In this document: positions 1 through 64,000 of the stretch, piece after piece
Position numbering within the stretch: the first letter of the stretch is position 1
Layout of the letters: each line of letters begins with the position of its first letter
Source of the DNA: Rhizobium mesoamericanum STM3625
GTDB taxonomy: Bacteria > Pseudomonadota > Alphaproteobacteria > Rhizobiales > Rhizobiaceae
NCBI RefSeq assembly: GCF_000312665.1
Contig: NZ_HF536772.1
Location: 808,798-872,797 of the forward strand
Direction: 5' to 3'
DNA length: 64,000 bases
Program-made: the position numbers and the translations under genes
Notes under the pieces: generated by a model
Told to the model about the DNA's origin: nothing
Seen by the model: the letters and a program-made list of their open reading frames with translations, nothing else
Database searches by the model: none

Positions 1-1011
1 TTTGAAGGCTTCCTCGAGCGATCCGCCCGCAACTGGCGGCTGTTCCTCGTCTACGGACCGGATCGCGGTCTTGTCTCAGAACGCGCCGCCTTAATTGCCG
101 GAAAGACCGGCGTTTCGCTCGATGATCCCTTCTCATTGATAAAGCTCGACATTGCCGATTTGCAGCGCGATCAAGGGCGTCTTTTAAACGAGGCGGGGTC
201 GATCGGCCTTTTCGGTGGAGACAAGCTTATCTGGATCCGCGGAGCGTCCAACGAGAAATACTTGGTCGATTCCCTGCAACTTCTTTCTGACAAGGTGCCG
301 GAGGCAACAGCGGTTATTATCGAAGCCGGTGACCTCAAGAAGGGCTCTCTTCTCCGGAAGACAGTTGAGGCCGCTCGTAACATTGTCGCGATCCCCTGCT
401 ATGCCGACGATGTTCGCGCGCTCAACAGCTTGATAGATAGCGAACTCACCGCTGCTGGCCTTGGCATCACGCCAGCGGCCCGCCAAGCCCTCTTGGAACT
501 CATAGGTGGAGATCGCATCGCGTCCCGCAACGAGTTGCGTAAGCTCGCGCTCTATTGCCGCAACAAGGCGACAATCGAAGAACACCATGTTGCGGAAATC
601 ATAGGCGATGCAAGCGCCATATCCATCGATGATGCCGTTGATGCCGTTCTGAGCGGCGATACCAGCAGCTTCCTGCACGCAATGCAGAAGATCACATCCT
701 CCAAGACCGCCGTGTTTCTCGTTATTCAAGCATGCCTTAAGCAATTTCAGCTGCTTGACGCCATGAAGATAGAGATGGAAGAGAAGCGAGTGCCGGCAGC
801 GCAAGTTATGCAGACACTGGGTCGTCATCTCCATTTCCGGAGAAAGCCGATTATCGAGCAAGCACTGCGAACCTGGTCCGCGGAGGCGGTGGCGAGAGAA
901 TCGAATCGTCTGCAGTCCGCAATCTTGCAGACTCGAAAGCGCGCATCTCTGGAAGACAGCATCGCACTTCAGACGCTGCTGTCAACGACGCTCCAGTCGG
1001 CGCGTCGTTAG
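1..1011 (+). CDS. holA: DNA polymerase III delta subunit, 5' end cut off by the window
   Basis: This is the delta subunit of the clamp loader, which opens the beta sliding clamp and loads it on primed DNA. The frame is open from base 1, so the first residues lie outside the window. About 336 codons are present, close to the roughly 340 of a full HolA. Seen near the start are a YGPDRGLVSERA stretch (the family's degenerate nucleotide-binding motif) and then a GLFGGDKLIWIRG segment, both typical of rhizobial HolA. A methionine-type start exists at 136 but would remove the conserved motif, so the gene is read as entering from the left. It converges on parB with only 9 bases between the stops. 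In related genomes it follows leuS and lptE, which would lie outside the window. Confidence 0.93.
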   Translation, partial: FEGFLERSARNWRLFLVYGPDRGLVSERAALIAGKTGVSLDDPFSLIKLDIADLQRDQGRLLNEAGSIGLFGGDKLIWIRGASNEKYLVDSLQLLSDKVPEATAVIIEAGDLKKGSLLRKTVEAARNIVAIPCYADDVRALNSLIDSELTAAGLGITPAARQALLELIGGDRIASRNELRKLALYCRNKATIEEHHVAEIIGDASAISIDDAVDAVLSGDTSSFLHAMQKITSSKTAVFLVIQACLKQFQLLDAMKIEMEEKRVPAAQVMQTLGRHLHFRRKPIIEQALRTWSAEAVARESNRLQSAILQTRKRASLEDSIALQTLLSTTLQSARR

Positions 1012-1030
1012 CATAACCACTCAGCGACGC
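1002..1030. terminator. weak hairpin between convergent holA and parB
   Basis: An inverted repeat GCGTCGTT / AGCGACGC (one G-T pair, 13-base loop) spans the two stop codons. There is no U-tract on either side. It may slow transcription from both directions, but this is a guess from structure alone. Confidence 0.25.
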
Positions 1031-1905
1031 TCAAGGAGCCGGCAGATTTCCTCCAATTGTTCCAACGACTTATAGGAAATTCGGATCTGACCACCGCTTG
1101 CTTTGTGGTTAATCGTCACGTCCAGGCCTAGTGCATCCGACAGCGTGCGCTCCAAGGCAAGCGTATCCGAATCCTTCTGGTCCTTTTGATGTGATAGTGC
1201 TTTCGGTTCGGACTGAGCCTTGATGTCATTCTGGGCCAAGCGCTCAGCGTCGCGCACTGACATGCCCTTTGATACAATCGCTCGGGCTAGCGCTGTCGGG
1301 TCCGAGGTCGGCACAAGGGCTCGGGCATGTCCTGCCGAGAGACTTCCGGCCGCCAAAAGGTCCCGAACCGGCTCAGGCAACTTCAGAAGGCGGAGCGAAT
1401 TCGCCACATGACTACGGCTCTTTCCGATGATTTCGCCGAGGTCGTTCTGCGTATAGCCATACTCCGCCATCAATTGCTCGTACCCCAGTGCCTCTTCAAG
1501 CGGGTTCAGATCGGAACGCTGAACGTTCTCGACGATTGCAATTTCAAGAGCAGTCCTGTCATCAACGTCGCGAACGATCACAGGAATCTCGATCAGACCC
1601 GCAAGCTGCGCGGCGCGCCACCGCCTTTCGCCGGCTATGATCTCGAATTGGTTATTCCTCAGCGTCCGAACCACAACGGGCTGCACGATACCATGCTGAC
1701 GAATCGAACTGGCGAGCTCATGCAACTCACCATCATCGAAGGAGCGTCGCGGATTGCGCGGATTGCGGCTGACAAATTCAATCGGAACCATCCGATCGGC
1801 GCTGACATCTGGTCTTGCGGCATCAACCGGAATCGGTTGGTCCATCTCGCCGATCAATGCGGCTAGGCCGCGGCCAAGTCTTCTTTTAGAGACGTCATCG
1901 TTCAT
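1021..1905 (-). CDS. parB: chromosome partitioning protein ParB (CTPase, parS-binding)
   Basis: ParB binds parS, slides along DNA as a CTP-bound clamp, and works with ParA to move sister origins apart. The 294-residue protein starts with the ParB N-terminal signature (KRRLGRGLAALIGE). It then has the CTP-binding region with the GERRWRAAQLAG box (about residues 92-103), a helix-turn-helix around LGEIIGKSRSHVANSL, and a C-terminal dimerisation domain. It lies 27 bases after parA on the same strand, giving the usual parAB operon. The likely targets, parS-like palindromes, are present at 3327, 5324, 5360, 11665 and 51108. Confidence 0.98.
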   Translation of the reverse strand: MNDDVSKRRLGRGLAALIGEMDQPIPVDAARPDVSADRMVPIEFVSRNPRNPRRSFDDGELHELASSIRQHGIVQPVVVRTLRNNQFEIIAGERRWRAAQLAGLIEIPVIVRDVDDRTALEIAIVENVQRSDLNPLEEALGYEQLMAEYGYTQNDLGEIIGKSRSHVANSLRLLKLPEPVRDLLAAGSLSAGHARALVPTSDPTALARAIVSKGMSVRDAERLAQNDIKAQSEPKALSHQKDQKDSDTLALERTLSDALGLDVTINHKASGGQIRISYKSLEQLEEICRLLERR

Positions 1906-1932
1906 GTCTAACTCGCCATTCTATTCTTCGGA

Positions 1933-2727
1933 TCAAGCCGCGAGGCGCTGGCGCTCGCGCTGTATCACCTCTGACGCCAACTGGAGGTATGCCTGGCTAC
2001 CGGCACATTTCAAATCATAGAGGATTGCCGGCTTGCCATAAGAGGGTGCCTCTGACACTCGAACATTTCGCGGAATCAACGTATGGTAGACCTTTTCCCC
2101 GAGATGAGTGCGGACATCATTGACGACCTGCTGCGCAAGGTTGTTGCGCGAATCGAACATCGTCAAAACAACGCCTTGAATGTCCAAGCGGGGGTTAACA
2201 GTGCGCCGGACTTGATCAACCGTTTCTAGCAGTTGGCTCAGCCCCTCCAATGCAAAAAACTCGCACTGCAGCGGCACAAGTACTGAATGAGCGGCGGCCA
2301 TGGCGTTCATCGTGAGTAGATTGAAGGACGGTGGGCAGTCAACGAGAATATAGGAAAACCGAAAAGCCTCTTCTTTAGAAAGCGCCTTCTTAAGCTTGAA
2401 GACGCGATCGGTTTGCCCAGCGATCTCCATCTCAATGCCGAGCAAGTCCATCGTCGACGGAACAATATAGAGGTTTGGCACAGCAGTTTCCTGCGAGACC
2501 TCCTCGATCCCGTAGTCTTCCAGCAATAGATCATAAGAAGATAGCCGCCGATGCTTACGATCGATCCCAAGCCCGGTGCTCGCATTTCCCTGAGGATCGA
2601 GGTCGATGATCAAGACGCGCTCGCCAATTGCAGCGAGGGCTGTGGCCAAGTTTATGGCGGTCGTGGTCTTACCGACGCCGCCTTTCTGATTTGCAATGGT
2701 GATTATACGATTTCGTTCGCCAGCCAT
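1933..2727 (-). CDS. parA: chromosome partitioning ATPase ParA
   Basis: This is a Walker-type ATPase that binds the nucleoid and provides the gradient on which ParB-parS complexes move. The deviant Walker A motif KGGVGKTT lies near residue 15-22, with LVDCPPSFNLL as Walker B. The frame extends to a TTG at 2733. I chose the ATG at 2727, which gives 264 residues starting MAGERNRI and fits the family's short N-terminus. It follows rsmG by 17 bases, so mnmE-mnmG-rsmG-parA-parB is probably one long minus-strand transcript, as in many alphaproteobacteria. The loci nearby (candidate oriC at 10 kb, several parS) fit chromosomal rather than plasmid ParA. Confidence 0.97.
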   Translation of the reverse strand: MAGERNRIITIANQKGGVGKTTTAINLATALAAIGERVLIIDLDPQGNASTGLGIDRKHRRLSSYDLLLEDYGIEEVSQETAVPNLYIVPSTMDLLGIEMEIAGQTDRVFKLKKALSKEEAFRFSYILVDCPPSFNLLTMNAMAAAHSVLVPLQCEFFALEGLSQLLETVDQVRRTVNPRLDIQGVVLTMFDSRNNLAQQVVNDVRTHLGEKVYHTLIPRNVRVSEAPSYGKPAILYDLKCAGSQAYLQLASEVIQRERQRLAA

Positions 2728-2744
2728 AGCCAAAGCCCGATCTG

Positions 2745-3362
2745 TTAAGACGCACGCCGGAGATTGAAGAATTCCAAGATAACTGAATCCCTCTCAACAG
2801 CACTCTTATGTTCTAACAGATCGAATCTCCAGCCACCATGCGCTTTCTGGATCTCTGTCCGATAATCCCGGCCTTTGTGAAAGTAGGCCCGAAGATTTGC
2901 ATTGCGTTGTGACCACGGTTCGACATAGGCGAAGAGTTTTCCGAGGTCGGCCAGAGCGCGCGCGGAAACGAAGTCGCAGTGTTGGACGATCGATGGTGCA
3001 TCCTCAATCCGCACGGCGTGAATAGAGCCCCTTCCACCTGTCTCACGAAGAGCCGTTCTCAGAAAGGCTGCCTTTTTATGATTGCTCTCGACTAGATGAA
3101 CCCACCCATCGCCATGTTCCGCCAGCATAATGGCCGTCACAATGCCCGGAAAACCACCGCCGCTGCCCAAGTCAACCCAGGTGAGCGGTGCTGGCTGCAA
3201 CTGAAAAATCTGTGCAGAGTCGGCAATGTGGCGGCTCCATGCATCGTCAAGCGTCGACGGTGCCGAAAGATTGATCGACTTGGCCCATTTCTGAAAAAGG
3301 GCCACAAAGTGCTCGAGACGCTCCTGTGTTTCACGTGAAACACGCCGGCCGTTTAGATGCAT
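2745..3362 (-). CDS. rsmG: 16S rRNA (guanine-527-N7)-methyltransferase RsmG (GidB)
   Basis: RsmG methylates N7 of G527 in 16S rRNA using S-adenosylmethionine. The SAM-binding motif [13 protein letters not shown] is clear, followed by [19 protein letters not shown] and the SARALADL segment. The frame opens further upstream to 3440, but that would overlap the end of mnmG. The ATG at 3362 ([12 protein letters not shown]) gives 205 residues, the usual length. The parS site at 3327-3342 lies inside the coding sequence and specifies part of the N-terminal RVSRET residues. It lies 31 bases after mnmG and 17 bases before parA. Confidence 0.96.
3327..3342. other. parS: parS site 1 (perfect 16-bp palindrome)
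   Basis: The sequence TGTTTCACGTGAAACA is a perfect match to the consensus ParB-binding site, and with its flanks it extends to an 18-bp palindrome (3326-3343). It lies inside the 5' end of rsmG, 1.4 kb from the start of parB. A perfect 16-mer of this kind is not expected by chance in 64 kb. Confidence 0.95.
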
Positions 3363-3393
3363 GGTAAGACTCTCGAAGATTGCAGTGAGGCGG

Positions 3394-5268
3394 CTAGGCA
3401 GACGCCGCCGCGTCCATGGGGCCGCGTCGCAAATGCACAAGTAAAAGCGAAATTGCGGCCGGTGTCATACCGTCTATCTTAGCTGCCTGCGCTACATTGT
3501 AGGGACGAGCGCCGCACAACTTTTGCTTCAGCTCATTCGACAGGCCGGAAAGGCCATTAAAATCGAAGTCGGGCGGTATCAAACGATCTTCATCCCGCTT
3601 CACATGGAGGATATCCAAGGACTGCCGCTTCATGTAGACGGCATAGCTCGCTTCAATTTCCAAGGCTTCCGCCTCGCGGTCGCCGATCTCTTCCAGCTCC
3701 GGCCAGATCCTCTTAAGATCCCCCATATTATAGTCAGGGTAAGACAAAAGATCGTACGCGGAGCGACGCTGTCCGTCCTGGTTCAACTTTAGACCAAAGT
3801 GGCCGGCTTCGCTGGGGGTAAGGAAAAGCGATGATAGTCTGGCGCGGCCTGCCGCCAAGGCATCGCTATAGGCGCGGAAACGATCTCCCCGCTTCGCAGA
3901 AGCTCCACCAATCTGAATCGCTAAAGGTGTCAGGCGAACATCGGCGTTATCCGCTCGGAGCGACAATCGATACTCCGCGCGGGATGTAAACATACGATAT
4001 GGCTCAGCAACGCCCCGCGCGGTCAGATCATCAACCATCACGCCGATGTAAGAATCAGTTCTGCTGAAGCAGACCTCATCCTGACCGCCCGCTGAACGCG
4101 CAGCATTGATACCTGCAACCAACCCCTGGGCCGCGGCCTCTTCGTAGCCTGTGGTACCGTTGATCTGCCCAGCCAGGAACAACCCGGGCATCTTCTTAAC
4201 CTCAAGCGATGGCTTCAGTTCGCGCGGATCGACGTGGTCATACTCAATCGCATAGCCCGGGTGCAGAATTCGGGCCCGCTCAAGACCAGGGATAGTATGA
4301 ATGAAAGCATCCTGTATTTCGGCGGGCAGGGACGTCGAGATGCCGTTGGGGTAGACTGTACTGTCCTCAAGGCCTTCGGGCTCAAGAAAGACCTGATGTC
4401 CGTCGCGCTCACCGAACTTCACCAGCTTGTCCTCGATCGACGGGCAATAGCGTGGTCCAACCCCTTCAATCTGACCTGAATACATGGCCGATCGCTTTAG
4501 GTTCTCGATTATGATGCGGTGGGTCGCCTCCGTAGTGCGTGTAACGCCGCAATCGATCTGCGGGTTAACAATACGATCGGTCATGAAGGAGAAGGGGATC
4601 GGATCTTCATCGGCGCCCTGACGGCCGACGCTCTGCCAATCAATGGTCGTTCCGTCCAGTCGCGCTGGCGTTCCCGTCTTCAGACGTCCGAGACGCAGGC
4701 CAAGATTTAATAGCGTTTGAGAGAGGCCAACGGATGGCTCCTCGCCCACACGACCGGCTGGAATCTTGTTATCTCCGATATGAATGAGGCCCCGCAGAAA
4801 CGTGCCGGTCGTCAACACGACTGATCCGCATGAGAGAATCCGGCTATCTTTCATGACGACGGCTGTAACTCGGCCAGTTTTTATGGACAGGTCAAACGCG
4901 TCGCCCTCGACAACGGTGAGATTTTGGGTGCTCTCAATGTCCGCGAGCATTGCTTGCCGGTAGAGCTTACGATCTGCTTGCGTGCGCGGGCCGCGCACTG
5001 CTGGACCCTTCTTCCGGTTCAGCATACGAAATTGAATGCCAGCCGCGTCAGCGACGCGACCCATGAGCCCGTCCATGGCATCGATTTCGCGAACTAGGTG
5101 ACCTTTACCAAGCCCGCCAATTGCCGGATTGCAGGACATGACACCGATGGTGTCACGTCGATGAGTCACCAGCGCCGTCCTAGCTCCGAGACGCGCGGCA
5201 GCGGCAGCGGCTTCACATCCTGCATGCCCGCCACCAATGACAATGACATCGAACCGTGAGGTATCCAT
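3394..5268 (-). CDS. mnmG: tRNA U34 carboxymethylaminomethyl-modifying enzyme, FAD subunit (GidA)
   Basis: MnmG works with MnmE to add the (carboxymethyl)aminomethyl group to wobble uridine 34 of several tRNAs. It binds FAD and NADH. The N-terminal dinucleotide-binding motif [17 protein letters not shown] is at about residues 12-28. The family signatures [22 protein letters not shown] and [13 protein letters not shown] follow. A second conserved block, [19 protein letters not shown], lies near residue 365. The length of 624 residues is normal. It lies 104 bases after mnmE, and that gap and the mnmE stop codon hold two parS-like sites. Confidence 0.98.
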
Positions 5269-5323
5269 TCTTCAAGCTCCTGAGATCGTCAGGTGATGCG
5301 CGATGCCGTTCGGCGAGTCAAGG

Positions 5324-5339
5324 CGTTTCACGTGAAACC
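5324..5339. other. parS: parS site 2 (14 of 16 bases)
   Basis: The bases CGTTTCACGTGAAACC contain the full 14-bp core GTTTCACGTGAAAC of parS, differing from the 16-mer only at the outermost base on each side. The site lies in the mnmE-mnmG gap, only 20 bases from site 3. Confidence 0.92.
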
Positions 5340-5359
5340 TGCACGAGGTCGGCATTGGA

Positions 5360-5375
5360 TGTTTCACGTGAATCA
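5360..5375. other. parS: parS site 3 (15 of 16 bases)
   Basis: The bases TGTTTCACGTGAATCA differ from the parS consensus at one position. The site covers the stop codon of mnmE (5373-5375). Read on the minus strand it is identical to site 4 in aroE (TGATTCACGTGAAACA). It forms a close pair with site 2, centre to centre 36 bp. Confidence 0.92.
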
Positions 5376-6686
5376 TTTTCCGATACAAAATTCGCCAAAG
5401 ATCACGTCAAGCAGGTTCTCGACGTCAACGCGTCCAGTTACGCGACCTAAGGCATCACTGGCGACACGAAGATCCTCGGCCCTCAAATCCAGACCGCGGC
5501 TCGGGGCAATAAGGGATGCCTGTAAGGCCGCTAATGATGTCGAAAGTGCCTCTCTGTGGCGAGCGCGGCTCGGGATGGCCATCGATTGAGGCTGCACTTT
5601 TGCCTTTAAACGCTGTACGATTAGGCCTCGAAGCGTGTCCAGGCCTACGCCGTCCTTGGTAGAGATGACGAGATCGTATTGCCTCAGGCTTCGGCGGGGA
5701 AGATCGGATTTAGTACCGACCAAAACCGCACCTTTAGGAGGCTCCGCCCTCACGCTATCTGTCGACAGGTCTTCGATAAATATGAGGAGATCCGCCTCTG
5801 TGATGATCTTCTCCGCACGGCGAATACCCTCACGTTCGACCACCTCATCGGTGTCCCGAAGACCAGCAGTATCGTAGAGTTTGACAAGGTACCCGTCCAT
5901 ACTCAAGTCAACCTGCAGAACATCGCGGGTTGTACCAGCGATCTCGGTGACAATCGCTATATCGCGCTTGGCTAGGGCGTTCATAAGGCTGGACTTGCCA
6001 GCATTTGGCTTGCCTGCGATAACGACCTTGAAGCCATCACGGATGATTTCCCCGGCCTCCAGCTGCTGGAGATGGCTGGCGAGCTCTTCTATCAGCCGCG
6101 AAACATCCGCCCATACCTGATCCGAGACGGAACCCGGGACATCGTCCTCATCGGGAAAATCCAGCTCAGCTTCGATCAGCGCACGCGCACGAGTCAGTCG
6201 GTCGGACCAACCGTAGTAGATCGAAGATAGACCTCCGGAGCTCTGCTCGACCGCGAGGCGGCGTTGCATCTCTGTTTCGGCAGCAATAAGATCCGCCAAA
6301 CCCTCGGCCTCGATCAGATCAAGCTTTCCGTTCTCAAACGCTCGCCGCGAAAATTCCCCCGGTGCGGCAGGTCGCAGGTTCGGAAATTCCGCGAGTTCGC
6401 GATGTACGGCCTCGACCACTGCGCGACCTCCATGAAGATGCAATTCCGCGACATTTTCGCCGGTAAAAGAATGCGGCGCCGGGAAGAGAAGGACGAGGCC
6501 GGTATCAATCACCTGACCGTTACGACTCCGAATCGACCGCAGTGCCGCACGCCGTGGGGGAGGAAGGCCCCCAATGAGAGCGGCAAGAACGGCCGGCACG
6601 TCCTTTCCGCTGATTCGCATGACGGCGAGACCAGCCGGAACGGCGCCACTCGATAGAGCGAATATCGTTTCCTTGTGGGAAAGCAT
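5373..6686 (-). CDS. mnmE: tRNA U34 modification GTPase MnmE (TrmE)
   Basis: MnmE is the GTPase partner of MnmG in wobble-uridine modification. The N-terminal folate-binding domain has the motif [10 protein letters not shown]. The inserted G domain has [14 protein letters not shown] near residue 224, the switch region EIAGTTRD, and [17 protein letters not shown]. The last residues FCIGK carry the catalytic C-terminal cysteine. The frame is open up to 6746, but the ATG at 6686 has a GGAG ribosome-binding site 8 bases upstream and gives the usual 437 residues. It lies 95 bases downstream of rho and probably shares its transcript. Confidence 0.97.
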
Positions 6687-6781
6687 CGTCGTTCTCCAGT
6701 TCAAGGCTGAAGAGAATATTCGGTGAAATAGCAAAGCCGGCCACATCGGTGACCGGCTTCATCCAGGAATCCGGCTAAGGA

Positions 6782-8047
6782 TCACGTGTTCATTGAATCG
6801 AAGAAATCCGGGTTATTCTTCGTCTGCTTCAATTTGTCGATTAGGAACTCAATTGCATCGGTTGTTCCCATTGGAGCCAAGATGCGGCGCAGTACGAATA
6901 TCTTCTGGAGATCCTGACGCGGCACCAGCAGGTCTTCTTTACGCGTACCAGACTTCAGAATGTCCATCGCAGGGAAGATGCGCTTATCGGCAACCTTGCG
7001 ATCGAGAACGATTTCAGAGTTGCCGGTTCCCTTGAACTCTTCAAAGATCACTTCATCCATGCGGCTGCCGGTATCGATAAGAGCCGTCGCAATAATTGTA
7101 AGCGACCCACCCTCTTCGATGTTGCGCGCCGCGCCAAAGAAGCGCTTCGGTCGCTGCAGGGCGTTCGCATCGACACCACCAGTTAGCACCTTACCGGAGG
7201 AGGGGACAACAGTGTTGTAGGCGCGGCCGAGACGCGTGATTGAATCGAGTAGAATTACGACGTCGCGGCCGTGCTCAACGAGACGCTTCGCCTTCTCGAT
7301 AACCATTTCGGCTACCTGGACGTGGCGCACAGCCGGTTCATCGAAGGTAGAGGAGATGACTTCGCCTCGGACAGAACGCTGCATGTCCGTGACTTCTTCC
7401 GGGCGTTCGTCGATGAGAAGAACAATCAGGTAGCACTCGGGATGGTTCGCAGTGATCGAGTGCGCAATATTCTGGAGGAGAACAGTCTTGCCCGTCCGTG
7501 GCGGCGCGACGATCAATCCACGTTGGCCTTTGCCAAGCGGCGCGACAAGGTCGATAACCCGAGGCGACAGATCCTTCGAAGTCGGAACGTCCAATTCCAT
7601 TCTGAAGCGTTCGTTCGGGTACAGCGGTGTCAGGTTGTCGAAATGGACCTTGTGACGAATCTTTTCGGGATCGTCGAAGTTAATGGTGTTGACCTTCAGC
7701 AGCGCGAAGTAGCGCTCCCCTTCCTTGGGGCCGCGGATCGGGCCTTCGACAGTATCGCCGGTCTTCAACGAGAACCGGCGGATCTGCGACGGCGAGATAT
7801 AGATATCGTCCGGGCCTGGAAGATAGTTCGCGTTAGCGGACCGCAGGAAGCCAAAGCCGTCCTGGAGAACTTCAACAACGCCTTCGCCGATGATCTCCAC
7901 ATCCTGGCTGGCAAGCACCTTAAGGATTGCAAACATTAGTTCCTGTTTGCGCATCGTGCTCGCATTTTCGACCTCAAGCGATTCTGCGAATGCCAGCAGA
8001 TCCGTCGGGGACTTACTCTTAAGTTCTTGAAGCTTCATTTCAGCCAT
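6782..8047 (-). CDS. rho: transcription termination factor Rho
   Basis: Rho is a hexameric RNA helicase that ends transcription at Rho-dependent sites. The 421-residue protein (start [14 protein letters not shown] at 8047) has the N-terminal Rho domain. The OLD-type RNA-binding fold follows, with [18 protein letters not shown], then the ATPase with Walker [13 protein letters not shown] and the Q-loop/R-loop segments [16 protein letters not shown] longer in-frame extension to 8131 lacks family support. About 190 bases of leader separate it from hemJ. Those bases hold no obvious gene and could be a 5' UTR, which is common for rho because it is often autoregulated; no specific site was recognised. 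Confidence 0.98.
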
Positions 8048-8238
8048 GAAGTGACCATTACTCTTAAATTCTAGGGGGGAAGGCGATGTCGAGGCTGTAA
8101 TCGGTACTGCGAAAAGATCGCAGACGATCAAACTTTACATACATGCCACAAGGATGAGGTGAAGGGAAAATAGCGAGTAAGGTTCGCCACCGCAAGAGGG
8201 CTCCTCAAAATGAAGCAAATTAACCGAAGGCGCTTCCC

Positions 8239-8775
8239 TCAGAACGGCTTGACCACGACAAGAATGACGATCGCTATCATCAACAGGGTGGGCGCCTCGT
8301 TCATGAAACGCCAATAACGCGCCGATCTACGGTTTTCATCGCGTTCGAACGTTTTGACGGCACGAGAGAAAAACAGGTGAATGCCAGTCAGAAGCACCAC
8401 GAGGCCTAACTTCGCGTGCAGCCATCCGCCGTGAAAACCATAAAGCGACCAAGCGAGATAAAGACCGAGGATCCAAGTCAGCATCATCGCCGGATTCATG
8501 ATTACCTTGAGCAGGCGACGCTCCATCACCTTAAAGGTCTCCGACTGCGTCGAACCCGGTTCCGCATCGGTATGATAGATGAACAGCCGCGGCATGTAGA
8601 AGAGGCCGGCCATCCAAGAAATCACCGCTATAATATGCAGCGCCTTGATCCAGAGATAGAGATCATCAGGATGCCAGAGAAATAGCCCAACAGCCAGGAA
8701 TGCGAAGAACAGAATCGCGAAATGCGCGCGACGACGCGCATAGACGCCGGGCTTGTCGTCAGTCTGCTTTTCCAT
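8239..8775 (-). CDS. hemJ: protoporphyrinogen IX oxidase HemJ
   Basis: HemJ is the membrane-bound, oxygen-independent type of protoporphyrinogen oxidase, the step before ferrochelatase in haem synthesis. The 178-residue protein has about four membrane segments. The conserved histidine region ([20 protein letters not shown]) and the HAKL motif, whose His/Lys are important in the family, are both present. The start is taken as the ATG at 8775 ([10 protein letters not shown]); the frame is open to 8850 but would run deeper into hemE. It overlaps the end of hemE by 17 bases, which suggests translational coupling of two enzymes of the same pathway. Confidence 0.95.
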
Positions 8776-9811
8776 CAGCTCGCCTCCAGCCGCGGACATG
8801 CTCGACGAGCAGCTGAACGTTTTGAGGGTCGGCCTGCGGCGTAATGCCATGCCCGAGATTGAATATCAGCGGGCCGTCACCAAGCTTCTCAAGGATGTCA
8901 TTGATACCCTCCCGGAGCGCCAAGCCGCCGGCAACGACCCGCATCGGATCGAGATTGCCCTGTACGGCTCCGTCCTTTTGCAGCTCGACGGCGAAATCCA
9001 GAGGCACAGACCAATCAAGCCCGATCGCATCCGCTTTCGTTTTCCGGCGATAATCCTTCAGCAGGAAGCCGGCGCCCTTGGCGAAGGCGATGACCCGAGC
9101 ATCAGGCCGACGCGCCTTGATGGAGGCGATCATCCGCGCAACAGGTTTCACCGCGAATGCCTCAAACTCCCGCTCCCCCAGAACCCCTGCCCAGGAATCG
9201 AAAATCTGCACCGCATCGGCACCTGCATCGATCTGCGCAACCAAATAGTCGGCCGAAACCTCTGCCAGGACGGCAAGCAGATGTTCGAAGGCCTTCGGAT
9301 GCTTGTAGGCAAAGAGACGTGCAGGAGCTTGGTCGGGTGTGCCATGGCCGGCGATCATGTAGGTCGCAACCGTCCACGGAGCACCGCAGAAGCCAAGCAG
9401 GGTCGTCTCGGCAGGCAGCTCGCGCCGCAAGCGCTCTACCGTTTCGAGAACAGGTTTGAGGTAGTCAATGATATGATCTGTCTTGATCCCATCGATTCCG
9501 CTTTCGTCGATTGGATCCATCTCCGGTCCGTGCCCCTCTGTGAAGCGAACGTTGCGCTTCATTGCATCCGGGATAACCAGGATGTCAGAGAAGAGAATGG
9601 CCGCATCAAAGCCGTAGCGGCGAATGGGCTGGAGAGTAACCTCCACAGCATGCTCAGGAGAATAACAGAGATCAAGGAAACTTCCGGCCTTCACCCGCGT
9701 CTCCCTGTACTCAGGAAGGTATCGTCCCGCCTGCCTCATCAGCCAGATTGGGGGAGGGCTGAGAGTTTCGCCGTCCAAGACCCTCATGATTTTCCGGCGG
9801 CTTTCAACCAC
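8759..9811 (-). CDS. hemE: uroporphyrinogen decarboxylase
   Basis: HemE removes four carboxyl groups from uroporphyrinogen III to give coproporphyrinogen III in the cytoplasm. The signature [20 protein letters not shown] and the [13 protein letters not shown] block are clear. The reading frame begins with GTG at 9811, preceded by a good AGGGAAG site. This keeps the conserved [10 protein letters not shown] start, which an ATG at 9787 would cut. The protein is 350 residues, the normal length. The gene borders the putative origin, as hemE does in Caulobacter and in rhizobia. Confidence 0.97.
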
Positions 9812-10031
9812 GCGCTTCTTCCCTATAAAAAAACTAAGATATTTTAAAACGTTTCTATTTCTTAGAGTCTGTTCCTATCAAGGATTAAAATTCATCCACC
9901 GCCGGAGCCTTTTGTCGCGCCTTACCAAGCTCGCAGCAATTGAGCGGCGGTTTGTTTGCATAAGATCGAGGAAAGTTAGAAAAAGGCAAGTTATTCCAAA
10001 TGGATAAAAGGCCTTGCAGGTGAGGTCGAGC

Positions 10032-10040
10032 TGTGGAAAA
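10032..10040 (-). other. DnaA box, 8 of 9
   Basis: TTTTCCACA on the minus strand differs from the consensus TTATCCACA at one base. It is the leftmost of the three strong boxes, which are spaced about 38 and 51 bp apart. Confidence 0.65.
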
Positions 10041-10069
10041 AACATAGATCATGCTCGAACTGTCAGCAG

Positions 10070-10078
10070 CTATCCACA
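10070..10078 (+). other. DnaA box, 8 of 9
   Basis: CTATCCACA differs from the consensus only at its first base. It points in the opposite direction to the boxes on either side. Confidence 0.7.
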
Positions 10079-10120
10079 GAACCAACACGTCGCGTTTGTC
10101 ATCTCCCCTGAAATTCGATT

Positions 10121-10129
10121 TGTGGATAA
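10121..10129 (-). other. DnaA box, perfect
   Basis: TTATCCACA on the minus strand is the strongest class of DnaA-binding site (identical to E. coli R1/R4). It lies 86 bases before the ppsR start codon. Confidence 0.85.
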
Positions 10130-10214
10130 GGTGGCATGTTTTCCCTTGCCTAACAGCCGTCGGGTCTCTTAGCTCTCCATTGTCCAGTCTTTTCAACAGG
10201 CCACGGAAAATAGC

Positions 10215-11036
10215 GTGGAGAACCGCACGAACTTCTTCCATCTGCATTTGATTTCTGACTCGACCGGAGAAACGCTAATTTCCGCCGGACGCGCGGCATC
10301 CGCTCAATTCAAGTCCGCGCAGCCGATCGAGCACGTCTATCCGCTTGTCCGCAATCGCAAGCAGCTTTTGCAGGTTCTTCAATCCATCGACAGCCAGCCG
10401 GGTATCGTTCTCTACACGATTGTCGACCGCGAGCTTGCGACTTTCATTGACCAACGCTGCGCAGAGATGGGTGTTGCGTCGGTGAACGTGCTGGAACCCG
10501 TCATGAACGCATTCCAGATCTATCTCGGTGCACCGTCGCGTCGGCGGGTCGGCGCCCAGCACGTGATGAACGCAGGTTATTTCGCCCGCATCGAAGCACT
10601 TAACTTCACGATGGATCATGACGATGGTCAGATGCCGGACGACTATAACGATGCCGATGTTATAATCATCGGCATCAGCCGGACGTCCAAAACGCCGACG
10701 AGCATCTACCTTGCCAATCGCGGCATCAAGACCGCCAATATCCCAATCGTTTACGGTGTACCGCTTCCAGAAACCTTGTTCGCGGCGACCAAGCCTTTGA
10801 TTGTCTGCCTGATCGCCACGACTGACCGCATTTCTCAGGTCCGCGAGAACCGTATCCTCGGGGCAACACCGGGTTTTGATCGCGGGGAATATATTGACCG
10901 AGCCGCCATATCAGAGGAGCTGAAATACGCGCGATCGCTATGCGCCCGGCACAATTGGCCACTCATCGACGTGACGCGCCGCTCCATCGAGGAGACGGCG
11001 GCTGCAATTGTTGCTCTCCGTCCTAAGCTGCGTTAA
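10215..11036 (+). CDS. ppsR: pyruvate, phosphate dikinase / PEP synthase regulatory protein (bifunctional kinase-phosphorylase)
   Basis: This DUF299-family enzyme switches pyruvate,phosphate dikinase or PEP synthase off and on by ADP-dependent phosphorylation and Pi-dependent dephosphorylation of a threonine. The 273-residue protein starts with GTG ([20 protein letters not shown]), and the family P-loop [11 protein letters not shown] is near residue 155. The product is the RP001-type protein that flanks the origin in Caulobacter. Rhizobia have pyruvate,phosphate dikinase, so that is the likelier partner, but the target is not visible here. The next gene, maf, starts 31 bases downstream of the ppsR stop. 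Confidence 0.93.
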
Positions 11037-11067
11037 GCGCAGCGGCACCAGATCTGTTCGAGGCTTC

Positions 11068-11667
11068 ATGACACCCAAACTTGTTCTCGCATCCTCCAGT
11101 CCGTTCCGCCATATGCTGATGCACAACGCTGGCCTGGCGTTTGAGGCCCATGCAGCTCGGATCGACGAGCGGGCAGTCGAAGCGCCCCTTGCACGAGATG
11201 GCGCAACGCCGGATACCGTGGCGCTCGTTCTCGCCAAGGCCAAAGCGAAGGAGGTCAGTGACCGTTTTCCGGCCTGCCTTGTCATCGGCTCGGATCAAAC
11301 GATGTCTCTCGGCTCACAGACCTTTCACAAGCCTAGGGACATGGCCGATGCCGCGAACCACCTTCTAATGTTGTCGGGTAAGACCCACCGGCTGAACAGC
11401 GCGATTGCGATTGCCTATGACGGTGACATCGTCTGGGAGCATGTTTCACACGCAGAGCTTACAATGCGTTCGCTCGACCCCGACTTCATTCAACGGCATC
11501 TGAAGCGCGTCGGAGAGAAAGCGCTTGCGAGCGTTGGCGCCTACCAGCTCGAGGGAGAGGGGCTTCAATTGTTTTCACGGATTGATGGCGACTATTTTAC
11601 AATCCTGGGGTTGCCGCTTTTGCCGTTGTTGGAGAAGCTGAGAGAATTGGGTGCGATTGATGGATGA
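11068..11667 (+). CDS. maf: Maf-like nucleoside triphosphate pyrophosphatase
   Basis: Maf proteins hydrolyse non-canonical or modified nucleoside triphosphates to monophosphates, and several are linked to division arrest. The N-terminal LASSSPFR motif, the VIGSDQT catalytic block and the GAYQLEGEG segment are all present. The frame opens at 11008, but that would overlap ppsR; the ATG at 11068 ([14 protein letters not shown]) gives the usual 199 residues. The exact substrate (m7GTP versus UTP/dTTP type) cannot be told from these motifs. The stop overlaps the aroE start by 8 bases. Confidence 0.93.
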
Positions 11668-12517
11668 TTCACGTGAAACATTTGGGCCGCGGGCCTTCGT
11701 CACGGGGTTTCCTATCAAGCACTCCCGGTCACCTCTCATTCATGGCTACTGGCTGAAGACACTCGGAGTGCCAGGATCATACCGCGCCCAAGAAGTTGCG
11801 CCGATCGATTTTCCGGCTTTTGTTGCCTCATTAAAGAGCGGCGAGTCGGGCTTTGTCGGTGGTAACGTGACCATCCCGCACAAGGAGATGGCGTTCAGAC
11901 TCGCCGATGATCCGGACACGCTTTCAGAAGAACTTGGCGCCTCTAATACGCTTTGGATGGAGGAGGGCCGGCTCAAGGCGACGAACACGGATGGGCGTGG
12001 CTTTACTGCAAATCTTGATGAGAAGCATCCCGGCTGGGACAAGGCCCAGTCGGCTGTGGTCCTCGGTGCCGGTGGCGCGAGCCGGTCGATCATCCAGGCG
12101 CTGCGCGATCGAGGCATCAAGGAAATTCATCTGGTCAACAGAACGATTGAACGTGCCAAGGAATTGTCAGATCGCTTCGGACAGAGCGTAAACGCGCATT
12201 CGTTGGCGGCTCTGTCGGAAGTCATGCACGGTGCCGGCCTTTTCGTGAACACGACTTCACTGGGCATGGACGGTGAGGATGCACCAGTGATCGACTTTTC
12301 GCCGCTGCTGTCCGATGCAGTTGTGACGGATGTCGTCTACGTCCCTCTGAAGACGCCTTTTCTTGTCCAAGCCGAACAACAAGGATTTGCCGTTGTCGAC
12401 GGTCTTGGCATGCTGTTGCATCAGGCTGTTCCAGGCTTCGAGAAGTGGTTCGGGCATCGCCCCCATGTCGATGAGAAGCTACGAACGCTCATTATCCGGG
12501 ACATGGACAAGCACTGA
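11660..12517 (+). CDS. aroE: shikimate dehydrogenase (NADP+)
   Basis: AroE reduces 3-dehydroshikimate to shikimate in the aromatic amino acid pathway. The substrate-binding motif [16 protein letters not shown] and the NADP-binding [12 protein letters not shown] (near residue 135) are clear. The frame is open from a GTG at 11651; I chose the ATG at 11660 ([10 protein letters not shown]), giving 285 residues. The start lies inside the end of maf, and the next gene coaE starts on the last base of the stop (TGATG), so maf-aroE-coaE-dnaQ look translationally coupled. A parS-like site covers codons 2-7. Confidence 0.96.
11665..11680. other. parS: parS site 4 (15 of 16 bases)
   Basis: TGATTCACGTGAAACA differs from the consensus only at the third base. 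It starts on the maf stop codon and encodes the DSRET residues at the start of AroE. It is 1.5 kb to the right of the putative origin, on the side away from parAB. Confidence 0.9.
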
Positions 12518-13128
12518 TGTTGCGGATCGGACTGACCGGCTCGATTGGAATGGGCAAATCAACAATGGCAAAGCTCTTCGCGGAAGCAGGAGTGCCTGTG
12601 AATGATTCCGATGCCGTCGTTCACGATCTCTATGAGGGGGAGGCGGCGCCACTTGTCGACGCTGCCTTTCCCGGAACCATGAAAGATGGGGCCGTCGATC
12701 GCCAGGAATTAGCTCGCCAACTGGCTGGAAGTGTTGACGGGTTCAAGCGCCTCGAAGCCATCGTCCACCCGCTCGTGAGAAAGCGTGAGGCGGCGTTCCT
12801 CGAACGTGAGCGGCGGCGGGGCGCGGAGATGGTACTGCTCGATATTCCGCTGTTGTTTGAAACCGGGGCCGAGACGAGGGTCGATGTCATCGTGGTGGTC
12901 AGTTGTGATCCACAGATACAGCGAGAACGCGTACTTGCGCGGCCGGGGATGACAGTGGAAAAATTCAATATGATTCTTGCGCGCCAGACGCCAGATGTCG
13001 AAAAACGTGCAAGAGCGGATTACGTCATTGATACGGGGCATAGTATCGAAGCGGCTCGAAAACGAGTCGCGGAGATCCTCTCGGACCTGAAGCGGCGTCT
13101 CGCCAGTGGAGACTTCCTGAATGCGTGA
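12517..13128 (+). CDS. coaE: dephospho-CoA kinase
   Basis: CoaE phosphorylates dephospho-CoA at the 3'-hydroxyl, the last step of coenzyme A synthesis. The P-loop GLTGSIGMGKST is at residues 5-16, followed by the NDSDAVVHDLY substrate motif and LLDIPLLFETG. The 203-residue length is normal. It overlaps aroE by one base and dnaQ by eight. The first enzyme of the same pathway, coaA, is at the other end of the window (52.2 kb). Confidence 0.97.
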   Translation: MLRIGLTGSIGMGKSTMAKLFAEAGVPVNDSDAVVHDLYEGEAAPLVDAAFPGTMKDGAVDRQELARQLAGSVDGFKRLEAIVHPLVRKREAAFLERERRRGAEMVLLDIPLLFETGAETRVDVIVVVSCDPQIQRERVLARPGMTVEKFNMILARQTPDVEKRARADYVIDTGHSIEAARKRVAEILSDLKRRLASGDFLNA

Positions 13129-13831
13129 AATCATCTTCGATACGGAAACCACGGGCCTGGATAACCGTGTGGACCGCATTATCGAGATCGGCGGCATCGA
13201 GCTTTTCAATCATTTCCCGACCGGCAACACGATCCACATCTACATCAATCCGGGCGACCAGAAAGTGCACCCGGACGCGCTTGCTGTCCACGGCATCACG
13301 GATGAGTTTCTAAAGGACAAGCCTTCTTTTGCCGATGTCGCACAGCAGATCATCGATTTCTTCGGCGATGCGAAGTGGATCGCACATAACGCCACATTTG
13401 ATATGGGCTTCATAAACGCGGAATTCGCCCGGCTCGATTTGCCTCCGATCTTACCCGACCGTGTGCTCGACACACTTTCGATGGCGCGCCGCAAGCATCC
13501 GATGGGCCCAAATTCACTCGACGCGCTTTGCCGCCGCTATGGTATTGACAACACCCATCGAACCAAGCACGGCGCTCTTCTCGACTCCGAATTGCTGGCC
13601 GATGTCTATATCGAGATGATCGGCGGTCGCCAGGCTGCACTTGGGCTTGGAAACACAGCGAGCAGCTCGGCCGGTCAGGAAATCATCGTCGAGGAGATCA
13701 TTATCGGCACTCTTGAGCGGCCACGGCCTCTCGCGGCCCGTCTTACCGAGGCCGAACAGCGAGCCCATAACGCGCTGATTGCCAAACTCGGCGCCAAGGG
13801 TGTTTGGGGAAAATACGATCTTGCGAACTAA
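13121..13831 (+). CDS. dnaQ: DNA polymerase III epsilon subunit (3'-5' proofreading exonuclease)
   Basis: DnaQ removes misincorporated nucleotides during replication. The DEDDh exonuclease motifs are visible: FDTETTGLD (Exo I), HNATFDMGF (Exo II) and HGALLDSELLADVY (Exo III with its histidine). The C-terminal tail of about 60 residues would contact the alpha subunit. The length of 236 residues fits. It is the last gene of the ppsR-maf-aroE-coaE-dnaQ run and is followed by a strong hairpin shared with secB. Confidence 0.97.
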   Translation: MREIIFDTETTGLDNRVDRIIEIGGIELFNHFPTGNTIHIYINPGDQKVHPDALAVHGITDEFLKDKPSFADVAQQIIDFFGDAKWIAHNATFDMGFINAEFARLDLPPILPDRVLDTLSMARRKHPMGPNSLDALCRRYGIDNTHRTKHGALLDSELLADVYIEMIGGRQAALGLGNTASSSAGQEIIVEEIIIGTLERPRPLAARLTEAEQRAHNALIAKLGAKGVWGKYDLAN

Positions 13832-13832
13832 A

Positions 13833-13859
13833 AAATGCCCGGGTGTGAACCGGGCATTT
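13833..13859. terminator. bidirectional terminator between dnaQ and secB
   Basis: A perfect 10-bp stem (AAATGCCCGG / CCGGGCATTT) with a 7-base loop lies between the convergent genes. A-rich and T-rich flanks on the two sides allow it to act in both directions. Confidence 0.85.
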
Positions 13860-13888
13860 CATTTTGTTTCAGCGTGCCAGTTGCGCTG

Positions 13889-14371
13889 TCAGTTCGGAGT
13901 CGCCTGAACCTTGGCACGCGCCTGCTCTTCGGCAACCCGCTGCGCAAACATCTGAGAAAAATCGATTGGATCGATCATAAGCGGCGGGAAGCCGCCATTG
14001 CGTGTGACGTCGGCAATGATCTGACGCGCGAACGGGAACAGCATGCGCGGGCACTCAATAAAGAGAACAGGCAGCATGTGCTCCTGCGGGAACCCGGCAA
14101 TCCGGAAGACGCCGCCATAGACGAGTTCCGTGTGGAAGACCGTCTTGTCGCCATCCTTGGCTTCGGCATTCAAAGACAGAACCACGTCGAAGTCCGTATC
14201 GGAGAGGGGATTGGCGTTGACGTTGACATTGATATTGATGGCCGGAGCCTTGTCACGCGCCTGCAGCGAACGCGGAGCACCCGGATTTTCGAAGGAGAGA
14301 TCCTTGGTGTATTGGGCAAGGATGGTAAGGCTCGGGCTTGTTGCACCGTTATTGCTGTTTTCGTCGGCCAT
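13889..14371 (-). CDS. secB: protein-export chaperone SecB
   Basis: SecB is a tetrameric chaperone that keeps preproteins unfolded and passes them to SecA. The sequence has the SecB core ([14 protein letters not shown] near residues 20-33, then [10 protein letters not shown] and the [26 protein letters not shown]-type C-terminal block, whose second half is [13 protein letters not shown]). The length of 160 residues is typical. fxsA lies upstream on the same strand 89 bases away, and dnaQ converges from the left. Confidence 0.97.
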
Positions 14372-14460
14372 TGGCTTTTCCTCGAGGGCATTGGATGGTG
14401 CCGCTCTATCATTTCGGGCATGGTGTTACAACCCTGGGCCCGGCCGGCTCGGACCTTTCC

Positions 14461-14949
14461 TCACTTGCCAAGATGCTTCCCCGACCAGGGAGAGTTGTCG
14501 TTGGGTTCGCGTCGATAATCCTCGTCGTCGAGGTCGACGATCTTAGAATCGTTGGTGCGGTTTGACGTCTTGAAGCTGCTCGCTGAACCCACGACGGCGA
14601 AACGGCGGCTTACATATTGCCAGGCGAGATCACGTACAGCTGGAACGAAAATCAGCAACGCCATGATGTCGGTGATGAAGCCCGGGACCATCAGCAACAA
14701 TGCGGCGATCACGAACATGGCCGGTCGAACCAGCTCTCGCCCAGGCATCATGCCGTCTCGCCCTTCAGTCAACATATGGCGGAGAATCCCGATGCCCTGA
14801 CGGCGTAGCAGTGTCATGCCGGCAATGAAGCTCAGAATAACAAGCGCCAGCGTAGGCCATAGCCCAATCGCTTTTCCCACAAGCACGAAACCGGCAATCT
14901 CGGCGATCGGAAGCAGCAGCAGAAAGCCGGGCAGGATCTTCAATGGCAT
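14461..14949 (-). CDS. fxsA: FxsA family membrane protein
   Basis: FxsA is a small inner-membrane protein. In E. coli, excess FxsA relieves the block of phage T7 by the F plasmid PifA protein, but its normal role is not known. The 162-residue protein has hydrophobic segments near residues 5-27, 31-45 and 75-100. The family motif VPGFITDIMALLIFVPAVR is present, as is a charged C-terminal tail. Transcription diverges from timA across a 125-bp gap that must hold both promoters. Confidence 0.9.
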   Translation of the reverse strand: MPLKILPGFLLLLPIAEIAGFVLVGKAIGLWPTLALVILSFIAGMTLLRRQGIGILRHMLTEGRDGMMPGRELVRPAMFVIAALLLMVPGFITDIMALLIFVPAVRDLAWQYVSRRFAVVGSASSFKTSNRTNDSKIVDLDDEDYRREPNDNSPWSGKHLGK

Positions 14950-15074
14950 CGTTTCATTCCGTCTAAACTGGACTCTGTTGGAGGATTGGCATTGCTCACC
15001 CTATTTGAATCATCTGTATAGGCGGACTATATGGGAGTACAAATCAGGGATGTTAACAGCGGCTGCGGCGGGAT

Positions 15075-15776
15075 ATGGGTTCAAACGACTTCATCACATT
15101 GTTTTTTCTTGTGGCGGCGGTTCTGATTTTTCTGCAGCTGCGCAGCGTTCTCGGTCGTCGTACGGGAAGTGAAAAGCCCCCGCGCGATCTCTATACGCCG
15201 CGCGATGCCGTTGCCCCCGACTCGCCGGATGCTGGAAAAGTGGTGACATTACCGCGTCGTGAGGCGTCGGCCGAAGACGACGATCGCTTTGCAGCAATCG
15301 ACGCCTTCGCTCCGCCTGGCACCTCGCTGAACGAATCTCTTCGGGAAATCAACAAGGCGGATGCTTCATTCAATCCAAAGGAATTCGTAAACGGCGCCCG
15401 CATGGCCTACGAAATGATTGTGATGGCGTTTGCGGATGGCGATCGTAAGGCTCTGAAAAATTTGCTATCGCGCGAAGTTTATGACGGTTTTGACGCCGCC
15501 ATTGCTGATCGCGAATCCAAGGGTGAGAAGGTGAAGTCGACCTTCGTCGGAATCGACAAGGCCGAGATCACCAATGCTGAGATCAAGGGCACGGAGGTGC
15601 AGATTACTCTTCGTATTGTCAGTCAGCTGATCTCGGCAACTTATGACAAAGCTGACAAGCTGATTGAGGGCGATGCGGAGAATGTCGCTGAGGTCAATGA
15701 TCTCTGGACATTTGCGCGCGACACCCGTTCGCGCGATCCCAACTGGAAACTCGTGGCCACCGAATCGGAAGCATGA
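15075..15776 (+). CDS. timA: Tim44/TimA family membrane-anchored protein
   Basis: This is the bacterial relative of mitochondrial Tim44. In alphaproteobacteria the family (TimA) is a membrane-bound protein of unsettled role, possibly a membrane anchor or chaperone. The first 25 residues (start MGSNDFITLFFLVAAVL) form one membrane segment. A low-complexity linker follows, then the Tim44 domain from about residue 95, with the characteristic AYEMIVMAFADGDRKALKNL block. The 233-residue length is usual. The stop overlaps mltA by 4 bases (ATGA), and the pair sits next to secB, another protein-export gene. Confidence 0.92.
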   Translation: MGSNDFITLFFLVAAVLIFLQLRSVLGRRTGSEKPPRDLYTPRDAVAPDSPDAGKVVTLPRREASAEDDDRFAAIDAFAPPGTSLNESLREINKADASFNPKEFVNGARMAYEMIVMAFADGDRKALKNLLSREVYDGFDAAIADRESKGEKVKSTFVGIDKAEITNAEIKGTEVQITLRIVSQLISATYDKADKLIEGDAENVAEVNDLWTFARDTRSRDPNWKLVATESEA

Positions 15777-16891
15777 GTGAAGAAACCCCGGGCTTCGCCC
15801 TGCAAGCAATTACCTTCGATGATCTGGAAGGCTGGAGGACTGATGATCCCTCCGGCCTTTTTGAAGTCATGGAAGCATGCCGACGGCAGATCATTGACAT
15901 CAAGCCATATCGGACTGGTTCACTCGGCTTGACCACCGAGGACCTTTTGCCGTTGCTCGAGGCAGCGCGGCGCCAGAACCTGTCGTCGGCAGCCGATGGC
16001 CGGGCCTTCTTTCAATCCCATTGTCGACCTTTTAGAATCCGCCGAACCGACGGCAATCCGGGTTTCGTCACAGCCTTCTACGAGCCGGAGATTATGGTCT
16101 CGGCGGTGCCGGACGATGAATATCGCTTTCCCTTGTATTGCCGCCCCGATGATCTGATTGATCTTGACGCGGGCAACCGTCCCGCCTGTCTGCCCGACAG
16201 CTACGCCTTCGGCCGGAGGAGCGAAGCCGGCATTGAAGCTTATCCGGATCGGCGCGCAATCGATGAGGGATTCCTAGCCGGCCGAGGATTGGAAATCGCT
16301 TGGGCAAAGTCGAAGATCGAGGTCTTCTTTGTCCATGTGCAAGGTGCAGCACGGCTGCGATATCCGGACGGCACCATCGGCCGGATTACCTATGCCGCGA
16401 AGGCGGGACACCCGTTTTCGGCGATCGGCAAGTTGCTGATCGAGCGCGGAGAAATCGACCGTTCCGAGATTTCGATGCAAGCCATTCGGCAATGGCTAGG
16501 CAGCCACCCAGACCAGGTCGACGAAGTTCTCTGGCACAATCGCTCCTATATTTTCTTCCGAGAAGTTCCGACGACGGATTTGAATGCCGGCCCCATCGCG
16601 GCGGCAAAAGTGCCGTTGATTGCCGGCCGTTCGCTGGCCGTTGACCGGCTTATTCACACATTTGGCTTCCCCTTCTTCGTTCGCTCCGAAACTCTTGTCC
16701 ATCTAGATGAGGGACGGCCGTTTGCGCGACTGATGTTGGCCCTCGATACCGGCTCGGCCATCGTCGGCCCGGCGAGGGGTGATATCTTTACTGGTTCCGG
16801 GGATGAGGCTGGAGAGCTTGCCGGGACGGTGCGTCATGATGCCGATTTTGTTATCCTGCTTCCGAACGCTGCAGCGACGAGGTTCGCCTGA
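15773..16891 (+). CDS. mltA: membrane-bound lytic murein transglycosylase A (MltA, 3D domain)
   Basis: MltA cleaves the glycan strand between N-acetylmuramic acid and N-acetylglucosamine, forming 1,6-anhydro ends. The MltA domain includes GFVTAFYEPEI and a VQGAARLRYPDG motif. The C-terminal 3D domain has the LALDTGSAIVGPARGDIFTG block with its catalytic and structural aspartates. No clear lipoprotein or Sec signal is seen in the first residues (MSEETPGFALQA), so how it is exported is unclear. Turnover products of such enzymes feed the AmgK/MurU recycling genes at 38.6-40.9 kb. It is coupled to timA and to smr by short overlaps. Confidence 0.93.
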   Translation: MSEETPGFALQAITFDDLEGWRTDDPSGLFEVMEACRRQIIDIKPYRTGSLGLTTEDLLPLLEAARRQNLSSAADGRAFFQSHCRPFRIRRTDGNPGFVTAFYEPEIMVSAVPDDEYRFPLYCRPDDLIDLDAGNRPACLPDSYAFGRRSEAGIEAYPDRRAIDEGFLAGRGLEIAWAKSKIEVFFVHVQGAARLRYPDGTIGRITYAAKAGHPFSAIGKLLIERGEIDRSEISMQAIRQWLGSHPDQVDEVLWHNRSYIFFREVPTTDLNAGPIAAAKVPLIAGRSLAVDRLIHTFGFPFFVRSETLVHLDEGRPFARLMLALDTGSAIVGPARGDIFTGSGDEAGELAGTVRHDADFVILLPNAAATRFA

Positions 16892-17451
16892 TGGCACGCG
16901 ACCGAAAGCTCAGTGCGGATGAGAGGATACTCTGGGGAAAGGTGGCACGGAGCACGCGGCCAATGCCCGGCAAGCAGGACGACTTGGCTGGACTAGACGC
17001 TTTCTTGATAGAGGCAGAGGTTGAAAAGGAGCGGGCAACACGCCCGAAATCGCCGCCGGAAAGCGTGGCCTCAGTTATGCCGACAGCTCCCAAGTCACGA
17101 TCCGGTCTTCATCATCCGCTTGAAAAACCTGTCAAACGCAAGATCGCCAAAGGCCGTCTGCCCCTGGAGGCCCGTATCGACCTGCATGGGTTGGTCCAAA
17201 GCGAAGCGCATCTATTGCTTCTCGAGTTTCTGATGCGAGCCCATGAGCGGGGAATGAGACATGTCCTGGTTATCACCGGAAAGGGCAGTTCGCTTGGCAG
17301 CGAAGGTGCTCTGAAGCGCGCCGTTCCGATGTGGTTCTCGAAGCCTGAGTTTCGGTACTTCATCTCGTCCTATGAAACGGCAGCCCACCATCACGGCGGT
17401 GAGGGCGCGCTCTACATCCGGTTGTCACGCCGCCACGGAGAGAGATCGTGA
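16891..17451 (+). CDS. Smr/MutS2-type domain protein
   Basis: The C-terminal half (about residues 90-180) is a Smr domain: DLHGLVQSEAH, then HVLVITGKGS, then the closing ALYIRLSRR. Such domains often act as DNA or RNA nickases; a role for this stand-alone protein is not established. The N-terminal 85 residues are charged and of low complexity. It shares one base with mltA and 4 bases (GTGA) with the following small regulator gene. Confidence 0.92.
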   Translation: MARDRKLSADERILWGKVARSTRPMPGKQDDLAGLDAFLIEAEVEKERATRPKSPPESVASVMPTAPKSRSGLHHPLEKPVKRKIAKGRLPLEARIDLHGLVQSEAHLLLLEFLMRAHERGMRHVLVITGKGSSLGSEGALKRAVPMWFSKPEFRYFISSYETAAHHHGGEGALYIRLSRRHGERS

Positions 17452-17825
17452 CGCCGTTCGGTGAGGCTGTTCGCAAGCTGCGCGAACGAAAGGGTGTCTC
17501 GCAAAAGCAGATGGCCGCGGCTCTCAATGTCTCGCCGGCGTACCTATCCGCACTCGAGCACGGACGGCGCGGCTTGCCAACTTTCGATTTGCTTCAACGG
17601 ATCGCGGGTTACTTCAACATCATCTGGGATGAGGCAGAGGAACTCTTCCTTTTGGCCCGTTCCTCAGACCCCCGGGTGGTCGTTGATACATCGGGATTAT
17701 CGTCCGAGCATACCGCTTTTGCGAACCTTCTAGCCGGTCGCATTCGTGATCTTGATCACACGACGCTGGGCAATCTGACGAGCATTCTCGAAAACGGCGG
17801 AAAAGCGGACGGAAAACGGTCATAA
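17448..17825 (+). CDS. small XRE-family helix-turn-helix regulator
   Basis: The N-terminal 60 residues form an XRE/Cro-type DNA-binding domain (VSQKQMAAALNVSPAYLSAL as the helix-turn-helix core). About 65 further residues have no domain I recognise. The start is GTG, overlapping the smr stop. It is the last gene before gyrB, from which a 134-bp gap with its own promoter-like sequence separates it. Its targets are not visible; the position after timA-mltA-smr suggests it is expressed with them. Confidence 0.9.
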   Translation: MTPFGEAVRKLRERKGVSQKQMAAALNVSPAYLSALEHGRRGLPTFDLLQRIAGYFNIIWDEAEELFLLARSSDPRVVVDTSGLSSEHTAFANLLAGRIRDLDHTTLGNLTSILENGGKADGKRS

Positions 17826-17860
17826 TCCCCTGATTTATAGCCGGTTTAGGCGCGCTGGCA

Positions 17861-17888
17861 TTGGGAACTTGGATCAAAAACCCTATAT
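17861..17888 (+). promoter_or_regulatory. candidate sigma-70 promoter for gyrB
   Basis: TTGGGA (17861-17866) and CTATAT (17883-17888) are 16 bases apart and fit the rhizobial CTTGAC-N17-CTATAT pattern loosely. The site is 72 bases before the gyrB start codon. This is pattern matching only. Confidence 0.35.
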
Positions 17889-17911
17889 TCTGGCATATAA
17901 AAGGCAGGTGA

Positions 17912-20395
<2,484 letters not shown>

Positions 20396-20420
20396 ACAAC
20401 GCAACACGAGATTTTTGTGG

Positions 20421-20442
20421 GCCCCGTGTTTCGACGCGGGGC
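20421..20442. terminator. terminator after gyrB
   Basis: An 8-bp stem with one G-T pair (GCCCCGTG / CGCGGGGC) and a 6-base loop follows gyrB by 25 bases. It is between convergent genes. The T-run after it is weak (CTTTGCCGTTT). Confidence 0.65.
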
Positions 20443-20457
20443 TTTGCCGTTTAAGGA

Positions 20458-21051
20458 CTAGTTCGCGATAAATTTACCTCGAAAAGCGACCTCGGAAAGA
20501 GGCCTGCGCTGGCTTGGAACTTCCCGTTCCCGATACCGCTCCGAAAGCATGCTCTTATCAGCAAGACGCCCGACCGCAACCCCTGCCTCGACCCGATAGC
20601 CCTCTGGAATCGAAAAGGTTTTCTGGATCTCCTCGTGTTTGATGCCGCCCATGCCGTGGGCATAGAAACCCGAAAGCAGAGCTTGAAGCGCGAGATAGCC
20701 CCAAGCTGTACCGGCGTCGAATGAATGCGTGTAGCTCGTTCTTCCTTCGGAGAAATCGCCGCTGAATCCCCTTGAGACAAGATAAATCAGGGCCGAAGCA
20801 TTCTTTGCCCACTCCTGATTGGATTCAACGAGGAGCCCAACGAATTTGTCCCAATCCTCGGAGCCCTTGAGCGCATATATAAATCGCCAGGGCTGCTGGT
20901 TGGCAGATGACGGTGCCCAATGAGCGGCGTCGAGGATCGTCAGAAGGTCTGACTCATCGATCACTTCGCCGGTAAAGGCACGCGGCGACCACCGCTCCAG
21001 AAACAATGGATTGATGGGGTATTGGGATTCGCGGTTGTTGCTCTTTGTCAT
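20458..21051 (-). CDS. nitroreductase family protein
   Basis: This is an FMN-dependent nitroreductase-fold oxidoreductase. The first part has the SPRAF and DAAHWAPSSANQQPWRF motifs that bind FMN, and a C-terminal GVAVGRLAD segment is present. The substrate is not known from sequence. I chose the ATG at 21051 (MTKSNNRESQYP, 197 residues); a TTG further up at 21078 would overlap the end of the DUF2218 pseudogene. It lies just 19 bases downstream of that pseudogene, so the two were probably one transcript. Confidence 0.88.
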   Translation of the reverse strand: MTKSNNRESQYPINPLFLERWSPRAFTGEVIDESDLLTILDAAHWAPSSANQQPWRFIYALKGSEDWDKFVGLLVESNQEWAKNASALIYLVSRGFSGDFSEGRTSYTHSFDAGTAWGYLALQALLSGFYAHGMGGIKHEEIQKTFSIPEGYRVEAGVAVGRLADKSMLSERYREREVPSQRRPLSEVAFRGKFIAN

Positions 21052-21070
21052 GGCTCTTCCGAGTGCGTTG

Positions 21071-21347
21071 TCAGGCAATCCAGGTAATCTTCGGCTCTTT
21101 GCGCAAAGCTAAACGTTGAGAGGGTCGGCGACAACACCCTCATGTCGCCAGTTGTCACGGTTCGGCGATAGCGTCACATGAAGGGCACCCGCGTCTGCCA
21201 CAAACGTCACCTCCGTCGTGCGGTTTAAGGGCACGCGGCCATGCTCCGCCGTGAATCGATGCCAAACTGGTGGCTCCAGTGCTTGCAGGGTTGGCGAAGA
21301 TATTTGCTGGCGTGCGCGGTGGCGACCGTAGATGTTGAAACAAGCAT
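21071..21347 (-). pseudogene. frameshifted DUF2218-family gene
   Basis: The start is intact: ATG at 21347 with a GGAGG site 5 bases before it, encoding MLVSTSTVATAHASKYL and then CKHWSHQFGID, the hallmark of DUF2218 proteins. One missing T near 21254-21256 shifts the frame. The next frame continues in family style (AEHGRVPLNRTTEVTF, then GVVADPLNV) to a TAG at 21109-21111. Adding one more base near 21112-21116 restores a typical C-terminal tail, LALRKEPKITWIA, ending at the TGA at 21071-21073. With both bases restored the product is 92 residues, the family length. The role of DUF2218 is unknown. Two independent lesions favour a true pseudogene over one sequencing error. The 156 bases beyond its start (21348-21503) hold the divergent promoters. 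Confidence 0.8.
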
Positions 21348-21503
21348 ATCAACCTCCATCTCGCCTGTTTTAGGCCGCATCCAAAAGACTTGGCAAGCAA
21401 GCGTTGCTCCGCGGTCGGTGGACAGTGTGTTTAACAATGGCGGCCTCCCGCGCGCGTAAAAGCACGCTAAGTTTGTCCAAAACCAGCATCAGAGGAAAGC
21501 GTC

Positions 21504-22457
21504 TTGCTCGTAAATGGTAAATGGACGGAAGATTGGCAGCCGGTACAGGCAACGGATGAGAAGGGCGGCTTTGTTCGCCAGACGTCTAGCTTCCGCAATT
21601 GGGTAACGCGGGACGGCGCTGCAGGCCCGACGGGAGAAGGCGGCTTTAAAGCTGAGGCGGGGCGCTACCACCTCTACGTTGCCTACATCTGTCCCTGGGC
21701 GTCGCGAACACTGATCGGCAGAAAGCTGAAGGGGCTGGAATCGGCCATCTCGGTTTCGATCGTCGAGCCCGCATTGACGAAGCAGGGCTGGCGGTTCGGC
21801 GACTATCAGGGGGCAACAAACGACCATGTCCAAGGTGCAACCTATATGCATGAGATCTATACCAGCGCAGCGCCAGATTTTACCGGGCGCGCGACAGTGC
21901 CCCTTCTCTGGGACAAGCAACTGCAGACGATCGTCAACAACGAGTCAGCTGACATCCTGCGGATGATGAATGACGGTTTCGATGATCTTGCTAGCAATTC
22001 TGTCGATCTCTACCCCACTGCTCATCGGCGTGAAATCGATGCTTTCAACGAGCGGATCTATTCGAGCCTCAACAACGGCGTCTACCGTGCAGGCTTTGCA
22101 ACCACGCAAATTGCCTACGAGGAAGCGTGTGCCGGCGTATTCGAGTGCCTCGACTGGGTGGAGAAAGAGATCGGTGATCGGACCTTCTTGTTTGCCGATC
22201 ACCCAACCGAGAGCGACATTCGCCTATTTGTGACACTGGCGCGCTTCGACGTCGCCTATCACGGGTTGTTCAAATGCAATCTGCGGCGCCTGTCCGACTA
22301 CGCCAATCTTCGCCGCTTCTGCCGGCGGATGCTCGACTGGCCAGGTGTCGCCGAAACGGTCAATTTCGACCATATCAAGCGCGGGTACTATTCGATTGAA
22401 AGCCTCAATCCGACGAGAATCGTCCCGTCAGGACCCGATCTAGGCGATATTTTCTGA
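21504..22457 (+). CDS. glutathionyl-hydroquinone reductase (ECM4/GS-HQR family glutathione transferase)
   Basis: This Xi-class glutathione transferase reduces glutathionyl-hydroquinones to hydroquinones using glutathione. The catalytic cysteine is in the YICPWASRTL motif (about residue 63). The all-alpha C-terminal domain has the TESDIRLFVTLARFD signature. The start is a TTG at 21504 (MLVNGKWTEDWQP), with GAGGAAAG 4 bases upstream; no ATG fits the conserved N-terminus. The protein is 317 residues. It is transcribed away from the DUF2218 pseudogene and nitroreductase, so this is a small redox-enzyme neighbourhood. Confidence 0.92.
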   Translation: MLVNGKWTEDWQPVQATDEKGGFVRQTSSFRNWVTRDGAAGPTGEGGFKAEAGRYHLYVAYICPWASRTLIGRKLKGLESAISVSIVEPALTKQGWRFGDYQGATNDHVQGATYMHEIYTSAAPDFTGRATVPLLWDKQLQTIVNNESADILRMMNDGFDDLASNSVDLYPTAHRREIDAFNERIYSSLNNGVYRAGFATTQIAYEEACAGVFECLDWVEKEIGDRTFLFADHPTESDIRLFVTLARFDVAYHGLFKCNLRRLSDYANLRRFCRRMLDWPGVAETVNFDHIKRGYYSIESLNPTRIVPSGPDLGDIF

Positions 22458-22556
22458 AGCAGCGTACCGCTCCGGCAAAAAGCCGTGATGACACCGGTGA
22501 ATATCTCGTTCATAGGTGATCAATAAACCGTGGTTTTTGCTGAGGAGGAAAATGTC

Positions 22557-23399
22557 ATGAAGCTTATGCGTGTTGGAGAGGTTGGCCGCGAAAAGCCGGC
22601 TTTACTCGATTCTGATGGCAAGATCCGTGATCTGTCGGCGCACGTTTTGGATATTGGCGGCGATACGATCTCACCTGAAGGCCTTGCTAAGCTAAAGGCT
22701 ATCGATCCGAAGAGCCTGCCCGAACTTGCACCGGGTCGCATTGGCGCCTGTGTTGCCGGCACCGGCAAGTTTATCTGCATCGGCCTCAATTTCTCCGATC
22801 ACGCTGCCGAAACCGGTGCTACCGTGCCGCCGGAGCCCGTCATCTTCATGAAGGCGACATCGGCGATCGTGGGCCCGAACGACAATGTCTTTATCCCGCG
22901 CGGCTCGGAGAAGACGGATTGGGAAGTGGAACTCGGTGTCGTCATCGGTAAGACGGCGAAGTATGTCAGCGAAGCTGACGCGCTTGACTACGTTGCCGGC
23001 TACTGCGTTTCCCATGACGTCTCGGAGCGCGCCTTCCAGACCGAGCGTGCCGGCCAGTGGACCAAGGGCAAGTCCTGCGACACGTTCGGTCCGATCGGTC
23101 CCTGGCTCGTGACCAAGGACGAGATTGCCAACCCGCAAAACCTCGCCATGTGGCTGAAGGTCAATGGCGAAACTATGCAGAACGGCTCGTCGAAAACGAT
23201 GGTTTATGGTGTAGCCTTTGTGGTGTCCTATCTCAGCCAGTTCATGTCACTGCATCCGGGCGACGTGATCTCCACGGGCACGCCCCCGGGCGTCGGCATG
23301 GGCATGAAGCCGCCGCGGTTCCTTAAGGCTGGCGATGTAGTGGAGCTTGGTATCGAAGGCTTGGGCACGCAAAAGCAGACCTTCCTAGCCGATCGCTGA
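22557..23399 (+). CDS. fumarylacetoacetate hydrolase family protein
   Basis: FAH-fold enzymes cleave or decarboxylate beta-keto acids using a bound divalent metal. Seen are the SDHAAETG block, the metal-binding DWEVELGVVIGK (two glutamates) and the C-terminal GDVISTGTPPGVGMG loop. The 280-residue size matches the group often named ureidoglycolate lyase or 2,4-diketo-3-deoxy-L-fuconate hydrolase, but the substrate cannot be fixed from sequence. The ATG at 22557 has a GAGGAGGAA site; an upstream GTG at 22530 would place that site inside the gene. It stands alone and ends at a strong terminator. Confidence 0.9.
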   Translation: MKLMRVGEVGREKPALLDSDGKIRDLSAHVLDIGGDTISPEGLAKLKAIDPKSLPELAPGRIGACVAGTGKFICIGLNFSDHAAETGATVPPEPVIFMKATSAIVGPNDNVFIPRGSEKTDWEVELGVVIGKTAKYVSEADALDYVAGYCVSHDVSERAFQTERAGQWTKGKSCDTFGPIGPWLVTKDEIANPQNLAMWLKVNGETMQNGSSKTMVYGVAFVVSYLSQFMSLHPGDVISTGTPPGVGMGMKPPRFLKAGDVVELGIEGLGTQKQTFLADR

Positions 23400-23438
23400 C
23401 GTCCATTCTGCGATCATTAAGCATTCGAGCGCACCATG

Positions 23439-23462
23439 ATGCCGGGGGAGATTTCCCGGCAT
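23439..23462 (+). terminator. terminator after the FAH-family gene
   Basis: An 8-bp perfect stem (ATGCCGGG / CCCGGCAT) with an 8-base loop is followed by TTTCTTATT. Confidence 0.85.
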
Positions 23463-23603
23463 TTCTTATTGCGGTGCGGATGGCAATGTTGCTGCGCAAC
23501 AAAAACCTGTTAATCTGCGTTGAGGTGCCAGCACGTCGTGGAAAGAATCCGACGCCTTTTCAATCGGCGTCGTCTTCCAGATTAGAGAAAGGTGGCGCAT
23601 CTC

Positions 23604-24881
23604 ATGTTTTATCAACTTTATGAATTGAACCATGCCGCATTGGCGCCGTATCGGGCTTTCGCCGATATAATGCGCATGGTTTATGCCAATCCGTTCAATC
23701 CCATTTCGCAGACGCCTTGGGGGCGGACGGTAGCGGCAAGTCTCGAAATGTTCGAGCGTACGACACGTCGCTACGGCAAGCCTTCGTTTGATCTGACCGA
23801 TACCGTCATTGGCGACCGAAGAGTAGCGGTGCGGGAAGAGATCGTATGGTCGCGGGCCTTCTGCAATCTTCTCCATTTCGCGCGCCACGTTCCAAACGGG
23901 CACGCGCCCGATCCGCGCATTCTCATTGTTGCGCCGATGTCCGGCCACTACGCGACGCTGCTGCGCGGCACGGTCGAAGCGCTGCTGCCAAGCGCCGACA
24001 TCTACATTACGGATTGGATAGATGCCCGCATGGTGCCGATGACGGAAGGCACTTTTGATTTTGATGATTACGTCGATTATGTCATCGACATGCTGCGCTT
24101 CCTCGGCCCGGACACGCACGTGATCGCGGTCTGTCAACCTTCTGTGCCGGTCCTCGCTGCCGCAGCCGTTATGGAGGCGGAGAATGACCCCTTCTCGCCG
24201 TCTTCGATGACGCTGATGGGCGGGCCGATCGACACGCGTATCAATCCGACTGCGGTCAACCAGCTCGCCAAGGAACGGTCCCTGGAATGGTTTGCGGATA
24301 ATGTAATCATGAATGTGCCGTGGCCGCAGCCCGGGTTCATGCGCCCGGTCTATCCCGGCTTCCTACAATTGTCCGGCTTTATGTCTATGAACCTCGATCG
24401 TCATGTGATCGCGCACAAGGAATTCTTCATGCATCTGGTGAAGAACGATGGCGAGCCGGCCGAAAAACACCGCGACTTCTACGACGAATATCTCGCCGTC
24501 ATGGATCTGACGGCAGAGTTTTACCTTCAGACGGTCGACCAGGTGTTCATCAAGCACGCCCTGCCGAAGGGCGAGTTGCTCCACCGTGGCAAGCTCGTCG
24601 ATCCCGCAGCGATCCGCAACGTGGCACTTCTCACCGTCGAAGGGGAGAACGACGATATCTCCGGCGTCGGTCAGACCAAAGCCGCGCAGACGATTTGTGT
24701 CAACATTCCCGAGAACATGCGCATGCACTACCTGCAGCCAGATGTCGGCCACTACGGCGTCTTCAACGGCTCTCGCTTCCGCAGGGAAATCGCGCCGCGC
24801 ATCGTCAGCTTCGTGAAGGAACACGCACGGACAGGAAAGCCTGTGGTCAAGCGGGTTATTAAGGGCGGAAAATCCGGCTGA
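23604..24881 (+). CDS. phaZ: intracellular polyhydroxybutyrate depolymerase
   Basis: PhaZ breaks down stored poly-3-hydroxybutyrate granules to hydroxybutyrate. The N-terminus MFYQLYELNHAALAP is typical of rhizobial PhaZ. The catalytic triad candidates are the cysteine in AVCQPSVPVLAA, the aspartate in GENDDISG and the histidine in DVGHYGVF. I chose the ATG at 23604 (425 residues) rather than a GTG 12 bases upstream. It is a single-gene unit, with a terminator upstream and 145 bases of featureless sequence downstream. Rhizobia store PHB as free-living cells, so this gene belongs to their carbon-reserve cycle. Confidence 0.95.
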   Translation: MFYQLYELNHAALAPYRAFADIMRMVYANPFNPISQTPWGRTVAASLEMFERTTRRYGKPSFDLTDTVIGDRRVAVREEIVWSRAFCNLLHFARHVPNGHAPDPRILIVAPMSGHYATLLRGTVEALLPSADIYITDWIDARMVPMTEGTFDFDDYVDYVIDMLRFLGPDTHVIAVCQPSVPVLAAAAVMEAENDPFSPSSMTLMGGPIDTRINPTAVNQLAKERSLEWFADNVIMNVPWPQPGFMRPVYPGFLQLSGFMSMNLDRHVIAHKEFFMHLVKNDGEPAEKHRDFYDEYLAVMDLTAEFYLQTVDQVFIKHALPKGELLHRGKLVDPAAIRNVALLTVEGENDDISGVGQTKAAQTICVNIPENMRMHYLQPDVGHYGVFNGSRFRREIAPRIVSFVKEHARTGKPVVKRVIKGGKSG

Positions 24882-25026
24882 TTTAGATTGTGCTGAATTA
24901 ACGGTGACATTTCAATGCATTGTCCGATTTGGATATGAACCGCCTTGAAGCTGAGTGGGGGTGTAACCACATCGATTCCAGCGTTCGGTATCTCGCCGGA
25001 CGCGGAAAATGCGAGGACACCGCACG

Positions 25027-25461
25027 ATGAACCAGTCAGCATTGCTTCGCCCGGATTGGACTCCGGCTACCATTGCCCTGATGATCCTCGGCTTCGTGGT
25101 TTTCTGGCCTCTGGGTCTCGCCATGCTAGCCTACATCATCTTCGGGGAGCGCTTGCGCGGTTTCAAGCGCGACGCCAACAGCGCCGCCGACGGATTCTTT
25201 GCCGGCTGCCGACGTTCACATGGCCGCTATCGCCCGCATTTCTCGACGGGCAATGTCGCCTTCGACGATTGGCGGAAGGCCGAGCTCGACCGGCTGGAAG
25301 AAGAGCGCCGTAAGCTTGACGAGATGCGTGAGGAATTCGATTCCTACGTTCGCGAGCTGCGCCGCGCGAAGGACCAGGAAGAATTCGACCGCTTTATGCG
25401 CGATCGTAAGAACGCCAAGCGTGACGATAACGGGCCGGTACCAGAATACCAGACTCCGTAA
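25027..25461 (+). CDS. DUF2852 membrane protein
   Basis: The function is unknown. The 144-residue protein has one or two membrane segments near residues 15-38 (ATIALMILGFVVFWPLGLAM). Its C-terminal half is strongly charged and coiled-coil-like (LEEERRKLDEMREEFDSYV). This is the pattern of DUF2852, found mainly in Hyphomicrobiales. The ATG at 25027 keeps the conserved WTPATIAL region near the start; a longer frame starts at 25009. It stands alone with a terminator behind it. Confidence 0.85.
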   Translation: MNQSALLRPDWTPATIALMILGFVVFWPLGLAMLAYIIFGERLRGFKRDANSAADGFFAGCRRSHGRYRPHFSTGNVAFDDWRKAELDRLEEERRKLDEMREEFDSYVRELRRAKDQEEFDRFMRDRKNAKRDDNGPVPEYQTP

Positions 25462-25491
25462 TTCCAGCAGGCTTCAGCACTGAAACTTGAA

Positions 25492-25510
25492 CCGGCATCG
25501 ATGATGCCGG
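25492..25510 (+). terminator. terminator after DUF2852 gene
   Basis: A perfect 8-bp stem (CCGGCATC / GATGCCGG) with a 3-base loop is followed by CTTTTCTTTG. Confidence 0.88.
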
Positions 25511-25548
25511 CTTTTCTTTGTAAAGAATTCCCACGAATCATATAGAAA

Positions 25549-26316
25549 ATGCCTATGTTCCCGCTCCTTGCAAAGCCACGTCGAAGTGTTCGAAAACCGG
25601 CTCCGCCCGAGACCCGAACCCTTGAGGTGGCCGGGCGTCTGATGCCGCTGACGATCAAGCAGCACGTGCGGGCAACTCGTATCACCTTGCGCATTGAACC
25701 GGGTGGCCGGGCTCTGAAGATGACGATCCCGAGTGGATTGGCGCAGCGTGAAGTGAACGCATTTCTGGACCGTCACCAGGGTTGGCTGCTCACCAAACTC
25801 GCGAAGTTCTCAACGGACGCTGGCCTGCGGGACGGGGGCGCCATTCTCTTTCGCGGAGTATCGCACCGCATTCACCACACTGGCAGCCTTCGTGGTCTTA
25901 CCGAAGCGACTCTTGTTGACGGCAAGCCGGTGTTGAAGGTCAGCGGCATGCCCGAGCATCTCGGGCGGCGTATCGCCACATTCCTGAAGAAGGAAGCCCG
26001 TGCGGATCTCGAAAGGCTGGCAATGCTGCACGCCGGCTCTATCAACGCGCCGATCAAGTCGATTTCCATGAAGGATACCCGCAGCCGCTGGGGATCCTGC
26101 TCATCTGAAGGAAATCTGAGCTTCTCCTGGCGCATCGTTATGGCGCCGCCGTCTGTCGTCGACTACCTGGCGGCACATGAAGTCGCCCATCTCAGGGAAA
26201 TGAATCATGGACCACGCTTCTGGGCGCTTTGCGGGAAGCTCTGCCCGCACATGGAAGAGGCGAAGACTTGGTTGAAGCGCCATGGCAGCCAGCTTCACGC
26301 CATCGATTTTGAGTGA
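25549..26316 (+). CDS. YgjP/SprT-type zinc metallopeptidase
   Basis: This is a DUF45/M48-like metal-dependent peptidase family protein. The zinc-binding motif HEVAHLREMNHGPRFW near residue 208 supplies the HExxH histidines and glutamate. Just before it is the conserved TRSRWGSCSSEGNLSFSWR block. The substrate is not known. The length of 255 residues fits. The start follows the DUF2852 terminator by 38 bases, and trpF follows 74 bases downstream. Confidence 0.88.
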   Translation: MPMFPLLAKPRRSVRKPAPPETRTLEVAGRLMPLTIKQHVRATRITLRIEPGGRALKMTIPSGLAQREVNAFLDRHQGWLLTKLAKFSTDAGLRDGGAILFRGVSHRIHHTGSLRGLTEATLVDGKPVLKVSGMPEHLGRRIATFLKKEARADLERLAMLHAGSINAPIKSISMKDTRSRWGSCSSEGNLSFSWRIVMAPPSVVDYLAAHEVAHLREMNHGPRFWALCGKLCPHMEEAKTWLKRHGSQLHAIDFE

Positions 26317-26390
26317 TCGAATCCTCGTAAAATTCAGCTTTTGTCGCGATTTGGCTCGACTCCAATCGCTTTTCGTGTCACTCCGCTGCC

Positions 26391-27059
26391 ATGAAACAGG
26401 ATATCAAAATCTGTGGACTGAGGACGGCCGAAACGATAGATCGTGCTCTGGCGCGAGGCGCCACGCATATCGGCTTCATCTTCTTTGAAAAGAGCCCTCG
26501 CTATGTCGAGCCCGATATCGCCGGCAAGCTTGCAGAGCCGGCGCGTGGAAAAGCCAAGATCGTTGCTGTCACTGTCAATCCGAGCAACGACGATCTCGAT
26601 GAGATCGTCGCACTCTTGAAGCCCGATATTCTTCAATTGCATGGCGACGAGAGCCCGGAGCGTGTTTTGACAATAAAGGCGGTGTACGGACTGCCGGTCA
26701 TGAAGGCGTTCTCCGTGCGGACGGCCGATGATCTGAAGCGAGTGGAGGCCTATATCGGCATTGCAGACCGTTTCCTTTTCGACGCGAAGCCGCCGAAAGG
26801 ATCGGATTTGCCCGGTGGCAATGGGGTTTCCTTCGATTGGAGCCTGCTCTCTTGGCTTGACGACAGTGTGGATTACATGCTTTCCGGTGGCTTGAACAAA
26901 GCTAACATTGCCGAGGCGCTGGCCATTACAAGGGCACCCGGCATCGATGTGTCCTCCGGTGTCGAAAGCGCACCGGGCGTCAAGGATGTGGCATTGATCG
27001 ACGAGTTTTTCGATGCGGTCGAATGGGCCTGTCAGCCCGAGATGGCCTCAGGGAGTTGA
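26391..27059 (+). CDS. trpF: phosphoribosylanthranilate isomerase
   Basis: TrpF converts N-(5-phosphoribosyl)anthranilate to the carboxyphenylamino-deoxyribulose phosphate, the third step of tryptophan synthesis. The beta-barrel protein has the N-terminal KICGLRT motif with the catalytic cysteine, the [10 protein letters not shown] motif and the C-terminal [16 protein letters not shown] phosphate-binding block. The 222 residues are typical. It heads trpF-trpB-trpA-accD-folC, a conserved rhizobial order. The trpB start is only two bases past its stop. Confidence 0.97.
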
Positions 27060-27061
27060 GA

Positions 27062-28282
27062 GTGAACCAGACGCCAAAACCGAATTCCTTCCGTTCCGGC
27101 CCTGACGAAGACGGCCGTTTCGGCATTTACGGCGGCCGTTTCGTCGCCGAGACGTTGATGCCTTTGATCCTCGACCTTCAGGACGAGTGGAATAACGCAA
27201 AAAACGATCCGGAATTCCAGGCAGAGCTGAAGCAGCTTGGTACCCACTACATCGGCCGCCCGAGCCCGCTCTATTTCGCCGAGCGCCTGACGGCTGAGCT
27301 CGGCGGAGCGAAGATCTACTTCAAGCGCGAAGAGCTGAACCACACCGGTTCGCACAAGATCAACAACTGCATTGGCCAGATCCTACTTGCCAAGCGCATG
27401 GGCAAGACGCGAATCATCGCTGAGACAGGCGCGGGTCAGCATGGCGTTGCCTCCGCAACCGTTGCAGCGCGCTTCGGTCTTCCCTGCGTCGTTTACATGG
27501 GCGCGACCGATGTCGAGCGCCAGGCGCCGAACGTGTTCCGAATGAAGCTGCTTGGTGCCGAGGTGAAGCCGGTGACGGCTGGTCATGGCACGCTGAAGGA
27601 TGCCATGAACGAGGCGCTGCGTGACTGGGTCACCAACGTCGACGACACCTACTACCTAATTGGTACGGCCGCCGGCCCACATCCCTATCCGGAAATGGTC
27701 CGCGACTTCCAGGCCGTTATCGGCACGGAAGCTCGTCAGCAGATCCTGGAAGCTGAAGGACGCCTGCCCGATCTTGTCATCGCTGCCGTCGGCGGTGGTT
27801 CGAATGCGATCGGAATCTTCCATCCGTTCCTTGACGACGAGAGTGTCAAGATTGTCGGCGTCGAAGCCGGTGGCAAGGGCCTGAGTGGCGACGAGCATTG
27901 CGCATCGATCACCGCGGGTTCGCCAGGTGTTCTGCACGGCAACCGCACATACCTGCTGCAGGACGGTGACGGCCAGATCAAGGAAGGTCATTCGATTTCC
28001 GCCGGGCTGGACTACCCAGGAATAGGCCCGGAGCATTCCTACTTGAACGACATCGGCCGCGTCGAATACGTCCCGATCATGGACCATGAGGCGCTCGAAG
28101 CCTTCCAGACGCTCACCCGGCTCGAAGGCATCATTCCGGCGCTCGAGCCGTCGCACGCGCTGGCTGAGGTCATCAAGCGCGCACCGAAGATGGGCAAAGA
28201 CGAGATCATCCTCATGAACCTCTCCGGCCGCGGCGACAAGGACATCTTTACTGTCGGCAAGATTTTGGGAATGGGTGAGTAA
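27062..28282 (+). CDS. trpB: tryptophan synthase beta chain
   Basis: TrpB joins indole and serine to give tryptophan using pyridoxal phosphate. The PLP lysine is in [13 protein letters not shown]. The glycine-rich phosphate site [11 protein letters not shown] and the EAGGKG segment are present. The start is a GTG at 27062 ([10 protein letters not shown]), giving 406 residues. The frame is open 13 codons further upstream, but that part overlaps trpF and is not conserved. The alpha chain follows with a 3-base gap, as expected for a two-subunit enzyme. Confidence 0.98.
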
Positions 28283-28285
28283 GTC

Positions 28286-29125
28286 ATGACCGCACGTATG
28301 GACAAACGCTTCGCCGATCTGAAGGCGGAAGGCCGGCCCGCCCTCGTCACCTATTTCATGGGCGGTGATCCGGATTACGAAACCTCGCTCGGCATCATGA
28401 AAGCTCTGCCAGAGGCGGGTTCGGATGTCATCGAGCTTGGTATGCCGTTCTCCGATCCGATGGCCGACGGCCCGGCTATTCAGATGGCTGGCCAACGCGC
28501 GCTCAAAAGTGGCCAGACCCTGAAGAAGACGCTGCAGCTTGCCGCCGATTTCCGCAAGAACGATGACGCGACGCCGATCGTAATGATGGGGTACTATAAC
28601 CCGATCTACATCTACGGCGTGGAGAAGTTCCTGGATGACGCGCTGGCGGCCGGTATCGATGGCCTGATCGTCGTCGATCTTCCGCCGGAAATGGATGACG
28701 AACTCTGCATCCCCGCCCTCAAGAAGGGGATCAATTTCATTCGTCTGGCGACGCCGACGACCGACGAGAAGCGCTTGCCGACCGTTCTCAAGAACACCTC
28801 CGGCTTCGTCTATTACGTCTCGATGAACGGCATTACCGGGTCGGCGCTGCCGGACCCCTCGCTGGTATCGGGTGCCGTCAAGCGCATTAAGCAGCATACC
28901 CGTCTGCCTGTTTGCGTTGGCTTCGGAGTCAAGACCGCCGACCACGCAAAGGTCATCGGCAGCTCGGCCGATGGGGTGGTTGTCGGCACCGCAATCGTCA
29001 ATCAGGTGGCAACGAGCCTCACCAAGGATGGGAAGGCAACCGCCGATACCGTCCAGGCCGTCGCCACCCTTGTTCGTGGATTGTCAACGGGTACACGTTC
29101 GGCGCGCCTTGTTGCTGCCGAATAG
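28286..29125 (+). CDS. trpA: tryptophan synthase alpha chain
   Basis: TrpA splits indole-3-glycerol phosphate to indole and glyceraldehyde 3-phosphate and passes indole to TrpB through a tunnel. The signature [19 protein letters not shown] holds the catalytic glutamate, and DLPPEMDDE holds the catalytic aspartate. [10 protein letters not shown] is the phosphate-binding loop. The length of 279 residues is normal. Confidence 0.98.
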
Positions 29126-29164
29126 TTTCCCCACATTGGCAAGAGTCAATCAGGAGTTTTCGAC

Positions 29165-30067
29165 TTGAACTGGATCACCAACTACGTCCGCCCCCGCATC
29201 AGTTCCATGCTGGGCCGCCGCGAAGTGCCGGAGAACCTCTGGATCAAGTGCCCGGAAACGGGTGAGATGGTCTTCCATAAGGATCTGGAAGACAACAAGT
29301 GGGTCATTCCGGCCTCAGGCTATCACATGAAGATGCCGGCCAAGGCGCGACTTGCCGACCTTTTCGACGACGGCGCGTATGAAGCGCTGCCGCAGCCGAG
29401 GGTGGCGCAGGATCCGCTGAAATTCCGCGATTCCAAGAAATACATGGACCGCCTGAAGGACAGCCGCACCAAGACCGAGCAGGAGGACACGATCGTTGCC
29501 GGTGTCGGTAAGGTTCGGGGTCTAAAGCTCGTTGCCGTTGTGCACGAGTTCAACTTCATGGGTGGATCGCTCGGCATCGCCGCCGGTGAAGCAATCGTCA
29601 AGGCTTTCGAGCGCGCTATTGCCGAGAAGTGCCCGCTGGTTATGTTTCCGGCTTCGGGCGGCGCTCGCATGCAGGAAGGCATCCTGTCGCTTATGCAGCT
29701 GCCACGCACGACCGTTGCCGTCGACATGTTGAAAGAAGCCGGCCAGCCCTATATCGTGGTTCTCACCAATCCTACCACCGGAGGCGTTACGGCATCTTAC
29801 GCAATGCTCGGTGACCTGCATCTGGCCGAACCGGGCGCGGAAATCTGCTTTGCCGGCAAGCGCGTCATAGAGCAGACGATCCGCGAGAAGCTACCGGAAG
29901 GCTTCCAGACGTCGGAATACCTCCTGGAGCACGGCATGGTCGATATGGTGGTCAAGCGCCACGATATTCCGGATACGCTGGCGCGCGTCCTGAAAATCCT
30001 GACCAAGAAGCCTGCGGCAAACCTCAACAAGGAAAGCGGGACGCTCGCGATAGCCGCGAGCGCCTGA
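29165..30067 (+). CDS. accD: acetyl-CoA carboxylase carboxyltransferase subunit beta
   Basis: AccD with AccA moves the carboxyl group from carboxybiotin to acetyl-CoA, making malonyl-CoA for fatty acid synthesis. The carboxyltransferase core is clear ([28 protein letters not shown] and the [13 protein letters not shown] loop). The start is TTG at 29165 ([11 protein letters not shown]) with AGGAG upstream. The N-terminal zinc ribbon is degenerate: in the stretch [17 protein letters not shown] and WVIPASGYH, only one of the four expected cysteines remains. This is known in rhizobial AccD. It lies between trpA and folC. Confidence 0.97.
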
Positions 30068-30088
30068 TCCAACTAGGCGGGTCGTGCG

Positions 30089-31441
30089 ATGATACCAAGG
30101 GGTCAGGCCGGCGTGAGCGAAGCAGCGCAGGAAATCGATAAGCTCATGGGATTGCATCCCAAGGGCTTCGATCTATCCCTGGACCGTATTACGCGGTTGC
30201 TTTCCGTCCTTGGTGATCCGCAGAAGAAGCTGCCGCCGGTCATTCACGTGGCGGGCACGAACGGCAAGGGTTCGGTGACTGCCTTTAGCCGCGCACTTCT
30301 GGAAGCAGGCGGCTATAGCGCCCACGTCCATACATCCCCACATTTAGTCAACTGGCATGAACGCTACCGGATCGGCGCCAAGGGCGGTCGCGGGCAGCTC
30401 GTGGGAGATGCTGTTTTCGCAGAGGCGGTGCAGCGGGTGGCGGCTGCCAATGATGGGCAGAAGATTACAGTTTTCGAAATCCTGACTGCCGTCACTTTCA
30501 TTCTGTTTTCCGAGCATCCGTCCGATGCCGCCATTATCGAGGTAGGTCTCGGTGGGCGTTTCGATGCGACGAATGTCATCTCTGACCCCGCCGTCTCGGT
30601 GATTATGCCGATCTCGCTGGATCATCAACCCTATCTGGGGGATCGGGTCGAGCTGATCGCAGCCGAAAAGGCTGGCATCATGAAACGCGGCTGCCCGGTC
30701 GTCATCGGCAAGCAGGAATACGATGCCGCGCTCGACGTTCTGATGTCGACTGCCGAGCGATTGAAATGCCCTACCGCCGTCTTTGGTCAGGATTACATGG
30801 CACATGAGGAATACGGGCGTCTCGTCTATCAGGATGAGTTCGGTCTCGCCGACCTGCCGTTACCCCGCCTTCCGGGTCGTCATCAATATGCCAACGCCGC
30901 TGCGGCGATCCGCGCGGTCAAGGCTGCCGGCTTTACGGTCACCGAAACGATGATGGAAAAGGCGCTGCTATCGGTCGACTGGCCAGGTCGTCTTCAGCGT
31001 CTGAGCGACGGACACCTGATGGCCAACGCACCGGCAAAGGCGGAAATCTGGGTCGATGGGGGGCACAACCCTGGGGCCGGTGAAGTCATTGCCGAAGCAA
31101 TGGCGAATTTCGAGGAAAAGCAGCCGCGGCCGCTCTTCCTTATCATCGGCATGATCAACACTAAGGATCCGGTGGGCTACTTCAGGGCTTTCAAGGGATT
31201 GGCCGAGAAGGTCTATTGCGTGCCGATCCGTGGCAGTGACGCAATGATCGATCCAGTTATCCTCGCGAATGCCGCCTACGATGCCGGCCTCGTAGCAGAG
31301 CCGATGTCGACTGTCAGTGATGCGTTGGAGGCAATCAAGGAAGGCGCCTTCGAACAGGCCCATCCGCCGCGCATTCTGATCGGCGGTTCTCTCTATCTCG
31401 TCGGCGATGTGCTTGCCGACAATGGTACGCCACCGAAATAA
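30089..31441 (+). CDS. folC: bifunctional folylpolyglutamate synthase / dihydrofolate synthase
   Basis: FolC adds glutamate to dihydropteroate and further glutamates to folates. The ATP-binding P-loop HVAGTNGKGSVTAF is at about residues 53-66, followed by HTSPHLVNWHER. The C-terminal Mur-ligase-like domain has WVDGGHNPGAG. The start is not certain: the ATG at 30089 gives 450 residues, a little longer than usual, and later starts such as the GTG at about 30113 are possible. It ends the trpFBA-accD transcript, closed by a strong hairpin. Confidence 0.95.
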   Translation: MIPRGQAGVSEAAQEIDKLMGLHPKGFDLSLDRITRLLSVLGDPQKKLPPVIHVAGTNGKGSVTAFSRALLEAGGYSAHVHTSPHLVNWHERYRIGAKGGRGQLVGDAVFAEAVQRVAAANDGQKITVFEILTAVTFILFSEHPSDAAIIEVGLGGRFDATNVISDPAVSVIMPISLDHQPYLGDRVELIAAEKAGIMKRGCPVVIGKQEYDAALDVLMSTAERLKCPTAVFGQDYMAHEEYGRLVYQDEFGLADLPLPRLPGRHQYANAAAAIRAVKAAGFTVTETMMEKALLSVDWPGRLQRLSDGHLMANAPAKAEIWVDGGHNPGAGEVIAEAMANFEEKQPRPLFLIIGMINTKDPVGYFRAFKGLAEKVYCVPIRGSDAMIDPVILANAAYDAGLVAEPMSTVSDALEAIKEGAFEQAHPPRILIGGSLYLVGDVLADNGTPPK

Positions 31442-31442
31442 A

Positions 31443-31472
31443 AAGCCCGGCCAGTTCAAAAATGCCGGGCTT
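31443..31472. terminator. bidirectional terminator between folC and trxA
   Basis: A 9-bp perfect stem (AAGCCCGGC / GCCGGGCTT) with a 12-base loop lies between convergent genes. TTCTTCTT follows on the folC side and an A-rich run precedes it for the other direction. Confidence 0.85.
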
Positions 31473-31498
31473 CTTCTTATCTGCATGCAGGCAAATAT

Positions 31499-31819
31499 TT
31501 AAGCGGCGCTAGAGATCCAGCTCGAAAGAGCGGTCTTCGGGGCAGCGCCAACCTTGATGTCAGCAACTTCGCCGGCCTTGAACATGGCGAGCGTCGGAAT
31601 GGAACGGACGCCAAACTGAGCGGCAAGTTCTGGGTTCTCATCAATGTTGAGCTTTGCGACCTTCACCTTGCCCTGAAACTCAACGGCGAGTTCTTCAAGG
31701 CTCGGAGCGATCATCTTGCATGGTCCGCACCATTCAGCCCAGAAATCGACGACGACGGGTTCTGCGGATTCGAGAACTTCAGACTGGAAGTTGTTAATAT
31801 CGACTTTTACGGTAGCCAT
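31499..31819 (-). CDS. trxA: thioredoxin
   Basis: Thioredoxin reduces protein disulfides in the cytoplasm. The active site WCGPC is at residues 30-34 and the cis-proline loop is RSIPTLAMF. The length is 106 residues. It follows addA after 72 bases on the same strand and could have its own promoter there. Confidence 0.98.
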
Positions 31820-31891
31820 AGGCTGCTCCTTTACGGATTCCTGTTGAAGCTCATGTGAGCGTGCGGCGCGGCAATTTCAATGCCCGGTATT

Positions 31892-34800
31892 TCACTTTGT
31901 TTCGAGTTGCGCAAGCGCCGACGCCAGGGCATCGGGCGTCAACATGTGAACGGAACCGTTTTCGGTGTAGACGAGCAGGCAATCGATTTCCTTGCCTGGA
32001 TAGAGTGGTGCCAAGATCTCGCGATAGATGGCAAGCTGCGCCTTGTGGGCAAAAGGGATCGACTCTTCCGTCTGCGGCGGGACGCGATTGGTCTTATAGT
32101 CGAGCACCACGACGCGATCGTCGAAAACCGCCATTCTATCCACGCGACCCGAAACGGCGTGGTCCACTCCGCCGATCGTCAGTGTGCCCATGATCGAGAC
32201 TTCCGGCTGTGTATGGGCCGAGAACACCGGCTCGAGGTTCGGGTCGCGCAACAGTCTCAATACTGAATCGACCAGTTGCTGTCGCTCGGCTTCCGGCCAG
32301 AAAGACGCCGCACGTCTGACGTAGCGCATGGCCGCATCTGCCTGCACGCTATGCGGCACGTCTGGCAGCGTCTGCAGCATACGGTGGAGAAGCCTTCCCT
32401 TCTGCAGTGACCGGTCCGGCTTGCCTTTTTCAGCAAAAAGTGGGGAGGCGACTAGGAGATCGTCTGCCCCATCATCAACGATCGTTCCCACCCCAGATGG
32501 GCTCAGCGGGCGAGGCAGTTGCTTGCGCGACTGCAGCGGCCTGTCGAGGCTGGGCGGGATGGACTCTTGCCTAGCCGCCTGTTCGACGTGTCCCAGTCGT
32601 TCAAAGCTTCGCGCGACCCGCGGAACCCGCCATTCGACGCCAGCCCAGCTACCGTCCGGTCCAGAAAATGTCGCTGCCGATACGTGCGGGTGGCTGTCTG
32701 TCATCGCAGCAGAAATCATTGCATGCCAGGTGTCTGTGTTGGGCCGGACACCTCTGTAACCGCAAACGGTAAGTCGGTCGGCAGCTCGGGTCATCGCGAC
32801 ATAGAGCAGGCGTCGGTATTCCTGTTCCGCCAATGCCTGGATGCGTGTCGCGTCTGCTTTGGTAAGGGAGTTGCTGAGGTCGCCGAGCGGAACCCAGGCT
32901 GGCATCGGCGGTTCGCCCTGCTCCTGCTCCAGCAACCGGAGTTTGGGCATGTGCGAGTGCGTGAAGGCTTTGGATCCGCCATCGACAAGGAACACCACAG
33001 GTGCCTCAAGGCCCTTTGATGCGTGCACGGTCATTATCCGAACTTCGTTGCGACCCTTGTCCTGCTCGCGTTTTACCTCTGGCGCTTCGATCTCAAGCGT
33101 GGATATGAAGGATTGCAGACCGGGCAGACCCGAACTTTCGTGATCGAGCGCGAACGTCAAGAATTCATCAAGAATATCGCTCACCTCGGTTCCAAGCCGG
33201 GCCAGGAATTGTCGTCGTCCGCCATGGCAGCCGAGAACGCGCGCATAGAAGTCGTGGACCGACAGGCTCTTGGATTCATCCAAGAAGACCTTGAGACGTG
33301 AGACCGCCGTCTCGAAGCGCGCCCTGCCGTCGGCGGCGAACTTTTGCACGTGCACCCAAGCGCTCGCGTCTTCCGAGCGAAGGGCCGCAACGGCAAACAC
33401 GTCCTCTTCGCTCAGATCGAGAAGCGGGCTCTTCATGAGCGCGGCCAGGGAAAGGTCATCTTCGGGCAGTAGCAGAAAGCGACCGAGCGCCACGAGGTCC
33501 TGAACTGCGATGTGGCTTGTCAGGCGCAGGCGATCGGCACCGGCAACCGGTATGTCGCCACGCCGTTTCAGCGCACGGGTCAATGCGTTGACGAAAGCGT
33601 CCCGCTTGCGCACGAGGACGAGGATATCCCCAGCCTCGATCAGTCGTTCTTTCCCTTTCTCGACAATGGTTTCCCGACCCACCAGATTGCCTATCGTATG
33701 GGCGATGCGACGCGCGAGAATGGATGGCGGGGCGCTCTCCGGCGTCGCATCAAAAGGTGCGGTCCAGTCTTCTTCCTTAATCGCCACCTCAGGCACAACC
33801 ATGTCCCAGAGGTCGACTGCGCCGGGATGGCCGATGCGATTTGAACGATGAACTACCGGCTCGCCCGTCGCGCTCAACCCGCGAGCATTTTCGGCCGGCG
33901 TGAAGATATGATCGACAGCGGCGAGGACATCCGAGGTCGATCTGAACGAGAGCGGAAGCCGGACCGTCGAGAAAGCAAGCCCGCTTTGGGAGACGCGCCG
34001 GCGCGTCTCCTGGCTTTCCTGCGAGAAGCGCTCGGGACGAGCGCCCTGGAACGAATAGATGGATTGCTTTTCATCCCCAACGGCAAACAGGGTTCGCACT
34101 GCATTGCGGGCGCTTTCGCCTGAAAAAAAATCTTCGGCCAGCGACTGGATGACGCTCCACTGGATCGGGCTCGTGTCCTGTGCCTCGTCCACGAGGATAT
34201 GATCAATGCCCTGGTCGAGCTTGTAGTGGATCCATGGGCCAACGTCGCTCTTGTTCAAGAGCTCGGCGGTCCGCGTTATCAGATCCTCGAAATCGAGTTG
34301 GCTGCGTTGCTTCTTAAGGTCGTCGTAGTGCTTGTTGAGGCGGTCAGCGAGAATCAGCGCTGCGTGCGTGGCCTCGAACATACGCGCCGTTTTCAACCGA
34401 TCTCGGCACAACACGACGTGCGCTCGGGCCGTTGCCACAGCATCGGCCAGTTCGGGCGCTTCGTTCAACATTGCCTTCACGACAAATTGCGAATCCGCCT
34501 TCGGTTCTCCCTTGGCGGTCAGGAAAATCTTCTCCAGCAGCGAAGCGCGGCGCGCAGCATCATGTTCGCGCGCAACCGACCGCAAGCCGGCTGCGATATC
34601 CTGCACCTTGACGCCACCCTTCTGGCCGGCAACGCCCAAATACAGGTCAAGTACACCGCCGCACAGGCCCGGAAGCGGCCAATACTCTTCGGCGATTGCA
34701 GTTGCCGTGTCATTGGCCGAAAGGCGAAGCTTCTTGCGCAGGACGGTATCGAGACCACCTTTTCGTTCTGCTTCTCGCATAAAGCTCTGGATCGCATTGC

Positions 34801-35443
34801 GATTGGCAATGATCTCTTCCAGCAGGTTTTCCAGGCCCGATTCATCGCCGAGATTGAGGACATAGGCAAAGGCCCGCGCGAGTGCGGGGTCATCCTCCGG
34901 CGTGGTCGCCGTGAGGAGAGACCGCCGTGCATCCGCCAAAAGCGTTGCGGCTGCCCGATCGTCGAGCACCGAGAAGTGCCCGGCCACGTTGGCTTCGAGC
35001 GGAAACTGATGCAGCAGGGCCTCACAAAATGCGTGAATGGTCTGGATCTTCAGGCCGCCTGGTGTCTCGAGCGCTTTGGCAAAAAGCCGCCTTGCGTCCG
35101 CACGCTTCAGGGCATCCGGCGCCTTGCCCTCGATCCGCGCGATCCGCTCTTCAAGCTCTTCGTCCGACAGAACGGCCCACTCTGCGAGCCGCTCGAAGAC
35201 GCGGTTAGACATTTCCGAGGCCGCTGCTTTCGTATAGGTGAGACATAATATTGCCGATGGCCGCGCTCCGGCGAGCAGCAACCGAATGACGCGCTGTGTC
35301 AGAACGTGGGTCTTTCCCGAGCCGGCGTTCGCCGAAACCCAGGCCGAGCGCTGCGGATCCGATGCAATCGATTGCTGGATCGTCGTCCAACTCGTCCAGG
35401 CGAGGGGATCGTCGTCCTCGGGCAATGAAGGTTCGTCATTCAT
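31892..35443 (-). CDS. addA: double-strand break repair helicase-nuclease AddA
   Basis: AddA with AddB unwinds and trims DNA ends at double-strand breaks and readies them for RecA. The UvrD-type helicase starts with Walker A SANAGSGKTHVL (about residues 37-48) and has the Walker B ILVDEAQDTSPIQW. The C-terminal RecB-type nuclease motif VVVLDYKTNR is present. The frame extends to 35539, but the ATG at 35443 (MNDEPSLPEDD, 1183 residues) fits the family and overlaps addB by 8 bases. This overlap suggests the two subunits are made together. Confidence 0.96.
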   Translation of the reverse strand: MNDEPSLPEDDDPLAWTSWTTIQQSIASDPQRSAWVSANAGSGKTHVLTQRVIRLLLAGARPSAILCLTYTKAAASEMSNRVFERLAEWAVLSDEELEERIARIEGKAPDALKRADARRLFAKALETPGGLKIQTIHAFCEALLHQFPLEANVAGHFSVLDDRAAATLLADARRSLLTATTPEDDPALARAFAYVLNLGDESGLENLLEEIIANRNAIQSFMREAERKGGLDTVLRKKLRLSANDTATAIAEEYWPLPGLCGGVLDLYLGVAGQKGGVKVQDIAAGLRSVAREHDAARRASLLEKIFLTAKGEPKADSQFVVKAMLNEAPELADAVATARAHVVLCRDRLKTARMFEATHAALILADRLNKHYDDLKKQRSQLDFEDLITRTAELLNKSDVGPWIHYKLDQGIDHILVDEAQDTSPIQWSVIQSLAEDFFSGESARNAVRTLFAVGDEKQSIYSFQGARPERFSQESQETRRRVSQSGLAFSTVRLPLSFRSTSDVLAAVDHIFTPAENARGLSATGEPVVHRSNRIGHPGAVDLWDMVVPEVAIKEEDWTAPFDATPESAPPSILARRIAHTIGNLVGRETIVEKGKERLIEAGDILVLVRKRDAFVNALTRALKRRGDIPVAGADRLRLTSHIAVQDLVALGRFLLLPEDDLSLAALMKSPLLDLSEEDVFAVAALRSEDASAWVHVQKFAADGRARFETAVSRLKVFLDESKSLSVHDFYARVLGCHGGRRQFLARLGTEVSDILDEFLTFALDHESSGLPGLQSFISTLEIEAPEVKREQDKGRNEVRIMTVHASKGLEAPVVFLVDGGSKAFTHSHMPKLRLLEQEQGEPPMPAWVPLGDLSNSLTKADATRIQALAEQEYRRLLYVAMTRAADRLTVCGYRGVRPNTDTWHAMISAAMTDSHPHVSAATFSGPDGSWAGVEWRVPRVARSFERLGHVEQAARQESIPPSLDRPLQSRKQLPRPLSPSGVGTIVDDGADDLLVASPLFAEKGKPDRSLQKGRLLHRMLQTLPDVPHSVQADAAMRYVRRAASFWPEAERQQLVDSVLRLLRDPNLEPVFSAHTQPEVSIMGTLTIGGVDHAVSGRVDRMAVFDDRVVVLDYKTNRVPPQTEESIPFAHKAQLAIYREILAPLYPGKEIDCLLVYTENGSVHMLTPDALASALAQLETK

Positions 35444-38400
35444 CGCCGGTTGCCTCTTCGCTTTCTGCAGCAGACCATTCGGACACGCGCGCCAGATGAT
35501 CGTAGTCGCCACCAAAGTCAAACTGTTGTGCCGGCACAAGCCGCGAGGTGAAACCCTTCTCGCCCGACTGCAGAAGCGAAACGAACCTGATCAACTGATC
35601 GATCGAGTCCGAAGCCAGATCCATAGCCGATTTCGCCCTGTCAGCTCTGGTCGAGGTCTCGTTGTTGACCGTGTCGACCCGGAAGCGATCGCCCGGCCGC
35701 AAGCGTACGTAAAGAAGATCCTGTGGAACCAGACTGCCAACATCCCGGAAGGCGCCGGCACGAAGCGCGGCCGCCTCCAGCGCCAATTGGGGATCGAGAA
35801 GTGCACGCGCCTGAGCCGGCGAGGGATTATGCCCAGTCTTGTAATCGATGATGTCCGCAGTGCCAGTTGCAGTGATATCGATCCGGTCGGCGACGCCGCT
35901 GAGCCGGATACCGATGGGCTCCAACTCGATACCACCACGCACCTCTGTCAGCGTTCTTCGAATGCCTGGCCGCCGCTGTGCCTCCCACTCAAGAAAAGAA
36001 CGGGCAACCTCCCGGAAACGCGGACGCCAAACCGCATCGATATGTGCGGGGAGCTGCTCCGTATCGAAGAGCTCAGTCAGAATAATCTCCATCGCGCTTT
36101 CCGCAGCCGGTGTTCCAGCGATATGGCCTTCGCTTACAAAGCGGTCGATGATCTTGTGATAGAGCGTTCCGCGCTCTGCGGCGCCAGGATCTCGGTTGAA
36201 CGGAGCGACGGGATCGAGCCGTAGAACGCGGCGCGCATAGATCGCATAGGGGTCGCGGCGCAAGCGCCCGACTTCACTGAACGAGTACGACTTCGGCTGC
36301 ATCTCCCGCGGCGGCGTCGGACTCGGACGCTGCGCGGGCGCTTGTCGGTCACCTTGGTCAATCAGGTTTGCCCAGTGCACAAGACTGTCACCACGGCTTT
36401 TGAGTTCGGCTTCGAACGCCTTGCCCCCGAAGGCAAGCAGTCGTTGCAGCCAGCGCGATGCGACGGTGGCCGTCGAACCTTGTCTCAGGGCGCGTGAATA
36501 GATGAGATGACGCGTCCCACTCGCCATTTCAAAATCGTGCGCCAGCTGGCCGATCCGCCGTTCCGGCGGCTCAAGGCCAATCTCCGTCTTCATCGTGCGG
36601 GAGACGAAGGGATTGTTGGACGTCTGCCCCGGCCACGATCCTTCGTTCAGCCCTCCGAGGATGAGCGTGTCCACGCTCTGGAGGCGCGCTTCCAGCGTGC
36701 CGAAGATGAACACTCTAGGGTGGCTCAGCGCCCGTGGTTTTGCCGCCTGTCCCGCCAAGAGTGCTGCGACGATATCGATCCATTGCGGACCGTCGGCGTC
36801 GATCTGCCCTTCGGTTTCGATGACTTCGCCGAGCATTGAAGCCAGCGTATTACCGGCCTCTCCCGACCATAATCCGGCAAGGTCGCCACGTTCGTCCCTC
36901 GCTACCGCCTCCAGCGTGCGCCCGGTGCGTCTTGCCCAGTCGGAGAGCGCGAAACTGGTCGTCAAGCCACGTTTTTCGGGCAGGCATCTGACAAGCGCGG
37001 ATGCCAGCGGTTCGGTGGCTGCAGTAACCCGGCGGGCAAGCTCCCGCGCAAAGTCGATGGCATTCACGGGGAGTGCTTTGCGCCACTGCGGCGCGTGGCG
37101 ATCCAAGGCGTGCTCAGACAACCGTTTTTCGAGGAGCGGTTCCAGTGTAGCGATGTCGACGTCGGCGATGCCACCGCGTAGCGCCAGAAGCTCAAGTGCC
37201 CTTACCGCTTCGGCAAGCACGCGGCGCTCCAGCCCGAAATGTGCAAGCGGATGTTTGAGCAAGCCCACAATGGCGACAGGATCGCCCGGGCGAAGCGTTG
37301 CCTCGAGCAGCAGTTGCAGCAATGTCCCCTGCGGTGTCGCTGACAGCGGGGTGCCGGCTGAGTCGTCGGCGATGATGCCGAAGCGTGACAATTCCGTGGT
37401 CACCCGGCGCGCCAGATTACGATCGGGCGTGATCAGCGCCGCGCGGCTTTCACCGTCAATGCCGGGGCATTCGAGCGCCAGACGGAGCGCGATGGCGATG
37501 GCAGTGGCCTCCTCTCGCTCGTTGCCCGCTTCGATCAACGAGACGTCGGCGAATGCTGAAGAAATGGCCGCGTCGGACAGGCCCGCCTTCCACGCGCCCC
37601 AATCGCTGCTGGCTTCGGCCGGCGCGAGCGCATGCGAGAGGATTTCACTACGCAGCCGCAAGTCCTCGGTAGGCTCCGCAAGCGGCATTACGTCGTCACG
37701 AGTAAGGTGCAGCCGCTTCAACAGTTGAGCGAGGCCGTATTGCGAGTGGCTGCGACTTGCCGGGTCCGCCGGCTGATCTTTTCGGTCCTCCGGCGCCACC
37801 ATTCTCCAATGCCCTTCAGGCATCCCGAGGTCGAGACCCGGCAGCACAATGACACCATCCTGAAGATTGGCCACCGCCGCAATCAGGTCGGCTGTCGCCG
37901 GCACCGAGCCCGTCGATCCAGCAATGATGATGGGCCCCATCGGGGGGACTGTCGCAATGCGATTCGCTTCCGCGCGAAGGATAGCGTTGCGGTGCCTCGC
38001 AGGGGACGACTTGCCGAGCTCGTTCAATCTTTCGGGCCAATAAACACTGGCGATTTGCAGGAATTCGGCGGTCAGCTGCCACCAGAGCGCATAGTCTTTC
38101 GCGTTCAGGCGAGACAGTTCGGTCCAATCCCGATCCTCGGTTTCGATGGCGTCAATTAATTCCGCAAGATTGCGCGCAAGCCAAATGGCATCAGCAGGGC
38201 TCGCGGGCGCGACGAGTGGCGAATCCGAATGGATGCTGCGGACGATCTCCGGCAGCTTATTTCGCCAGGCAAGGACGAGGCGTGCGAGTTCTAGCAGGCG
38301 GGCGGTGTTCGAAAGCGGCTGGGCGAGATCCAACGTCGCCGGCAGGGCTTCATCAAAATACCCCATGTCGTCGTCAGTTTCACCAAGCGGCCGGATGACC

Positions 38401-38630
38401 GGCAAGATTGCCGATCGGCCGCCAAGGAGATCGACGAATTCGGAACGCAGCACGCGCGCGGCGCGTCTCGTCGGCAGATAGATGGTTACCTTTGAAAGCG
38501 ACAGAGGGTCGTCAGGATCATACCGGAAACAACGCGTCAGCCTGCCGTCACAGAGGCTTTCGGCAAGGGTCTTCAGGAAAGGAAACCCTGCTGGGATAGT
38601 CAAAATCCTCGGCCGATGCTCTTCGACCAT
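35436..38630 (-). CDS. addB: double-strand break repair protein AddB
   Basis: AddB is the second subunit of the AddAB helicase-nuclease. The 1064-residue protein has an inactivated helicase-like N-terminal region with no P-loop visible. Its C-terminal nuclease domain carries ADIIDYKTGHNPSPAQA with the catalytic Asp and Lys. The four-cysteine iron-sulphur cluster that surrounds the nuclease in Bacillus AddB is not visible; the C-terminal 250 residues contain no cysteine. The start at 38630 is 3 bases after the murU-like gene. Confidence 0.94.
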   Translation of the reverse strand: MVEEHRPRILTIPAGFPFLKTLAESLCDGRLTRCFRYDPDDPLSLSKVTIYLPTRRAARVLRSEFVDLLGGRSAILPVIRPLGETDDDMGYFDEALPATLDLAQPLSNTARLLELARLVLAWRNKLPEIVRSIHSDSPLVAPASPADAIWLARNLAELIDAIETEDRDWTELSRLNAKDYALWWQLTAEFLQIASVYWPERLNELGKSSPARHRNAILRAEANRIATVPPMGPIIIAGSTGSVPATADLIAAVANLQDGVIVLPGLDLGMPEGHWRMVAPEDRKDQPADPASRSHSQYGLAQLLKRLHLTRDDVMPLAEPTEDLRLRSEILSHALAPAEASSDWGAWKAGLSDAAISSAFADVSLIEAGNEREEATAIAIALRLALECPGIDGESRAALITPDRNLARRVTTELSRFGIIADDSAGTPLSATPQGTLLQLLLEATLRPGDPVAIVGLLKHPLAHFGLERRVLAEAVRALELLALRGGIADVDIATLEPLLEKRLSEHALDRHAPQWRKALPVNAIDFARELARRVTAATEPLASALVRCLPEKRGLTTSFALSDWARRTGRTLEAVARDERGDLAGLWSGEAGNTLASMLGEVIETEGQIDADGPQWIDIVAALLAGQAAKPRALSHPRVFIFGTLEARLQSVDTLILGGLNEGSWPGQTSNNPFVSRTMKTEIGLEPPERRIGQLAHDFEMASGTRHLIYSRALRQGSTATVASRWLQRLLAFGGKAFEAELKSRGDSLVHWANLIDQGDRQAPAQRPSPTPPREMQPKSYSFSEVGRLRRDPYAIYARRVLRLDPVAPFNRDPGAAERGTLYHKIIDRFVSEGHIAGTPAAESAMEIILTELFDTEQLPAHIDAVWRPRFREVARSFLEWEAQRRPGIRRTLTEVRGGIELEPIGIRLSGVADRIDITATGTADIIDYKTGHNPSPAQARALLDPQLALEAAALRAGAFRDVGSLVPQDLLYVRLRPGDRFRVDTVNNETSTRADRAKSAMDLASDSIDQLIRFVSLLQSGEKGFTSRLVPAQQFDFGGDYDHLARVSEWSAAESEEATGDE

Positions 38631-38633
38631 TGG

Positions 38634-39365
38634 TCATGCAAACGTCCGGTATCGCCGGATCGTTTCCTCCGCTTCGCCGATCGCCTCGGGCGTGCCGACC
38701 GTAAGCCAGTGTCCTTCGAGGACTGTGCCGTAAAGTCGCCTACGAGAGATCGCCTTGTCGAAATAGAGATTGAGGTTGAATGGATCGGCCGGAGCGTCAT
38801 CAAGGAACGATGTGTCCATGGCAATCGCACCGGCGTAGACGACTGGGCCGGGCCCGGATTCGGTAAAGCGCGTCAATCGGCCATCCACGGCCATATTAAA
38901 ATCGTTCTTGCCATTATGCCCGGTGGTATCCTCCAATTTTACACAAAGCATCGCCATGTCCATGCGTTGTGGATCAAAGAAGCCGGCTAAACGTGTCAGG
39001 TTGCTTGGAGCGCCCGGACGCTCCCCGATCCAGAAAAGGTCGGCATTCGTGACGAACACCTTGCCGGGTGGAAGCAGCTTCAGGCCCCTTGCAAGCCCAC
39101 CGCCGTTGTTCATCAGTTTCTCACGTTCGTCGGAAACAGTGATCTCGAGGTTTTTGTAGCAAGCCAAGTGAGTCATCATTTGGTCGGCATGATGGTGAAC
39201 ATTGACCACGACCCGTTCCACGCCGGCCTCCGCAAGCGAATCCAGCGCATAGTCGATCATCGCCTTACCGTCGACCTTCACGAGCGGTTTCGGAATGGTG
39301 TCGGTGATTGGCCGCATGCGGGTCCCAAGACCTGCAGCAAGAACCATGGCTTGCTTGATGCTCAT
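38634..39365 (-). CDS. murU: MurU-like N-acetylmuramate 1-phosphate uridylyltransferase
   Basis: The enzyme is a sugar-1-phosphate nucleotidyltransferase. The N-terminus AMVLAAGLGTRMRPITDTIP is the NTP-binding loop, followed by PKPLVKVDGK. Distinct MurU-type blocks are also present: NNGGGLARGLKLL, GHNGKNDFNM and the C-terminal GHWLTVGTPEAIGEAE. In Pseudomonas, MurU makes UDP-MurNAc from MurNAc-1-phosphate in a recycling route that bypasses MurA. The AmgK-like kinase that supplies its substrate is encoded immediately upstream (25 bases away), which strongly supports the assignment. The pathway role here is inferred. Confidence 0.85.
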   Translation of the reverse strand: MSIKQAMVLAAGLGTRMRPITDTIPKPLVKVDGKAMIDYALDSLAEAGVERVVVNVHHHADQMMTHLACYKNLEITVSDEREKLMNNGGGLARGLKLLPPGKVFVTNADLFWIGERPGAPSNLTRLAGFFDPQRMDMAMLCVKLEDTTGHNGKNDFNMAVDGRLTRFTESGPGPVVYAGAIAMDTSFLDDAPADPFNLNLYFDKAISRRRLYGTVLEGHWLTVGTPEAIGEAEETIRRYRTFA

Positions 39366-39390
39366 TTGATCCGAGAAACTATGATTCGCT

Positions 39391-40890
39391 TTACACTATT
39401 CCAGCCCTTACGAGCCAGTCGCGCAAGGGGGCAAGCGTTTCGTGTTCTAACGCCACGGAAAGATAGGAGAGCGTCCGCGGCATATGCTTCATGTAGCCCG
39501 GCTTTCCGTCCCTTTGCATCAGGCGAACCCATAGCCCGGCAAGCTTGCAGTTGCGTTGTGCCGACATGATGGCCCAACTCTTGAGGAAGCGGACCTCGTC
39601 GAAGTCGCCCTGTGCTCTGCGTAACGCCAGATAGTCGTCCATCAATTGCTGGAAGAGATCGGGCGCGATCGTGACGCGCGCGTCCTGCGTGATCGACGCG
39701 AGATCGTAGGCAGTGGGGCCGATCATCGCATCTTGAAAATCGATCAAGCCAACGCGCGCAATCCCCTTCTCATTCTCGCGCCAGATGATATTCGGCGAAT
39801 GAAAATCACGAAGGAGAAGTCCTTTTTCGGAGGTCTCCAATTCGTCGATCAGCCCATCCCAGATAGCGAGGTACTCATCGCGCTCTGCGCCGCTGGCAGG
39901 AGTACCCCCGCGCTTCCAGGGGAGATGCCAGTCGAGAACGAGGCGCACTTCCATCTTCATCGCCGTTTTGTCGAAATCCGGGATGTGGTGGACATGGCTT
40001 TCCGTGACGTGGATGTCCCGCGGGATTGCCAGCGAGTGGAGAAACGCCAGGCAGGCGACGCTTGCCCGGTAACGATCGGTGATAGGCCGGCCCTGCACAT
40101 CCAGTACGCCGTCGACGCCAAGGTCCTCCAGCAGCAGAATGCCTTGCTCATAGTCGACGTGGTAAACGTCGGGTGCTGCAAAGCCCTCCCGTCGAAGCAC
40201 ATTCGCTACGGCGACGAAGGGATAGGCGTTCTCCGCGATGTGCGCGACTTTCGGATATGACTTGCCATCCAGAACCGGGGGCCCTTCCGGCAACGGCGGC
40301 CAGTCCATCAGGATGCGGCGCTTTCCATCACCGGGATAGACCGCCTCGTAGGCGCGGAGAGATGCGTCACCGGTCAGGAAACGACGTTTCGCCAAGGGAT
40401 ATCCCGCGGCATCGAGGAAATCACGGATCGCGAGGACGCGGCGAATTCGGGCGGCGTTTTTGTCCGGCGCCGCAATGGTCACCCGCCGACCTGGGCCCTC
40501 GTGCTCGAGCTTCAATGCAATCCGGTCTGCCGGCAGCTCCTCGCTCGCCATCTCGGGCCACTCCACGAGACAGATGCCGTCCTGGAGAGCCTCGCCGAAG
40601 CCAAGTTCGGTCAGTTCGGCCGGATCTCCGAGGCGGTAGAGATCGAAATGCGAGACTGGTATGCGCAGGTCATAGCTCTGCACCAGGGTGAAGGTGGGGC
40701 TCGGCACCTCAAGATCGTCGTCATCCGCCATCGCGCGCAGGAACGCGCGAGCAAGGGAGGATTTTCCGGCGCCGAGGTCACCCGAAAGGGCAAGGCAGTC
40801 ACCTTGCCTTAGTGCCAGCGCAAGATCATTCCCAAAGCGGGTTGTTTCCGCCTCATCCTTTAGGAAGAGGGAAATGATAGGGGTCATCAT
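39391..40890 (-). CDS. fusion of tRNA threonylcarbamoyladenosine factor TsaE with an AmgK-like amino-sugar kinase
   Basis: The first 150 residues are TsaE: Walker A GDLGAGKSSLARAFL, then VPSPTFTLVQSYD and FDLYRLGDPAELTELGF. TsaE is the ATPase of the t6A37 tRNA-modifying complex. From about residue 165 to 499 is an APH-type kinase with LLRDFHSPNIIW (catalytic Asp) and LIDFQDAMIGPTAYDLASI, which matches AmgK, the MurNAc/GlcNAc 1-kinase. The start is at 40890 (MMTPIISLF), overlapping the divL stop by 4 bases (ATGA). A longer frame to 41157 lies inside divL and is rejected. The two halves have unrelated roles; the fusion is common in rhizobia. Confidence 0.9.
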   Translation of the reverse strand: MMTPIISLFLKDEAETTRFGNDLALALRQGDCLALSGDLGAGKSSLARAFLRAMADDDDLEVPSPTFTLVQSYDLRIPVSHFDLYRLGDPAELTELGFGEALQDGICLVEWPEMASEELPADRIALKLEHEGPGRRVTIAAPDKNAARIRRVLAIRDFLDAAGYPLAKRRFLTGDASLRAYEAVYPGDGKRRILMDWPPLPEGPPVLDGKSYPKVAHIAENAYPFVAVANVLRREGFAAPDVYHVDYEQGILLLEDLGVDGVLDVQGRPITDRYRASVACLAFLHSLAIPRDIHVTESHVHHIPDFDKTAMKMEVRLVLDWHLPWKRGGTPASGAERDEYLAIWDGLIDELETSEKGLLLRDFHSPNIIWRENEKGIARVGLIDFQDAMIGPTAYDLASITQDARVTIAPDLFQQLMDDYLALRRAQGDFDEVRFLKSWAIMSAQRNCKLAGLWVRLMQRDGKPGYMKHMPRTLSYLSVALEHETLAPLRDWLVRAGIV

Positions 40891-43469
40891 TCGGCTGCGA
40901 CGGACGTCGGGAGATCGACTGAAGGAATCCGGCAGGTCACGACCGTGCCCTTGCCGGGCTGACTGTCGATGGTGACCGTCCCGTGGTGGAGACTGACGAA
41001 GCTGTCGACGATCGAGAGCCCGAGTCCTGCTCCGCCCCTCTTGCCAGTCTTCGCACCGGTGGCGAATCGGTCGAACACGTTGGCGATCATGTCCTGCGAA
41101 ATACCTGGACCACGATCGCTGACGGAGAAGACGAAATCTGTCCCGTCGCGCTGGCATTCCAGTGCGATTGACGAGCCTTCCGGGGAGAAGTTGGCAGCGT
41201 TGGAAAGCAGCTTTACGAGGATCTGCTTCAGCCTTTGCGGATCAGCAATGATCGAGCCCAGATGCGCCGGCGCGGTGATCTCTAGCGTCACGCCGCTTTC
41301 CTGCAGCCTGTCGGCAATCTGCATCGATACGTCGTCCAAAAGGTCGCCGAGATCGATCGGTGAGTAATTTAGGTGCATGATTCCGGCGTCGACCGTAGCA
41401 AGATCGAGGATGTCGTTGACCAGCGTCAGCAGGACCGAAGATGAGGTCGAAATGTGGTCGATATACTCTGCCTGCCGGTCGTTCAGTGGTCCGAGTCCGG
41501 GCGTGCGTAGCAGATCTGTAAAGCCGATGATGTTGGTCAGTGGCGAGCGCAGTTCGTAGGAGACATGTTGGACGAAGTCGTTCTTGAGTTCGTCCGCCTT
41601 GCGCAGTGCTTCGTTCTTTTCCGTCAACGCGCGCTCGGCGCGGACGCTGTCGGTCATGTTGACAAAGGTCAACATCGTCTGTGCATTCGGCAACGGAATG
41701 ACAGCATAGTCGAGCACGAGACCCGAGAATAGCTCGAGCGTCCCCTGGCTGGAGCGGCGCTCGTCGTCAAAGCTGGTGATCAGCTCGGCGAAGGTCCTCC
41801 ATCCATCCGGGCGATCATAGGATTGAGAGCATGCATCGCCAAGGGCGCGGATATGCGTGCCGGGCTTCGCGTCAGCTTCCGTGATTCCCCAGAGCGCACG
41901 GAAGGCGGGATTCGAGAGGCGAATGCGTCCGTCAGGCCCAAAGACGGCAACACCCTCCGAGAGATGGTCGATCGTCTCGCCTTGAACCTTGAGAAGCGTG
42001 TTGTAGCGTGTCTCAAGATCGACCTGCTCGGTCAGGTTCTCGAACACCCAGGTGGCGCCGCCCTGCGGATGCGCTGTTGCGAAAACCCGCAACGTCTGAC
42101 CGTTCGGCAAGTGCCAAAGGTCCGACTGCGTATCGAGTGCCCGGTATACCGAAAGCGCAGCTTCCTTCCAGGATTTCCAGTTCAGCTGGTCCGGCAGCTT
42201 TTTCGCAGCGCGTAGCCGCTCAAGCAGTTCTGCATTGTCGGGCCGGCTCTCGAGGAACGCAATATCGAGTTCCCAGAGCGAGACGAACGCCTGATTGTAA
42301 AACTGCAGCCGCCGGTCGCCGTCGAAGATTGCCACTGGGGTCGCGAGGTGATCAAGGGTCTCGGCGTGGCTCTTCAGTGTTCGCTCGAGTTCCGCGCGAA
42401 CGGCCTCAATACCGGAAACATCGACAGCAATGCCGGCAGATCCGCTAGGCACCTTGACATCGACAACGTCGAAGAACGTGCGATTGCCACGCACTACCGT
42501 CGAAATCTTGTCGTGGAAAGGCGACTCGGTGGTGGCCGTGGCGCGGATACGCTCGCGGGCAACGGTCGTTAGGAATTCCCGACCCTCATCGACCGCTTGC
42601 GCGGGCGTGCTTGCTTCGACTGCTTCGCCATAGGCGTGGTTGACCCAGGTTAACCGACCATCGCTGTCACGTTGCCATGCCGGCAGATCAATTGCATCGA
42701 GCATGCTCTGAAACGCCGAGATCGACGACAGCAGCCTGTCCCGTTCGATCTTAAGCTCGGCAAGCTCAGCTCGGAGATTGTTCAGCGCCACAAAACGGAC
42801 AAATGCGCGACCGCCGGAAACCCGGCCCTGGGCCTCAAGAATTTCCTCGCGATGGGTTTCAACGACCATGTCGAAGCTCTGAGCTGAGCCGCGAAGGCGA
42901 TCGATTGCACGCTCCAGCTCGGACGCGGAGCGCGACTTGAGCCACAGCCCGAAAGCAAGGAATTCGCTGTCTTGCGGCGCGCCGGTTTCCGCCGGCAGCT
43001 GGCCGATAAGCTCAGGGCGCTCGTTGCCATCCCAGATGACGATCCGGCGATTCTTGTCGGCGATCAGCGCCTGATATTGCGAGATGCGCTGTTGTGCGTC
43101 CGAGAGTGCCGAGCGGATTTCTCGGCTCTCGCTTTCAAGGTTGCCGCGCTGGCGTACAACCCAGAGAGTCGAAAGCAGCGCAGCGGAGATCACACCGATA
43201 ACGACGGAGAGACCAACGACCTGCGATGAAGTAAAAAGATGCGCAGATGCGACAGCCGCAGTGTCGACCTGTGCGAAAACCGGCGGTGCAACCAACACGA
43301 TTGCGGTGCCCGCGGCAAAAATCCGCACGACACGAGCCAGTATTCCCGGCTTGCCGGCGATTGTCTTTGAGCCGCCGACTGGTTTCCGTTCACCTGGATA
43401 AAGCGGGCAGGAGGCAGCGTACGCGCCATCCTCCGCCTGTTCCACCAGGCTGTGCATCATTTCCGACAT
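40887..43469 (-). CDS. divL: DivL-like PAS-domain sensor kinase with tyrosine in place of the H-box histidine
   Basis: The protein has 860 residues. Two membrane segments lie near residues 43-62 and 84-104, PAS-like sensor regions span about 250-610, then come a dimerisation helix and a GHKL ATPase domain (LLSNAANFSPEG at 754-765, GGAGLGLSIVDSF at 812-824). The H-box reads FVQHVSYELRSPLT, so tyrosine 638 takes the place of the phosphorylated histidine. This is the mark of DivL, which in Caulobacter and Agrobacterium acts with DivK and CckA to control CtrA and the asymmetric cell cycle. Signal output through a response regulator is not expected by the usual route. It overlaps the TsaE-AmgK gene. 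ahcY is upstream on the same strand, 204 bases away. Confidence 0.9.
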   Translation of the reverse strand: MSEMMHSLVEQAEDGAYAASCPLYPGERKPVGGSKTIAGKPGILARVVRIFAAGTAIVLVAPPVFAQVDTAAVASAHLFTSSQVVGLSVVIGVISAALLSTLWVVRQRGNLESESREIRSALSDAQQRISQYQALIADKNRRIVIWDGNERPELIGQLPAETGAPQDSEFLAFGLWLKSRSASELERAIDRLRGSAQSFDMVVETHREEILEAQGRVSGGRAFVRFVALNNLRAELAELKIERDRLLSSISAFQSMLDAIDLPAWQRDSDGRLTWVNHAYGEAVEASTPAQAVDEGREFLTTVARERIRATATTESPFHDKISTVVRGNRTFFDVVDVKVPSGSAGIAVDVSGIEAVRAELERTLKSHAETLDHLATPVAIFDGDRRLQFYNQAFVSLWELDIAFLESRPDNAELLERLRAAKKLPDQLNWKSWKEAALSVYRALDTQSDLWHLPNGQTLRVFATAHPQGGATWVFENLTEQVDLETRYNTLLKVQGETIDHLSEGVAVFGPDGRIRLSNPAFRALWGITEADAKPGTHIRALGDACSQSYDRPDGWRTFAELITSFDDERRSSQGTLELFSGLVLDYAVIPLPNAQTMLTFVNMTDSVRAERALTEKNEALRKADELKNDFVQHVSYELRSPLTNIIGFTDLLRTPGLGPLNDRQAEYIDHISTSSSVLLTLVNDILDLATVDAGIMHLNYSPIDLGDLLDDVSMQIADRLQESGVTLEITAPAHLGSIIADPQRLKQILVKLLSNAANFSPEGSSIALECQRDGTDFVFSVSDRGPGISQDMIANVFDRFATGAKTGKRGGAGLGLSIVDSFVSLHHGTVTIDSQPGKGTVVTCRIPSVDLPTSVAAE

Positions 43470-43617
43470 GCGCGGTATGTCTCCGTCCTTTAATGTGCCG
43501 CATCACGACAAGACATCCCATTTTCGAAGCAAACGGACACGTCCGTGGCCACGAATCGAGTGTTAAAACAATACTTCGGAAGGGAATCGGCGGAAAGATG
43601 TGTGTCAAAAAATAAGG

Positions 43618-43641
43618 GCGCCACATTTGTCAATCTGGCGC
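43618..43641 (-). terminator. probable ahcY terminator
   Basis: On the minus strand, downstream of the ahcY stop, a 6-bp stem (GCGCCA / TGGCGC) with a 12-base loop is followed by a run of T (TTATTTTTT, 43604-43614 on the plus strand). It lies before the divL promoter region. Confidence 0.55.
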
Positions 43642-43673
43642 GCCTCTAGATGTTGTGGATATTCAGTTTGGGA

Positions 43674-45074
43674 TCAATATCTGTAGTGTTCTGCCTTGTA
43701 CGGACCTTGCGGCGTGACGCCGATATAGGCTGCCTGTTCAGCAGAAAGCTGTGTCAGCTTCACGCCGAGCTTGTCGAGATGAAGGCGCGCAACCTTTTCG
43801 TCGAGGTGCTTCGGCAGGATATAGACCTGGTTCTTGTACTGGCCGGTCTTGGTGAAGAGCTCGATCTGCGCCAACGTCTGGTTGGTGAAGGAAGCCGACA
43901 TGACGAAGGATGGATGCCCCGTGGCGTTGCCGAGGTTGAGCAGGCGACCCTCCGAGAGCAAGATGATGCGATTGCCTTTCGGGAACTCAATCAGGTCGAC
44001 CTGCGGCTTGATGTTCGTCCACTTCAGGTTACGCAGCGCTGCAACTTCGATTTCGTTGTCGAAGTGGCCGATGTTGCCGACGATCGCCATGTCCTTCATC
44101 TGACGCATGTGGTCGATCCGAATGACGTCCTTGTTGCCTGTCGTGGTGATGAAGATGTCCGCCGACGACACGACGTCTTCCAACGTGACGACTTCGAAAC
44201 CGTCCATGGCCGCCTGGAGCGCGCAGATCGGATCGACCTCCGTCACCTTGACGCGGGCGCCAGCACCTTGAAGCGAAGCGGCCGATCCCTTGCCGACGTC
44301 GCCGTAGCCGCAGACCACGGCGACCTTGCCGGCCATCATGACGTCGGTGCCGCGGCGGATGCCGTCAACCAGCGATTCCTTACAGCCGTACTTGTTGTCG
44401 AACTTCGACTTGGTGACTGAATCGTTGACGTTGATCGCCGGGAAAGGAAGGAGGCCCTTCTGGCTCAGCTGATACAACCGGTTGACGCCCGTTGTGGTTT
44501 CTTCCGTTACACCTTTGATGGCGTCGCGCTGCTTGGTGAACCAGCCCGGCGAAGCGGCCAGACGCTTCTTGATCTGTGCGAAGAGGATTTCTTCTTCTTC
44601 GGAATGCGGGTTCGACAACACGTCCTCGCCGGCTTCCGCTCGCGCGCCGAGCAGGATGTACATGGTAGCGTCGCCGCCATCATCGAGGATCATGTTGGAA
44701 AGACCGCCGTCAGCCCATTGGAAAATCTTATCGGTGTAAACCCAATAGTCTTCCAGCGACTCGCCCTTGATGGCAAAAACAGGAACGCCTGAAGCAGCGA
44801 TTGCGGCTGCGGCATGATCCTGCGTCGAGAAGATATTGCACGAAGCCCAGCGGACTTCGGCGCCAAGTGCAACGAGCGTTTCAATGAGAACAGCCGTCTG
44901 GATCGTCATGTGCAGCGAGCCGGTGATGCGCGCGCCCTTCAGCGGCTTTGCTTCGCCGAATTCTGCACGGCAGGCCATCAGGCCCGGCATCTCGGTTTCT
45001 GCGATCGTAATTTCCTTGCGGCCGAAGTCCGCGAGGCCGATGTCAGCGACGACATAATCTTTTTCAGTGCTCAT
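43674..45074 (-). CDS. ahcY: adenosylhomocysteinase
   Basis: AhcY splits S-adenosylhomocysteine to adenosine and homocysteine, relieving inhibition of methyltransferases. The NAD-binding motif [20 protein letters not shown] and the signature [14 protein letters not shown]-type block (here [16 protein letters not shown]) are clear, as is the C-terminal KAEHYRY. The start at 45074 ([13 protein letters not shown]) gives 466 residues, the common rhizobial length, including the extra segment seen in many proteobacterial forms. The 167-bp upstream gap holds a strong palindrome, probably an operator. Confidence 0.98.
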
Positions 45075-45199
45075 TGGGTTCTCCAGGCTGAAAAGCGGCT
45101 CAAATTCGAAAGCGCACGTATTGTGCGCCAGGTAGCGTCCACGCGGCATGCGCGGCTATGCTGGCCGTTTAGCAGGCTTCTATGGCGAAGGCAACAATG

Positions 45200-45219
45200 A
45201 TATAAAGAAGTCTTTATAT
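45200..45219. promoter_or_regulatory. palindromic operator upstream of ahcY
   Basis: A perfect inverted repeat of 9 bases on each side of a 2-base spacer (ATATAAAGA-AG-TCTTTATAT) lies 126 bases before the ahcY start. The gap also holds further ATATAA repeats. Symmetric A+T-rich sites of this kind resemble binding sites of ArsR-type regulators of the SAM/SAH cycle (SahR) in alphaproteobacteria; the specific factor is inferred, not seen. Confidence 0.6.
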
Positions 45220-45241
45220 GTTTATATGAGCGGCAAGGAGC

Positions 45242-45517
45242 TTACATTTCCTCGCCGAACCGGTTCTGGATCAGCTCGTCAAGCGCATCAAGGGCCTGTG
45301 CGGCTTGGTTGCCGCTTGCAGAAACAAGGACGCTTGAACCAGGGCTCGCTGCCAGCATCATCAAGCCCATGATCGAAGTCCCGCCGACCGTCATCCCGTC
45401 TTTCGATACGGTAATATCGGCATCGAAATTCTCGACGAGTTGAACAAACTTTGCCGAAGCGCGTGCGTGGAGCCCGCGTTTGTTGATGATCAGAATTTCT
45501 CGGGAGAGTGCCGTCAT
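45242..45517 (-). CDS. ptsH: phosphocarrier protein HPr
   Basis: HPr carries a phosphoryl group in the nitrogen/regulatory PTS. The phosphorylated histidine is His17 in NKRGLHARASAKF, and the regulatory serine that HPr kinase targets is Ser48 in VGGTSIMGLMML. The longer open frame to 45640 would overlap manX; the ATG at 45517 gives 91 residues. It follows manX by 16 bases in the chvI-chvG-hprK-manX-ptsH order. Confidence 0.96.
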   Translation of the reverse strand: MTALSREILIINKRGLHARASAKFVQLVENFDADITVSKDGMTVGGTSIMGLMMLAASPGSSVLVSASGNQAAQALDALDELIQNRFGEEM

Positions 45518-45533
45518 GGGCGCGATGTGCTCA

Positions 45534-45935
45534 CTATTTGCCGCTGAGGACGCGGCTCGCAACGTTGATGTACTTCCGTCCGGCTTCTGAGGCCTCGACG
45601 AGCGCCTTTTCCATATTGTTCTCGCCGCGTACGCCAGCAAGTTTGATCAGCATCGGCAGATTCATGCCTGCGATGACCTCCGTGTGGCCGCTGCTCATGA
45701 CGGATATTGCCAGATTGGAGGGGGTGCCACCGAACATGTCGGTGAGGATGACGACTCCGTGGCCGTCGTCGGCGCGGGACACTGCTTCCAGAATATCTTG
45801 TCGCCTCTGATCCATGTCGTCTTCGGGACCGATACAGACCGTTTCGATGAATTTCTGAGGACCGACAACGTGTTCGACCGCATGACGAAACTCTTCAGCC
45901 AGCTTGCCATGAGTGACAAGCACAAGTCCGATCAT
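45534..45935 (-). CDS. manX: PTS EIIA component, mannose type (regulatory)
   Basis: The 133-residue protein matches the EIIA-Man fold. The phosphorylation site is His9 in VLVTHGKLAEEF, and the GGTPSNLAISVMSSGHTEV block is characteristic. No sugar permease lies near it, so as in other alphaproteobacteria it probably works as a phospho-relay regulator, not in transport. It follows hprK after 157 bases; that gap holds an inverted repeat. Confidence 0.94.
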   Translation of the reverse strand: MIGLVLVTHGKLAEEFRHAVEHVVGPQKFIETVCIGPEDDMDQRRQDILEAVSRADDGHGVVILTDMFGGTPSNLAISVMSSGHTEVIAGMNLPMLIKLAGVRGENNMEKALVEASEAGRKYINVASRVLSGK

Positions 45936-46026
45936 GATATTACTGCTCCTAGTGGCGTATGCAAAACGGTGGGCTCAATATCGCAATGCAGCAATCGCGT
46001 CCACCGTGCGGGCACATCTTGGCGAT

Positions 46027-46062
46027 GAAAAGTCGAAGTGCAAGACAAAAATACGACTTTTC
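46027..46062. repeat. inverted repeat between hprK and manX
   Basis: A 9-bp perfect stem (GAAAAGTCG / CGACTTTTC) with an 18-base loop lies 92 bases before the manX start. It could end or attenuate transcription coming from chvI-chvG-hprK, or bind a regulator. There is no clear U-tract on the minus strand. Confidence 0.4.
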
Positions 46063-46092
46063 GGGCGGGATTTGCCAATTTCGCAGGCATTA

Positions 46093-46542
46093 TCATCCGA
46101 TATCCGGCGCTTTCGCCAGCAATGCGGCAAGGGGCACTGGAGTATTAGCCAGCAACCGAATGACCGGAAGATCTATATCGTTGATAATAGTCGTTCTCTC
46201 GCCATCCGGCGGCAGCCGTTTTTCTCCAGACACGTTTCCCGGCAGTACTGCATAGTGCATGGCAGCACTTGCGACGTACGGCACACGAACGATGCCGGTG
46301 CCGCGCAATTCAATCAAACCGGAAATCGACGCAGGGCAGGTGGCTACCACCACTCCCTCGTGCTTCGAAATCAGCACTTGGTCGTCGGCAACGAGTATCG
46401 CCGACATGCCGACGCGCTGTGCTTCGGTGATGCAGGCAAAGGCAAGCATCGACTTTCCCCATCCCGAGGGACCCATGAAAAGAAGGCCGGTGCTGCCGAC
46501 GACGATGGCGGTTGCGTGGATATTTGAAGGGGTGTCCGTCAT
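46093..46542 (-). CDS. hprK: short alphaproteobacterial HPr kinase/phosphatase
   Basis: HprK phosphorylates HPr on serine and can reverse it. The P-loop is GPSGWGKS (residues 24-31), where a tryptophan replaces the usual valine. The conserved ILVADDQV and IELRGTGIVRV blocks follow. At 149 residues it lacks the N-terminal domain of the roughly 310-residue Gram-positive enzyme, as is normal in this group. It overlaps chvG by 4 bases. Confidence 0.93.
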   Translation of the reverse strand: MTDTPSNIHATAIVVGSTGLLFMGPSGWGKSMLAFACITEAQRVGMSAILVADDQVLISKHEGVVVATCPASISGLIELRGTGIVRVPYVASAAMHYAVLPGNVSGEKRLPPDGERTTIINDIDLPVIRLLANTPVPLAALLAKAPDIG

Positions 46543-48335
46543 GTGGTGGTGTTGGCGGGAAGGGCGAGGATGAAGCGCGCTCCGAGTAGTTTTTCGCTCT
46601 CGGGGTCGATGATGTTCTCCGCGCGCAGCGAGCCGCCATGTGCCTCAGCGATCTGGCGGCTGATCGACAGACCGAGGCCAGAGTTCTGACCGAAGCCTTC
46701 GGATTCCGGTCGGTCGGTGTAAAAACGCTCGAATATACGATCGATGTTTTCGGCCTGAATACCCGGCCCGTTATCCTCGACATAAACGATGCAGCGAGAA
46801 CGCGTTCTGACCAGTCGAACGGTGATCCTGCCGTCGTGCTCCGGAACGAAGGAGCGCGCGTTTTCTATGAGGTTGGTAACGATTTGCCCGATGCGCAGGT
46901 CGTGGCCGTTCACTACGAAACGCGTTTTGACGCCGGGTTTGCGCTCGATGGCGAACTCAATCTGCACTTCTTTCTTACGATTGCGGATCTGCCGCGACAC
47001 CTCGATGAGGTCGCGAAGCAGGATTTCCAAATCGACCGAACCGGCGTCGACGCGCGCGAGCTCCGCATCAAGACGAGAGGCGTCGGAGATATCGCTGATC
47101 AGGCGATCCAGACGGCGAACGTCATGCTGGATGACATCCAGAAGCCTCTTCTTGGAATCATCCGTTTTGGCGAGCGGTAGCGTTTCGACGGCGCTGCGGA
47201 GCGACGTCAGCGGGTTCTTCAGTTCATGGCTGACATCGGCCGCAAAGCTTTCAATCGCATCGATGCGGTCGTAGAGAGCTGTCGTCATCTCACGCAGCGC
47301 AATGGAGAGGTTGCCAATCTCGTCCTGACGCGCCGAAAAGTCCGGAATTTCCTCGCGCTCCTTTGCGCCGCGGCGAACGCGGATCGCGGCGGCAGAGAGG
47401 CGCCGCAGCGGATTGGCGATCGTCGAGGATAAAACCAGAGACAGGAGAACGTTGACAAGTGTCGCGACCCCGAACACGCGCATGATGCCCAGGCGCTCGG
47501 CGTGGACAATATTGTCGATATCGCCAGCCTGCGTGGACAGCAGCAGCACACCAAGCACAGCGCGGAAGCGCTGGATTGGAACGGCGACCGAAACGATCAG
47601 CTCGCCCTTCTCGGTGGTGCGGACCACGGCGCCGCGCACGCCGGTCAGCGCGTTCATCACTTCGGGATAAATAGAGCCATCACCGCCGGGCGCCTCTTTA
47701 TAAAGGGGCAGGTTTCCAGGCTGCAGCACCTTGTTGAAGATCGTCGTGAACCATTGGCCCCAAGTCTGCTCCTCGTCGTCGACCGGGGGCAGATCAAAAC
47801 GCAGCACCTGACCGCGTGAATAGAGGTGGCGAGAATCGAGCAGTAGGTTCGCATCGGCATCGAAAATTCGTGCACGGGTTCTGGTTGGCGAGATCAACCG
47901 ACGCAGCACCGGTGCGACCTTCTCCGGATCAATCGGGAATTCGAGATCCTCGTCGTTTGGAACCGGCGTAATGCTTTGGCCTGCCTGCAGTTCGAGCAGT
48001 TTTTCCGGGTCGATGGTGATCGAGTTGGTATCGACCGAAGCGGAAGCCGAGACGGCGCCTGCGATGATTTCACCCTGCGTCAGCAGACTCTCGACGCGGG
48101 CATCGATCAGCCCTTCACGGAACTGGTTGAGGTAGAGAATCCCGCCGACAAGAACGACAAGCGCCGCAAGATTGAAGAAGAGGATGCGGCGCGTCAGGCT
48201 CGAGAAAACGGCGTTGCCGAAGATGCGGCGGATGATCGTGAAGGGATGCGACCAGCGTCTTCCCCTGACGCGGGGATTGCTTACGCCTTCCGCTTCATCC
48301 AGATCCCTTTCCTGCACCAACTGTGCCAACGACAC
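46539..48335 (-). CDS. chvG: sensor histidine kinase ChvG (ExoS)
   Basis: ChvG is the membrane sensor of the ChvG-ChvI system, which controls envelope, exopolysaccharide, motility and acid responses in rhizobia and is needed for virulence or symbiosis. The 598-residue protein has membrane segments near residues 48-69 and 284-305 around a periplasmic domain, then a HAMP region. The H-box is FAADVSHELKNPLTS (His370), and the ATPase has the GFGQNSGLGLSISRQIAEAHGG block. In S. meliloti the periplasmic regulator ExoR holds the sensor off; exoR is not in this window. The chvI response regulator is 72 bases upstream. Confidence 0.97.
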   Translation of the reverse strand: MSLAQLVQERDLDEAEGVSNPRVRGRRWSHPFTIIRRIFGNAVFSSLTRRILFFNLAALVVLVGGILYLNQFREGLIDARVESLLTQGEIIAGAVSASASVDTNSITIDPEKLLELQAGQSITPVPNDEDLEFPIDPEKVAPVLRRLISPTRTRARIFDADANLLLDSRHLYSRGQVLRFDLPPVDDEEQTWGQWFTTIFNKVLQPGNLPLYKEAPGGDGSIYPEVMNALTGVRGAVVRTTEKGELIVSVAVPIQRFRAVLGVLLLSTQAGDIDNIVHAERLGIMRVFGVATLVNVLLSLVLSSTIANPLRRLSAAAIRVRRGAKEREEIPDFSARQDEIGNLSIALREMTTALYDRIDAIESFAADVSHELKNPLTSLRSAVETLPLAKTDDSKKRLLDVIQHDVRRLDRLISDISDASRLDAELARVDAGSVDLEILLRDLIEVSRQIRNRKKEVQIEFAIERKPGVKTRFVVNGHDLRIGQIVTNLIENARSFVPEHDGRITVRLVRTRSRCIVYVEDNGPGIQAENIDRIFERFYTDRPESEGFGQNSGLGLSISRQIAEAHGGSLRAENIIDPESEKLLGARFILALPANTTT

Positions 48336-48407
48336 GCCCTTTCGGAGAGCGGACCGCTTTCGCGATCGCCTGCTCTCGACAATTCTTAATGCCGCGCCGC
48401 TTCGGCG

Positions 48408-49139
48408 TTAGGCTGCTTCGCGGAAGCGGTATCCCACTCCGTAAAGCGTTTCAATCATATCAAAGTCGGTATCGACCATCTTGAATTTCTTGCGAAGCCG
48501 TTTGATGTGGCTGTCGATGGTCCGATCGTCGACATAGACCTGCTCGTCATAGGCCGCATCCATCAATGCGTCACGGCTTTTCACGACGCCCGGACGCTGG
48601 GCCAGCGAGTGCAGGATGAGGAATTCGGTTACCGTGAGGGTCACCGCCTCGCCCTTCCAGGTGCAGGTGTGGCGTTCCTGGTCCATGACCAGCTGGCCTC
48701 GCTCCAGCGAGCGTGCGAGCTGTTGTGCCGTGCCCGGCTTGGGGGCGGCACCACCGGCTGCAGCTGCGGCTTCGCGGCTTGAAGCGCGGCGCAGCACGGC
48801 GCGAACGCGCTCGACAAGCAAACGCTGCGAGAATGGCTTAGTGATGAAGTCGTCGGCGCCCATCTTCAGGCCGAACAGCTCATCGATTTCCTCGTCCTTC
48901 GAGGTGAGGAAGATGACCGGCATGTCGGATTTCTGCCGCAGGCGACGCAGGAGTTCCATGCCGTCCATGCGTGGCATCTTGATGTCGAAGATCGCAAGCT
49001 GCGGCGGACGGGCGAGAAGACCGTCGAGGGCGGATGCGCCGTCCGTGTAAGTCTCGACCTTATACCCTTCAGCCTCGAGTGCGATCGATACCGAGGTGAG
49101 GATGTTGCGGTCGTCATCAACGAGCGCGATTGTCGGCAT
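48408..49139 (-). CDS. chvI: response regulator ChvI
   Basis: ChvI is an OmpR-type regulator phosphorylated by ChvG. The receiver has the acidic pocket VDDD (residues 7-10), the phosphorylated Asp52 in [11 protein letters not shown] and the FITKPF lysine. The C-terminal winged helix has the [17 protein letters not shown] recognition region. The frame is open to 49157. I chose the ATG at 49139 ([10 protein letters not shown]) because a GGAG site is well spaced before it and because it puts the phosphorylated aspartate at position 52, as reported in S. meliloti ChvI. It heads the chvI-chvG-hprK-manX-ptsH run and diverges from pckA. Confidence 0.96.
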
Positions 49140-49480
49140 GGTATTCATCTCCGTCATCTATGCGCGTCTCCAGGAATTTTGAAGGTCCCCCAGGCGGCCT
49201 TTCTGAACCGGATGCGCTTATGGGGATAAAGGTGGAACAAATTGTGGCAAAGATAAAGGGTGGGATTGTTGTAAAGTTTTGATGGCAACCAAAAGCTGCA
49301 TGGGAACTTGGCCGAGCTAATTCCGATTCAAACGATTTAAAATATCGCGGGAAAATTTAAATCGATTAATAGTTTGATATCACTAGATTTTATTGATTTT
49401 GCTCTATTGCGTTTTAAAAAAACCGCCCGTACGGTCGCCGGGAGTTCTTAACGGCACGAGCCTCAAGGAAGGAAATGACC
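49140..49480. promoter_or_regulatory. chvI-pckA divergent control region with two LacI-like palindromes
   Basis: These 341 bases hold no supportable gene. They become A+T-rich toward pckA. Two imperfect palindromes with the central CG typical of LacI/GalR operators are present: TTCAAACGATTTAA (49327-49340) and TTTAAATCGATTAATA (49356-49371), 30 bp apart centre to centre. PckR, a LacI-family protein, is a known regulator of pckA in Sinorhizobium, and ChvG-ChvI affects pckA in Agrobacterium. Assigning either palindrome to a factor is inference. Confidence 0.5.
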
Positions 49481-51091
49481 ATGGAGCTGTTCGGAGTCCA
49501 CAACCCGGCGATAGAGCTGGCGACGATCGGTTTGGGGAGCGCAAACAGCGCTCGCTATAACTTTACGGCCGCCGCTCTCTATGAAGAGTCGATTCGCCGG
49601 GGCGAGGCTGAGCTGACCGCCCATGGAGCCCTGCGTGCCCTGACGGGGCAGCACACCGGGCGCTCGCCGCGCGACAAATTTGTCGTTCGTGACGCCAACA
49701 CCGATGGTCAGATCTGGTGGGACAACAACAAGCCGATGTCGCCTGAGCACTTCGCGCTGTTGAGGCAGGATATGCTTGCTCATGCAGCCGGCAAGGATCT
49801 ATTCGTTCAGGATCTCATCGGCGGTGCCGACGGCAACAACGCGCTGCCGACACGTGTCGTCACCGAATTTGCGTGGCACTCGCTGTTCATTCGGAATCTG
49901 CTGATCCGTCCGGAGCGCTTGGCCCTTGAGGCGTTCGTTCCCAAACTGACGATTATCAATCTGCCGACCTTCAAGGCCGATCCGGCGCGTTACGGATGCC
50001 GTAGCGAAACCGTTATCGCCTGCGATCTGACGAACGGCGAAGTGCTGATCGCCGGCACGCTTTATGCCGGCGAAATGAAGAAAGCGGTGTTCACCGTGCT
50101 GAACTACCTGTTGCCGGCAAAGAGCGTCATGCCGATGCACTGCTCGGCCAATGTCGGCCCTGAGGGCGATGCCGCGGTCTTCTTCGGTCTCTCGGGCACC
50201 GGCAAGACGACGCTCTCGGCAGATCCAGCCCGAACGCTGATCGGCGACGATGAGCACGGTTGGGGCGAGGACGGCATCTTCAATTTTGAAGGTGGCTGCT
50301 ATGCCAAGACAATCCGCCTGTCGGCGGAAGCTGAACCGGAAATCTATGCAACGACGCAGCGCTTCGGAACTGTACTCGAAAACGTTGTTCTGAACGACCA
50401 GCGCGAGCCTGACTTTAACGATGGCTCACTCACGGAAAACACGCGTTGCGCCTACCCGTTGGATTTCATTCCGAACGCGTCGAAGACCGGTCTTGCCGGT
50501 CACCCGAAGACGATCATCATGCTGACGGCCGATGCCTTTGGCGTCATGCCGCCGATCGCCAAGCTGACGCCGGACCAGGCCATGTATCACTTCTTGTCTG
50601 GCTACACCGCCAAGGTGGCCGGTACAGAGCGGGGTGTTACCGAGCCGGAAGCGACCTTCTCGACCTGCTTTGGCGCGCCGTTCATGCCGCGCCATCCGTC
50701 GGAATACGGCAATCTCCTGAAGCATCTCATTGGCCGCCACGGCGTTGAATGCTGGCTGGTCAATACAGGCTGGACAGGCGGTGCTTACGGCACCGGCAAG
50801 CGCATGCCGATCAAGGCGACTCGCACGCTGCTTGCTGCAGCGCTCTCGGGCGAACTCGGCAAGACGGATTTCCGCGTCGATCCGAACTTCGGGTTCGCGG
50901 TTCCCGTCACGGTGCCGGGCGTCGACACGGCCATCCTCGATCCGCGTTCGACCTGGCAGGATCCGGTCGCCTATGACGCGCAGGCCGGCAAGCTCGTGAC
51001 GATGTTCATCGAGAACTTCGCAAAGTTCGAGGGCCACGTCGATGGCGGGGTGCGCGATGCGGCCCCGGGGTTTCGCGCCGCCGCTGAATGA
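49481..51091 (+). CDS. pckA: phosphoenolpyruvate carboxykinase (ATP)
   Basis: PckA makes phosphoenolpyruvate from oxaloacetate and ATP, the entry to gluconeogenesis for cells growing on dicarboxylic acids such as succinate or malate. The P-loop is [13 protein letters not shown], and the [21 protein letters not shown] block (metal and oxaloacetate site) follows. I use the ATG at 49481 ([10 protein letters not shown], 536 residues) with AAGGAAGG 8 bases upstream; an ATG two codons earlier at 49475 is also possible. The gene diverges from chvI. A parS-like site and a terminator follow it. Confidence 0.97.
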
Positions 51092-51107
51092 TGTGCGAAA
51101 ACATTGA

Positions 51108-51123
51108 TGATTCACGTGAAACC
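51108..51123. other. parS: parS site 5 (14 of 16 bases)
   Basis: TGATTCACGTGAAACC keeps the TTCACGTGAA centre of parS and differs at the third and last bases. It shares its first 15 bases with site 4. It lies 41 kb from the putative origin and overlaps the left arm of the pckA terminator. Confidence 0.75.
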
Positions 51124-51143
51124 CGGCGGTCTCCGCCGGGTTT
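51119..51143 (+). terminator. pckA terminator, merged with parS site 5
   Basis: An 11-bp perfect stem (AAACCCGGCGG / CCGCCGGGTTT) with a 3-base loop is followed by CTTTG. Its first five bases are the last five of the parS-like site. Confidence 0.88.
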
Positions 51144-51187
51144 CTTTGTCTGTTCCCAAGGACCGGCTGATGTGAGATAGAAATCGC

Positions 51188-51622
51188 ATGGCCAGCGACC
51201 CGCTTTTCATCAACGATCGAATCACCATCGCTGGATGGGAGCTGACGGAGCAGTTCGTCCTGGCGGGCGGCCCAGGCGGGCAGAACGTCAACAAGGTGTC
51301 GACAGCAGTCCAGCTGTTCTTCAGCATTCTGAACTCACCATCCTTGAACGAGCGAGTGAAGGCGAATGCCGTGAAGCTTGCCGGTAAGCGCCTCTCGAAG
51401 GAGGGCGTCCTGATGATCGAGGCAAGTCGCTTCCGGAGCCAGGACCGCAACCGCGAAGACGCGCGCGAGCGCCTGAAGGAGCTAATTCTGGAAGCTGCCA
51501 AACCGCCGCCGGCGCCGCGGAAGAAAACCAAGCCGACAAAGGGATCGATTGAACGCCGGCTGAAGGAGAAGTCAGGTCGCGCCGAGGTGAAAAAGATGCG
51601 CGGGCGGCCACTCGGAGATTGA
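51188..51622 (+). CDS. arfB: ArfB (YaeJ)-type peptidyl-tRNA hydrolase for stalled ribosomes
   Basis: ArfB frees ribosomes stuck at the end of truncated mRNA by cutting the peptidyl-tRNA. The catalytic GGQ is at residues 30-32 in LAGGPGGQNVNKVS. The basic C-terminal tail (PRKKTKPTKGSIERRLKEK) fits the part that enters the empty mRNA channel. The 144-residue length is right. alkB begins 2 bases after its stop codon. Confidence 0.93.
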   Translation: MASDPLFINDRITIAGWELTEQFVLAGGPGGQNVNKVSTAVQLFFSILNSPSLNERVKANAVKLAGKRLSKEGVLMIEASRFRSQDRNREDARERLKELILEAAKPPPAPRKKTKPTKGSIERRLKEKSGRAEVKKMRGRPLGD

Positions 51623-51623
51623 T

Positions 51624-52232
51624 ATGCTGCTTCCGAACGGCGTCAGTCATCTTCCAGACTATCTGAGTCGCCCGCGGCAGCAGGCGCTGGTCGATACCAT
51701 CCGGTCGATCGTTGCGGATGCGCCACTTTTCATCCCCGTCATGCCCCGAACCGGAAGGCCGATGTCGGTGCGCATGACGAGCTGCGGCCCTCTCGGTTGG
51801 GTCACCGACAAGGAGCACGGCTATCGTTACCAAGCGACCCATCCCATCACGGGCAAGCCGTGGCCGGACATGCCCGCGGAATTACTGGAAATCTGGAACG
51901 ACGTATCTGGCTACGACAAGCCGCCACAGGCCTGCCTTGTCAACTTCTACTCCGATGAGGCGCGCATGGGCCTGCATCAGGATAAGGACGAACAGGATCT
52001 CGCTGCACCTGTCGTGTCGATATCGCTTGGCAATAGCTGCCTTTTTCGCGTCGGTGGCCTAGCGCACAACGACCGTACGCTTTCCTTCAGACTCTCAAGC
52101 GGCGATGTCGTGATCCTAGGCGCGGAAGGGCGCCTTTGTTTCCACGGCGTCGACAAGATCTATCCGTCGACATCGACGCTGCTGAAAAACGGCGGCAGGA
52201 TCAATCTGACGCTTCGCCGGGTAGCGGATTAG
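51624..52232 (+). CDS. alkB: AlkB-type Fe(II)/2-oxoglutarate dioxygenase
   Basis: AlkB removes methyl groups from 1-methyladenine and 3-methylcytosine in DNA by oxidation. The iron ligands are His118 and Asp120 (GLHQDKDE) and His174 (CFHGVD). Arg192 and Arg198 in RINLTLRR would bind 2-oxoglutarate. The 202 residues match the bacterial enzyme. It is coupled to arfB, and its stop overlaps the coaA stop on the other strand by 4 bases. Confidence 0.94.
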
Positions 52233-53224
52233 AGCTTTCTTAGGGCGACCTGCTCGATGAGGTGATTGTTGCCCTTGCGCAGGATCAGGTCGGCGCGCGG
52301 ACGCGTGGGTAGGATGTTCTCGCGCAGGTTCTTTAGGTTGATGTTTTCCCAGAGCCCTTCAGCGATTGTCAGCGCTTCCCCTTCGCTGATCGAAGCATAG
52401 CGGTGGAAGAAGGAGTGGGGATCGCGGAACGCCGTTTCGCGCAGCCGCATGAAGCGTGTCACATACCAGTCGTGAATCCGGCTTTCGTCCGCATCGATGT
52501 AGATGGAGAAGTCGAAGAAGTCGGAGACCATCGGCACGATCTTGCCACCGGCCGGAAGGTCGCGCGATTGCAGGACGTTGATGCCCTCGAAAATGAGGAT
52601 GTCGGGCCGGTCGACGATTTTGTATTCATTCGGCAGCACATCATAGACCAGATGCGAATAGGACGGCGCCTTGACGTTCGGCTGTCCGGCCTTAATCGCC
52701 GCAAGGAAGCGTAGAATTGCCGCGGTGTCGTAACTCTCGGGAAAGCCCTTGCGCTGCATCAGGTTTTCACGTTGCAGCACGGCGTTCGGATGCAGGAAGC
52801 CGTCAGTTGTAACGAGATCCACCTTCGGGCTGGATGGCCAGCGTGATAGTAGTTCTTTCAGAATACGGGCAGTCGTCGATTTGCCGACGGCCACCGACCC
52901 CGCGATGCCGATCACGAACGGCGTCTTTGCGACGTTGGAGAGGCTGAGGAAGCGGTTGCGCTGCTCGAAAAGCAGCTGCGACGATTCCACATGCGCCGAC
53001 AACAGGCGAGACAGCGATAGATAGATCCGCCGTACTTCATCAAGGTCGATCGGGTCGCCCATGGAGCGCAGTCGCTTAACCTCGTCCCCCTTTAGGGTGA
53101 GCGGCGTATCCGCACGGAAGCGCGCCCACTCCTCCGAAGAAAAGAAGTGATAGGGCGAATAGGCATTCGCCTGAAAATGATCGAGCGTCTCGGGCGCTCC
53201 GGTGAGCTGTCTTGCGATACTCAT
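52229..53224 (-). CDS. coaA: type I pantothenate kinase
   Basis: CoaA phosphorylates pantothenate, the first and controlling step of coenzyme A synthesis. The P-loop [17 protein letters not shown] is near residue 105, and the substrate region [10 protein letters not shown] is present. The [13 protein letters not shown] and [12 protein letters not shown] blocks are typical. The length is 331 residues. It overlaps hisE by 4 bases and is the last gene of the histidine cluster, as in other Rhizobiaceae. Confidence 0.97.
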
Positions 53225-53544
53225 GAACTTTGCCGGCTCGCCTTTTCTTTCAGGCCGGACTGAGCGGTACGGCGCTCAAGCTCCGCCATGACACTTTGCA
53301 ACGGAATGCCCGCCACCTTCAATACGACCAATAGGTGATAAAGCAGGTCGGCGGCTTCATAGATGAGGTTTTCACGATCGTCGGCAACCGCTGCCATTAC
53401 CGTTTCAATCGCCTCTTCGCCTAGTTTCTTGGCAGCTTTCGGCTGACCCGCGGAAACGAGTTTTGCCGTCCAGGATTCGTCCGGCGAGGCCTTCGATCGC
53501 GCATCGACGATCTTTTCCAGGTCGGCAAGGGTGAATTCGCTCAT
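53221..53544 (-). CDS. hisE: phosphoribosyl-ATP pyrophosphatase
   Basis: HisE hydrolyses phosphoribosyl-ATP to phosphoribosyl-AMP, the second step of histidine synthesis. The metal-binding [13 protein letters not shown] and [11 protein letters not shown] helices (MazG-like fold) are present. The 107-residue stand-alone form is usual here; the next enzyme, HisI, is not in the window. It follows hisF by 14 bases. Confidence 0.96.
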
Positions 53545-53558
53545 AATTATGCGTTCCC

Positions 53559-54341
53559 TTAGTCCAGGCGCATGTCGATGCCGCAGGACGACATATAGCG
53601 CTTCGCTTCGCCCACGGAATAGGTGCCGAAATGGAAGATCGATGCGGCGAGAACCGCGTTGGCATGCCCTTCCTTGACGCCCGCCACGAGATCGTCGAGG
53701 TCACCAACGCCGCCGGAGGCGATCACGGGCACCCGAACCGAATCCGCGATGGCGCGTGTCAGTTCGAGATCGTAGCCGACCTTCGTTCCGTCCCGATCCA
53801 TCGAGGTGACAAGTAGTTCGCCGGCCCCCCGCTCGACCATTTTCCGAGCGAAGTCCACGGCGTCGATGCCGGTCGCGTTGCGGCCACCGTGCGTGTAGAT
53901 CTCCCAGCCGCTGACATCGCCTTGCGCCTGGCTAGTCCGCCGCTTGGCGTCGATCGAGACGACGATGCACTGGTCGCCGAACTTATCCGCAGCTTCCGCA
54001 ACGAAATCTGGATTGTTGACGGCGGCCGAATTGATCGAAACCTTGTCGGCACCGCAAAGCAGCAGTTTACGAATGTCAGCGATGGTGCGAACGCCGCCAC
54101 CGACAGTGACCGGCATGAAGCACTGCTCGGCAGTGCGAGCCACGACGTCGAAGATCGTTTCGCGATTGTCCGACGAAGCGGTGATGTCGAGAAAGCAGAG
54201 TTCGTCGGCGCCGGCGGCATCGTAAGCCTTGGCAGCCTCGACCGGATCTCCTGCATCTACCAGATTAACGAAATTGACGCCCTTGACGACGCGGCCGTCC
54301 TTGACGTCGAGGCAGGGAATGACGCGTGCCTTCAGGGTCAT
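53559..54341 (-). CDS. hisF: imidazole glycerol phosphate synthase, cyclase subunit
   Basis: HisF takes ammonia from HisH and makes imidazole glycerol phosphate and AICAR. The catalytic aspartates are in [16 protein letters not shown] and in [12 protein letters not shown]. The [10 protein letters not shown] phosphate loop is seen, and the second half repeats the barrel motif with [13 protein letters not shown]. The length is 260 residues. It overlaps hisA by 4 bases. Confidence 0.98.
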
Positions 54342-55087
54342 TGCGCAGTCTCCTTCGCGCGTGCGGCCGAAATCAGCGCCAAAGCCTCTTTCGGATCAAT
54401 ACGTCCATCATACAGCGCGCGGCCAGAGATCGCACCTTCGAGCTTGCGTGCGTCGGGTTCGAGCATCCGTTTCACATCTTCGATCGAAGCGAGTCCGCCG
54501 GACGCGATCACCGGGATCGACACAGCCTCGGCAAGTTCGAGCGTCGACGCCCAGTTGATGCCAGTGAGGATGCCGTCGCGGTCGATGTCGGTGTAGATGA
54601 TCGCGGCAACGCCAGCCCCCTCGAACTTCTTCGCGAGTTCGATGACGCCGAGCTCGGAGGCCTCTGCCCAGCCTTCGACGGCGACCTTTCCGCCCTTGGC
54701 ATCGATGCCAACGGCAACGCGGCCGGGAAACTTCTTGCAGGCTTCGATCACGAGTGCCGGATCGCGCACGGCGATCGTGCCGAGAATGACGCGGGCGAGG
54801 CCGCGTGACAGCCAGCTCTCGATATGATCGAGTGTACGGATGCCACCACCAAGCTGAACCGGGTTCTTCGTTGCCTCCAGGATCGCATCGACCGCAGCGC
54901 CGTTTACGCTTTCGCCGGCGAAAGCGCCATTCAAGTCAACGACATGCAGCCACTCGAATCCCTGATCTTCAAAGGCCTTTGCCTGGGCACCAGGATTGGG
55001 ATTGTAAATGGTAGCTTGGTCCATGTCGCCGAGCTTGAGGCGAACGCACTGCCCGTCCTTCAGGTCAATTGCAGGAAATAGGATCAT
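54338..55087 (-). CDS. hisA: ProFAR isomerase (HisA)
   Basis: HisA opens the ribose ring of ProFAR to give PRFAR. It shares the HisF barrel fold, with [27 protein letters not shown] and [15 protein letters not shown] holding the catalytic aspartates. The ATG at 55087 gives 249 residues; a longer frame to 55117 runs into hisH and is less likely. It lies 26 bases after the hisH stop. Confidence 0.97.
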
Positions 55088-55113
55088 TCTGTCAGTCCTT
55101 GCAGTGCGCAGGT

Positions 55114-55764
55114 TCAAGGCTTCCAGCGCAGGAAATTGGCAATCAGGGCGAGGCCGAGCTTCTGGCTCTTTTCGGGATGGAACTGGGCTCCGGCCATGTT
55201 GTCACGACCGACGAAAGCGGTGATCGGGCTGCCGTAGTCGGCCGTTGCAACCACATCGCTGGGGTCCTTCGCCGCCAGATGGTACGAATGCACAAAATAG
55301 GCGTGCAGCCCGGTCGGTCCCGTGGGAATACCCTCAAACAGCGGATGAGAGGATTTCAGATCGAGCGTATTCCAGCCGATTTGAGGGATCTTCAGATTGG
55401 CATCCCCAGGCGTCATTTCAACAACGTCGCCGGGTATCCATCCGAAACCGTTCGTCACCGTCTTTTCAAGGCCGCGCGATGACATCAGCTGCATGCCAAC
55501 GCAGATGCCGAGAAACGGGCAAGCCTTTTTCTCGACCGCTTCGATTAGCGCTTCCGACATGCCTGGAACTGCGTCGAGCCCGCGTCGGCAGTCGGCATAG
55601 GCGCCAACACCTGGCAGCACCACGCGATCGGCGGCCGCTACGGCCTCGGCTTTGTCCGTTAGGTCAATCTCAGCATCGATGCCGGCTTCCCGCGCGGCTC
55701 GCTCGAAGGCCTTCGTCGCCGAACGCAGATTGCCGGAACCGTAATCTATAATTGCGACGCGCAT
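55114..55764 (-). CDS. hisH: imidazole glycerol phosphate synthase, glutamine amidotransferase subunit
   Basis: HisH releases ammonia from glutamine and feeds it to HisF. The catalytic cysteine is in [11 protein letters not shown], and the histidine and glutamate are in AQFHPEKSQ. The N-terminal [10 protein letters not shown] motif is also present. The 216-residue length is standard. Its start shares one base with the stop of the DUF2628 gene (TGATG). Confidence 0.97.
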
Positions 55765-56249
55765 CAGCGTCCTCCATCAAAACCAAAGAGACCGAGCGAG
55801 GTGGCATTGCCGTTTTGCGGGGCATGGGTCGCGTGATCCCATTGCGGCGAGGGTGCCGGACGGCTGTTGCCGGTATCAGTCGGAACATTCGAAAAATGGA
55901 TCTCTTCTGCGGTCGAGAGAGAGTCGGCCGAAACGAGGTCGGCTTCACCCCAGCCCTTCGCGACCAGATCGCGGATTCGAAGGTTCTGACCCTCGAGCGC
56001 TACCAGAAGACTTGTGCCGAAGGTGATCGCGAGGCCGACTGGCCAGAGGTCCGCTTGGTCTGTCAGCGCGCCGCCAAGGCTTTGCAGGAGAAATGCCGCG
56101 ATGGCGTAGAGCCAGAGGCGATGGAAGGCCAGCCATATCCAGGGGAAGAGGAACCCGAGCACCGTGAAGCCATCGCGAACAAAGCGCGTCTTCTCGTGGT
56201 TTGCGTCCGTTCCGCCGGGCGCGGTCAGAACCAGATAGCTGGAAGTCAT
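55764..56249 (-). CDS. DUF2628 membrane protein in the histidine operon
   Basis: The function is not known. The 161-residue protein has the DUF2628 block [21 protein letters not shown], with hydrophobic segments near residues 27-60 and 64-85, then a polar tail rich in Ser, Thr and Pro. The ATG at 56249 is chosen; the frame runs to 56369, but that part overlaps hisB. It lies between hisB and hisH, coupled to hisH by one base. This position is conserved in rhizobia, yet no link to histidine synthesis is evident. Confidence 0.85.
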
Positions 56250-56272
56250 ATCGTCAAGCTCCCTCAGGGGGC

Positions 56273-56881
56273 TCAGACGAGCGTGCCCTTCGTTGAGGGA
56301 ACACGGCCCGCCTGTCTCGGATCGATCTCTGTCGCCGCACGCAGTGCGCGGGCAACGGCCTTGAAGCATGTCTCTGCAATATGGTGGTTGTTGGCACCAT
56401 AATGGTTGAGAATATGCAAGGTGATACCAGCGTTCTGGGCAAGCGCCTGGAAAAACTCACGAACGAGTTCCGTGTCGAACGCTCCGATTTTAGGTGCGCT
56501 GAAGGCGACGTTCCAGACGAGGAAAGGTCGACCGGAAAGGTCGACGGCGGCCTTCGTCATCGTCTCGTCCATGGCGAGATCAATCGATGCGTAGCGTGTG
56601 ATGCCGCGGCGATCGCCGAGCGCCTTCGCGATCGCCTGGCCGATCGCGATTCCAGTGTCTTCGACCGTATGGTGATCGTCGATGTGGAGGTCTCCCTTGG
56701 TCTCGATCTCCATGTCGATGAGCGAATGTCGCGACAACTGGTCGAGCATATGATCGAAGAAGCCTACGCCCGTCGAGATTTTCGACTTTCCGGTACCGTC
56801 AAGACTGACGGAAACGGAAACGGAAGTCTCGTTCGTCTTGCGGGACACGGTACCAGTGCGGCTTGCTGCGGTCTCGGCCAT
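56273..56881 (-). CDS. hisB: imidazoleglycerol-phosphate dehydratase
   Basis: HisB removes water from imidazole glycerol phosphate to form imidazole acetol phosphate. The manganese-binding motifs [12 protein letters not shown] and [16 protein letters not shown] are present, as is the second copy [16 protein letters not shown]. At 202 residues it is the single-domain form, without the phosphatase part. It heads the hisB-DUF2628-hisH-hisA-hisF-hisE-coaA run and diverges from hslV over 179 bases that hold both promoters. Confidence 0.98.
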
Positions 56882-57060
56882 ATGGCTGCTCCATCAGGAA
56901 ATACGCGGGTTCCTTATCAGGCAAGCCGTGAAATATCCAGAACCGCGGCAGCAGAAAACGATGCCAATTGCAATCGGCGTGCCCGCACTTACATAGGGCT
57001 CGACAGGGCTGGTGTGCGGCCCGACATAACAAGCCCGGCAGACGGGCAAAGGTGTAATGG

Positions 57061-57588
57061 ATGACAACGATTATTACAGTTCGAAAGGGCGGCAAGGTCA
57101 TCATGGCCGGCGATGGTCAGGTCAGCCTTGGCCAGACCGTGATGAAGGGCAATGCCCGCAAAGTGCGGCGCATCGGCAAGGGCGAAGTCATTGCCGGTTT
57201 CGCAGGCGCCACCGCGGATGCCTTCACGCTCCTCGAACGCCTTGAAAAGAAGCTCGAACAATATCCGGGCCAGCTGATGCGTGCTGCCGTCGAGCTCGCT
57301 AAGGATTGGCGCACGGACAAGTATCTCCGCAATCTCGAAGCCATGATGCTTGTCGCCGACAGATCGGTGACGCTGGCGATAACCGGCAACGGAGATGTTC
57401 TTGAGCCGGAGCATGGCGCCATGGCGATCGGCTCGGGGGGCAATTTTGCGCTCGCTGCTGCGCGCGCCCTGATGGATACAGAGAAATCGGCCGAAGAGGT
57501 CGCGCGTCGCGCGCTCGATATTGCCGCCGACATTTGCGTATACACAAACCATAATGTGGTGGTGGAAACGCTCGATGCCGAAGCTTGA
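57061..57588 (+). CDS. hslV: ATP-dependent protease peptidase subunit HslV
   Basis: HslV is the threonine protease of the HslUV complex. After removal of the first Met, the active-site Thr is residue 2 ([20 protein letters not shown]). The 175-residue frame has an in-frame stop just upstream, so the start at 57061 is firm, with AAAGGTG before it. [15 protein letters not shown] lies in the second half. hslU follows 39 bases downstream. These are usually heat-shock genes; I could not confirm an RpoH promoter in the 179-base gap. Confidence 0.98.
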
Positions 57589-57627
57589 TCTGGTTTCAAA
57601 GATTCACGCCCCCATGGGATATTCGAT

Positions 57628-58935
57628 ATGACTACATTTTCCCCCCGCGAGATCGTTTCCGAACTCGACCGTTACATTATCGGCCAGCATGAGGCCAAGC
57701 GTGCGGTGGCCATTGCGCTGCGCAATCGTTGGCGCCGCCACCAGCTCGATCCGGATCTTCGCGATGAAGTCATGCCAAAGAACATCCTGATGATCGGGCC
57801 AACCGGTGTCGGCAAGACGGAGATCTCTCGCCGCCTCGCCAAACTGGCGGGCGCCCCCTTCATCAAGGTTGAAGCGACCAAATTTACCGAAGTCGGTTAC
57901 GTCGGACGTGACGTGGAGCAGATCATCCGCGATCTGGTCGAGGTCGGCATCGGGTTGGCTCGCGAGAAGAAGCGAAGCGAAGTGCAGGCAAAGGCGCATA
58001 TGAGTGCCGAAGAACGCGTCCTCGATGCGCTCGTCGGTGCCACGGCCTCGCCGGCGACGCGCGAAAGCTTCCGCAAGAAGCTGCGCAATGGTGAACTTGA
58101 CGACAAGGAGATCGACATCGAGATCGCCGACACTGGTACCGGCATGGGTGGTTTCGACATTCCCGGGATGCCGGGCGCCAATATCGGCGTGCTCAATCTC
58201 TCCGAAATGTTCGGTAAGGCGATGGGTGGCCGCACTAAGAAGGTCCGCACGACGGTCAAGGCATCCTACACCGATCTGATCCGCGACGAATCCGACAAGC
58301 TGATCGACAACGAAGTCATCCAACGCGAGGCAGTCCGTGCGGTCGAGAATGACGGCATCGTCTTCTTGGATGAGATCGACAAGATCGCCGCTCGCGACGG
58401 CGGCATGGGTGCCGGCGTTTCGCGAGAAGGAGTGCAACGCGACCTGCTTCCGCTAGTAGAAGGTACGACCGTGTCGACGAAGTACGGCCCGGTGAAGACG
58501 GACCATGTCCTTTTCATCGCCTCCGGTGCCTTCCATGTATCCAAGCCGTCCGATCTATTGCCGGAACTGCAAGGTCGTCTGCCGATCCGCGTCGAGCTGC
58601 GCGCGCTCACCAAGGAAGACTTCCGCCGTATCCTGACGGAAACCGAGGCGAGCCTTATCAGGCAGTACAAGGCCCTTATGGAAACGGAGGGCCTCCTCCT
58701 CGAGTTCACCGACAATGGCATCGATGCCCTGGCTGACGTGGCCGTCCATCTGAACTCGTCAGTCGAAAATATCGGCGCACGCCGACTTCAGACTGTCATG
58801 GAGCGGGTTCTGGACGAAATTTCCTTCAACGCTCCGGACCGCGGCGGCTCGACCGTGACGATTGACGCCGACTATGTTCGCGAGCACGTCGGCGATCTGG
58901 CGCAGAACACGGATCTGTCCCGCTTCATCCTGTGA
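57628..58935 (+). CDS. hslU: ATP-dependent protease ATPase subunit HslU
   Basis: HslU is the AAA+ unfoldase that feeds proteins to HslV. The motif [15 protein letters not shown] starts the protein. Walker [15 protein letters not shown] is near residue 56 and Walker [12 protein letters not shown] follows the inserted I-domain. The C-terminus NTDLSRFIL has the tail that docks into HslV. The length is 435 residues. Confidence 0.98.
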
Positions 58936-59001
58936 TGAACGAGCATCGTGTCATGTCTTTGCTGATCTGATGCCGCGATTTTGGCAGTTTGAACTCTCGA
59001 C

Positions 59002-59035
59002 AGCGGGCCTTTTACTTTTTAGTGAAGGGCCCGCT
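59002..59035 (+). terminator. probable terminator after hslU
   Basis: An 8-bp stem (AGCGGGCC / GGCCCGCT) with an 18-base, T-rich loop lies 66 bases after the hslU stop, followed by TAGTTAT. The U-tract is weak. Confidence 0.6.
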
Positions 59036-59115
59036 TAGTTATGGGCGCCAGCATTATTCGGCCAAGATTGTAGGCCAGTCAGCGCGCTTCGCGAGAATGC
59101 CATGAACCGACGGGA

Positions 59116-60072
59116 ATGCTGATGGTGCGACGCCTTCTAACAAATCTCTTGATTGCTACTGCCTTGCTGACCTCGGCGCCGGCTTTTGCCATGCAAGTGG
59201 TGCCGCCAGGCAATCGACACGCCGAGCAACCCGATATTCCGGGCGCGTCGGTCCGCCGCACGCAGGGCACGAAGACCTCGTTCGATCGCAAATACGAGAA
59301 GGTCCATGACCTTTTGGCCTCGGATCACGAGCTGATGGCCAAGATCAAGAAGATCTCAGCAGCTTACGGCATCGACCCTATCCATGTGATCGGCGCGATC
59401 GTCGGCGAGCATACTTACAATGTCGATGCCTATGACCGCTTGCAGTCCTATTATGTAAAGGCTGCTTCCTACGCGGGCGAGAGCTTCCGCTTCGCTTATA
59501 ATGGCGAGGACGTTGACGACTTCATCAAGCGGCCGCAATTTGCTAAATGCAATGGCAAGGGCGATTCCTATATGCTGTGGAGCTGCCGCGAAGACGTCTG
59601 GGAAAGCGACTTCCGTGGCAAGACCGTCGACGCCACGAGCTTCCCGAACAACCGCTTCAGCGCGGTTTTCTTCCAGCCTTTCTACGCGGGTCAGACCTTT
59701 GGTCTCGGGCAGATTAACCCGCTGACGGCGCTGATGCTCTCGGATCTCGTCTCCAAGGTGTCGGGCTACGAGAAGCTCAACGAGAAGGATGCCGGTTCCG
59801 TCTACAAGGCGATCATGGAGCCGGATGTCTCACTCGCCTTCGTCGCCGCCTCCATCCGGCGCTCGATTGACGATTACAAGCAGATCGCCGACATGGACAT
59901 TTCCAAGAATCCGGGCCTGACAGCGACACTCTACAACGTCGGCAACTCGCGCCAGCGCGCGGCTGCCCTTGCTGCCAAGAACCGGGCGTCCGGGGAAACT
60001 GTTTGGCCGGAAGAGAACTATTACGGCTGGCTGATCAACGATAAGCTGGACGAGCTGGAGCGTCTGCTCTAG
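59116..60072 (+). CDS. secreted DUF1402 protein with lysozyme-like motifs
   Basis: The 318-residue protein has an N-terminal signal peptide (hydrophobic residues 7-24, ending TSAPAFAMQ), so it is exported. The family role is not established. The pattern IVGEHTYNVDAY (Glu98), FGLGQINPLTALML (195-208) and ATLYNVGNSR (270-279) matches the order of motifs in soluble lytic transglycosylases: catalytic Glu, GLMQ-like, YN-G. I infer a murein-cleaving role. The start may be the ATG at 59116 or at 59122. It stands before a P450 gene 51 bases downstream. Confidence 0.85.
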   Translation: MLMVRRLLTNLLIATALLTSAPAFAMQVVPPGNRHAEQPDIPGASVRRTQGTKTSFDRKYEKVHDLLASDHELMAKIKKISAAYGIDPIHVIGAIVGEHTYNVDAYDRLQSYYVKAASYAGESFRFAYNGEDVDDFIKRPQFAKCNGKGDSYMLWSCREDVWESDFRGKTVDATSFPNNRFSAVFFQPFYAGQTFGLGQINPLTALMLSDLVSKVSGYEKLNEKDAGSVYKAIMEPDVSLAFVAASIRRSIDDYKQIADMDISKNPGLTATLYNVGNSRQRAAALAAKNRASGETVWPEENYYGWLINDKLDELERLL

Positions 60073-60123
60073 CTTTTGCCTTGCCGGGAGGGCTTACTTC
60101 TCCTGCGAAAAGGCTGAGTTCCA

Positions 60124-61536
60124 ATGGACATGCGTCCGGATCCCTTTGAGCCGCCTGCACCGTTGCCCCGTACGGTGCCGCCGAGCCGGTTTGAGATCAT
60201 CCGCACCATCTTGCGCAACCCGCTGGAACTATGGGGTGAGCCTTCCTATACGCTGCCATGGATTCAGACACGGTTTTTTCGTGAAAGAACCCTGATTGTC
60301 AACGATCCCGGGCTGATCCGCCATGTGCTGGTCGATAATGCCGCCAATTACCGCATGTCGGATATTCGCCAGCTCATCTTGCGTCCGATCTTGCGCGACG
60401 GGCTGCTGACGGCGGAAGGGGACGTTTGGAAGCGGTCCCGCAAGGCGGTTGCACCGGTTTTCACGCCGCGCCATGCAAACGGCTTTGCGGGGCAGATGCT
60501 TCGCCAGTCCGAGGACTATGCGAGGAAATACGAATCCGCCGACAGAGACGGCAAGGTCTTCGAGATCGCGGCCGACATGACAGAGCTGACCTTTGCCGTT
60601 CTCGCCGATACGCTGTTTTCAGGCGAGATCGTCACATCCTCCGATAGTTTTGCCGATGACGTCAACGCGCTTTTGCACCGCATGGGGCGCGTCGATCCGA
60701 TGGACCTTTTGCGTGCACCGTCCTGGGTTCCGCGTCTGACCCGTATCGGAGGTCAGAAGGTACTCGACAAGTTCCGAAATATCGTGCGCCAGACAATGGA
60801 CGCCCGGTTCGCCCAGATGCGGGCCGATCGCACTGCCGCCCCGGATGATTTTCTGACCTTGCTCCTCGAGCAGGCAGAAAGTGGCGGGCTGACGAACGAT
60901 GAAATTGAAGACAATATCCTCACCTTCATTGGCGCTGGCCACGAGACGACCGCGCGCGCGCTCGCCTGGACGCTCTATTGCGTCGCCAACACGCCGCACA
61001 TCCGCGAGGCGATGGAGCAAGAGATCGATCGCGTGCTTGCCCAGGATGTCGAACCGGTGAAGTGGCTGGATCTGATGCCTTACACTCGCGCTGCCTTCGA
61101 GGAAGCGCTGCGGCTCTACCCGCCGGCGCCGTCGATCAATCGTGCTGCCATCGAGGCCGATCGCTGGACCGACGCGAAAGGGGAGGCGGTCGAGATCGAG
61201 CCCGGCGTTACCATTCTCATCATGCCATGGACGCTGCATCGTCACGAACTCTATTGGGACAAGCCGCGAGCATACATTCCGGAACGGTTCCTACCGGAGA
61301 ATCGCGGCAAGATCGGGCGCTTCCAGTTCCTGCCGTTCGGTGCCGGTCCGCGGGTCTGCATCGGCGCGACCTTCGCCCTGCAAGAGGCCGTCATTGCTCT
61401 GGCGGTACTCATGCACCGTTTTCGCTTCGACATGACGGAGCAGACGAAGCCCTGGCCCGTTCAGAAGCTGACGACCCAGCCGCAGAACGGTCTGCCGATG
61501 CGCGTTACGCCACGGTCTTTTCCCAAATTGGCATAA
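60124..61536 (+). CDS. cytochrome P450
   Basis: This is a haem monooxygenase of 470 residues. The oxygen-activation helix has AGHETT (271-276), the ExxR motif is EALR (327-330), and the haem-binding loop is FGAGPRVCIG with Cys412 as the iron ligand. There is no membrane anchor at the N-terminus, so it is cytosolic. No ferredoxin or reductase gene is adjacent, so it must use a partner from elsewhere. The substrate is unknown. Confidence 0.95.
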   Translation: MDMRPDPFEPPAPLPRTVPPSRFEIIRTILRNPLELWGEPSYTLPWIQTRFFRERTLIVNDPGLIRHVLVDNAANYRMSDIRQLILRPILRDGLLTAEGDVWKRSRKAVAPVFTPRHANGFAGQMLRQSEDYARKYESADRDGKVFEIAADMTELTFAVLADTLFSGEIVTSSDSFADDVNALLHRMGRVDPMDLLRAPSWVPRLTRIGGQKVLDKFRNIVRQTMDARFAQMRADRTAAPDDFLTLLLEQAESGGLTNDEIEDNILTFIGAGHETTARALAWTLYCVANTPHIREAMEQEIDRVLAQDVEPVKWLDLMPYTRAAFEEALRLYPPAPSINRAAIEADRWTDAKGEAVEIEPGVTILIMPWTLHRHELYWDKPRAYIPERFLPENRGKIGRFQFLPFGAGPRVCIGATFALQEAVIALAVLMHRFRFDMTEQTKPWPVQKLTTQPQNGLPMRVTPRSFPKLA

Positions 61537-61627
61537 ATCTTTCGAACTATTGCATAATTGACTATGAATGAAAGCAGGGCAAAGTGGCAGCATGCGAAAG
61601 CTGTCCTGGGTTTTTAGGAGACATTGA

Positions 61628-63799
61628 ATGAGCCGCATCGATAAAAACGGTCTTGCTGTTGAAGCCGTCCTTCTTGAGTTTCTGGTGAAGGAAGCGCTGC
61701 CCGACCTGAACATCGATGCCGACAAGTTCTTTGCTGATTTCTCGGCCATCGTTCACGATCTGGCGCCACGCAACCGCGAGCTGCTCGCCAAGCGCGATGC
61801 GCTGCAGCTTCGCATTGATGATTGGTACCGCCAGCACGGTGCACCGACGGATATCGAAGCATACCAGGCGTTTCTCCGCGGCATCGGCTATATCTTGCCG
61901 GAGGGCTCGGATTTCCAGGTTACGACAACGAACGTCGATCCAGAAATTGCCTCGATCGCTGGTCCTCAGCTTGTCGTCCCCGTCATGAATGCTCGTTACG
62001 CGCTGAACGCTGCCAACGCCCGCTGGGGTTCGCTCTATGATGCGCTCTACGGGACGGATGCGATTCCTGAAAGCGACGGCGCAGAAAAAGGCAAGGGCTA
62101 CAATCCGAAGCGCGGCGAGAAGGTAATAGCCTGGGTTCGCGATTTCCTTGACACAGCCGCGCCACTGGCTGGGTGGAGCTGGAAGGAGGTTGCGTCCTTT
62201 GCTGTCAAGAACGGTGCTCTCGCCATTACCTCGACCGACGGCGAACATGTTTCGCTGACCGATGTGGCACAGTTTGCGGGATATCAGGGTGATGCCGCAG
62301 CTCCGTCTCACATCCTGCTCAAGAACAACGGCATCCACATCGACATCGTCGTCGATACCTCGACCGCGATCGGCAAAAGCGATCCGGCGCACATTTCCGA
62401 CGTCTGGCTGGAATCGGCGATCACGACGATCATGGATTGCGAAGACTCGGTTGCTGCCGTCGACGCCGAAGACAAGGTCGTCGTGTATCGCAATTGGCTG
62501 GGCCTCATGAAGGGTGACCTTCAAGAGGAGGTGTCCAAGGGCGGCTTAAGCTTCGTCCGCAAGCTCAATTCCGATGTGGAATACAACGGCCCGACCGGCG
62601 CGCCCTTCGAAGTGCGTCGCCGCTCTTTGATGCTGGTCCGCAACGTCGGCCATCTCATGACCAATCCGGCTGTCCTTGATCGTGATGGCAATGAAGTGCC
62701 GGAAGGAATCATGGATGCGATGATCACCGGCGTGATTGCCCTCCACGACGTCGGCCCGAATGGCCGCCACAAGAATTCCCGCACTGGCTCGGTCTACGTG
62801 GTCAAGCCGAAGATGCATGGTCCCGAGGAGGTCGCCTTCGCCACCGAGATCTTCTCGCGCGTCGAGGATGCGCTTGGCATGGCGCGAAACACCATCAAAA
62901 TGGGCATCATGGACGAGGAGCGGCGCACGACTGTCAATCTGAAGGAATGCATACGTGCCGCTCGCGAACGTGTGGTTTTCATCAATACCGGCTTCCTCGA
63001 CCGCACCGGCGATGAAATCCACACCTCGATGGAAGCCGGGCCGATGATCCGCAAGAGCGACATGAAGCAAGCAGCCTGGATCAGCGCCTATGAGAACTGG
63101 AACGTCGATATAGGTCTCGAATGCGGCCTTTCCGGCCACGCGCAGATTGGCAAGGGCATGTGGGCCATGCCGGATCTGATGGCGGCGATGCTGGAGCAGA
63201 AGATTGCGCACCCGAAAGCCGGCGCAAACACCGCCTGGGTTCCGTCCCCGACCGCCGCGACGCTACATGCCACCCATTACCACCGCGTCAATGTCGCCCG
63301 CGTCCAGCAGGGCCTAAAGGATCGTGCGCGCGCCAAGCTCTCCGATATTCTTTCAGTTCCCGTCGCGGTTCGTCCGAATTGGACACCGGAGGAAATCCAG
63401 CGCGAACTCAACAATAATGCCCAGGGCATATTGGGTTACGTTGTCCGCTGGGTCGATCAGGGCGTCGGCTGCTCCAAAGTGCCTGACATCAACAATGTTG
63501 GCCTAATGGAAGACCGTGCGACGCTGCGCATATCCGCCCAGCATATGGCTAACTGGCTGCATCACAAGGTCACCACCGAAGCGCAGATCGTTGAAACGAT
63601 GAAACGCATGGCCGCGATAGTGGATCAGCAGAATGCATTCGACCCAGCCTACATACCGATGGCTCCCGATTTCGACGGTTCGATCGCCTTCCAGGCGGCA
63701 CTTGACCTGGTCTTGAAGGGCAGGGCGCAGCCAAATGGCTACACAGAGCCGGTCCTGCATCGCCGCCGCCTGGAGCTAAAGGCCACCCAGACGATCTGA
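61628..63799 (+). CDS. glcB: malate synthase G
   Basis: GlcB joins glyoxylate and acetyl-CoA to malate, as used for growth on acetate, glycolate or PHB-derived acetyl-CoA. The 723-residue single-subunit form is clear, with the [15 protein letters not shown] block and [20 protein letters not shown] (part of the active site). The C-terminal [20 protein letters not shown] motif is also present. The gene stands alone, 91 bases after the P450 gene, and ends with a very strong terminator. Isocitrate lyase is not in the window. Confidence 0.98.
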
Positions 63800-63818
63800 C
63801 GACAATACGCAAATAGAC

Positions 63819-63851
63819 AAAGGCCGCCGAAACAATGTTTCGGCGGCCTTT
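63819..63851. terminator. strong terminator between glcB and the L,D-transpeptidase gene
   Basis: A perfect 15-bp stem (AAAGGCCGCCGAAAC and its complement) with a 3-base loop (AAT) lies between convergent genes. A-rich and T-rich ends let it work in both directions. Confidence 0.93.
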
Positions 63852-63876
63852 TAAATACCCCATTTCGGCTTGCAGC

Positions 63877-64000
63877 TTACTGGATAACGATGACCTTCGA
63901 GGTCGTCTTGCCCGGGCGCACGCGGCTGTAGAGATCGATAACGTCCTGGTTCATCAGACGAATGCAGCCAGAGGAGGCAGCCGTACCGATCGAAGCCCAT
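63877..64000 (-). CDS. L,D-transpeptidase (YkuD family), 3' part only
   Basis: The minus-strand frame ends at TAA (63877-63879) and runs out of the window. The 40 or so residues seen include SSGCIRLMNQDVIDLYSRV, which holds the catalytic cysteine and arginine of YkuD L,D-transpeptidases (consensus SxGCIRM), and a closing KVIVIQ. Such enzymes make 3-3 crosslinks in peptidoglycan or attach proteins to it. The frame is too short for normal ORF calling but the motif is specific. Confidence 0.88.
   Translation of the reverse strand, partial: WASIGTAASSGCIRLMNQDVIDLYSRVRPGKTTSKVIVIQ

Follow-up and report, generated by a model that had tools for sequence, protein, structure and literature searches.

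Gene neighborhood of the hemE-ppsR gap

The window analyzed in this study, a stretch of 64,000 nucleotides of Rhizobium mesoamericanum STM3625 (C1:808,798-872,797), lies on contig C1 (4,132,041 bp) of a 6.46-Mb genome in seven contigs. It contains holA, parB, a ParA-like gene, rsmG, mnmG, mnmE, rho, hemJ, and hemE, followed across a divergent intergenic gap by ppsR, maf, aroE, coaE, and dnaQ. The parA and parB genes are located 7-9 kb from the gap, and dnaA is encoded away from it, at C1:1,226,162.

1021-1905, minus strand: ParB (TIGR00180 above cut-off)
1933-2733, minus strand: ParA-like partition ATPase (ParA-type matches, all under curated cut-offs)
8759-9811, minus strand: hemE (TIGR01464)
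9812-10214: hemE-ppsR intergenic gap of 403 bp, proposed chromosomal oriC
10215-11036, plus strand: ppsR, PPDK/PEPS regulator (COG1806; NF003742)

The gap, described in the initial annotation as free of genes, is indeed bounded by hemE on the minus strand and ppsR on the plus strand. A mechanically called antisense ORF (9885-10247, minus strand, 120 aa) overlaps most of it and probably arises by chance. By PpsR, the best-matching named relatives were Rhizobium sp. R711 (98%) and other Rhizobium, which identifies the sequence as part of a Rhizobium chromosome. A divergent hemE was located 374-471 bp from ppsR in 68 of 70 loci of the family Rhizobiaceae (own locus included), 278-878 bp from it in 62 of 70 loci from elsewhere in the class Alphaproteobacteria, and 350-425 bp from it in all 80 named loci; the two family and eight class loci that were dropped had no hemE within the fetched flank. 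Genomes without a ppsR match were left out (46 of 199 in the family and 53 of 142 in the class), and of the genomes that do have ppsR, 83 of 153 in the family and 19 of 88 in the class lay outside the sample.

The deposited chromosome of Rhizobium johnstonii 3841 begins 473 bp before ppsR. For the chromosomal oriC of Sinorhizobium meliloti, the consulted part of PMC11476347 points to Sibley et al. 2006 and uses an oriC of 477 bp as its reference. According to the text available from PMC1914354, experimental mapping placed the origin of Caulobacter (Cori) in the interval from hemE to COG1806, in line with the placement of the Caulobacter origin at this locus in the initial annotation, and the consulted text of PMC2275245 states that Ori-Finder counts hemE among its origin indicator genes.

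DnaA boxes in the gap

Four DnaA-box matches in the gap are described below with their positions relative to ppsR in other family gaps and their conservation in the genus.

10032-10040, minus strand: DnaA box, one mismatch (box with at most one mismatch at -165 to -200 in 35 of 68 family gaps; 0.904 in genus)
10070-10078, plus strand: DnaA box, one mismatch (box at -130 to -150 in 37 of 68 family gaps; 0.760 in genus)
10121-10129, minus strand: perfect DnaA box, TTATCCACA (box at -90 to -97 in 58 of 68 family gaps; 0.939 in genus)
10190-10198, plus strand: weak DnaA-box-like site, two mismatches (box with at most one mismatch at -24 to -26 in 20 of 68 family gaps; 0.983 in genus)

The perfect box and the two 8-of-9 boxes reported earlier were all recovered in place and span 98 bp. 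Four further boxes have two mismatches (9892, 9955, 9999, and 10190), that at 9892 reading TCATCCACC, and the inverted repeat at 10071/10114 corresponds to two DnaA boxes in opposite orientation. Three boxes with at most one mismatch were reached in none of 5000 first-order Markov simulations of the gap. In 1,144,000 bases of the strain's own sequence (the window plus 54 sampled stretches), which held 93 boxes of this kind, the gap was the only 403-bp span with three of them. Perfect boxes alone were not enriched, with 15 genome-wide (10 on C1) versus 23 for the reversed pattern; it is the cluster, and not the number of perfect boxes, that stands out.

Across the family, boxes with at most one mismatch numbered 195 in the 68 gaps, whereas each of 20 simulated sets gave 2-10. 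The observed boxes keep fixed distances from ppsR, and a single gap (L096) was without any. The CtrA motif TTAA-N7-TTAA was absent from the gap and was present in 3 of the 68 family gaps. Folding the gap as single-stranded DNA gave no better result than shuffled sequences (z 0.60). The earlier suggestion that the spread of weak and strong boxes could be a useful species-level model is weak, given a box pattern that is family-wide and a most conserved part across the family that lies at 9850-9889. Within the genus, the weak 9-mer at 10190 (0.983) is as conserved as that block (0.973).

parS sites, GC skew, and the second skew switch

Eight places in the genome matched TGTTTCACGTGAAACA, which we take to be the parS consensus, with at most two mismatches; six of them fell within 803-860 kb of C1 and the others at 373 and 707 kb, and no such site was found on contigs other than C1.

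3327-3342 (C1:812124): perfect parS
5324-5339 (C1:814121): parS-like, two mismatches
5360-5375 (C1:814157): parS-like, one mismatch
11665-11680 (C1:820462): parS-like, one mismatch
51108-51123 (C1:859905): parS-like, two mismatches

From 0 to 0.819 Mb, GC skew was negative in 11 of 11 segments, of which 10 were sampled stretches and one was the window's initial 10 kb, and it was positive in both window segments to the right of the gap, with the cumulative minimum in the window at about 11 kb. The right arm showed weak skew between 0.88 and 1.72 Mb, where 4 of 9 stretches were positive and 5 of 9 slightly negative, followed by positive skew in 10 of 10 stretches at 1.9-2.675 Mb. Skew was then negative in 8 of 8 stretches at 2.68-3.06 Mb and slightly negative in a ninth (3.06-3.08 Mb), and positive in 9 of 9 stretches at 3.08-3.94 Mb and in 5 of 7 at 3.96-4.12 Mb. 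The skew check proposed in the initial annotation, run here on samples, thus bore out a minus-to-plus turn at the gap. One other such turn, the chief sign against the gap, appeared at about 3.07 Mb, coinciding with a segment that is inverted relative to the Sinorhizobium and Shinella records.

This second change of sign, located between 3.06 and 3.08 Mb, with the uniformly positive stretches up to 3.94 Mb, could also mean that the true origin lies there or that the contig carries two origins, and the C1 markers at 0 and 3.09 Mb were without a colinear match. Synteny was examined by blast of 8-kb C1 markers against chromosome records filed among plasmids, namely four Sinorhizobium records (three of which look nearly identical) and one Shinella record. 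In Sinorhizobium sp. C101, the gap region was found at 3.44 Mb on the plus strand and the markers of 0.2, 2.0, and 3.0 Mb at 2.89, 0.99, and 1.99 Mb, all on the plus strand, whereas the markers of 3.2 and 3.8 Mb were found at 2.77 and 2.29 Mb, both on the minus strand and in reversed order. Shinella sp. PSBB067 showed the same pattern; for the 2.0-Mb marker, S. meliloti was absent among the best six matches listed. With the 3.2- and 3.8-Mb markers reversed in all five records and those of 0.2, 2.0, and 3.0 Mb colinear together with the gap, a segment of about 1 Mb in the left arm is therefore inverted in the genome or in the assembly. The reversed skew of C1 at about 3.07-4.1 Mb (loci L115-L125, L070, and L072) fits a recent inversion confined to a single replichore, or else a misassembly. 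Additionally, no parS-like site was located at about 3.07 Mb, the sampled sequence around it held no box trio, and C1 carried no RepA of repABC type above cut-off, such genes being found on other contigs only. An origin at the second switch, alone or as one of two, is thus very improbable.

The two markers without a colinear match were uninformative: the best Shinella match of the 0-Mb marker was one gene covering 12% of the query on the opposite strand at 1.39 Mb, and the 3.09-Mb marker was matched in ABC-transporter genes (20%). A search for 16S rRNA, aimed at the inversion breakpoints, found no gene in this 100%-complete assembly, and as the control search also missed that of Caulobacter, the result carries no weight for the breakpoints. 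At least three 5-kb bins carry 100 N each; because of these and the missing 16S match, rRNA may be masked or missing in the assembly. KOPS-like GGGNAGGG occurred 435 times in forward and 286 times in reverse orientation in the genome, and the first places, those listed, were all on one strand. Two RepA genes of repABC type above cut-off were found on one contig (C2:1164934 and C2:1255458), and C2 is perhaps a fused or two-origin secondary replicon.

The gap shows the position, box cluster, A+T richness, and skew switch with parS and parAB of an origin of the hemE/ppsR type; these sequence features, their conservation, and their chromosome position are direct observations. Because the box cluster, gene neighborhood, clustered parS sites, skew switch, and conservation agree, we infer that the gap is the DnaA-dependent origin of this Rhizobium chromosome, an ordinary member of the known hemE/ppsR class (probability roughly 0.93). 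The same assignment in the initial annotation is supported by the skew turn, the parS cluster, the nearby parA and parB, and the conserved gap and boxes. The origin of this Rhizobium chromosome would thereby be located, and the sampled family conforms to the published rule on the locus.

A conserved block at the hemE end of the gap

The hemE end of the gap contains the following features.

9824-9865: A+T-rich tract adjoining the conserved block, putative DNA-unwinding element
9850-9889: non-coding block with the highest family-wide conservation, located 39-78 bp upstream of hemE
9865-9869: GAGTC, the gap's single GANTC site (CcrM type)
9870-9878 and 9879-9887, minus strand: two degenerate tandem DnaA-box-like 9-mers, putative DnaA-binding sites

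The GC content of the gap was 0.447 versus 0.58-0.60 in the sampled stretches. The 50 bp from 9824 are 80% A+T, second in the window to a site near 49,350. The most A+T-rich 50-mers (82%) and 100-mers (74%) of the window lie at 49319-49425, outside the origin. As for the A+T patch reported as bracketed by inverted repeats, the patch stands, and the repeat has arms of only 6 bp (CTAAGA at 9834-9839 and TCTTAG at 9860-9865), which were read directly; the computed inverted-repeat search used a minimum length above 6 bp. Across the genus, the left arm differs from the majority sequence.

When the 384 20-mers of the gap were compared with the 67 other family gaps, 23 had a median best mismatch of at most five, and all of them fell within 9846-9887. 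In 67 Rhizobium-group rows, that of the window among them, the majority base had a mean frequency of 0.973 in the block and 0.752 over the gap as a whole, and a 21-mer of the block was present in a single copy in the genome at up to three mismatches. This moves the focus from the canonical DnaA boxes, which are more variable between species, to the least variable 40-bp block. We found no description of the block in the literature searched on its letters and on oriC with GANTC, and subscription papers may hold one.

Read on the plus strand, the A+T tract runs into GAGTC (9865-9869), TGTTCCTAT (9870-9878), and CAAGGATTA (9879-9887), followed by TCATCCACC at 9892. Many other alphaproteobacteria read ...GGATGCC, TGTGGATAA, and CGGGGATNN or similar in succession. 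An anchor for this arrangement exceeded the 95% shuffle level somewhere in the gap in 48 of 62 class and 63 of 68 family gaps. Within these, the anchor was at most 175 bp from hemE in 33 of 48 class gaps and 62 of 63 family gaps. Compared with E. coli R1 and its next nine bases, positions 9870-9887 agreed at 12 of 18 in the window and at 14 of 18 in the close-relative consensus; 14 of 18 was reached in 0 of 20,000 shuffles in fixed register, for a comparison that was picked after seeing the sequence. The first 9-mer of the window, TGTTCCTAT, is far from the DnaA-box consensus. Because of the resemblance to the alphaproteobacterial and E. coli R1 arrangements, positions 9870-9887 may be read as a tandem pair of degenerate DnaA boxes bordering the proposed unwinding tract. 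A TGTGGATAA-CGGGGATTA-like motif after a C-poor tract with GTAG/GTTG steps was also seen on the hemE side of many alphaproteobacterial gaps (e.g., L147, L193, and L145), and a motif of this kind may serve origin opening in alphaproteobacteria generally.

Alternatively, the block could carry an IHF site in its right half, since TATCAAGGATTAA at 9876-9888, the near match of the initial annotation, was confirmed one mismatch from WATCAANNNNTTR, which we take to be the IHF consensus; the gap holds no exact match. However, ATCAA changes to ATCGG or ACGGG in distant family members with the flanking block kept, and the TGTGGATAA-CGGGGAT-like sequence near the same gap end in many other alphaproteobacteria fits DnaA boxes better, which makes an IHF site improbable.

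A position in or near the hemE leader would allow the block to be an RNA element. The consensus fold of 16 aligned sequences, however, gave four pairs at -0.9 kcal/mol and no covarying pair, and no Rfam family reached the gathering score in the window; such an element is scarcely credible.

The distance of the block from hemE is promoter-like, and its minus strand reads TTGATA (9876-9881) with GACTC downstream. It may therefore be mainly the hemE promoter, read leftward, with the GANTC between -35 and -10, hemE under CcrM/GcrA control, and transcription as the source of the conservation; GcrA is described in the consulted part of PMC11514494 as a methylation-sensitive regulator usually acting with CcrM. 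Against this, a search for the sigma-70 type gave no match at 9700-10300 on either strand, distant family members lose TTGATA (CCCGATT or similar) and keep GANTC-TGT, and a promoter alone would rarely keep 20 bases at a median of one mismatch across the family. A block that is mainly a promoter is thus possible, if rather unlikely. Origin opening is the function that we prefer, with hemE transcription, or both together, as the other choices, and the block would then be the opening edge of the origin.

Several other ideas about the block were rejected or found no support. A replacement in which DnaA-trios of other alphaproteobacteria were lost in Rhizobiaceae was not supported, as the published NAN rule held in 7 of 34 anchored class rows versus 29% in shuffled ones (28 of 62 class gaps fell under the anchor cut-off in this analysis). 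With the tandem-box anchor only, 7 of 68 family rows reached three NAN trios in some phase and 5 of 68 in register, versus 11.9% in shuffled rows; the counts are at or under the shuffled expectation, and therefore neither the family nor the class set is enriched. The window has one NAN trio in register beside the tandem boxes. Alignments testing the block for homology with the E. coli 13-mers gave P of about 0.0003 for the window, 0.009-0.015 for the close-relative consensus, and 0.69-0.76 for the distant consensus, in a comparison picked afterwards. A class-wide exact pattern in the distant-family spelling, which the window does not match, was found in 11 of 385 genomes versus 13 reversed-control matches, and one of its 11 loci (L141) had hemE and ppsR beside it.

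The CcrM-type site at the junction

The single CcrM site of the initial annotation proved to be the only GANTC of the gap, at 9865. The first 9-mer has a GANTC immediately next to it in 64 of 68 family gaps and in all 66 Rhizobium-group loci; the anchor behind these two counts contains bases of the GANTC itself. The named set includes 14 further loci, 8 of which share the arrangement. When the anchor had no base of the GANTC in it, the site was still found in 49 of 68 family versus 1 of 58 class loci, and at the strictest cut-off in 46 of 60 versus 0 of 38. The background density of GANTC in family gaps is about 1% per position, and because the rows are related, the 64 are not 64 independent events. 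Among the family exceptions, L094, L105, and L108 read TTATTATTATAGTC or similar, and L104 is probably mis-anchored. In three Xanthobacteraceae MAGs (L285, L287, and L288), GAGTC or GAATC stands directly before TGTTGT near hemE, at a weak anchor, which suggests that such a GANTC junction might also occur outside Rhizobiaceae.

The genome encodes a CcrM homologue with a RAMA domain (PDB 6pbd CcrMI, E 2.8e-157), so that the GANTC of the gap and the enzyme are both present and the site is a predicted CcrM target. According to the part of PMC3973325 consulted, Caulobacter does not need CcrM to control initiation, even though its origin contains several GANTC; excess CcrM is said there to give extra chromosomes. 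For Agrobacterium, the consulted text of PMC11514494 states that depletion or excess of CcrM leaves ori1 numbers not significantly changed and changes those of ori2. Because of these two reports, as far as their consulted text goes, control of initiation by methylation is disfavored. The literature searched gave no role for the fixed CcrM-type site of the block.

Proposed working of the origin

DnaA would occupy the ppsR-side boxes at 10032, 10070, and 10121 and the weak site at 10190, and its assembly would extend to the hemE-side edge, where the degenerate tandem boxes at 9870-9887 abut the A+T tract. The tract at 9824-9865 is predicted to melt, allowing replisomes to load. The GANTC at 9865-9869 stands at the junction of the presumed melting tract and the first degenerate box; it would pass from the fully to the hemi-methylated state once the origin fires, and for this reason it could mark a newly fired origin.

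A further, speculative proposal, which we consider unlikely, is that Rhizobiaceae have a specific opening module in which an A+T edge, almost invariant and with a CcrM GANTC at its end, is fused to the two degenerate tandem DnaA boxes, where many other alphaproteobacteria have a C-poor tract before TGTGGATAA-CGGGGAT, and that the methylation state of the single junction site tunes the opening or re-initiation of the main chromosome. Such tuning would perhaps be redundant, which could be why global CcrM depletion did not bring it to light. A direct effect of methylation at an alphaproteobacterial main origin thus becomes testable by one base change.

Comparison with known origins

Sinorhizobium meliloti Ak57 resembles R. 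mesoamericanum in its 405-bp hemE/ppsR gap with the same block and GAGTC, but has no perfect box and instead three one-mismatch boxes (TGTGGATGA, TTGTCCACA, and TTATCAACA); as far as the consulted part of PMC4433202 goes, S. meliloti likewise has no CtrA motif. The Cori of Caulobacter crescentus is alike in its position between hemE and COG1806, its A+T-rich region, and its several moderate and weak DnaA sites, according to the text available from PMC1914354, PMC4468827, and PMC4285127. It differs in its five CtrA sites and TGATCCACA G-boxes, as described there, whereas the gap studied here has no CtrA motif and a perfect TTATCCACA.

The edge between the DUE and R1 in E. coli oriC also consists of an A+T tract followed by TGTGGATAA-CAAGGATCC; R1 reads ...CCC, TGTGGATAA, and CAAGGATCC in succession, and the close Rhizobiaceae consensus TGTGGGTAT-CAAGGATTA accounts for the 14 equal positions of 18. 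The methylation site there is GATC, in contrast to GANTC here, and the sequence from the A+T tract to the box differs; any common descent of the element would be hypothetical. In the basal unwinding system, DnaA boxes likewise adjoin the unwinding tract, but there a DnaA box must have three or more NAN trios in a row within 16 bp, whereas the window has one in register. The consulted text of PMC8287927 gives predicted trios for 85% of origins and suspects deviant ones in the remainder. Taken together, the origin type and its locus were already known, and what is added here is a family-wide block at the putative opening edge with a fixed CcrM-type site.
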